DNA from: Apostichopus japonicus
Lineage: Eukaryota > Echinodermata > Holothuroidea > Aspidochirotida > Stichopodidae
Length of the DNA stretch: 64,000 nt
Assembly: GCF_037975245.1 (NCBI RefSeq)
Contig: NC_092576.1
Span: forward strand, 21,639,611 to 21,703,610
Direction of reading: 5' to 3'
Shown here: in pieces, positions 1 through 64,000 of the stretch
Layout: every line of letters begins with the position of its first letter
Position numbering within the stretch: the stretch's first letter is position 1
Notes under the pieces: model-generated
The model's database searches: none
The model's input: the letters and a program-made list of their open reading frames with translations, nothing else
What the model was told of the DNA's origin: nothing
Position numbers and translations under genes: made by a program

Positions 1-29
1 CTCTTATGATAATGACGGAGCGCACTTTT

Positions 30-432
30 TTCCTACTGGAATCGCCCGAAGATGCGGCGTCTGTAATCCGAGGAACCAACGAACTTCTCTGCTAACTCCT
101 CAGGCTTCAACTGGGCTAGACGTTCGCGGTGAATATGGCACACCATCATATGGTTCAGCTTCTGTCCTGGCTTCTGAGTCATGGTGCTCCGTAGCCATGT
201 CTTAAAACGCCTCAAAGCACTAAAAGATCTCTCGGCTTCCGTCGAACTGGTGGAGGAGACGAGGAGCAACCGCAAGAGAGCGTCGACTTCACCAAACATA
301 GCCCGTACCGCTGGATTCATCGACTTGAATATTTGTCTATACCCTTCAACCGACGACAACTGGAACTGGCCTCGAAAGAAAGGCAGACTAAGCTTAAGAT
401 TGTCGGAGATCTCAGGGTACCAACTCACAAGA
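30..432 (-). mobile_element. hAT-family transposase C-terminal fragment
   Basis: An open frame of about 131 residues on the minus strand ends near base 33. Its middle contains LLLVSSTSSTEAERSFSALR followed by a region with LNHMMVCHIHRERL. This is the hAT C-terminal dimerisation signature (SSTEAERSFSALRRIKT-like), seen in ZMYM1-like and other domesticated or active hAT transposases. The zinc finger and the catalytic RNase-H-like part should lie at higher coordinates. Beyond about 430 the frame stops and unrelated repeat sequence follows, so the gene is 5'-truncated. It is probably a dead fragment. A host gene derived from hAT is possible but nothing here supports it. Confidence 0.75.
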
Positions 433-534
433 TCTGGGTGGAATTATCCATTCAGCAACATTGAGTGATATTCGATGATATGAATCCTGAGATGTGTAAG
501 CCCTAACCAAATAGAGCCACGACACTACCCTTTT

Positions 535-690
535 CCAAATGTGTGGGGGGGACATTTGATATTGTTTTCCCCACCCATCGAAATGTGGGGGGGACGTGTC
601 CCCCCATCCCCCCTGGATTGACGCCCAAGAATGTAGGTGCATGTTTTCCAAAATAACCATTTTGTAATCCAAAGTCACCAAAGGTCAATT
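535..690. repeat. GC-rich dispersed repeat fragment
   Basis: G-tract and C-tract rich sequence with GTGGGGGGGAC, runs of CCCCCC and ATTGACGCCCA. A related block lies at 22740-22830 (same order: GTGGGGGGG, NCCCCCC, GGATTGACGCCCATG). Recurrence at two loci marks it as a dispersed repeat, probably one end of a DNA transposon. No terminal repeats could be defined. Confidence 0.5.
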
Positions 691-1290
691 AAAGCTTAAA
701 ATGTGTTTTGGGGGCAATAACTTGTGAAACTCCCACTGATGGGGTCCAACATGGTTGAAGATATGAAACTAGTTGTGGATAGGGTTTAAGCAATTGTTTC
801 CAAACATTACGGTCATGAAATCAAAGGTCAACAAAGGTCAATTATGGGTCAGAAACTCCAAACTGATCAAAATTGTCCATGGTTGACCCATGTGCGACCT
901 TCATGCCCAAAGTTATCAGAGTTGAAGGTTTTGTTTGGTTTTGAGAGGTGGACCTCTGTTGACCTCACATGACCCTGGAATAACGCCTCCAGAAACTTGT
1001 ATTAGTTTTTTAACTTGAATATTTGAATTTTTGTGGCCATATTTTGTCCATGGGTTGACTCCTGTGCAACCAAAGGTATGAAGTACAGTTAGGATGATTC
1101 TGCAAGTCCTTATAAACAAATCTAACAAAAGTCAACAGATTCTCAAAAGAACCAATCATTGATTAGTGATGGCAATAATATTGTGTGCGTACATTAAACC
1201 CGGAAATAACAATTTTAGGATTGTGCTTAGTCCTTACAAGTAAGGAACCATAGTGCCCTTGGGCTCTTGTGTATTTAGTCAAGACAATTA
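690..1290 (+). repeat. Diverged copy of the AGGTCA-rich dispersed repeat
   Basis: It contains CAAAGGTCAACAAAGGTCAA, GGGTCA, GACCTC and TGTTGACCTCACATGACCC. It finishes with AAGGAACCATAGTGCCCTTG then GGCTCTTGT at 1239-1271. The large tandem array at 37.4-40.7 kb ends with nearly the same motif (40679-40708), so both belong to one family in the same orientation. No coding frame of note. Confidence 0.6.
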
Positions 1291-1599
1291 ATCTTTCTTA
1301 TCAATCGTTAAACATGATTAACAGGAGGTTTTGTTAGATGCAAGAAGCGAAGTTTAAAAAAAAAATTACGTTGTCCCCCTAAGCTTAGTGGGGTTATACT
1401 GTACTATATTATGTTAACTGCCAAAACTGGATACTGTAGTACAGTATATCAAACAGCATTATTACAAACTTATGTGAGGAGCTTGCGATACGGTTACACG
1501 GTAGATTAGCGCACCTTGCCTGGCTATGAATAGCGTTGAATTGAATGATCTACATTCTTTTCCTGTTGTGGTTGTGGTGAATCAAAAGCGCGGAAGATA

Positions 1600-1740
1600 A
1601 TCCTTCATGTGGAAGGTAATAATCGGTTCCAAATAATCAGCAGCGCAATGGTTTTGCCGATGCCGATTATTTACTGATTGTCTGATAATCGGCCAGATGC
1701 CGATTAATTAACCAATTATCGGTTGAACACTAGTAATCAG
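1600..1740. repeat. ATCGG-rich repeat fragment
   Basis: About 140 bp with repeated ATCGG/CCGAT motifs (TAATCGG, GCCGATTATT, GATAATCGGCC, CCAATTATCGGTTGAACACT). A comparable ATCGG/CCGAT cluster ending in CACAACACTA occurs at 25530-25612. Looks like transposon terminal sequence; family not recognised. Confidence 0.35.
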
Positions 1741-3100
1741 CATGAGATCCAAGAGAACTTCATATGTCATTCAAAAGAACTTGGTCAAATAATCAAGATC
1801 TTGCAATCCAATTTTTGGTTCAGCGGCACAAAATATGAACCCATAGTTATGGTCATCTTCATCATCATCAGTTCTGATGCAGTTGGTCATTGGCCATATC
1901 AAAATCATAGCTAAAGGTGTATGACACAACAATTGAAAACAGAATATAATTAAGGGTGACCAAAGATCATTAATACTGAAGTAGTCAAGGTTTGTCAGTC
2001 CAATGACTATCCAGTCTGGCCTTCAGTCTTTCAAATATGGTTTGCTGACAACACGCCCAGGCAGTAGATTTCAAGGATCATTAATAGGCTGATAAAAAAA
2101 GGAAAAACATTGGAAAGGAAAGTAAAGCTGAACTCAAAGACACACCAAATACTTTGCATGGTTCCATGACTGGTCTATGGAAGTTGCCATCATGATAAAT
2201 AACAGTATGTCCATGATGGATGCCTCGTATGAAAGAAGGCTTTGGAGCAAATGTTGTTATTCCATATTTAATGTAGTTGTTCCTGGTCAATGGAGAGCAA
2301 GCACAGTATATGTAATATGCTGGTGTAAGTCTGAGCAACTGGATATTTGAAAGACTCTCCCTTATTGAAATGTACAGTAACTTTTAGCTCGACCAGCTAT
2401 GCCACTTTATATATTGTGACTCAGCATCTTCACTCTGTCAATCTATCTAGCTGTTATCCAGCTGTTATCTATCTTTCTACAGTACCTTTTTGAAGAAACT
2501 ACTGAATGGGCTGTGTGAAAACCCCTCATAAAACTGCAACTGTATGGTAGCCTATGGCTAAGCCATCCTTTACCAACTTAAACCCTGCAGTTCTGTGTTT
2601 GAGGCAAGTGGGATTGCTTGACAAAAGATTGAACTATTAAGTTTATGTAGACAGCTCAAACTTGGCAAATTACAATTAGTTTCCTACTTGTATTAACATG
2701 TAATAGAAAACCATCAAGGTGGTAAGTTTGTTCACCATACATGTATCTGTGCTAGCAGCCTAGGATGTCATCACTTACAGTTTGTATTTAGGAATTCTAT
2801 AAAATTATGTCTTTTTCTTTCACCTTGACACATGATGTGGTCGAGTACTTATTTATGAATCAAGTAGAGCCTTGTTTACATGAGACCTGCAGCATTTCAT
2901 ACAACATGCCAGTTTCAGGGTTTGCAAATAACAGTTTTCAGTTGTAACTTATCAGTAGTATTACAATTTAGTTATGAAAACTTTTTGTTAAAATTTCACA
3001 ACTTGAGTGTGATTTAATGGATTATCTGTATAACATTTATCTATGGTTGTTTAAGTGCTCTGGAAACTCTTTTTGTGATGGATTTTTGTGAAAGTTGGAT
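1741..3100. other. No recognisable gene
   Basis: AT-rich sequence without a supported exon. A short block at 2866-2930 (GAGCCTTGTTTACATGA, then TGCCAGTTTC) matches the start of the insert at 29186, so at least part is a dispersed repeat. Confidence 0.4.
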
Positions 3101-3149
3101 GCAATGTCCTTTGCAAGGTCACAATTGCAACACAAGCGATGTGTGTTCA

Positions 3150-4892
3150 GTCATCTGTTGGCAACATTTTCAGACATTATATGAGAAGAAATGCAATAAT
3201 TCCACCTATGGCAGTGAGTAAAACTTTTGCCGAAAGCGTGCAAATCTGTCAAATACTTCACACAAAATACCTGACATCACATATTTCATGCATATTGTGT
3301 TGAAACTTTTCATCTTTTCATTCTATTTATGTCAAGAGACATGTTCAAGGCATAAGAAGCCTCATAGAGAAAGTTTCACGAGTGCAAAAAGACATGACAG
3401 TAATCACATGGAGAGTCATTTGGCTGGACATTCCAACTGTAAAAATGATAATTACTGCTTTGGAGGCATACTGTACATACTGTACATACCTGAAAAGGCA
3501 ATGGGTGGGAGGAGGCATATTTCTTGGTCTTGCTGCCTTATGTGCATGTAGTTGTCGTAGTTGTCGGCCCCCCATGAAGAGGCTTAAACGTGGTCGCCCT
3601 GCAAAGGCGTATAAAATGAAGATCATTGCTTTGTCGGATCCCAAAGCAACAACAAGGCCTTCTACATGGAAGGCACTGAAAGGCCTTGTCCAATGCTGGC
3701 TTAGGTTTGTTAAATTAATCTTCAGAATTTTATGCAACTTGGAAAACAGTTGTGTTCAGTGTTTATGTGGGTAAAGATAGAACATTATATTTACAGTAGT
3801 TCTTGTGGTCAAAAGTTAAAACCTTCAAATTGCAATAACTTAGCAACCATAAGTTGGAATTTCTTCAAAGTTGGTATGGTGATATATTGCAGTGCTTCTT
3901 CAAAATTATTGATACTGTGAATTGGTCATAGTAATAGTTTAGTAGTAATCCATATATGGGTTGTTTGGATATTTAAGTTCAATGGTAATTAGGTCATTTT
4001 TGAAACATGCCCAGTACATTCTGCTTCTCCCATGTCAATGGATCTCTTGTGATTTGGTCACATGATTCCATGGGTGAGGGGTGGCAATCAGGGTTTGATT
4101 TAAGGCTAATTGTTGGGGTCAACAGTGGTGGAAAGATCTTTGTTGAAACTCATAAAATTTATCTTGCAATTTGTATTCTGTATTTGTATAAGGCCTTTAG
4201 TATTTAGGACTGGAAATAATAACATAATAACATTATAATGATGTCTTTAGCTTGAGAAATACTAGTCTACTTTCAAATTCAAAATGACTTATCCAGAAGA
4301 TATATATCACTTCATATTCTGACTTAATGAACTGCTTTGCTCATTAAAACAAAATTGTAACCTTTACTAAAATATTATCTACAACTAAACAGGTGACTTT
4401 CTTTCACTAATACTAAACCTTTTCAAAGGTACGAACTGCAGCACCTTTCAATCCATTATAGACAGAAACTTACTGTAGGTACCTTGCAAAGGTTGTGCAA
4501 TTTTGATGCATTTCTTATTTTTGATTTGTCCCTCTTCCAATAACATTACACGTAGTTTGCTATTTCTTCAACACACTCTTCCCTCTTCCAACAGCACCAT
4601 GTAAAGTTTTCATTTCTTTCATCTATGACAAAAATTTCAATGATACATTATTTTCAGGACATCTGCCAAGAGAATGCACCATACCAGCTCATCTGGATAG
4701 CGATGAGTTCAAACAGTTTCTGTGGGGGCAGTTTCCATCTTTGAATGGGTTGGACCTTACATTCAAAAGGGCCAATGTGAAGGGGGACTTAATTGATCTT
4801 ACTGAGGGTAGCACCTGCCCAGCAGAAATGAAAGATTGAAGCAGACATTGGTTATATGTTCTGTCAATATCTCTACCATCCATAAATTGAGA
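3150..4892 (+). pseudogene. Uncertain gene or gene fossil, AT-hook-like segment plus E3-ligase-like N-terminal segment
   Basis: An open frame to 3774 includes KRLKRGRPAKAYKMKIIAL and then a conserved-looking stretch rich in polar residues. GRP is the AT-hook core. After an acceptor near 4657 comes a segment with TIPAHLDSDEFKQFLWGQF, then FPSLNG and RANVKGDLIDL. From memory the layout (RGRP-K, a short beta stretch, then EFK..L...FP.L) resembles the N-terminal part of invertebrate HECT-type G2/M-phase E3-ligase-like proteins; this was not checked. TGA at 4837 closes the frame, while a good donor (GAG|GTAAGT) lies at 4892/4893 in another frame. The exon is therefore either terminal, frameshifted or mis-phased. 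Phases of the putative splice sites at 3702 and 4657 do not match. I cannot tell a living gene from a relic. Confidence 0.35.
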
Positions 4893-5312
4893 GGTAAGTA
4901 TATTTGCCTCAAGTTCTAACCTTTTCAAGGTTCCATTATATAAATTTGAACAATAATAATAAACAGTTTTTATGTAGCGCAACTTACAATAAAGTCTCGC
5001 CGCGCTGTAATATATCATGAACATGTATGTGGTGGTGGGAACAGGTGTTCCCTGGTTCAATTTGAAACCTGTTTGATTCATTGAACCACGTTGCAGATAA
5101 TCATTACTTTATCAAATCTTATTTACATCACATAGTGACCAAAAAATACCATGATATTTATAATGATCATGCACTGACCATTAAATTCCATATTCTTTTG
5201 GTATATAGTACTTGATATACATACCAAAACTTTCCATAGTATTCTAGTGACTACATATGTGTGTATGTTGAGTTGTGTATGATGTTTTATTTACACTGTT
5301 ACTTTCCATCAT

Positions 5313-5415
5313 AGACCATTTGTCAGTTATGTTCAAGGACCCTCAATGGTGCAGATTGCTTGATGGCGGGCAAGATGAGGAATTGAATGAGTTCCTTGCT
5401 GCAACAGAAACCAGG
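5313..5415 (+). other. Candidate exon, unknown protein
   Basis: Sequence after CATCATAG reads DHLSVMFKDPQWCRLLDGG followed by an acidic stretch and ends at CAG|GTTTTT. Open frame between a plausible acceptor and a weak donor, downstream of the uncertain gene at 3.1-4.9 kb and possibly part of it. Family not recognised. Confidence 0.25.
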
Positions 5416-6199
5416 TTTTTATTTCTTAATCTATCTTCCATGGCCATGAAATGACTTCATTCTTTAAATAAGCCTGCACTGTTTGCTGAGATATTTTGTA
5501 ACACACTGGCACTAGCAATGTGTCCTTGAGCTCATTGGTTGAAAACCTGTTGGACCAGTGGTTCATTGTTGAAAAACTTTCCACTGTTAGCAAAGTCAAT
5601 TTTGGGCTGATATACAGCAGATTTTAACTTTCTGAGAATAGGGGGAAAGTCAGAGGTAACATAAAGCACTGGACCAGCTAGGTGCAACAGTTCAGTTTAT
5701 TGTTGTTGTTGTAAATGTCAACATTTAGATTCATTGTTCCTAAACCCTGAATGTACACTCTTTGATTGTGGTCTGCCATTCAATGTACAATGCATTTTTG
5801 TTGGAAATGAAGGAAATCATCAAAAAGATAACATGGTTATTGACTACCAATCAGTGGTAAAAGAGATTTTTTTGGAACACAAAGGTTGCATAGTATCACT
5901 TTAAGGTTTTCTTTCAGCTAGCAAATTTTTAGAGGGTGGGCCAATTTCATAGGTTTGGCTGGTACACCGTTACTCCTCTTTCTGATTGGGTCACGTGATA
6001 CGGTATATGTAATATACTGCCACTGTACAGTGTATATCCTGTATGTAAATGTACATAATGTATAGCACAGTTTCATGCAATGTTGGCATAACTCACGTAT
6101 GTGTATATTGCAGTCATTGCGCTGTGTACGTTGTGATTGTGAATTAGTATCAATACAATACTTGCAAAGAGGATAGTAGTACTGCTCGTTACATCGATA

Positions 6200-6563
6200 T
6201 CATCGTAAATTTTTGGCCTGGCTGTCTTTTATTGGCAATCAATCCTGTCGATCACATATGTTGGATGGTCTTTATGATATTCAACATATCATAAGCATTT
6301 CTGAGGGTTCTCCAAAGAAACGGCCGTATCCAGGCACTAAACGCGGGTCGGCCGGTGGAAGGCCCAGGTTGCTTTATTGTGGGTCCCGATGCCAAAAGCA
6401 GTGAGCGAAAAACGAACAGAGAATTGCAGGCATCAAAAGTGTACTTGAGCTGGTGCTACGTGGACTGGGTCTCCAAAAACGATCTACTGGAACAGAGATC
6501 GGGGATCAACAAAATGACCAATGCTACCTTCTCGGAGCATTTACTGGCAGATCATACGAGAAG
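6200..6563 (+). other. CpG-bearing candidate exon(s), unknown protein
   Basis: A stretch with locally raised CpG content (CGGCCGTATCC, ACGCGGGTCGGCC) in AT-rich surroundings. It is open in more than one frame and followed by a good donor (GAAG|GTACGC at 6563/6564). One frame gives SPKKRPYPGTKRGSAGGRPR, basic and AT-hook-like; another stays open to the donor. Could be a first exon with its promoter. The frame cannot be chosen from sequence alone. Confidence 0.3.
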
Positions 6564-7606
6564 GTACGCAGCAAATAATGCTAATGACTAACATTATATA
6601 TTTACTATTTATGCTACAGTATACTGTTTACTGGCCGAAGTGTTTGGTCTACTGTAGGCTTCCTTGTTACATTGTTCAATAGACCAATGCTGTGCCTACT
6701 TAGGAGTAGCTAGGCTGACAAACTAAGGCAGCTAATACACCAAGAAGCATAGGCTAGTTGTACTGCAGTGCAGGCTGCTGTACTTACTCTAGCCTAGGCC
6801 AAACATTTTTTGAGTGTTATTTATGCATTCTACTTATATTCGCCTAATAATCATTATCAGTGTGGAAGTCTGGAGTATCATATGTGTTGGTTTATGATTT
6901 GGTAGCTTTGCAAATATGAATATACCTTAGCCTACATCAGTGTAATATGGACATGGATTTGTAGGGAGATCTCCCAACAAGAAAATAAAAAAACTTCTCA
7001 AGATGTATACAATGATACATCATGCAGAGCCTACCTCAATTTGGTGGTTATTCCTGTGGAGCATTTGTTGATCGAGCGTCTGGGCATATTTATTTTGTAA
7101 CTGTAAGTCTAGTATGCAGTGAGGTATGCGAGGAACGTGAGGGACGGGCCTATACTCAATAAAGTAACTGTTTTCATTTCCTACTTTACTTTACCAGCAC
7201 AATTATAGAGTTCCTTGCAACAAATAAATTAGTCTACAGTATGACAACTTGAAAATTTATTGCATATCTGCCTGCATGGTCATTTCTCAATTATAGACTA
7301 CTTACCTGTGTAGCTATTTCATGGTAACTTTTTGTCTGAGTATGGGTTCTTAAATGGTGAAATAACCTTGAATCTGCTAATATGCATAGGCTAGGGTTTT
7401 TACTTTGCTTGTCAATCCGCATAGCCACTTTAGCAGTGGATGATTCTTCATTTGCAAAGAAAAAATGTACGCATAAACACTCTTTCTATCCCGAAATAGA
7501 GTATTGCCTAACACCCCCAACTTGGTACTAACTTAAAAAAATTAGTGAAGGATACTGTTCACATATTGATGCATTCATATCAATGTCACTAATAATTGTG
7601 CATGCC

Positions 7607-8005
7607 CAGTGACGGAGCTAGGGGTATTGGTCAGAGGGGGCGAGAATTGTCTGTAGGGGCGCTTTAACACTAAGCGGAGCGCCACCACAGGTTGGCACGG
7701 AGCGTACAGAATTTTTGTGAGCAAAGATACTCCCTAGATCGCCGGAAATGACCCTTTCCGGGCCTTGCTAGTTTGCAGATAAACGAAGAATAAATAGCCG
7801 TTAGAGCATTTTGTCAGAAAATTACAGCAAGAAAATGTGACAAATGTCAATATTTATATGAGGAGCCCAATAAAAAAGTCAGTAATCGCTAAAAAGTAAA
7901 AAGTCGTAAAAAGCTGAAAAAGGCGCCAGCAGTACATTTGAGTCCGCCAGGGGGGTGGGGGGTGGGGGAATTCGCCCCCCTGACTTTATGGACGCTCCAC
8001 CACTG
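7607..8005. mobile_element. 399-bp inverted-repeat DNA element
   Basis: It begins CAGTGACGGAGC and ends GCTCCACCACTG (inverted repeat with two mismatches). ATGCC occurs immediately on both sides (7602-7606 and 8006-8010), a possible target duplication; an 8-bp duplication is not seen. It has no coding capacity and carries a GGGGGTGGGG run near the right end. Internally TAAGCGGAGCGCCACCAC at 7671 matches motifs in the elements at 15424 and 35672, so the three are related. The TIR style is hAT-like, but a 5-bp duplication would be atypical. Confidence 0.6.
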
Positions 8006-9525
8006 ATGCCACCATTTTATGTTCGACAAAATTTATCAAATTTAATTTAAAGCATTCACCATGATATTTAGTTACATGGTACAGTATTCTGCAATTACTG
8101 TAGTCTTATAATCTACTCAATCTAAGATGTAATGCTAAAATACTTATCTACTATAAAGTGTGCTGGGTCCATTATATTCTTCTCTATTGTTCCAATAATT
8201 TATGTGGTTACCATGTGATGGTGTGTACTATTTAAGTCACATATTGCACAATGCAATAGAAACATTGTCTATTGTATTACTCAAATCTCAGTGTTGGTTG
8301 AACTATTCACATTATTGATTGTTCTAATGGACTTCTCTGTTTAACTCAAAATAGGCGTGAATCATTGTTTTTCCTTTGTATGTTTTAATCTATTTTGATT
8401 ATAAAAGGACTTATCAGGATTGCAGTTGCCAGTAATGGTTTAGCAATCGTATGGCGCACACTCAGACCCCTGGAATAGGTTAATTTTGTTTAAATTTTGA
8501 ACATTGATGCACCCCTGCATCATAGTGAAAGTGACACATTGTTGTTGTATGTCTTTGACATACACCAAATTTGACCGATTGTTTGCTGACCATGATGGAC
8601 CCTGTATGGCACATTGACTCACACTGACATACATATTGTAGTTGTAATGACGCACCAAATCTGCGCTTTGACGGAACCCTTAGTCACACAATTCATCGGA
8701 CGCACCATTACGGGGGGTTGTAGGTCTGTCTTACAATAATTGATAATTTCATCATGATATAGAAATTAAAGACATTTGCCAAAATATCACAAAAATAGGC
8801 TTCACAGCTCTACACATAATCTGATCATGCAGATCTAAAAATTATACTGAAGGAAAGTGATACTAGTGATTTGTGAGGGAACTAGAATGGTCGCCCATAA
8901 AATACCGTATCATGTTTCTATGTTGTTTTAAAAACTTTATAGTTCAGGGAACACCTGTAGAATATTCCGTAAGTTTGAGTCTCGGAATAAGCAAAGTCTA
9001 GCTATATTTTTAAAAGTAAATATGCATCCCTGAACATGATGAAATTTGGTGACATATTAGTGTATGAGCAAGCCTACTGGGACATTGCCATTGTAACATC
9101 AAACGTTATGACATTTAGTGTATGTAAGGTATTAGTAGATGAGTTATAATACTGCAGGTGTATACTACTACCATAGAAATAAGAAATATAATAGAAATTG
9201 TTGCACATCACTAGTTTAGGTTTGCACTAGATTAGTAAATGAACCATTCTTGAATCCTTGCAGAGTTGACACTATACATACTGTAAATCATATTTAGATG
9301 TGATAAATTTATGCTGCCAATAGCAAAGTTCTGTAACTAGTAGTGTAATTAGTAATTACTCTACTGTGTGTGCAAAAATTGATGTGAATTGTTGACTATT
9401 TAGAAAAGGGCATAAGGAGGTGGTATTCAGTAATTTAAGTTGGAAATGATATTATTCACTATGTGTACAGTATGCATTCTAATATATAATATTAACTTTG
9501 CACATCCCGGCATTATTTGTCTCTT
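8006..9525. other. No recognisable gene
   Basis: AT-rich sequence without supported exons. A GCGCAC-containing motif appears at about 8452 and near 8700, hinting at an old transposon between, but its ends cannot be defined. Confidence 0.35.
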
Positions 9526-9529
9526 TCAG

Positions 9530-9680
9530 TTGAAGGTGTGTGCCCAATTATGAAACTCGAGAGGTTGGTATCCAAACTGATCCACCAGAAAAGACAACAC
9601 CAGTTCCTCATAAAAAGGCTATGCCCAACAGAGGCTGATGCAACAATGCACTCCTGCAGCTGTACCCCAGTGGACACTGG
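9530..9680 (+). other. Candidate internal exon, unknown protein
   Basis: CTCTTTCAG precedes 151 bp ending at CTG|GTAATA. One frame is open throughout and includes MKLERLVSKLIHQKRQHQF, lysine/arginine-rich and possibly helical. Another frame reads EVGIQTDPPEKTTPVP before a stop. Acceptor, donor and an open frame make it exon-like, but no family is recognised and there is no clear partner exon. Confidence 0.3.
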
Positions 9681-9721
9681 TAATATTTTGATGTACATAC
9701 TGTAACCATTCCATGCTGCAA

Positions 9722-12700
9722 ATAGGTCTGCAGTTCAACTAGGTCTACAGTTCAACTAGGTCTGCAGTCTACTACTGTAGGACTGTATATGACTAACCGG
9801 ATTTAGGACATTGGACACATTTATTCATTTGTTGTATTATTAAATGACAAAGACATATAGTGCTAAATATAGTGCTAATACAGCCACTGGAGGTCTGTAT
9901 ATGCAAGTGACCCAAAATGTTCAAACTCCACAGGTTAATAAGGGTAGTATTTTTCCTTACCTCTGAAAAATAAAGACATTTACCAATCGTGTAGACTGCT
10001 ACCTACCTGTCTGAAGCAGTTTATGTTCAAACCTTGCACATTTATTCTTTTCTTATGTTTTCTTTTTATGTTTCATGATGATGTGGCATAATTTGTACAT
10101 ACAGTACTTGCACTAATACTCTTAACTGCCTATACTGTAGTCTGATCAGGTTGTTACAGTTTCATATCAGCAAAGACGTTGACATTTTTGGCAAATTTTG
10201 AGTGTAAGCTATATTTCTAGTTTAACATTCGAGGGGCATCATTAAAGGGTCTACTTTCACCCAGATTTGAACAATAATTTTAGTTATTACAATGAGTGCA
10301 AGTTACAATTTCAGTGAATAAACAAACATTACATTTGTACTGGCTCCAACCAAGTTACCTTGGCTATGATTAAAATCAAATTCAATCTTCAACAACAACA
10401 GGTATGTCTTTTTTTCCTTTCCATTTCACATTACAGATGTACAGTACATCCTTTAAAGGAACAGTACAGCACAGCGTAGTGTTATGACATGATGGATGTT
10501 TTGCAAGCAGATATAAGGGTTGGAACTGGAAGTGTTCGATTGTTTTATTAATAAACATGTGATTCTCTACTTCTATTATGTAAGATGATCGTCATTCATC
10601 TTGTTCTCCAGTGAAAGCTACGGATTTGCATAATGAACGTTGTTAAAATGGATATGGACAGTTTTGAAAGAGCTGAAGTCAAGGCAGTTCCAAAAGCTTG
10701 TTTAAATACCATACATCAAGGACACAAGAGTGGACAATAGAAGTAACAAGTATCCAGAATGTAGATATCACAAGGCTTCAAGACAATTGAACAAACTGTA
10801 CTGTAACGGACAACAACAAACATGGTGTCTCAGTGAAATAATGTCACTAAGCTAATGCAATGCATCATAAGAATTTATCTTTTTCATGGTGTCAAACATT
10901 GATTGTTGCATTCAGTGCGTTATGTATCTTACTCCTTTCTGTAGTATTTAGCATTGATTTGCATGTTCATTCATAGTGTAAGTAAACTACATAATTGATG
11001 TCATCAAAGTTACAACTGTGTCATATTAATAAACTAAATGATTGAATATTGGTTTCACTACATACTTTATTGTACACTATTTGGCTTTCCATGATAGCAA
11101 TATCTGATCTGTTTACTTACTGTAGTTTGTTCAGTCATACCAGTAGTTCTAATGTGACATTGATCTTGGGTTATTTATTGTTGGTACAGAATAACTTGTC
11201 TTTATTTTGTATTGTGTGAGATCAATTTCACATATAACATATTTTGTGATGTCATAGAGTGTTGAAGAGGTACTCTAACTTGCAGCTAGTAGTGATAAAA
11301 CAGTTCATTCAGTGCTCTCATGATAACCCCAGTCGGGCCCAGTGGCAGATGGAGATAGTGGCAGATGGAGATGTTTGAAATGCAGGGGACATTATAGGGT
11401 CTTTTGAAGTTTTGGCAAAGTTTCTTTTGGATGTAAAGCTGCTATACTTATCATGGAAGGGTCCACAACCATCATGGAAGGGTCCACCTTTAAAATATAA
11501 ATGGAAGGGTCCACAACTTATCATGGTGTCTCCTAGCCATATTTAGGTATATGTTCTTGCATTCCATATGTGGAACACTGCCCTACTATTGTTTGTATTG
11601 CTTATTCTGAAGTTAGGTACAGTAAGTCAGTATTGTAACTTTTCTTTATTTTTAACACATTGATTGCATCTGTACAGTTCTATACATTGAGTTCAACTAA
11701 AATAACCATGAGCAGGGAAAACGTACCACTATCTCACTTGCATTTTTTTTATGTTAAAGTGACCATATTCATACATAAACCAAAATATTTCTTCCATATT
11801 AGATAGTGTTTATCCAGAGTAGGTTACAGGATATTTTAAAGGTAGGCTATGTAGCATTGGCCCCAATTTAGCGTGCTAGAAGAATTAATAAAGAACGTTC
11901 CTAGATGTCTTTACTTTCCAATTTGTTCTAAGGCATTCTAATTGAAGCAAAAGATGCCTGAATGTCCCAGTGAGGTAAATTTCCTCTAAGGTGGTAATAA
12001 AAACAGTTTCAAAACTTTGACCAAAGGTAACCATATTTGAAGATCTGGTATATTTGGGGCCAATACAGCATACCTGGTCGAGAGTTGCTGTGGAAGCCAC
12101 CATATGTTTGTAGTAATGCAGTAAAATGTAGTAAAGGCAGCTGGAGGAGTCCAGTTTACTCCTGTGCCGAAGGTAATTCATCTTTTGGGGTTTTCTCTCC
12201 CTTACCCATCCCTTGGATTGCTACTCCCACAGCCTCACTTTGGCAAAATGGTTACACACTCACACCCCCCCCCCCACACACACAAAGGCCTTCATCTTAA
12301 CAGGGAGTCCCTGATCTTACCCATATCTTATCACCCCTTACTACAGAACAGAACCCATGATAAGAAGCCTCAACTAACAGGAAAAGGAAGAAATGTATAC
12401 CAATGCACAGCCTGAAGAGTCAAGTTGTCGGTGTGACTAATTTATCTTAAGCTGAACTAATGTGAGAAGTTCTCGGATGACCGTCCCATTCATTACATAG
12501 CCAAATCATTCTATCAATATTGTTGTTTCCTTGCTCATTAAATCAAATGAATACATACCGCGCCTATCTATTTGGCTACCGTAAATTAGACCTATCCAAA
12601 CTGTGCTGGGGCCATTTATCACTATTAGTTTGCTTTTTTTCATGTGGATTGCCAGCAATAAAACTAAAAAAGTGTGTACCCTTAGTTTATTACTATTTAT

Positions 12701-14990
12701 CTATCAAAGAGTTACTTTTAATGTAATGGATTAGATTTGATCACAAACTAGCGATGGGAATATTTCAAGTGCAGCAGATCCCTTGGTATTTAGCTGTTGA
12801 ACGACATGCCAGCAAAAATAGGGAAAAAGGGTTTGCCCCGTTGCATGGAGGATTTGTTTTACTCTGACAAATGCATTGTTTCATAGCCAATAGAAAACTT
12901 GTGTACAACTAGCATCCTCGTGAACCAGCGAAAATTTGCTAGCACATAACGCACACTACGATTACACAGTAGGCCTATAGGGTACACAGAACTGAGATAC
13001 GTATTGGAATTTCGGACGCCTGAGAACTTTGTGGTCACAGTGCCCAGATCCATATACTGTTTATAGCTAAGGAAAAGAATGCCACATTTAAGAAATGAAT
13101 CTGTTGTCGCTAGGACAGAGGGCAGCATTGCTTTTATTTTTAAATCGGGGGAATACGTTGAGACAAGATTAGCTGAGAGAACCTTTAATGAGTGGTTACA
13201 AATAAATAGTGTCACACATTTACAGGTGGGCACATGCATCCAAACAACTGAAGAGCTTTCTCTCTGAAGAAATATTTTGCAACAGATAGCTAGCAAACCT
13301 AGCTACGCACTTTACCCAAGTAACCATAGAATGAAATAAATAATATCTCGCAAACAGTGAGTTTGCTACCATTATGGTCCAATTACATTTCATGATTCTC
13401 TCATTAGACATTTAATTTAAATTCTTACCAATGTGCTGTTGGTGCCAAATGGAAATTATTTTCATGGCATTGAAGACTCGCCCCAAACCATGTGCCGCGC
13501 TCTGATAAAGTTCACTGGGGGTGCGTCATAAGTTCCTTGGTTACCCGAACAGGAGTGGGGGATCTGGCATCTAACAATGCTGAGCACGGTCCCTCAATAG
13601 GTTGCAAACTACATCAATATCTGTACATACTGTGTAGAAATTAATACAGAACATTGTGTTTCTACTCATTCTTAATATACTTGTGTCCTATATTTACACA
13701 AAGGCAGGCGACTCATGGCAGAATTGAACCCCGCTTCCCTTGATCTTATGTATCTCATGGTTGCCTTACCAGCACATATAAGTCCTTAAACTAAGTGTCT
13801 TAAATTTTACTTTGTGTATTGTTTCATCATTTCATTTAAAAGGTCAGAAAAATGCGCCACCGTGCAACATAGTGGAACCTGAGATAGGTTCAAAATCAAG
13901 TGCTGTCTCCCTAGTGGTGATATCCTTCAAAGAAAATTCACAAAAGAGGATTCTGTGTCCGTAAGTGAATGTATCATTAATTGCAATATGAGGTATTTCA
14001 TATAATACATCACTCCAAGAACATGGCATCTAAGTGTCAAAAGATATGGCAAGATTTTATATACGTCAGTAAAGAGCAGATGGCATGAGTGATCACATGC
14101 AGAGACTGCAGAGTGCTAACCAAATTGCCAAACATAATAGTCTCATTTGAATGCATTATCATTGCTTTCCTTGTTTGTTAAATGAATCCTTGTGTAATTA
14201 CCACATATATGCCTTATATAGTCTTTTGTTGTTTTTCTTCATTCTGGACTTGGTCAACTGGATTGGATCATTCCATGATGCTACAGAAGACTTCACCATC
14301 AATATCATGAGAGCATACCAAATACAAATATTGCATCCAACACTCTACTAGACATTGGTCTGCAGGCATCATGCCTAGTAAATGTGTCATGGGTAAGTTT
14401 TAATTGCAAGCAACTTTGGTGATATCTCAATTTTTGTTATACAGGTAGTTAACAAAGTCATTCAGTTGAACAATATGTGGATGAAAGTGAAGTTGCATAC
14501 TGTAAGGGGACATATTTATAAACCAGATAAAAATTCAGTGAGTACCATAATTGTTGCAATCTTCCACTATGTGACAATTTGCAATTAAGTAATATTAAAG
14601 TGACATATTTTATCCTGCATGCATGTTGTCTTTTCCTTTTGATACTACTGTATGTTGACATTCATTACACTGTATGGTTGAGGTAAACCACCCCTACTCC
14701 CATAATTGAGTATATTGTACTGTCATTCATTGCACTATAAGGACACTGTGACCTGTTAATGGTCACATCCTTTATGGGTGTCACCACGATAAGATCATAG
14801 CACCTAGTGTTCTTGAAGGAGAAGTATCCAACAATATGGATGATCCAGCTACCAGTTCAATCATGTATTATATTGTTCTTCTGTCCAATTGTATTACAAC
14901 TCATATATCTTATGATATGTCAAATCTTTGTATCTAGTCTACTGTTTCATATTCTATTTGTGGCTTACAGTCTCTTCTCTCACTTGGATG
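9722..14990. other. Gene-poor interval
   Basis: No supported exon. Small items: three tandem copies of about 17 bp (AGGTCTGCAGTTCAACT) at 9725-9770; a C-run with a CA stretch at 12266-12290; three copies of TCATGGAAGGGTCCAC-like sequence at 11450-11520; and a block at 13465-13560 with CTCGCCCCAAACC that looks like a transposon end. Open frames here are short and lack recognisable domains. Confidence 0.4.
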
Positions 14991-14996
14991 TACACT

Positions 14997-16633
14997 TACA
15001 TCATTAGATTCAGTATGCTTTAAAGTCAGCTAGAACACTACTGTCAGTCATAGTATACTGCTTGTATCGTCCTCATGTGTTAGGTGCTCTTCCTATGTAT
15101 ATGTGCCGTCACTACCATCAGACATTACATTCAGTATGCTTTAAAGTCAGTTAGAACACACTACTGTCAGTCATAGTATACTACTTGTATCGTCCTCATG
15201 TTTTAGGTGCTCTTCCTATGTACATGTGCATTCACTACCATCAGACATTAGATTCAGTATGCTTCAAAGTCAGTTAGAACACACTACTGTCAGTCATAGT
15301 ATACTGCTTGTATTGTCCTCATGTGTTAGGTGCTCTTCCTATGTACATGTGCAGTCACTACTATCAGACATTAGATTCAGCATGCTTCAAAGTCAGCTAG
15401 AACACACTACTGTCAGTCATAGTCAAGGGCGGCGGAACCGGGGGTGCACAGGGGGCATGTGCCCCCCCACTTTTCCTCAGGTTAAAAATGTGCCCTTTTT
15501 CTACATAAAAATTGAGGTGCCTCAAGTTAGCAAGAGGCCAGGGAACCAGAATGAACGCTCGGGAAGGGCCGTTTTCGGCAATCTAAGGGGTTTGTAAAAC
15601 CAAAAATTTTCTTGTACGCTCCGCGCCAACCGATGGTGGCGCTCCGCTCAGATAGTCGTGCATACAACTTTGCAAATCCTGGCTACGCCCCTGACTTTTA
15701 ATGAATTTCTGTGGGTCAAACTCAAAGCTATTTTGAATGGAAAAAAATTGTTAAGATATTAACAAGAAATAAACTCTAATTCGGAAGATTCCTACATTAG
15801 CAACTAGCATGATTTCACCTCATTTGTCTCAAAAGAAAACTTGTTCCTTGTTTCCCAATTTGCACATTGGATATTGCAGTGCTAGTATTTCCTGGGGGGA
15901 GGGGGGGGGGTGTTGATGGAGTGATGTGTATACGCAAATAAGATTATACAATAAGAGTTATAAAGGGTACTAAATATAAGCGTGCATCAGTCTAATCGAA
16001 TTTCTGCAAAGTGCCCTTCGATGTCGGTGCCCCCCCAGATTAAAAGTGCTTCCGCCGCCCTTGGTCATAGTATACTACTTGTATCGTCCTCATGTGTTAG
16101 GTGCTCTTCCTATGTACATGTGCAGTCACTACTATCAGACATTAGATTCAGCATGCTTCAAAGTCAGCTAGAACACACTACTGTCAGTCATAGTATACTA
16201 CTTGTATCGTCCTCATGTGTTAGGTGCTCTTCCTATGCACATGTGCAGTCACTACCATCAGACATTAGATTCAGTATGCTTCAAAGTCAGCTAGAACACA
16301 CTACTGTCAGTCATAGTATACTACTTGTATCGTCCTCATGTGTTAGGTGCTCTTCCTATGCACATGTGCAGTCACTACCATCAGACATAAGATTCAGTAT
16401 GCTTTAAAGTCAGCTAGAACACACTACTGTCAGTCATAGTATACTGCTTGTATCGTCCTCATGTGTGAGGTGCTCTTCCTATGTACATGTGCAGTCACTA
16501 CCATCAGACATTAGATTCAGTATGCTTTAAAGTCAGCTAGAACACACTACTGTCAGTCATAGTATACTACTTGTATCGTCCTCATGTTTTAGGTGCTCTT
16601 CCTATGTACATGTGCAGTCACTACCATCAGACA
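14997..16633. repeat. Minisatellite, 123-bp unit, about 8 copies, interrupted
   Basis: Unit landmarks are TCATAGTATACTACTTGTAT, GTGCTCTTCCTATGTACATG, and GATTCAGTATGCTTTAAAGT. Successive TCATAGTATAC starts lie at 15048, 15171 and 15294. The array is interrupted by a transposon at 15424-16063 and resumes in register. The frames open across it (CVRCSSYVHVQSL-like) are repeat artefacts, not genes. Confidence 0.9.
15424..16063. mobile_element. 640-bp non-autonomous hAT-like element with exact 8-bp target duplication
   Basis: The element begins CAAGGGCGGCGGAA and ends with its exact reverse complement (14-bp terminal inverted repeats). GTCATAGT stands on both sides (15416-15423 and 16064-16071), while intact units of the surrounding minisatellite have it once. 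That proves insertion with an 8-bp duplication, as expected for the hAT superfamily. It has no transposase frame. A GCGCCAACC...GGTGGCGCTCCGC segment at 15621 is shared, inverted, with the element at 7607. Confidence 0.88.
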
Positions 16634-16639
16634 CAGAGT

Positions 16640-19030
16640 CCAAACTTATAGTGTCCTCACAATAAATAATATCTTCTATAAATCATTTGGGACACTATTT
16701 TGACATTTTAATTGCCAGTCATAGTGTTTTTTTTAATTCTATTTTGACATTTTAAATTCTTACACTTGATTAAATTGAGGAAAGATAAAAACATAAACAA
16801 ATATAGACAAAAAGATATGTTTTAGACTGGATTTTATGTAGTTTTTCAAGGATTTTGTGACAACATGCTTGAAAAAAGTGCAGGGGTGTGTATGGGGGGG
16901 GGGGGATATTAGACAACGTCTGCCAACCTCACCTCTCCCAACTGTTTTTCAACAAAACTTTTGGTTTGTTATTGAGATGTTTTTTAGCAAATAACTTGGA
17001 GACGACTCGTCCTCCTTTGTAAATTATCTATCTATAACTGCTTTGAAATGTACAGCCAAGTTTAGTTATTTGCGTAATGAAATTACGGCAAATTAAGCTC
17101 AGATATGAAAACTGATTTTCTGATGATAAAACTTTGTTTATCCACAATTTTGGCTTTGACAGGAAGTGAAATATTCTGGTAAAGTTTCTAGATTGTTCAA
17201 TCACACGTGGTATTGTGAAAACTGCACTTTTTTTGCGTTGAATTCTAAACATCCTGACAGAAACACATTGAAAGGTTACTCAAAAAAATAAGGTTTCTGA
17301 TAACAATTTAATGCTCGACGTCACTCAGTGAAACGTCGGGCAGATTGAAACGTGACGGTAATATTATCAAAGATTTACCCATTCAAACAGTAACCAAAAA
17401 CCCCCATTAAATACGTTATCACAAATAATTTGTGTGCGTATGTTGTCTGAGTGTTTGTCGGTGTGTTAGGATGAATCTTTCGGTGATTTGAATTCTTTCT
17501 GGCGGGATCATGTCTTACATATGCAAACTATACTACCATCTGTTAAAATTCAATTGTAATCTTAGCTACAAGAATTCTCTTTTTCTTTGTCAACTAATTT
17601 GGAACAATAGTACGATTCAAGTTGATAACAAGCCGATAATTGCTTATCATGCATATTTCCATCATCCTCCAATGACTTGCAAGGAAATGCAAAGAATGTT
17701 TCTACATTGGTTTTATTCCTTCCTTTTGATTCAGACTTACAACAGCTCAACGAATACTTTGTAATATGATGTTTTTTCAAGATTTAATATTAAAGTTGCA
17801 TGAATAAATTTGGTCAGTTGATGAAGTGAAAGTAAAGCAGAGTTCTGGATGCGTCTTAGATTAATTTTCAAAACTACACTCTATATGAGAGGCAATTCAA
17901 ATACCTCTTTTCAAATCAGCAGAAGAAGGAGGAACTTTATCTTTATTCTGTTCATCGGAAACTTATGCAATTGAATGTATCATTGTCATAGAGATCTTAT
18001 ACACAATGTTCATGGTTCAGTAACAAACTGGCAAAATGGTATGGAAAGGAGGGGTAGCGGTGAAGGAAGGGTAGCTATGGCCATGAGAGGGATGCTATTG
18101 CCTCCTATAACTTATTTTTTATATGAGTGATTATAGCTGTTTATGTAGTCGACCATGTCATAGTGTTGATTTGTATTGCACATATAAGAGCTATAAAAAC
18201 ATCCAAACCCTGTCCTCGTCACCGTCCCAACCTCACTACCATTCAGTCTTTCAAAATGCAACAATTGTAAACGACGTGATTAACTTGGCTGCTAATAGAT
18301 CAAAATTTGATATTTATAAAGATGATTCTAATATTTTTTATTAAGCAAAATACACACTTCTGCATGTGTGGAACACAGTCACTTAGGGGTGGGGGGGGGA
18401 CCATCCACGCAAATGCCACAGTTTCAGAGGATCAATATAAGCACATCACTGCGGACTAAATAAAGTCTTGCAGTTGACAAATTCCCGATCCCTGTGTTCC
18501 CAAATCTTCTTGCATCAACTCAAAACCCTATGAATCCTGTTTCAGGTTCGAATAACCGTGCTATTTCCAGCCATTCAGATCCCTAAATAAGATTAGTCAC
18601 ATGAAGTTAACGTGTTTGACTTAGTAAGCATTGTCCCTTTCTCATTCAAAACGGTCTTGAAATGTGAACAGGTTTTGTTTGTTGAAATTTTAAGCTAACT
18701 CCAGTTCATGTTCGTCTGCATAGAATATAGTTGTAAAAGGACAAAACTTACAGCAAGACCTCTCTTGCGAGAATAATCTTAAGCAACCTTGTGTGAATAA
18801 GAAGATTTCACGGAATCCGTTTTTCTTTTACTGCTTGAAAGGAAACGACATTCTTACTGCTTGCTGCAATGTAAACAAAGACAAGCATGAGCTTCTTGTT
18901 AATAAAGTTATTCAGATCCGTTGTTCTATTGAGAGTAATACAGGATGAATAGAGATTTCGTCGAAAGCTGTGTCGTTCACTGTTACCAATAGATTGTATC
19001 CAACCAACAATACCAATTTAAGCTCGCAGA
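16640..19030. other. Gene-poor interval
   Basis: AT-rich, no supported gene. A G-run lies at 16896-16905. A frame at 17510-17660 contains IWNNSTIQVDNKPI, faintly like the C-terminal part of an L1-type reverse transcriptase; too weak to annotate. Confidence 0.35.
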
Positions 19031-19040
19031 AAGTGAACTC

Positions 19041-19110
19041 TTCAAATGGCTCAGAGAGTAGAGCAGTGGACTGGTAACATGATGAACTGAGTTCGACTCC
19101 ATTAATGGTT
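19041..19110 (+). repeat. tRNA-derived SINE head or tRNA pseudogene
   Basis: TGGCTCAGAGAGTAGAGCA matches a pol III A box with a pairing D stem (GCTC...GAGC). GAGTTCGACTCC, placed the usual distance downstream, matches a B box. The anticodon-loop position reads CTGGTAA, as in a Thr(GGT)-like tRNA. The anticodon and T stems do not pair well and there is no clean acceptor stem, so this is not a functional tRNA. Confidence 0.5.
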
Positions 19111-19179
19111 ATACACGTTTCTTTTTCTCTTTCATCAGTTCACGCTGAAGTCTTGATATATTAATTCAACCATATAATA

Positions 19180-19600
19180 TACTAGCTGATGTGGTGGCCG
19201 ATGCTATAGAGGGTGACAAAAGACTCATTCCTCGTCCGGTCTTGTAAATCGTGGCTAGGGTTCAAGACAGGCCTATGGCGATAATACCTCTGGCTGTGGC
19301 ATGGTGCTTTTTTGTGGCCTAGGATGCTGTACCATGTCTCCCTGGTTGTCGCAAAAGAACCTGGGAGGATGCGCCGAGGATAGTTCAAATCGACCAGAAG
19401 CGTCCTAGGTGGCGTGCGTGGATCCTTGCCTTTGGCCAGAGGTGGGGACACTCTCTGCGACCAGCAAGCTTGCAGCCACCGTCCACTGAATACATGGCCT
19501 GATGAGGCGCTATTCTCCTCAAAGTAAATCTACAGATGCCTTTAAGAGCCATATAATTATTTTTTATTAAAAAACATCCTGTTTCCAACTAGCGCGATCG
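19180..19600. other. GC-richer block, unrecognised
   Basis: About 400 bp noticeably richer in G and C than its flanks, open on the minus strand for about 89 residues without a recognised domain. Composition suggests an old retroelement or pseudogene fragment downstream of the tRNA-like head. Nothing further can be supported. Confidence 0.3.
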
Positions 19601-22340
19601 AATACCTTAAAAGCTGTTTTATTTTTTGTCAATCTGAAGGTGGAATGGATTTTATTGTAACAGGTTATTTGTAGTAGGCCAAAAAACACATTCAAACAGT
19701 CATGCAGTTCACAAGGGTTTGCAGGAACTTAATTAAACTCATTGTTTGACATAAATGTGTTGGAAAAGATTACACAACCTACATCAAAACAATCATTATA
19801 TTTTATGCAATGCCAGAGACATACAAGCCAGCAAGACCATGAGACAACATTTTAATATACATAGAATTCAATCTATATCACTTTTGCAAGAACACCAAAG
19901 TATACCAGTGTCAATATGGTCACATTATAAGCAACTGTCATGCCCTTTAATATATTTTTAGCCACACCTGTGTCTTTCATCCATAGATGGAGAGCTGGTC
20001 CCAGATATGGTCTCAGGGGTCACATTAGTCCAGCCACTGTGTGACATTCCTTTCCATCTGTGATCGTAAAAAGCTGTCTATGGTCATATATTAGATTTTC
20101 TCCCTCAGCTATCCCTGTAATTTTCACATTAGTTCAGTTGTTAATAACAGTTTGTTTTAGCAGGTTGTTCACTGCAGTATCCAGTTTTGTGTATAGGAGG
20201 CAACACTGTTTCATTCACCTATCAGCCTCTTTTTTGTGTATACAGTTTTTGTCCTGGCAAATTAATAGTTCGTAAGTACTCTGTTTTGTTTATTTTCTAG
20301 ATTGTTGGAAATTACCTTTCACTAAGGTGTCATCAATTGTTTCGGTCGTTGACCACTTATTAGGATTATTTAATCACCTTATTTATCGGCAACTCAGTAT
20401 GTTTACCTGCTATGTGCTTACTCACCGTTTTAATCATTTGGGTATCAAGTCTTTGTTAGGTATCGGATCTAACAGTATACTTCATGTTCTAATTAATTTA
20501 CTTATTATTCAGCCTTTGTAGTTTCTAATTTCAAGTTCAAGGGTGTTATCGGATAGATCGTTATGTTAATCAGTTAGTTAATCCGAAGGTACATTTTTGT
20601 AGTGTTGCTATTAGAGGTAACCTACTTTATCCTCTTCTCTTTCATACTCAGTCATAGTTATGCTATATTGATCATAACCGACATTGTTACCACGTCACTG
20701 TTCTGAGTACATTCATTATCGTATTTAGTTTAGTAATTAATTCTCGTAAAGCTGTAGTATTATTTTGATTCAATTACCTTGTTTCACAGTTTTACCACAT
20801 AAATACAAGTTGGGAAATTCAGAAGCTACATCTGTCTTTGCCTCATTTTTTGGTAAGCTGGCTGTCTAACGAGCATATCCTACGCGAGTGAGGGCAGCAC
20901 GCAACAGTGTTGTGGCAAATTATCATACCGGATAGTAGTTAGTTTCAGAAACTGAGTGATTCTTAAGAACTTTGTTCGAGATTCACAAAATTTACCCCAT
21001 ATTGTGTTTCGATAACTTCAGGAACAAAATTAACTCTGATATGCCGTGGACCGTAAAAAAGCACTGCTCTCGGTCTAGCTATAGTTGTATAGCACATTTA
21101 CTTATTTTTTGTTTGTTTTTGGAATGACCCTTTAAACAGTTGAGGTGCACTAGTTAAAGTGACTGGACCTTTTAGTTTAATACACAGCCCATTGGACTAG
21201 TTCCTCAGTTGCACAACAAAACTCAATTGGAAAAATTAAGATTTTATAGTCTAACATGACATGTTTATAATTATTACAAATTTGTTAAGGACAAATGGTG
21301 TTGAATGTCATCCAAGGGTGCTCTGTTGCGTACATTAACTGTAACGAACATATTCTGGTTGACCTCAACAACAATGGATTAACATTAACTATAAGAACTG
21401 CAATAAGGAGCCGACGTCACCATCAAGTGAGCCTTAACAAATATTCCAGAAATAAGTGTCTTTAACGAAACATATCTTGAAAAATACTGGAATAGCTACC
21501 GGAATATTATTGGACTGAAAGTTGTCTGTTATTTTTGGTATTATAACATATCAAAACTAAAATTCTGCCTTATTCATTATTTAATTATTTTATTGAGTTA
21601 GTGTCGGCAAAATCTATCTGTCGATCATTCTCCCATAATTGAAATACCGGGGATACTTTTAAGAAAAGTTACCTAGGAAAGAACCTGGGCACGAAAACCA
21701 AACTACCGAACGTCTGATCCGCTCTCAACCCAAGTCCCCTTGCATCGGGACTGTGACTGTGTGATCATCGTCAGGTGTGCATCACCATTTCCCCCGAAAG
21801 GGAACAGATACTACACATGATCTTCGGGATGTCTTCAACTCTTGGGTCGATCTGTTAATTGTACACGATTCAGGATAAAACTAGTTTGATATCGGAAGAA
21901 TGTTATCTGATTCCTTGATCTTTATTCTATTTGTGTCAATTGACTACATTCTGATGAACAATGAACAGATGAAGATAACTGCCATTTCTGGAATACCAAG
22001 TAGTCCCTGTTATGTGGAACACGTAACTCACTAATGGACTTTATCGATGCTCAATGACGAACCACATCTAACTTACTTGAAGCTAGCGAACAGGTTAAAC
22101 CCACCCTATAGCAAAATTAGTACATAAATAAATCGAATTGAAGCTGTCGAACGTGCGGTAGTTGTTCTATTAGGCATTTTATTCAAATTCATAGGAAGTT
22201 CCGTCTTGTGGAGTATAAGGATCGCGAGATGCAATTTTTCAAAGTGGCAAGGAAAACGTGGTAAATATGTCAAGGTAAAGGTCAAGTTTGACGGAAATTT
22301 TTCAATTTTTAGGTCATTCACAATCAGAGGAGTATATAAA
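19601..22340. other. Gene-poor interval
   Basis: AT-rich, without supported exons. It contains the U2-like motif at 21802 (listed separately). Confidence 0.35.
21802..21826 (-). ncRNA. Short U2 snRNA-like segment
   Basis: Read on the minus strand, this 25-bp stretch contains GTGTAGTATCTGTTC preceded by GAAGATCAT. The 5' part of U2 snRNA has the same order, including the GTAGTA branch-site-recognition sequence. By recall 23 of 25 positions agree. Sequence on either side does not follow U2, so this is at best a U2 pseudogene scrap or U2-derived retroposon, and chance is not excluded. Confidence 0.3.
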
Positions 22341-22359
22341 TAGGCCTAGGTAAATTAGG

Positions 22360-22388
22360 GTGCGACAGTCAAATTCCGACTGTCGCAC
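22360..22388. repeat. Perfect 11-bp hairpin
   Basis: GTGCGACAGTC and its exact reverse complement GACTGTCGCAC are separated by 7 bases. The 3' side lacks a T-run and it lies in non-coding DNA, so it may be a transposon end or chance; no terminator role is implied. Confidence 0.6.
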
Positions 22389-22739
22389 TCCAGTTTTCTA
22401 ACTATCGTCAGTTTTACCAAGTTGGGCGGGGGGGGGGGGGGTGAAACACTCCCCACACCCCCTCTAGCGACCTCCAAGCTTTCAGGATGTCGGACTTCTG
22501 TACGTAGACTGTCAGCTTTCAAATCGGACGGGTAGAAGCAAAATCAAATTCAAACCGGGCTCACTGTTTGGTTAAACGGACTGGAGAGAAACCTGTCTGC
22601 CAGTTAATTATCAATATTTTTTTGTACAATAGGCCTTTGATCTTATAATTCTTCCTGTGTACAAGTTAAAAAAATCGCGAGTTCAGTCAGTCGACAGAAA
22701 TGAACTCACAGGATCTGTAAGAATTTGTTTATAAATGTT

Positions 22740-22830
22740 CACAAGTGGGGGGGTTGATATTGTGTCCTCCTAACTCAAAAAGTTGGGAACATGCCCCCCC
22801 CTCCCCAGGATTGACGCCCATGCTGTCAAG
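22740..22830. repeat. GC-rich dispersed repeat fragment, second copy
   Basis: GTGGGGGGGTTGATATTG, then CCCCCCCTCCCC and GGATTGACGCCCATG, the same order of motifs as at 535-690. Confidence 0.5.
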
Positions 22831-23398
22831 ACTCGAGTTTCCAGCACTGTCAAGGCACAAAGATGTCCAACTTCTAATGCGAAGCAACACACTGCATAAT
22901 AAGCGGGTCAAGAGACTCAGAAAATGCCACAACGTATTTTTACTGATTTGGCGTTCAGTACTTCCGAAACCTTGCACGAACTTTCAAGTATAGTAGTGCC
23001 ATAGAAATTGATTAGTAGTGCACAGTACTAGTGGGGGTTTGACGGCTTATATCACAAACTGAATGGCTTTACAGTACCACTGCAACTTTCATTGCACGGC
23101 AGGATACTGCAAAAGACTTACAAGAAGTCAAAACGGGAAGATTATATCATTGAAGCAAATAATCAACCGATTTCAATACAAAACTATTTTGTGTTGTCTA
23201 GTTTTCTTTGGTGTAAGTCCGGTATGACTGAGTTCAACTTCTAACTTCTTCTAGCTAACGTACTGTAGCCTAACAACACAGCTTGGCCTAGCCTAAAGTT
23301 GAACTTAGCGTATTATACTGCATAGGCTACACATAAGTCCTATTGTAAGGCGACATAAAGTCGGATATAAATCGGCGAGAGAGGAACCGGGCAATTTT

Positions 23399-23432
23399 TT
23401 GTTGTTGTTGTTGGGGGGGGGGGGGGGGGGAG
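23399..23432. repeat. GTT microsatellite and G-run
   Basis: Four GTT units followed by a run of about 18 G. Confidence 0.9.
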
Positions 23433-23528
23433 TTACAGGTTGGCCATACAGTAGTTCTAAGGGTGTTGCGCCGATAATCGATTGCCTTATCTGTGTGGGC
23501 CATTGTATTGAACAATTTACTAAGTACC

Positions 23529-24025
23529 GTAGCATGGTCACTTCGAAGTTCGGACACCTAAGCCCTAAAACACCCCAAAACTAAATCTTATGGTATAAAT
23601 CACCTGAACATATACTTGATTTTGTGGGAGAAATTTGTTATAGTACGATACACGGCCAAATTTTCTTTCCTGCAAACTGTTTTCACGTTGTATTCCAAGA
23701 AGATTCTTCGTGTTTGTGGAACTGGTATTTTTTTGCTAGAGTATTGCGAAGTTCGGACACCCAACCCACAGTGTGGCACTGGTGATAAAATTAGTGGCGC
23801 AGTTGCTCTTTCAGTAATTATAACAGACTTCATAGATCTCCATCATTTTATTGACAAATATCTTAGTACTTTGTTGCACACAGGCCATTTTGGAGGGAAA
23901 ATAACTGTAGCTTCGTACTTTTTGATGAAATGTGGCTCTTCCTGTAGGTTGTCATGGTAAAATCGTGTATTTCTTAGGGTGTCCGAACTTCGCAGTGTTC
24001 CGAACTTCGCAATACTGACTATACT
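23529..24025 (+). mobile_element. 497-bp inverted-repeat element, copy 1
   Basis: It begins GTAGCATGGTCACTTCGAAG and ends in CTTCGCAATACTGACTATAC. The motif CGAAGTTCGGACACC recurs inverted near both ends and once internally. A closely similar copy, in opposite orientation and also 497 bp, occupies 44674-45170, which fixes both ends. Each copy has an open frame of over 100 residues, but the differences between them are mostly amino-acid-changing, so it is not under protein selection. Non-autonomous DNA transposon; superfamily uncertain. Confidence 0.75.
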
Positions 24026-24744
24026 TCTTGTTACTTGCAATGATATATGAATCTGCTCTAAGAAACCCTCATCTTTAGCCTCTCAATTTGATGGCATATT
24101 GTCAATATGCCGATCAGCTGGTCAAAAAACAACACCCAAGTTTTGAAAAATATTAAACCAAAACGATCTGTAAACAGACCAGTCAAGCCACTTAACATTA
24201 CGTATGTAGCAGCGTGGCCGCTGTATATACAAGTGAACACAGCACAATTATAACTGAAGATACCTTCCTGACACCTGTTTTGCCCTTGCAAATATTCTTG
24301 GCAAGAATCCAAGAAACTTCTTGCACAAACAAAGTTGTAAACTTGGCATATTCAGACGTACAAACAATGCACCAAAGTCAAACACAATGTAAGAAGTAGG
24401 CTAACTTATGTGACATTGAAAACATTTGATGAAACTATGTACGTATACTTCAGTAGTAGCCAGTCACACTAACTTGCACAGTGCTTCTGAGGCGTGAGGA
24501 GAATAAATGTTATATCACATGGAAACCGGGCTACTAAATCATTCCAAAAATTGCATATCTTCTTGAAAGGGTATCATACGGTTTGTTAAAACATCAATGA
24601 CTGATGCAAAGATTGTATTTTGAGAATCAAGTTTGCAATATCGACATTTTTTTGCCTGTTGGTTTATGAAATATTTCAAACACTTAGCACTTGCTAATTT
24701 TGGCTAGGCTTTAATAGTTTGTTGTAGGAAAATATTTAAAATAA

Positions 24745-25522
24745 TTTTTTCATTTTGGGTTTGGTAAACAAAAGGGGTGGTAAAAGTTCTTAGCCAGGAT
24801 ACGCTAATGTCTTTTCTAAATGAGATCAGTTTTATTCATTGCAGGATGTCATCTATTAACATTTTTGCTAATAAATTTGTGGTTCCATTTGACGAAATCG
24901 GAGATTTCCCGCAGACTGAAGTGTTTACGCTAAAATGCATAGTTGGACAACGCAATTGCAGTCACATGCATGGTTCTTCCTGCTTAACGATGGTCGGACC
25001 ATGCTTAATTCGGGCTAACCATGCTAATTACCATCTTTAGTGGACGATGGTTGGACGATCGTCAGACCATAGTAGAGAGCGGTCACACGCAAACCGTATC
25101 ATGGTCGGACCATGGTGGGACCATTGTTATGTCTGAAAAATGTACGTGTGACCAGTGTCTTAGACTCGCAGCCTAAGTGTTGAATGTAGTTGGTCAAACA
25201 GAGTAACAAATCATGCAACCGAATTTACAAAGAAGAATAGGCTCGTGTTTTTCACAAAAAATGCTAGCACATAGTTTCATGAATATCAACTATTTGGGGA
25301 ATAAGATCTTTCATTTCAAAACGTTTTTTATAGGACTAATGGTATAGAATACGCACATATTTTTTTACTAATTTACTAACAGGATTCCGCAATGAGAGTT
25401 ATACAAGTGGAAACTGTTTGTGAGTTGTGCAAACTATAATAAGTTACAATAGCAGATTATAGTTCAGATATTTTATTTACTAATGCATTGACCTAAAGTG
25501 CGATCTGACTTTCATTCAGGCT
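24745..25522 (+). repeat. Dispersed repeat, copy 1, with a nested insert
   Basis: It matches 52141-51632 on the opposite strand: shared landmarks include TTAGCCAGGAT, CAGTTTTATTCATT, TTTGCTAA, CCTAAGTGTTGAATG, CAGGATTCCGCAAT and CTGTTTGTGAGTTGTGCAAA. This copy carries about 275 extra bases at roughly 24893-25168. No coding capacity recognised. Confidence 0.65.
24893..25168. mobile_element. Nested insert rich in GGTCGGACCATG palindromes
   Basis: Absent from the sister repeat copy at 51632-52141, so it was inserted here (or lost there). It carries ATGGTCGGACCATG twice and several related ATGGT/ACCAT palindromes, with GTCACATGCAT near the left and its relative ACGTGTGAC near the right. This is consistent with a small hairpin-rich DNA element; exact ends are unclear. 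Confidence 0.45.
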
Positions 25523-25529
25523 TTTTGAA

Positions 25530-25612
25530 AATATCGGTATCGGGCTGATATCGAAATTGAAATATTGGATATAGGCCAAAACCGATACTGGCTCCATGGG
25601 CACAACACTAGA
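25530..25612. repeat. ATCGG/CCGAT-rich fragment
   Basis: TATCGGTATCGGGCTGATATCG through AACCGATACTGG, ending in CACAACACTA; resembles the block at 1600-1740. Confidence 0.35.
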
Positions 25613-26155
25613 TAAAATTTATATCTGTTTGACGTAGAAAGCAAAAGAGGTCTAGCCTATTGTAGGCTATGTATTCTATACCACAGTCCTAACCTCTTTT
25701 TCAATGTTCAGATCATTTTCCCAACCAAGTTTTAAAACTTTTCAATAAGTCTGAGGAAAGCTTTTTGGAGTCTTTTTCCATGTTCACCCAACAAACTGTT
25801 TAGCCAGCAGACCTGTGTAAAAGTGATGTACAGTAATAGATATGTGGTCTCACTCAGCCTTTACGCATGGAAGCAAAGTGAATATGTAACTTCACAAGTA
25901 TGTTGGAGTGGTTTGGGGGTGGGGGGCAGGGAGGGTTTAGGAACTTTCATACATGTGTTATTTTCACTTGAACCTGTACATCAAATTGATTAAAATGGTA
26001 TCTGAAGTCAGCTCTAGGGGTCACACCTCCTTTTTGTCCTCTTCATATTTCCTTGAAATTGAAATAATTTGATGTATTTGTGAAATTTCCTATTTCGTCC
26101 TGCAGTTGGAAACTTAACATTATACTGTATTCAGGTCAGCCTCAGAAACTCCAGA

Positions 26156-41212
<15,057 letters not shown>

Positions 41213-42222
41213 ATCAATCTGTGGGATTATGGTTTACTTTGAGAAATACACAAATTGTGATGTTGTCTGTTCATGACAAAAGACAAACATACTAGAACAG
41301 TACACTGCAATGCTTAACTATGTCAAGCATGGTGAAAATGATATGCTTTTCATTGGGTAAATGAAACACATCCATGATGTAATTTTCAAGCATTCCATGG
41401 ATGAATTTACCGTATGTTAGGGAGATCACATGGACAAAGTTACAGCTGACTTTGCAGTGATATTCTTAACTGAGGATAATCATGAATATGAACTGATGTT
41501 TATGACTAAGGTATTATTGTTTACTAGGTATTATTCAAGTCTCATGTCTACAGCTATTGATTACTGTATTAGTGTACACAAGTACATTTAAGTGCACCAA
41601 TATTGAACATACTGTACAACAATGCACCTGCAAAGTTAAGTAACTTTTTGTAAGTTAAAGCCCTTTTGTTGCAATTATTTTTATATTACTTCATATTTCC
41701 ATCAGAAAGAAAGATAAAATAACAATTCTGTCAATTTCATACATGATGTAGTTTATTACAGATATTAAATACATATACTGACGACCTACTAGTTAACATA
41801 AAGCTTCCCATTTTTACATAGTTAAAGGAATTAAATGTTTGTGACTATCACACAGGGAATAATGACCAACAGAAGTGGGCTGTCATGTCAATGTCTGTCT
41901 AGTCACTGAAAACTAAACATTCAGTTAGATTAATACATTAACAAAATCATGGTGCAATACATCAACAAGTTGTTTATTTAACATGGAACAAGTTCTTTAT
42001 ACCTTCTTTGAAAATCAACTGTTGTTCAGGGCACTAAATAATATTAGAACTTACCATAGCATATACTGTACATACAGCGATTCAAGTGACCAAAGATATA
42101 GCACAAGTGTATAACAATTTCATGTATGTTAATTTTACCAATGTTTTACTAACAACTTCACATCAAGTTAAGGAAGAACAATGAATCAAGAACAGTAACA
42201 ATACCTGGCTAGTCAACTTATG

Positions 42223-43055
42223 TAGAATGCAACACATTTTTGCCTTAAGGCTTTGCCCAATCAACTTATGTAAAATTCACAAGTTTTTGCCCAACAGCAT
42301 TGCCCAATCAACTTATGTAGAATTCACAAGTTTTTGCCCAACAGCATTGCCCAATCAACTTATGTAGAATTCACAAGTTTTTGCCCAACAGCATTGCCCA
42401 ATCAACTTATGTAGAATTCAACAAGTTTTTGCCCAACAGCATTGCCCAATCAACTTATGTAGAATGCAACATGTTTTTGCCTAAAGGCTTTGCCCAATCA
42501 CTTATGTAGAATTCAACAAGTTTTTGCCCAACAGCATTGCTCAATCAACTTATGTAGAATGCAACATGTTTTTGCCTTAAGGCATTGCCCAATCAACTTA
42601 TGTAGAATTCACAAGTTTTTGCCCAACAGCATTGCCCAATCAACTTATGTAGAATGCAACATGTTTTTGCCTAAAGGCTTTGCCCAATCAACTTATGTAG
42701 AATGCAACATGTTTTTGCCTAAAGGCTTTGCCCAATCAACTTATGTAGAATTCAACAAGTTTTTGCCCAACAGCATTGCCCAATCAACTTATGTAGAATG
42801 CAACATGTTTTTGCCTAAAGGCTTTGCCCAATCAACTTATGTAGAATGCAACATGTTTTTGCCCAACAGCATTGCCCAATCAACTTATGTAGAATGCAAC
42901 ATGTTTTTGCCTAAAGGCATTGCCCAATCAACTTATGTAGAATTCAACATGTTTTTGCCCAACAGCATTGCCCAATCAACTTATGAAGAATGCAACATGT
43001 TTTTGCCTACTTCTGTAGAATGCAACATGTTTTTGCCCAACAGCATCTCACCTAA
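42223..43055 (+). repeat. Minisatellite, 48-bp unit, about 17 copies
   Basis: Unit TTGCCCAATCAACTTATGTA then GAATGCAACATGTTTTTGCC and AACAGCA or TAAAGGC. A 189-residue frame (FAQSTYVECNMFLPKG-like) follows from the multiple-of-three period and is not credible as a gene. It sits between the convergent 3' ends of UBE2T and RNASEK. Confidence 0.92.
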
Positions 43056-43938
43056 ATAAGTCTTAGTGGACACTCCTTTTGTTTACAGCAATGCTTGTTG
43101 CCCTAGTATACTGATATCACCAGGCACTTTTTGAGAAAATGTATATATATCTTTCAATTCCACATTTAGTGAATGTGGAGTGAAAGTGATTTCTGTTTAA
43201 CAGTGATGCATCCCAAACCCTAACACCACCATCTCTTAAGTCAAACTTAAAATAAAGAGCAAACTAAAGTAAATTAACATGCACAAGCCAATCGGTAATG
43301 AAAGTAAGAATATTTATCTTCACATAAACTATAGCAACATATCTTCTCCCCTTTCTAAACAATTACAGTATGATTAGTATTGTATTACAGACATCAAATA
43401 TGAAGAACTATCTCTATGAAGATATTGAGATGATGATCATGAGCACACAACTTCTCATTAACATCACTAACATGCTACTACATAGAAAACTTGTTCCCAG
43501 TGTCAAACCATCTAGTAGGAATTAAAGTTAAATTTTGGATTTTTCTGGATTCCCAAAACATACATACATGTTAGATGACATTTACTTAAATCACTCAAAG
43601 TACTTCTTTAAAATGTTGAAATCCAGGGAAAACAGTACCAGGTTGATTTTTATTGCAAGTTGATGGCTCTCCTCTGGAAAAACGACTTATCTCATTACAA
43701 TGGTGGTCCAGGCAACAAAGTTGCTGACACGATAATTACATGAAGTGTAATAGAAGGTGTAATTGAGTCCCTTACATTAATAAAGTCTTATAGTTGTTCC
43801 TCAGACAACTGCAAGGACAGTTGTGTTTGTCTCACAAGAATTTTGTCTTTCCACTACTGTCTCTCATACTGGAATGTTTTCAAAACACAAGGGTCTCTAG
43901 GAATTTGAAGTGCCAGCAGATGTGCTGAAACCCTTGGT

Positions 43939-44142
43939 TTAGTTGACCTGGTAATGACTTGAACGACCAAGAGTATATTGCCATCCTGAGAAGACGAGGA
44001 AGAGGAAGTAAACCCCTGCTGCAAAAAAGCAGTTGTTGGAGACATTGGTATAAACCTTGGTAAGTTCATCATTGTTTTCTGTAGCAGGAACATCTTCAAT
44101 GAAGGCCACTGCATTGACCCTGAATAGACCCCCAAGAATCAG
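43939..44142 (-). CDS. RNASEK: RNASEK coding exon 2 (terminal)
   Basis: 67 residues plus TAA, from LILGGLFRVNAVAFIEDVP to the end. A longer frame overlapping here on the same strand is spurious; the RNASEK frame is the conserved one. Confidence 0.92.
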   Translation of the reverse strand: MILGGLFRVNAVAFIEDVPATENNDELTKVYTNVSNNCFFAAGVYFLFLVFSGWQYTLGRSSHYQVN

Positions 44143-46261
44143 CTGGGAAATAGAGAGATAGAAAAGTTAAACACACTCTGCTGAGGTGACAATCCCAAGA
44201 AGCTTAAAAGACAGGAGCCCAACAGGCACTATGGTACCTTGCTAGTTGCTAAGTGGAATATTTAAGTGCTATATGTCATCACCCCATATCATCATTGATA
44301 AAATAAATGCAAAGTATGAACTTCACACAAATAGGCAAGTTCCAAAGACGTCACTCCATAAAAATATTTAGGCGCACTTGTACCAGTTATTAACCAACAA
44401 CTGTATTCCAAGTTTGGATACAATTAGGTTGAAGGTTTAATAGTTATTGCAATTTTAAAATTTTGGCTCCAGCCCAAAAACTTGGGCTCTGTATTTTTCG
44501 CCCAAATGGTCTCCAACATTCCAAAATTGCCTAACATAACACTAGGCTATTTGCTCGCAAAATGTCACGTGTGTAACACTAAGACACTGCATAGTGGCCT
44601 GGGTACACAGCACACTTGTACATTGCAGCAACATAAACGAGCATGTGGTATGCCCACATGCCCAGTACACTGTAGTATAGACAGTATTGCGAAGTTCGGC
44701 ATACTGCGAAGTTCGGACACCCTAAGAAATACACGATTATACCATGAAAACCTACAGGAAGAGCCAAATTTCACCAAAAAGTACGAAGCTACAGTTATTT
44801 TCTCTCCAAAATGACCCTTGTGCAAGAAATTACTTACATATTTGTCAATAAAATGACGAAGATCTATGAAGTCTGTTATAATTACTGAAAGAGCAACTGC
44901 GCCACCAATTTTATCACCAGCGCCACACTGTAGGTTGGGTGTCCGAACTTCGCAATACTCTATCAAAGAAATACCAGTTCCACAATCACGAAGAATCTTC
45001 TTGGAATACAATGTGAAAACAGTTTGCAGGAAAGAAAGTTTGACCGTGTATCGTACTAAAACAAATTTCTCCTACCATATCAAGTATATTTTCTTGTGAT
45101 TTATACCAGAAGATTTAGTTTTGGGGTGTTTTAAGGCTTAGGTGTCCGAACTTCGAAGTGACCATGCTACTGCATACACATTGTACTGTGGCTAGCTTGT
45201 CATACGTTGTGCAGCCATGAGATAGAAAGCAAGTGTGGTCACCGCCACCATGGTCTGTACTCAGTAGTGTACAATGTATACAGTAATTTACGTAACCACT
45301 AGTGCATATGCACAGTATGCACATACAGCTTAAGTGTAGGATTATCCCCTCGTTACAGAGCAAAATGTGATTGATTTCTTACTTTGTTTCTAATATAAAT
45401 GGAAGGGGATACCAACGAGGTACTACAATTTTTCAAGAGCGAAGTTTCATTTTAAAGAAAATGGATTTCAAAGTTTTGTTATAAGTGTTTAACACTTATG
45501 GTAAATAAGCTAGTCGTCTGTGGGACAACCTAAGCGGGGTTTCAGGTTGTGACGTGACTTTTGGTCGTCTCTGATGATCGGACGACAGTTATATTTGAGC
45601 CCTCTATTACTATGTGTCATACTTGACCCAAGTTCTAAGAAAGAGCCATGTAACTGCATGGATAGACACAGTACTGTAGATGCTGTGTCTGTTAGTCAAA
45701 TTGTAACCACTATGTCAATCGCACTTTTACAGAGTCTTAACGAAAACCCCAAAAATTCCCACAGTGAAACTAAGACTAACTAGTATTAGTACGACTAGTA
45801 AGAACATAAATTTGGTATTTTGCAACACTTTTGGGGAATATTTCAACCATTTCACGGAATTGTAAGTACTGTTAACTTAAAAGCATGCCCGAAGTGAAGG
45901 AACTTTTTCCTTGCTTCGAGCAGTTTTGACGCCTGACCATTTTAAGTATGCTACTTCTCTCTATTTATGATGGAAGTTGGTCAGACCATCTATGAAATCA
46001 CATTGCTAAAAGACAGAGCTAAACAGCTGAGCAAATCAGCGAGACCGTCATCACCGCTATCATTAAGAAGAACATCAGCCTAATGTCCTTACTAGCATTG
46101 CATACTTCATTACTAGCCCAGTCCTGTCGACCTAACGTTAAGAACGTATTTAGGCTATACACTAGGCCTAACCGCCCTAAGATACTTACCAGCATTACAA
46201 GTCCCCACGTACTTAACAATGTACAGCATATCGAAAGTTTAGGTCCACAAATGGTCTTCAT
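43939..46261 (-). CDS. RNASEK: RNASEK (ribonuclease kappa / V-ATPase-associated membrane protein)
   Basis: Two coding exons on the minus strand, 46261-46190 and 44142-43939, join in phase 0 into 91 residues; human RNASEK has 98. Exon 1 gives MKTICGPKLSICCTLLSTWG then LVML, matching vertebrate [21 protein letters not shown]. Exon 2 gives NAVAFIEDVPATEN, YTNVSNNCFFAAGVYF and ends SSHYQVN, matching SAVLIEDVP and VSYNCFIAAGLYL. Two hydrophobic segments (about 10-32 and 60-80) form the hairpin membrane topology of this family. RNASEK was first described as an endoribonuclease and is now known as a V-ATPase V0 component (subunit f) in endosomal acidification. Start choice: an in-frame ATG 21 bases upstream (46282) is possible. 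Donor CTG|GTAAGT, acceptor TATTTCCCAG. The intron (44143-46189) holds a 497-bp transposon. Divergent from PLEKHF. Confidence 0.92.
44674..45170 (-). mobile_element. 497-bp inverted-repeat element, copy 2
   Basis: Inverted relative to the copy at 23529-24025, same length, with CGAAGTTCGGACACC motifs at both ends. Lies wholly in the RNASEK intron. Confidence 0.75.
46190..46261 (-). CDS. RNASEK: RNASEK coding exon 1
   Basis: 24 residues ending LVML with donor GTAAGT; the first membrane helix begins here and is completed by exon 2. Confidence 0.9.
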
Positions 46262-46509
46262 TTTGCCGACCTTGAGTGTCACAGATGTGAAGTTCTTTTA
46301 ACAAATTAGAACCACTTCAAAGAATCAGAAAAGAAAATGAGGCATATAACGTTATGGGAACAAGAATATTGATAAACAGCTATGTTTTCGTGTTAGTCTG
46401 TTGAATTCGTGAGTATCCTATACGAACAGTATACCAGCAGTATATACAGTCACAAGCGCTAAGCTTTGACTAGTTTCAGTATTAGTCAGCTGACTTGATG
46501 TGTTAATGA

Positions 46510-46640
46510 ATCATATCACCCAATTCTAATTGTGGTCACGATAACTATCGCGGTTATTGGTAATTTTGATCCACCATAGTTATCGTGTTGTGTTATAATT
46601 TCATCACGCATGTTATGAATGTCACGATAACTATCGTGGA
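46510..46640. repeat. CACGATAACTATCGTG inverted-repeat cluster
   Basis: CACGATAACTATCG at about 46537, CATAGTTATCGTG at about 46574 and CACGATAACTATCGTG at about 46622; the last is a near-perfect palindrome. Upstream of RNASEK on its 5' side. Possibly a small palindromic element. Confidence 0.5.
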
Positions 46641-47300
46641 CTATAACAAGTCATTCAAGGAGACATTTTATAGTCGGATATTACAGAAAGCGACTGGGAT
46701 GATAACTCTAAAGTATTGACAATATCCCAAAGAACTTAAATTGCGAAACCACTTGCATTTTGAAGGTCTCACTGATCTAAATTGATCGACCATCAGCGCA
46801 TAAGCTCCAACCCTAAGCTAGGTGACTGACAAAGCAGAAGTGATTGTCAATTACTGAGCAATTTGTTATTTCGAGTTATTTTTCTCCACCGTAGTACAAA
46901 ACACACGCATTTAATTCCAATTTTTAATATTTTTCATAGTGTTATTGAATGAAAGACACTTTCATAGTTAACGTAAAAATTCAGCAGAAATGTCATAGGC
47001 TGGTATAAAGTGTTAAAAATCTAAAACATTGATGCAAAATATGGCTTTGCTTTGGCAGCGTTCAGAGAGAACTGCCCTGCCCTCCCACTTGCAACATTCG
47101 CCCGCTTTTAATTTCTTCAGTGTAATTGTCACATGGTCAATCGTAAGTGCATTATCATAACGTCAAATTGCTAAATATATACCACTGCATTTCAGTCTAT
47201 ATGCAGTATCAATAATATTTATTTTTCATTAAGAATTCTAACCAATGGTTACCATACTTGCAATTATGAAGATTTTGATCAGATTGTCCTTACTCAAAAT

Positions 47301-47815
47301 CCATATATGGCCCATAAATGGCCCATATATGGCAATTTGTATCTGGCCCATATCTGTGCCATATATGGAATTTATATCTGGCCATATCAAGAATTGGGCA
47401 GATATAACTTGATATAAGATAAAGGCCATATCTGCATCAGATAAAACTTTATATGGGTCACTTTTTATCTGGACCAGATATGGTCCATATATGGCAAATC
47501 CATATCTGGACCATATATGGCAAATCCATATCTGGACCATATATGGCAAATCCATATCTGGCCCATATGGCAGATCCATATATGGCTAATATATGGCAAT
47601 TCCATATCTTGCCCATATATGGCAGATCCATATCTGAGAAATCCATATTTGGCTCATATATGGCAAATCCATATCTGGCCCATATATGGCACATCCACAT
47701 CTGGCCTATTAATTAGAAATCTATATCTGGCCCATATATGGCAAATCCATATCTGGCCCATTACTTAGAAATCCATATCTGGCTCATATATGCCACATCC
47801 ATATATATTGCCCTT
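47301..47815. repeat. CArG-box-bearing tandem array (CCATATATGG)
   Basis: Irregular units of 26-29 bp such as CCATATCTGGCCCATATATG then GCAAAT. It contains about a dozen exact CC(A/T)6GG decamers (CCATATATGG at 47301 and 47511, CCATAAATGG at 47312, CCATATTTGG at 47643). CC(A/T)6GG is the serum response factor site. It lies in the 2.7-kb spacer between divergent RNASEK and PLEKHF. Frames through it are artefacts. Confidence 0.88.
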
Positions 47816-48139
47816 GGTAACCCTCATTCAACCTCACACAACAAATACAAAGTATACTTATTAGCATAATCTTGAGTATAGACCTAATTTTTGACCTCAG
47901 AATGCACCATTTGATGATTACCCTTTAATTTCTGTCTCTGATTGAGAACACAACCCCCCCCCCCCACTTAACGGGTGTACCCCATTCATCCCCGATCGTG
48001 CCGCTCCCAAACTTGTGAATTATTAAAAGAGGCCCTAGTGTGTGGTACAGTATCTGTTGGCTCGTATCTCGCCAACAATATACTTACCTTACCTATCTTC
48101 CACCTTACCACACGATCCTATGGCAAGCCGTTTTAACAT

Positions 48140-48790
48140 TTACCCCTACTTTTACTTAAGTGAAATGCATTCTACTTAAGTGAAATTAAATTTCACTTTA
48201 GTGATTGTATTGCCCTTACTTAAAATGGAATTTTAAACATTTACCCCCAATTCTAATTAACCGAAACAGATTTCGACTTAAGTAAAATGTATTCCACTTA
48301 AGTGAAAAAGAAAGAATACAAATGTTCTACTTTACGTAGACTTATACTTAGACTGGAATTCAATATCACTCAAGTAGAATTGTATTACACTTAAGTAGAA
48401 TATAATTTAACTTAAGTAGAATTCAATTTCACTCCACGAGGACGCTCCAGCAAAGGTTGCTATAAGAGAAGCATTGCTAAACCAGTAGGAAGGACCGTGA
48501 CTATCTTGCTTTTATAATAAAGTCGCTTTTTAAGGAGGTTAACATTAGAATTTCGAGGATGCAATAAATCTTGCACAAGATCGTGATACGTGGCGGAGGT
48601 TAATCACTAAGCATGTCGGATAGACGAGACTCAACTTACTACTACTACTAAGTAGAATTCAATTTCACTTAAGTGAAATATGCTTAAGTTGAACTCAATT
48701 CTACTTGATTGGAATTTTATATCACTTTAGTATAATATTCTATATATTTTGCTGAAGTAAAATGTCATTTCACGTAAATATATATATTAC
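48140..48790. repeat. CTTAAG-centred palindromic repeat cluster
   Basis: Many irregular copies of ACTTAAGTAGAATT and TTTCACTTAAGTGAAAT. CACTTAAGTG is a palindrome holding two overlapping TTAAGTG motifs, similar to NK2-class homeodomain sites. A unique stretch at 48435-48650 separates two blocks. Upstream of PLEKHF exon 1. Confidence 0.7.
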
Positions 48791-48880
48791 ATTTAAACAA
48801 AATTGGGAGCTAAAATTTAAACGGCTTGCCATACAATCCTTTGCTGCACTGTGACGTTCGTGTCAAAGAAATCTAGCAAA

Positions 48881-48904
48881 ATGCATAGCTTATTGCCAGC
48901 ATAG
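48881..48904 (+). promoter_or_regulatory. Possible upstream ORF in the PLEKHF leader
   Basis: ATG followed by six codons and TAG (MHSLLPA), 36 bp before the PLEKHF start codon. Only relevant if this sequence is in the mRNA, which is not shown. Confidence 0.25.
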
Positions 48905-48939
48905 AAAAACAGTCAGGCAAATTACAAAAACAGAGAATC

Positions 48940-48955
48940 ATGGTGGACAGACTAG
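48940..48955 (+). CDS. PLEKHF: PLEKHF coding exon 1 (16 nt)
   Basis: ATGGTGGACAGACTAG then GTAATA. MVDRL plus a phase-1 G that completes a Val codon with TT of the next exon. Exact match to MVDRL of human PLEKHF2 and the correct phase support this tiny exon. Confidence 0.85.
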
Positions 48956-51900
48956 GTAATATGATTGATTATTTCTAAAACATCGTTTTATAGAGTTTTT
49001 TTTTCAATCTATTTTTTTGGTGTTGGTCGGTCTGAATGTTCTGTAAAATTTTATAACCAGGTCTTACACTCATTATTTGCTGTCCTTGACGTACAGTTAT
49101 TGAAATGTAAATCTTACGATAGCCTGCTACAGTGCTAGGCCAAGAACTAGTAGTAGTACTGTGTAGTAACAGTAGTAGGCAAAGTACTTCAGTTACGTGT
49201 ATGTCCTAGCTGAAGCCATAATACTAAGCTAGAACTAACAAGTATTGCTAGTATGAGTATGATCATAAAGACAAAGACTGGTTGTTATTGTACGTAATCT
49301 ACTTGGTCCGATAGTAGTAGCATAGTAAAAGCTTCATAATTGACACACCTTCAAATATTACTAGTACTAGCTAGATACAGCAGGCAACCTAATCTTTTTG
49401 CAGTGAAAGCAGAGTAACATATATCATGCCTTTTCAGCTATGAGCTAAGTAAGTCAGTAAGTAAGTCCACTTTATTGAATCCCAGAAGAAAATGACATAT
49501 CTGCTGTGAGCAATAAAATGAATGATACAAAATACACTTACCAGTCAAAACGTCCCTTTACCAAACATCCCCGTACCAAAACGTCCCCTCTTTTGGTCAA
49601 AACGTCCCTGTAAGTCAAAACATCCCAGTCTATCACATTCATTCATAGTTGTGAATATAAATTAATTTTAAGTTATAATTTGGCTAAGTTATAGGCATGC
49701 AAGTTGGATTACAGGCGCTAAATAAATCATAAGGGACTATATCGTTTAATTATATTTGGTATGAAAAAGGTATATCGCTATATGTTTTTCAGTGAAGTAA
49801 CGAATTAAGGAAAACAAAAAATATTATACAAGAGGAATAAAAAATAATTTGGATGTGTATACTATACAATACATATATCTGCTAAAAACTGTGTTTTAAC
49901 CTAAACTATACTTATCCTTACTCATTGATTTGAACTAAAAACATCAACACTTGTATTCCAACTGATAATAAAAGCGGGGATGTTTTGACTCACGGGGATG
50001 TTTTGACTGCGGGGACGTTTTGGTAAAAAGCGGGGACGTTTTGGTCTTAAAAATGCAGGGACGTTTTGGTAAAGGGACGTTTTGACTGGATACCCAAAAT
50101 ACAATATACAATGTTCAGTTATATTCAGTCTATACAAATTATGCACTAACTAGCTCCAACAGCACAACTCAGTCGAACGGCCAGCCGTACCTTGTGAAGT
50201 CCTTGTTGTGAACACTAATGGCAGTGTCTTTAAACGAAGAATGATGTCTATCTGCGAGTTCTATCGCGAGTTCCTGCTTGCGGGAAGATCACATATACAT
50301 ACATACATACATACATACATCTGTGTGTGACGTCAGTGACCTCAATCTACTGCTATGAGCAATGATACGGCTGGTTAGATGATTATACAATGGGTGACAG
50401 GTGATCTTTCCACAGCAGCTTGTCTCGTACACAACTCTCCCTACACAGAACTTCCGTTCCAATGCTGGTCTGTCCTCACACAAGAGGGCCAGGAAATGTT
50501 AATTGATTGCCTGTTTGCACTCAACAGTCATCATTGGTAACAATGGACAGTCGAAGACAGCTTGTCTAATGAATATAATATTGCGTCTTCAGTACAGCAA
50601 TTCTTACTGTAGGCCAATTGTAATGGGTCCATTGGACAAAATATTAAAGACTTAAGATAATTGAGAACTAAACGCTCACAGGTCTTCTTGACAACTGAAG
50701 TTAAAGCAATAGGTCGAAGATCATTCATGCATGAGATTATTGGGTTTTTGGGCACAGGGATGATACATGACTGTTTCCAAATAGATGGAATGGACTGTGT
50801 AGTGAAACACATATTGAAGATGTAAGTAAATAAAATACCAGCTCACTGACTTGTGCAATCTCTAAGCACTCGGGGGGGGGGGGGGGGATAGATTATCAGG
50901 GCCAACAGCCTTAGATGGAATAATCTTTCTAAACTTATGCCGAACTTCCTCTTCAGTGACTTTTAAAAAGGGCACGGAATTGTGAGAATTTACACATATG
51001 AGCTGATCAAATTGTGGCTTCCTTTAAGCATTTAACACCCTCCTCCCAGTTTTGCACATATTTTTGGCATTTGGAAAAATTACCTCAACATGATACCACT
51101 ACTCCCTGGGACCAGAGCTTAGAGGCTCAAAGCATAGCAAATAGAATCCACAGTCAATGGATGTATACTTACACAAAAGTTACAGTTAGCTTATCAACGA
51201 ATGTATCAATTTCAGGTATGAAAGAACTTGACATGGCAGACGTTTTAAGGCCATTCTGCTCAATTGTACGTTGCATAGGCACAGAGCAATAAATATTTCA
51301 AGATCATTTATACATTTCTGAGGAAGTATACATATATGCAAAATGCATACATTTGAGTGATTTGGATTTTTCATAGACAATTTTTAATTGTAGTAGTACT
51401 ACCTTGGCCAGACATTTGAGATACCAGTTTTGTAATAACCAGAAGAATACATAATTCCATATGTTGCAAGGAGAAATGGATGTACAGTATTAGGCTTACA
51501 GTGTATAATATTTAATTTGATAATATGTTAGCTTACATGATGTCAGAAGTATCCTGCTTTTGGACACACGAAACTAGAAACATACAAACTTTTGGGCGAA
51601 ATTCCAATCCCAATATTGTACTTTTAACAGCCAGAATGAAGGTAAAATTGCACTTTAATCCATGCATCAATACATAAAGTAAATTATAATCAGCTGTTGC
51701 ACATTATTATTGTTTGCACAACTCACAAACAGTAACTACTTGTGCAACTCTCAATTGCGGAATCCTGTTTAATAGTAAATTAGTTAAAAATATAAGCGTA
51801 TTCTATAACACTAGTCCTAAATCGTTCTTAAATGAAAGATTATATTCCCCAAAAATTTGATATGCATGAAACTGTGTGCTAGCATGTTTGGGGAAAAGCA

Positions 51901-54900
51901 CAAGCCTATTCTTCTTTGTAACTTCTGTTGAATGATTTGTTACTCTGTTTGACCAACTACATTCAACACTTAGGTTGTACAAACTGTCGTCAAATGGAAT
52001 CACAAATTTCTTAGCAAAAATATTAAAGATGACAAAGTATATAATGAATAAAACTGATTTCATGTAGCAAAGACATTGATGGATCCTGGCTAATTAGTTT
52101 TACTACCCCTTGTGTTGAACAGAACCAAAACAAAAAATTAACAATTTTTTAATATCCGTAAAAATTATATTCTACCATCAGCTGGCTACACTAACAACTA
52201 ACAGTAATGTTATTAGTGAAAAAAAGTTTGCGCCCCAGGGGCGCAAGCCCCAAAGTATCGTTTTTCATATGCCCTACTGTTACTAATACTAGTGTTATTC
52301 ACTGCCTATACTTTGAGAATGTTATACACAGTATATAGGGCAGAAATGATCAGTGCCTTAGCTTCACTGTTTTTCAGGGGTGGCCCGGCCCGCCCCTCCT
52401 TTCGACCACCCTGCCGTTTCCACCCATTTTTACCCCCAGTTCCCCCCTCTTTCATCCGCCCTTCTACTTCCCTACTCCCCACGCCGTAGTGGCTTAGTGC
52501 CTAGTACCTACAGTGTGCATATTTCTCGCTAAATTTCAGTTCACTGTACTACTGTATGTACATGCCTTTTTGAGCTTCATTTTCAACTACACATGCGCAT
52601 ATCCTTAAAATCTGATCCAACATTTAACCTGGGCTCTTTGCAAGCAATCATCTATACGAAAATTACAGTAGGCTAGGTATATCTATTTACGCAATGCAGA
52701 TTTAAAAAAGAAAAATTGAATGTTCTAAAGTACAGAAGTTTACACAAGATTGTTGCAACAAAATAACATTTACTGAAGCACATGGTTACGTGGACCTCGT
52801 AAATTGTTTGCAACAGATACTACTGATGGTAAGAATGCACATTTTACATTAGCAACTATTAATACAGAGAAAAAAAACATACTCTGAGCTGAATATGCTG
52901 TTCAGGATCAGCGATGTTAGCTTCCCACAAAATTCCTAGGTTTTCTCCACCAGTTAACATTTTCTAATCAAAACAATGATTCAAATATTACGTGATAGTC
53001 TCAGAAACAATGCAAGTGGCTTAATGGGGTTGTTGCCTTGGTCTGTGACTTGGATGGGGTTGTTGCCTTGGTCTGTGACCTGGGTCACTGGGTGGGGTTG
53101 TTGCCTTGGTCTGTGACCTGGGTGGGGTTGTTGCCTTGGTCTGTGACCTGGATGGGGTTGTTACCTTGGTCTGTGACCTGGATGGGGTTGTTGCCTTGGT
53201 CTGTGACCTGGATGGGGTTGTTGCCTTGGTGTGTGACCTGGATGGGGTTGTTGCCTTGGTCTGTGACCTGGATGGGGTTGTTGCCTTGGTCTGTGACCTG
53301 GATGGGGTTGTTGCCTTGGTCTGTGACCTGGGTGGGGTTGTTACCTTGGTCTGTGACCTGGATGGGGTTGTTGCCTTGGTCTGTGACCTGGATGGGGTTG
53401 TTGCCTTGGTGTGTGACCTGGATGGGGTTGTTACCTTGGTCTGTGACCTGGATGGGGTTGTTGCGTTGGTATGTGACCTGGATGGGGTTGTTGCCTTGGT
53501 CTGTGACCTGGATGGGGTTGTTGCCTTGGTCTGTGACCTGGATGGGGTTGTTGCCTTGGTGTGTGACCTGGATGGGGTTGTTGCCTTGGTCTGTGACCTG
53601 GATGGGGTTGTTGCCTTGGTCTGTGACCTGGATGGGGTTGTTGCCTTGGTCTGTGACCTGGGTGGGGTTGTTACCTTGGTCTGTGACCTGGATGGGGTTG
53701 TTGCCTTGGTCTGTGACCTGGATGGGGTTGTTGCCTTGGTGTGTGACCTGGATGGGGTTGTTACCTTGGTCTGTGACCTGGATGGGGTTGTTGCCTTGGT
53801 GTGTGACCTGGATGGGGTTGTTGCCTTGGTCTGTGACCTGGATGGGGTTGTTGCCTTGGTGTGTGACCTGGATGGGGTTGTTGCCTTGGTCTGTGACCTG
53901 GATGGGGTTGTTGCCTTGGTCTGTGACCTGGATGGGGTTGTTGCCTTGGTGTGTGACTGGATGGGGTTGTTGCCTTGGTCTGTGACCTGGATGGGGTTGT
54001 TGCCTTGGTCTGTGATGCAGCATTGTTATTAAGCTTCTTTTTGTTTACAGTTCACAGCCCAGCAAACAGGAAGAGGATTTCTGTGGTGGAGGACAGATTC
54101 GGCAGCTCTGGTCAGGTAAAGCAAAGGGATTTGTTATTTAACTTTTTTTTCTGCAGATTTTGTTTCTTGCTTCTTTTCATGATGATTAGTTACCTAGACT
54201 GTCCTGCTGCAATCATGTGAACATATGTTGTGGACCTACCATTACAAAACAGTCAAATGATATCATAATTTGCACTTTGTGTAAGAAATAGGTCCAAATT
54301 AAACAATATTCATGTGAAGGATGTGTGTAAAATCTTGAGTATTCATATCATGTGACTGTTGATTTTACAGTTATCTTTTTATATTCTTAAAATCACAAAC
54401 TGAGATTTTTGTAAGCACTGTGAATGTTGTTAGTATAGTGAACAATGTTAGTATAGGTTACCCAGGAATGAAAGTTTTCATAGATGTTTGAGAGAGCTGT
54501 TATTAATCACAAAGATCTCTTTCATATAACTCAAAGATGATGACTTGGTTTATACATCATTATCTCCTTTAAGTTTCAAAGCAACTAAGAGCCTTTCATA
54601 CATGATAAATTATGTCTTGCACATTGAACCCACATTTTCAATTAATAACACTAACTGAATTTCTTTGTTTATCTTGACAATGCAGGTCTCAGACTTGTGC
54701 TTAAATGTTAAAAATTCATTGTGAGGGTAGGAATGTTGTGTAAAGGTTTACAGCCTGAAATCAGTAGCTCATGTATATATCAGCACAGCAGAGTGCTTTG
54801 ATTTAACAGACAGAAACACCTGGTGATTGTTTCTAAGTAAACAATATATATCTGTGTAGTTTAGATTGTGCATTATACTTCTAACAACCCACCACACCTG

Positions 54901-57900
54901 CACTGTGTATAATGTATTACTGCATCATGACAATCTGGCTCTGAAGTATGTACAGGTAACTACAGTTTGCAGTTTTTATTACAAAATGCGTAAAATACAT
55001 TGATACATTTGAATCAATACTGAATTAAAAGAAATTTCTTCAAATATGCAGTAACTGAGTATGATTGAAGGTAAGTTAGCATGGATGATAGTCATTGTAT
55101 TGGGATCAGAATACAGACCAGACAGTACCTAATAATGTCACACTGTATGTACTGTGAAGTATTAGTTTAATACTGAACTCTCAGTTTAATCAATAATAAA
55201 ATTGCACATAGTCTTACTTTTTAGTTGAATATGACAACTGCTGGTGTGTACCAGGTTATAATGAATACTTCTACTTTTAATTTATTAATATTTATCCACA
55301 GAGGAAATGCAGTTTCTAAAAAAAAAATAAAACGATGATAATGATGATGCTGAAGATCTATAAAGTACAGACAACACAGATAGTTAAACTGCAAATATCA
55401 TTCTTCATGGATAAATCAACTAGATGATTAAATATTATGAAAATGTAAGGCTTTTGAAGAATTTCTACCATCATTACATCAGAGACTACCCACTGAGACC
55501 ATTTCCTGGAGTAAGGAAGGGTTTAGCCATTAAATTCACAATACAGTAAAAAGTGTGCAATAGTTTCCTCATTGAGAGGTTTACTTTGTCTACCTGACCA
55601 CCGACATTCCTACATCATCATGTTCTACGTAGGCCATCCAGATATTTAGTTACTGCTTTGTCTGTGTTTATAAAGTAGTAAGCACTGTGATGTAAGCTTC
55701 ATGGCATACTGTATAATGTTGGCATAAGATTGTGGGTAATATATCTTTAACTGCTACAAAATATTTCACAAACTTGCCATTACTGTACATAGCACAATAC
55801 AATGAACCATACATGTACTAGACTGACAAATATAAATGAAACCTGTGTCTACAGTCAAGTTATGGACTTGCATTATTTTGGGATTATGATGTCAAGGAAG
55901 TTATAGTCTCAATGTGTGTTTGCCAAATCGTGACTTTGACCTTTCCAACTTACTGCTCCTAAGAGCTCAGAGAAAATAACACAGTTCTATGCAATTTTCT
56001 ATGCAATTTATTAAAGAGTCTGTAAATTCTACAAACTTCAATCAAAATTTGCAAGTCGTGCCTAACAGATCATGCGACAATCAAATCTTTCTGTTTTGTT
56101 AACAACCGTTAGGCGGCTTTGGTCTATAGGAATACTTTACGTGGCTAACCTGTGTTAGGTTTTTTCTCTTGTACAGTATCTTTCTTTTGGTCTCTGTTTT
56201 GTTTACAACCGTTAGGCGGCTTAGGTCTTTAGGAATACTGTTGATGTAGCTTGCAAAATTGTGTCCCTCCTTCCATTGCAATGAACAAACAGGTGTTTTC
56301 AGATGTTTCCTCCGTGGAATTGGGTAAATACGAATATAGATTACAGAGTAATGATCATGTTGATATGGGCTGTCGCAGTGATCTTATGGTCAATCGTTCA
56401 CACCATAAGGGCAACAGCAAATAAATTTCTTTCATTCAATTGCGACAGCTTTTTTTCAATTAAAACCACCTGGTCAGACTGCATGTAGAATAAGAAACAT
56501 TGAATCTGCTTTGGAAGTTTGTTTTTACGAAATTTATCATCAAACACGTATTGAGACTTAAAGAAATGAGAATTTGAATTTCAAACACAAATTGTAAGCA
56601 CAAGCAAGTCAGCTACCCTCACTGAGAAGAATACATGTAGGCTGGTACATGTAGGCTGGTACATGTAGGCTGGTACATGTAGGCTGGTACATGTAGGCTG
56701 GTACATGTAGGCTGGTACATGTAGGCTGGTACATGTAGGCTGGTACATGTAGGCTGGTACATGTAGGCTGGTACATGTCTCTCTCTCTAGTCGACAGAAG
56801 TCGGAATCATGTTGAGATTTGCCCATTTATTTCTGTCCCTCATCAAGTTAGGAAGATCAGTTTGAAGCACCCCGATGTCCCTAGCAATTACATCTATATA
56901 GCTGAGCTTATGTTTTCCCCTATTTCTCCTTCCATGTTTTGGTGTCCACATGATAAGTTGAGAGACTGGTTCCTTGGTGTTCCTGTATGAGTGCCCTGCT
57001 AGTTTGAGACGGCGTTGTTGTATCTTACAGGATAGTTTTGGTTTGTTGCCATACAGTTCAGTATTTGTCATATGTTGACTCCAATGTACATTTAAACATT
57101 TCCGTAAAAGTCTTGTGTAGCACCCATCTAGTTTTGCTTCCAATTCCCTCGTAACTGTCCATGTATCAGAGCCATACATGATGACAGACTGTACAGTTGA
57201 TTTAAAAATGTCTAGTTTGGTCTTTCTGTTGAGGCCATAATTTCCACACAGTGTCCATTTTATTACAAGCAGACCATGCCATGCCAATTCTTCTGTTGAT
57301 TTCACTTTTACTATCTCTCACAAGGGAACCAAGGTACTTGTAGTTGTCAACTTCATTTAGTTTTGCGCCACTACTTATTTTGATGTCGATTTTGTCCTGG
57401 GTTTTGATGTTGACTGTGAGATATTCAGTTTTTGACTCATTAAGTCTAAGGCCCACAAGCATGCTTTTCAACCTTTTGCAGTAGCTCTTGACCGTTGTGC
57501 TGGTCATCGCTACATAGGACAATATCATCTGCAAAATCTAGATCACAAAGGACTACTTTTGGATATCTTGAGCTTCTTCTTTGGTTGAGTGTGAAGCCTA
57601 GTTGCTCTGCATTTATGGTTGATTTCCTCATTATGTAGTCAAGTACGATAATGAATAAAAACGGGGCCAGAGTATCGCCCTGTAGAACTCCTGCTTTGAT
57701 TTGGAAAGGATCAGTGTCGCCGTCGGGTGAGAGAACGATGGCTTCGGTGTTTTTGTACATAACTTGGATGGCACTGACCATTTTTTTCGGTATTCCATAA
57801 GCCCTGAGTATTTTGAACATTTTTCCTCTATGAATCGAGTCGAATGCCTTGCGAAAGTCAACGAAGGTTGCCATGAGGGGGAGATTGTGAAAGTCTGCTT

Positions 57901-60900
57901 CCACTAATATGCGCCTCAATGCTAGGATGTGTCCAGCAGTACTCCTACCCTTTCTAAATCCATTTTGGTTCCATCTAAGCTTTTCCTCGACAGGGCTTCT
58001 GCATCTGTTCAGTATGAGTTTATTGTATAACTTAGCTGCCATTGGTGTCAGGCTTATTCCCCTGTAGTTGGTGGTCAGGCTAAGGTTACCCTTCTTAGGT
58101 AAGGGAACTATGGCACTCCTTGCGAATTCAATTGGTTTTTGGGCTGAGTCTAGTATGAAGTTACACAGAGTCAAGAGAAAAACTTTGAACTCGTCAATTT
58201 TCCAGAATTCTAGAGGTATTTCGTCAAGACCTGGCGCTTTGCCTGCCTTTGTAGCCTTGAGAACTGCATTGAGCTCATCCATAGTGAAAGACTCTGTAGA
58301 TATTTCTAGGTCACCGTCTGAAATTATTTCAATGTCTTCAATGTCATCTAGTTTTGAAGGTTCTTCTCCAAGTAATGCTTCAAAGTGGTTTTTCCACTGC
58401 TTCTGTCTTTCTTCAGGTGTATTGCCATTCAGCCTCCCTTGGGTCGTTGCTTTCCTACCGGTTACATGGTCTATTATTTTCCAGGCTACTGATGGATCGT
58501 TACAGTTAAAGTTGCCAGATATTTCATCAAACCTTTCTTTGTAATAGTTATTTTTTGCTATTTTGTATGCTTCTGAGAGCTGGCTTTTCAGATTTTGTAG
58601 CTCATTCTGTTCGGTTGCCGTCTGCAGTTTTTCTCTTATGTCCACAACTGACTTAATGTTGTACAGGGCTGCTGTCTTTGTTCTGCGCTTTCTTTTTGGG
58701 AGTAGTTTTGGGGCTACCTCTTTATTTGCTTGTACTAGGTAACTGTACTCTTCACAGGGGTCTGCAGCATTGGTAGACAGTACAGAATATCTGTTTTTAA
58801 CTGCAATGGTGAATTTCTTCTGCAATTCTGCATCTGTTCGAAGCACTTTCCAGTCTAGAACTGTTCTCTTTTGAGTTGATTGTTTTGGTGCTCTTAGGCT
58901 CAAAACTATGCGGCAAGTGAGGATACGATGATCAGAACCAACGCTTCCGAATGAGCTGTAGGCTTCAATATTTTGAATGCTATTCTTCCATTTAGATCTC
59001 ACAAAGATGAAATCTAGCTGGGCACGGTAGCCTGATGGATATGTGAAGGTCCACAATTTCCCTTTGTGTTTTTGGAATTTTAAGTTGATAGGTATGAGGT
59101 CTGTTTCATTGATGAGGTCCAGCAGTACTTCACCATTTCGATTTGTCTCTGCCTGGAATGTATACTTGCCATCGGAGTGACCAATCTTGGCATTCATGTC
59201 CCCTCCGATTAAAAGAAAATTGTGTTTTTGAATTTCATTGATTGCTACTATGAGGTCCTTGTAGAAAGTTTTTGTTTTTCTTCACAGCTGGCATTGGTTG
59301 GACTATAACAGCTGATGATGGTATTGGCTGGGTTTCCACTGAATGATGCTTTTAGTATTCTTGAGGAGATTTTTTCCACATGCTGTAGACATTTACTGGT
59401 ATGAGGACTTAGCAAAATTCCTACTCCCCCTACTGCAGCACCCATGGAATTCCTTGTTGCAGACGAAGTTACAGGCAACCAAGTGTTGTCCATGTGTTGG
59501 AATTTGATGTCCTCGTCGTGAACAATTCTATGTTCTTTAATACAAATTATTTCTTGATCATATTTCTCTGCGAGAAACTGGATCTCATTTAGTGCTTGAG
59601 TGCTGTTTAGTGTTCTCGTGTTGAATGTGCTAAAGTTCAGAGTCTTTCGACACCTGAGAAGTTTTGGAGCTGCTGTCGGCCAATTATCAACTGTTCCCCT
59701 CCCCGGGGAGTTGAAGGGAACAGCGTCATTGACTCTTAAAGTAAGAGGTGGTCCACAGAAAACTCCATTTTTGTTTTGATCAGGGGCTTCAACCCTGGTG
59801 CTGTTTGGTGTACATCATAATTCTTTCAATGGCTAACTTAACTGTCTCCTCGCCACTGGATGACAGCTGTGGATGTCGTTGGCTGAAGAAATGTTAAGCT
59901 CATCCGCCTTTTGATGGCTTAAACTCCATCATGGGAACCACTGCCCTACTCAAGCGCTCTTCCGTCTGGAGTCGTTGGCACTTCTTGAGGAAACGAAGGG
60001 TGCCTTAATAGGTAATGAGCCCTTCCTGCCCCGCAGTGATCGCTGACTGACCAGATGCCCCAAGCCGAGGAAACCCAAAGAGGTAATCGCCGAGCGCCAA
60101 GATAACACAGCCGGTTCCAGCAAACTATGCTCCCGCCTACGCTACCAAACCACTGTCCTGCTGCCAACAGTTTTGTCGTACCCTGACAAGGGGGCTCACG
60201 GGTACTAGACCTTGCCCAAGGGTCACCCGGAACTATGCATGGCAGGAGCGTCCAACTCCCTGAGGTAGCATATATGCATACCCGCATACCTACAAAACAT
60301 GGTACATGTAGGCTGGTACATGTAGGCTGGTACATGTAGGCTGGTACATGTAGGCTGGTACATGTAGGCTGGTACATGTAGGCTGGTACATGTAGGCTGG
60401 TACATGTAGGCTGGTACATGTAGGCTGGTACATGTCTCTCTCTCTAGTCGACAGAAGTCGGAATCATGTTGAGATTTGCCCATTTATTTCTGTCCCTCAT
60501 CAAGTTAGGAAGATCAGTTTGAAGCACCCCGATGTCCCTAGCAATTACATCTATATAGCTGAGCTTATGTTTTCCCCTATTTCTCCTTCCATGTTTTGGT
60601 GTCCACATGATAAGTTGAGAGACTGGTTCCTTGGTGTTCCTGTATGAGTGCCCTGCTAGTTTGAGAAGGCGTTGTTGTATCTTACAGGATAGTTTTGGTT
60701 TGTTGCCATACAGTTCAGTATTTGTCATATGTTGACTCCAATGTACATTTAAACATTTCCGTAAAAGTCTTGTGTAGCACCCATCTAGTTTTGCTTCCAA
60801 TTCCCTCGTAACTGTCCATGTATCAGAGCCATACATGATGACAGACTGTACAGTTGATTTAAAAATGTCTAGTTTGGTCTAGGCTGGTACATGTAGGCTG

Positions 60901-63900
60901 GTACATGTAGGCTGGTACATGTAGGCTGGTACATGTAGGCTGGTACATGTAGGCTGGTACATGTAGGCTGGTACATGTAGGTATGTAATGATCTCATTGT
61001 TTATGTATCATGATTTACCTTTTACTGAGTCATTAATAAACTCTTGTTTTCATAAACCACATTTCCTGTTGGAACCTTTGAATCTATAGGACTTTTACAG
61101 GAAAAGTTTTTGTATGCATCATAATTTCCCTCATGTACTATCAACTTATGTCTTAAAGTTCCTTCTAAACCTTATTTTAGGTAACCTTCTAAGTTCTATA
61201 AATAACATGTGATGCTGTTCAATGGCATTTAGGTTGAAAATCAAATTGTGGTTTGTATTGATCAGTGAATCAAAATGATGAAACATGTAGTAAAGAAACA
61301 TGCTGGTGTAGTTGTTGTGGATTTACAAGATACTGATGGTTATAAAAGATTGGTAGCAAACAAAGACAAGGAGGAAATCAAACAGGACTGAAAATGTCTG
61401 AAATGTATATAACATTGAAGGTACTTTAAAGGTTCTTGTAGTATATACTACTGTATGTATGACTGAAGGAATGCTTGCATATTCCCTCTGATAATGTTTG
61501 GACAGATTGGAAGGTTCACATAAAGTGCAAGAATTGCTTACAAAGCTTTTAGTTAGTCACAAACTTTCAGAAGAAAATGTCTCGGTGGTTTGATGACTCA
61601 TCAAAGGTTTGAACAAAGTGGTATCTGACAACTTCTGAGCTAAATTCATCGATCATTTCCCTGGTTAGTCAGGCCTGATAAATAGTTGATAATTCCCAGA
61701 CCTCAAAGCTGAAAATTGTTACTGGAAAATATCTGTCAGTGGATTTTCATTCAACAGGACTTCACAGAATAAGTCTACAGTAATGCTGCTATGTTGTTTC
61801 AAATTTGTTGTTGCTTTGCAGGATTATTTCAGACATATTGTGATTAACATTTGCAATTGGTGTTTCGGAAGGCACAATGTGGAAAATAGTTGCAACAAGA
61901 GTAGCAGAAAACTTGTAAATTTGGGTTGGTTTGTTGGGGGTGGACTAGTAAGATTAATCTGTGACCTACATGATACTGGGTCAGACCTAGGTTAGGTCAT
62001 AGTTCCGCATCAGCATAACAAAAGATAAAACAGGCTGATTTACTAAATATTCAATTATTGACACAGTTCTCAAGGCCAATATTGTTGCATGTTTGTAACT
62101 GTTGGATCCATCAAGCTAACTGGCTGCCAGGATTACAGGTTATTTAGAGTGTAATGGGGAGAACCCTGGGGGTGTTAGAACCCAGGTACAGCTTGAATAC
62201 CAGCTGTGATGTTTCTAATAATATATACAGAATATCCAAAGGTGCAAGTATAGAGTTAACATAAACTAACAACTAGAAAGCATCCAGCACTGTATACAAT
62301 GACACAGTAGTAACTAATAAACAGCCTTTATAGCTTGAAGTATGAAGTTGAGGATTGTTCAGTGTCCTTCACCTTGCTTGGAAACGACAAGCACGACACT
62401 ACTGGGAAAATGTGACAAGCACCACACTACTGAGAAAATGTGACATGCACCACACTACTGGGAAAATGTGACAAGCACCACACTACTGGGAATATGTGAC
62501 AAGCACCACACTACTGGGAAAATGTGACAAGCACCACACTACTGGGAAAATGTGACAAGCACCATACTACTGAGAAAATGTGACAAGCACCACACTACTG
62601 GGAAATGTGACAAGCATCACACTACTGGGAATATGTGACAAGCACCACACTACTGGGAAAATTTGACAAGCATCACACTACTGGGAATATGTGACAAGCA
62701 CCACACTACTGGGAAAATTTGACAAGCATCACACTACTGGGAATATGTGACAAGCACCACACTACTGGGAAAATTTGACAGGCACCACACTAGACTACTA
62801 TGCCAAACAATAAACATGAATTTAACTGATTTAAATATAAGAACCCTCGATTAATACAATATACCAAACTGTTTAACTGGCCTGCTTGATACATTCTCTG
62901 CTATCTCCATTGTACTACTGTATTAAAGTTACTACAGTAGTCATGTGTTCAGATTCAATGACAGATAGTATTGCACTGTCTGTTGTGCTTGGACCTGAGG
63001 TGCTGCCTCATTGTAGTTGAAGTGCTATGAAATGCAGCATTTATTTCTTGTTATTTGATATGCTTCCTAGTTGCTATTATCTGTGGAATGATCAAAGCAG
63101 GTCATCGTCAACTATTTGTCCGTTGCAATCGGTCTGCAAGTATATTAGGCATGGAAATGTCAATGTGTAAGTATAGAACAACTTGTCCCTATAGGAAAAA
63201 GTTGGATATGGCTATTTCCTGAAGTTGACAAGTGTGGGTTCTCCTTGTTTGCAACCAGCATCAACTCTGTGTTCATCAATTCATCAAACCAACGGTTATT
63301 GCAGTAGTAATACAGATTTTAGATAATGGAATAAAGGAAATGCTTTTAGTATGCAATTTAGCAATGCTCTTGATTGGGCCTACAGAATGAACAAAAGGCA
63401 TCGTTTTTAGCCTTTGTCCATTGCAGATTTGTACATTTGTTGTACAATAAGAATTGCTTGCATCTGATTGATCAAATTCAAAACCATTTCTAACATTGTG
63501 TCCTACTGGTTTTGTGCGATAATCTAAGTGTTTCTCGCACTGTCAGTGTATACACTGTAATTTCACAAGGGCATTTGTTGAGAATGGTTTTATTTCCACT
63601 GTAATTAAATCTGTGATCTTGCAGTGTACAATCTTGCATACAATTTATCCACTCAGTCACCCCTCAGCTTATGTTTTAACTTTTTGTTGATTTGCAGCCC
63701 CTTGCTGTACCTGGTCGTGTTCTTGTCGGGGAAGGAGTCTTGACAAAGTTATGTCGTAAGAAGACTAAACCACGAATGTTCTTTCTTTTCAATGATATTC
63801 TGGTGTATGGCAACATTGTTATCCATAAAAAGAAGGTATGTTTTCTGTTGATTTAATGTAGTCTTCCTAATAATGGTAAGAGCATATACCCTTTCTAGTG

Positions 63901-64000
63901 TAGTACAGTAGTTTAGTTGTGCTGCCTATTGGTATGTTACACACATGACGTACTTTGTGTGTGCTGTTACTATTACCTGCTTATTTCCTCATGCACACTA
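48940..64000 (+). CDS. PLEKHF: Phafin: pleckstrin homology and FYVE domain protein (PLEKHF1/2-like), 5' part
   Basis: Three coding exons in the window (48940-48955, 54051-54115, 63698-63835) join in frame into the first 73 residues; the rest lies beyond the right edge. The product starts MVDRLVHSPANRKRISVVED, continues RFGSSGQPLAVPGRVLVGEG and VLTKLCRKKTKPRMFFLFND, and ends ILVYGNIVIHKKK. Human PLEKHF2 begins MVDRLANSEANTRRISIVEN and has the same GRVLIGEGVLTKLCRKK and FFLFNDILVYGNIVI. The visible part is the N-terminal segment and the first strands of the PH domain; the FYVE domain should follow. Phafins bind PtdIns3P on endosomes and lysosomes and act in trafficking, autophagy and macropinocytosis. 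Whether it is orthologous to PLEKHF1 or 2 cannot be said; an invertebrate probably has one gene. Introns are 5.1 and 9.6 kb and filled with repeats. Confidence 0.93.
49541..50089. mobile_element. 549-bp inverted-repeat element with repeated ACGTCCC/GGGACGT motifs
   Basis: Starts CCAGTCAAAACGTCCCTTTA and ends with its reverse complement through GACTGG (at least 22 bp perfect). Inside each arm the motif TCAAAACGTCCC / GGGACGTTTTGG recurs four to six times. TA-like flanks (CTTA left, ATAC right) would suit a Tc1/mariner-type element but are not conclusive. No transposase. In PLEKHF intron 1. Confidence 0.75.
50293..50322. repeat. CATA microsatellite
   Basis: About seven tandem ACAT/CATA units. 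Confidence 0.92.
50525..51150 (-). mobile_element. Non-LTR retrotransposon reverse transcriptase fossil (CR1/L2-like)
   Basis: Minus-strand translation gives KVTEEEVRHKFRKIIPSKA, VGPDNLSP, then SIPSIWKQSCIIPVPKN, LRPIALTSVVKKTCERLVL and DPLQLAYSKNCCTEDAI. These are the K-A-GPD, VPKK, DYRPVALTS and DPLQFAYR-STDDA blocks before the RT active site in CR1, L2 and related LINEs. The YADD region and everything 3' are missing. A G-run of about 16 at 50872-50888 (C on the coding strand) interrupts the protein after NLSP. Dead fragment in PLEKHF intron 1. Confidence 0.8.
51632..52141 (-). repeat. Dispersed repeat, copy 2
   Basis: Inverted counterpart of 24745-25522 without the nested insert. No protein recognised. 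Confidence 0.65.
52142..53020. other. PLEKHF intron 1, right part
   Basis: No supported exon. A palindrome-like CAGGGGCGCAAGCCCC at about 52235 and a CCCTCC-rich tract at 52385-52480 are the only marked features. Confidence 0.35.
53024..54015. repeat. 30-bp minisatellite, about 33 copies, abutting PLEKHF exon 2
   Basis: Unit ATGGGGTTGTTGCCTTGGTC followed by TGTGACCTGG, extremely regular, with variants at a few fixed sites (CTGTGAC/GTGTGAC, TTGCC/TTACC, GGATGG/GGGTGG). The period is a multiple of three, so two + frames and one - frame stay open for over 300 codons (WMGLLPWSVT, DGVVALVCDL and IQVTDQGNNP repeats). They lack any other gene signal and are artefacts. The array ends 35 bp before exon 2. 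Confidence 0.93.
54051..54115 (+). CDS. PLEKHF: PLEKHF coding exon 2
   Basis: Encodes (V)HSPANRKRISVVEDRFGSSG and Q. Acceptor CTTTTTGTTTACAG, donor GGTCAG|GTAAAG. Phase 1 in, phase 0 out. Confidence 0.93.
54116..56090. other. PLEKHF intron 2, first part
   Basis: AT-rich sequence with no supported exon or recognised repeat. Confidence 0.4.
56096..56240. repeat. Short duplication of a 40-bp motif
   Basis: ACAACCGTTAGGCGGCTTTG then GTCTATAGGAATACT at about 56100 recurs with few changes at about 56207, 107 bp away. Confidence 0.7.
56631..56777 (-). repeat. 14-bp tandem array A (3' tail of the LINE)
   Basis: About ten copies of TACATGTAGGCTGG. Directly adjoins the 3' end of the minus-strand LINE, so it reads as that element's tandem-repeat tail (CCAGCCTACATGTA on the coding strand). 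Confidence 0.9.
56778..60298 (-). mobile_element. Near full-length APE-type non-LTR retrotransposon (LINE), RTE-like
   Basis: Read leftwards, one ORF in several frames encodes an APE-like endonuclease followed by reverse transcriptase. Endonuclease signs: STFNTRTLN, EIICIKEHRI, NPANTIISCYSPTNAS, GGDMNAKIG, AQLDFIFVRSKW and GSDHRILTC. RT signs: IVPLPKKGN, NYRGISLTPMAAKLYNKLIL, QNGFRKGRSTAGH, FVDFRKAFDSIHR, GVLQGDTLAPFLF and LDFADDIVL with both catalytic Asp. The tail (NYKYLGSLV, SVIMYGSDTWTV, ELYG) ends at TSVD, about nine bases from the 14-bp tail, so there is almost no 3' UTR. Frame shifts near 59265, 57450 and 57240 break the ORF. A GC-rich 5' leader spans about 59640-60298. Clade RTE or a relative; I could not check. 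It lies in PLEKHF intron 2, antisense to it. Confidence 0.88.
60299..60434 (-). repeat. 14-bp tandem array B
   Basis: About ten copies of TACATGTAGGCTGG between the 5' end of the long LINE copy and the 3' end of the truncated copy; it serves as the latter's tail. Confidence 0.9.
60435..60880 (-). mobile_element. 5'-truncated second LINE copy
   Basis: 446 bp virtually identical to 56778-57223 (one difference noticed, C at 57013 against A in this copy, an Arg-to-Leu change). It encodes the C-terminal SVIMYGSDTWTV to TSVD part. The 5' junction goes straight into array C. Near identity means the two copies are very young or arose in one event. Confidence 0.9.
60881..60980 (-). repeat. 14-bp tandem array C
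   Basis: About seven copies of AGGCTGGTACATGT on the 5' side of the truncated LINE copy, ending in GTAGGTATG. Confidence 0.9.
60981..62380. other. PLEKHF intron 2, right part
   Basis: No supported exon and no recognised repeat. Confidence 0.4.
62384..62790 (+). repeat. Minisatellite, 28-bp unit, about 14 copies
   Basis: Unit GACAAGCACCACACTACTGG then GAAAATGT, with variants CATCACAC, GAATATGT and AAATTTGA. In PLEKHF intron 2. Confidence 0.92.
62791..63697. other. PLEKHF intron 2, end
   Basis: AT-rich; nothing recognised before the acceptor of exon 3. Confidence 0.4.
63698..63835 (+). CDS. PLEKHF: PLEKHF coding exon 3 (start of PH domain)
   Basis: 46 codons in phase 0 from PLAVPGRVLVGEG to NIVIHKKK. 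Acceptor TTGATTTGCAG, donor AAGAAG|GTATGT. The next exon is outside the window. Confidence 0.95.

Follow-up and report, generated by a model that had tools for sequence, protein, structure and literature searches.

Two copies of one LINE lie in the 64-kb stretch of Apostichopus japonicus DNA analysed here (the window), joined through arrays of a 14-bp tandem repeat, which raises the question of whether the arrays are simply the tails of the LINEs or also the sites into which the LINEs inserted. Read on the minus strand, the order is array C, a 5′-truncated LINE, array B, a near-full LINE and array A (Table 1). A first-pass annotation of the letters had proposed this order, and it is borne out by the perfect arrays and the two LINE copies. 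No LINE was found upstream of array C.

Table 1. Arrays, LINE copies and open segments of the composite locus (window coordinates).
Feature	Position	Strand	Description
Array A, tail of near-full LINE	56632–56778	−	147 bp, 10.5 units of the 14-bp repeat (CCTACATGTACCAG)n
Near-full RTE-like LINE	56779–60299	−	3,521 bp; 5′ end possibly incomplete
Array B, tail of truncated LINE, directly 5′ of near-full LINE	60300–60435	−	136 bp, 9.7 units
5′-truncated LINE copy	60436–60879	−	444 bp of 3′ end
Array C, directly 5′ of truncated LINE	60880–60981	−	102 bp, 7.3 units
Open segment, C-terminal part of LINE protein, ends at TAG	56787–57317	−	no Pfam family at E 0.01
Open segment between RT and C-terminal segments, another frame	57202–57537	−	part of the LINE protein
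Open segment, reverse transcriptase and part of endonuclease	57446–59281	−	PF00078, E 2.3e-24; PF14529, E 5.4e-6
Open segment, N-terminal part of endonuclease	59248–59814	−	no Pfam family at E 0.01; weak NCBIfam exoDNase_III

The two copies share one orientation, lie 136 bp apart and are identical at 444 of the 445 aligned positions of their 3′ ends; at the level of larger blocks, 56643–57223 and 60300–60880 match at 99.83% over 581 bp. The 5′ 3 kb of the LINE occurs only once in the window, where blastn revealed no further copies of the element. Both LINE 3′ ends pass into the array at the identical base (AGAGAGAG followed by ACATGTACC), and array sequence immediately precedes the LINE 5′ end in both copies. 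The claims that every LINE 3′ end runs directly into the repeat and that the second LINE begins right after an array were thus correct at 2/2 junctions of each kind. The stop codon (TAG, 56789–56787) lies close to the tail, as had also been proposed, at a distance of 8 bases rather than nine. That the near-identical 3′ ends reflect a recent, if undated, event is supported by the 444/445 identity and by the perfection of the arrays.

The repeat, which can also be written (TACATGTAGGCTGG)n, has G or C at 7 of its 14 positions, and its period is perfect in all three arrays, with a phase break in 0/3. Scanning the window for the unit with up to 3 mismatches yielded 29 sites, compared with a mean of 5.6 and a maximum of 11 in 100 shuffles. 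Twenty-five of these sites are exact, all of them inside the arrays (10 in A, 9 in B and 6 in C); each of the other four carries 3 mismatches, three being single sites (2732, 35120 and 56474) and one the run-out of array C at 60972. Outside the three arrays, the scan detected no exact unit in the 64-kb window, and a general host satellite is unsupported within the window, given that exact units occur in those arrays only. The outer arrays adjoin repeat-free sequence directly. The arrays terminate at three different phases, a pattern that favours no constant cut site and no constant end of the RNA. Outside the interval 56600–61000, exact 10-mers of the unit occur just twice, at 5957 and 46996 (−), probably by chance.

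Tandem arrays of other kinds are abundant in the window (74 overlapping TRF rows at score ≥40). Arrays of a 41-bp unit at 29847–30226 and 30233–30743 form an adjacent inverted pair (88% over 791 bp, opposite strand), and an inverted dispersed repeat at 23529–24025 and 44674–45170 (93% over 497 bp) contains an open frame of >130 aa in each copy. A C-terminal remnant of a hAT transposase lies at 33–443 on the minus strand (PF05699, E 0.001; 19.2 bits, below the cut-off of 21.4).

The coding span of the near-full LINE (59814–56787) is spread over four open segments that overlap one another and change frame at least three times; either this copy is broken or the sequence carries indel errors. The PF14529 match scored 26.7 bits, just below the cut-off of 27.4. 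In NCBIfam, the exoDNase_III match (E 0.0087) was far below the family cut-off, and the other match was to group_II_RT_mat only (39.2 bits; cut-off, 300). Ten PDB sequences matched at E 0.001 or better, headed by 8c8j (an RNA-directed DNA polymerase), LINE-1 ORF2p and R2 proteins. A second, unrelated RT remnant is present at 50576–50815 on the minus strand (27.5% identity over 80 aa, E 3.7e-4), and an (ATAC)6.5 run (50295–50320) that may or may not belong to it lies 256 bp 3′-ward.

An APE-type endonuclease and an RT within 3,521 bp, their coding split over four overlapping frames, recall RTE-1, BmRTE, HmRTE-e01 and SR3, which combine APE and RT in one coding region of about 3.2–3.6 kb according to the available excerpts of PMC2887409, PMC1291365 and PMC10294476. 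The length of the element is nearer to the mean of RTE-BovB in bivalves (3,583 bp) than to that of RTE-X (4,937 bp), as given in the excerpt of PMC10294476. The clade is also described as having a 3′ UTR that is extremely short and composed of tandem repeats (PMC2887409, PMC1291365, in part), consistent with the 8 bases found here between stop and array, and the same excerpts together with that of PMC10294476 report frequent 5′-truncated copies that keep the tail. By contrast, RTE tail repeats are characterized in the accessible part of PMC1291365 as AT-rich with units of 3–5 bp, and units listed in other excerpts span 2–7 bp overall, whereas the unit here measures 14 bp and is half G+C; the repeat also stands 5′ of both copies. 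Because the tail departs from the AT-rich 3–5-mer pattern, we file the element as an RTE-like LINE and not as a confirmed member of the clade. Neither a 14-bp RTE tail nor an RTE chain of this kind appears in the available portions of PMC2718515, PMC3747384, PMC2881922, PMC1291365, PMC10294476, PMC8226300, PMC11371274, PMC7265360 and PMC2887409, which is no claim of absence from print.

Relatives were sought in prokaryotic, viral and plasmid collections. Peptide patterns from the RT frame retrieved 6 stretches from viral_contigs and 40 from genome_contigs, none of which was confirmed; likewise, a search with alignment A1 gave 160 viral stretches and no confirmed relative, the doubled 14-bp unit had no occurrence in viral_contigs, and the phages gave no match. 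The motif DLDFADDI occurred at 3 viral loci, 0/3 of which had a tblastn match at E 1e-3. Among plasmids, three bacterial records matched, one at 30% identity over 49% of the query and two at 26% over 30%; the best (E 1e-25) has no annotated gene beneath the match, and the other two are annotated as reverse transcriptase domain proteins. The motif GVLQGDTLAP was found in no viral sequence and in a single genome contig, L004, whose unclassified element aligns with ours at 26% identity over 631 columns (E 1.3e-50). Its open frame enters an (ATTG)5 repeat at 3078–3097 and stops inside it at 3086, so that in 1/1 confirmed RTE-like relatives the frame likewise terminates at a tandem tail, built of another unit. 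PF00078 matched at three places in the genome containing L004, designated L005, L006 and L007, the last being L004 again. At E 1e-3 the window RT did not match L005, which in our judgement resembles the RT of a bacterial group II intron. L006, a LINE at a greater distance (E 2e-18), has (GATTT)4 about 1.1 kb past the end of its open frame; we are unsure whether this repeat is its tail. The LINE-bearing contigs L004 (1–3290) and L006 (1–3138) belong to a MAG labelled Flavobacteriales bacterium NORP85 and presumably represent eukaryotic contamination.

Since the tail of L004 is also a tandem repeat with another unit, the comparison supports the view that a tandem tail is a property of this kind of element while its unit is lineage-specific. 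The proposal that the tail takes the place of a 3′ UTR is accordingly supported by the anatomy of the locus, by the published features of the RTE clade and by L004. Apart from the length of its unit, the tail is ordinary for an element of the RTE kind and needs no special explanation. Folding of the array RNA gave a rod in which copies of the palindrome UACAUGUA pair (−45.5 kcal/mol; mean of shuffled sequences, −32.3; z −3.5, 1/200 shuffles as good). The centroid structure was empty, showing that no single structure is dominant, and because a repeated palindrome gives such a result by itself we treat the rod as a lead only. The LINE 3′ end with the first tail units folded no better than shuffled sequences (z 0.34, 123/200 as good).

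Tails account for arrays A and B, 3′ of the LINEs, and leave over the 5′ repeat junctions and array C. The first-pass annotation had offered either targeting of the repeat or template jumping as the cause; both fit the locus, and one locus, on which all the mechanism statements here rest, does not separate them. The weights that we attach to the explanations below are judgements and were not computed. We tentatively favour, at somewhat under an even chance, nesting of the copies into arrays of the identical repeat over template jumping in one event. In the nesting model, the RNA of the RTE-like LINE would end in the tandem 14-bp tail that is visible in the DNA, and would be inserted by target-primed reverse transcription, which is known for LINEs in general. 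A nick in DNA already carrying the repeat could supply a primer end that pairs in register with the tail, and older tails or tail-only inserts would then be favoured landing sites. The truncated copy may have entered an array and the near-full copy an adjacent one, in either order, giving the alternation array-LINE-array-LINE-array, and array C may be what survives from a previous array or from an insertion consisting of tail alone. Nesting is favoured by the position of both 5′ and both 3′ junctions in the same repeat, by the confinement of exact units to three arrays with just the two exact 10-mers outside them, by the proximity of two near-identical copies in one orientation with no third in the window, and by precedents in Zepp and R1, as excerpted from PMC8226300 and PMC2718515. 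Removing a copy in silico also restores a continuous array: for the truncated copy one junction base, A, can be assigned to either side, and for the near-full copy the array is continuous after one 10-bp duplication, ACATGTACCA. A 10-bp direct repeat, CCTACATGTA, is likewise common to the outer ends of the composite. Both values lie within the 6–12 bp range of RTE target duplications (about 6–20 bp in a wider criterion) in the excerpts at hand, and are indistinguishable from the array periodicity. Because a periodic array always yields some duplication length, the 10-bp value is compatible with a target duplication and is not evidence for one; CCTACATGTA was rejected as proof of a single insertion, since any composite bounded by one and the same array will show a repeat of this sort. 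Further points against nesting are that it is seen at a single locus, that array C requires an earlier array or a tail-only insertion not otherwise seen, that the in-register joins in arrays A and B need pairing as their explanation, that RTE elements are reported to insert without sequence specificity (PMC2887409, section 10, in the part available), and that the three array-end phases lend no support to a fixed cut site. Template jumping, by which one insertion would have copied tail A and the full LINE RNA as far as its 5′ end, then the tail of a second RNA (array B with 444 bp of LINE) and then the tail of a third (array C), is possible and in our view less likely. It covers the meeting of LINE 5′ ends with tails, the presence of array C without a LINE and, with no call for in-register priming or a previous array at the target, the unbroken phase of every array, and R2 offers a precedent. 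However, it takes two jumps, the second of which would have left from inside the LINE template rather than at the 5′ terminus; the RNA 3′ ends implied by the model differ in phase, and the 1/445 difference would have to stem from two separate source RNAs, from an RT error or from mutation after insertion. The excerpts of the literature examined describe no jumping by an RTE enzyme.

Independent random insertion of the two copies was rejected as, in our judgement, very unlikely, given one orientation, a spacing of 136 bp, repeat on both sides and no third copy in the window. A duplication at the DNA level, in which an array-flanked LINE was doubled by unequal exchange or replication template switching and the upstream copy later lost its 5′ part, seems to us unlikely. 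The 99.83% match of the 581-bp blocks would follow from it, and the 74 TRF rows suggest that tandem change is common in this window, yet it still requires a starting LINE with repeat at its 5′ end and a separate deletion ending exactly at array C, and the window contains the 5′-most 3 kb of the element just once. Least probable, in our estimate, is a misassembly that wrongly joined the tails and LINE ends of different copies via the identical repeat. Perfect arrays of 102–147 bp and near-identical LINE ends are easily misjoined, and indel errors would explain the broken protein, whose overlapping open segments need frame changes alone; ordinary decay fits equally. On the other hand, the outer arrays join directly to repeat-free sequence, and arrays of this length are short relative to long reads.

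The chaining is unusual and has known parallels, among which one locus in one genome does not decide the cause. In green algae, 5′-truncated Zepp and Zepp-like LINEs sit nested within copies already present and form chains rich in 3′ ends (excerpt of PMC8226300). The arrangement here fits such nesting and would look no different under template jumping; Zepp, however, is of the L1 type with (A)n 3′ repeats, unlike the 14-bp array found at 2/2 LINE 3′ ends. In Drosophila rDNA, R1 adds new copies next to older ones by way of a short intervening repeat, a 14-bp duplication that lies 5′ in those older copies (PMC2718515, in part). There, however, it is the 28S rDNA site that is duplicated by insertion, and the shared length of 14 bp is coincidental. 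SART1 and TRAS insert into a short tandem repeat, with pairing proposed between the 3′ part of the RNA and the target repeat (PMC7265360, available text), and differ from our element in that they have a 3′ UTR with a poly(A) tail and that their repeat target has been demonstrated, whereas here the repeat is the tail itself and two copies are known. Array C would fit a repeat present before insertion and does not prove one. The TRAS/SART comparison is an analogy, as nothing at the locus shows restriction to the repeat.

That the 14-bp tail is both the RNA recognition signal and a preferred landing site, with every insertion creating fresh targets and the LINE thus seeding and feeding a minisatellite of its own outside telomeres and rDNA, is a reading to which we give little weight. 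The locus is one at which nesting and template jumping could be separated once its alleles are known. If the tail is not also the target, what remains is a clean LINE chain of apparently recent origin, whose tail unit is longer than the RTE examples in the published excerpts consulted. If it is, the element would have made its own landing pad outside telomeres and rDNA, and would show how a LINE can give rise directly to a minisatellite.
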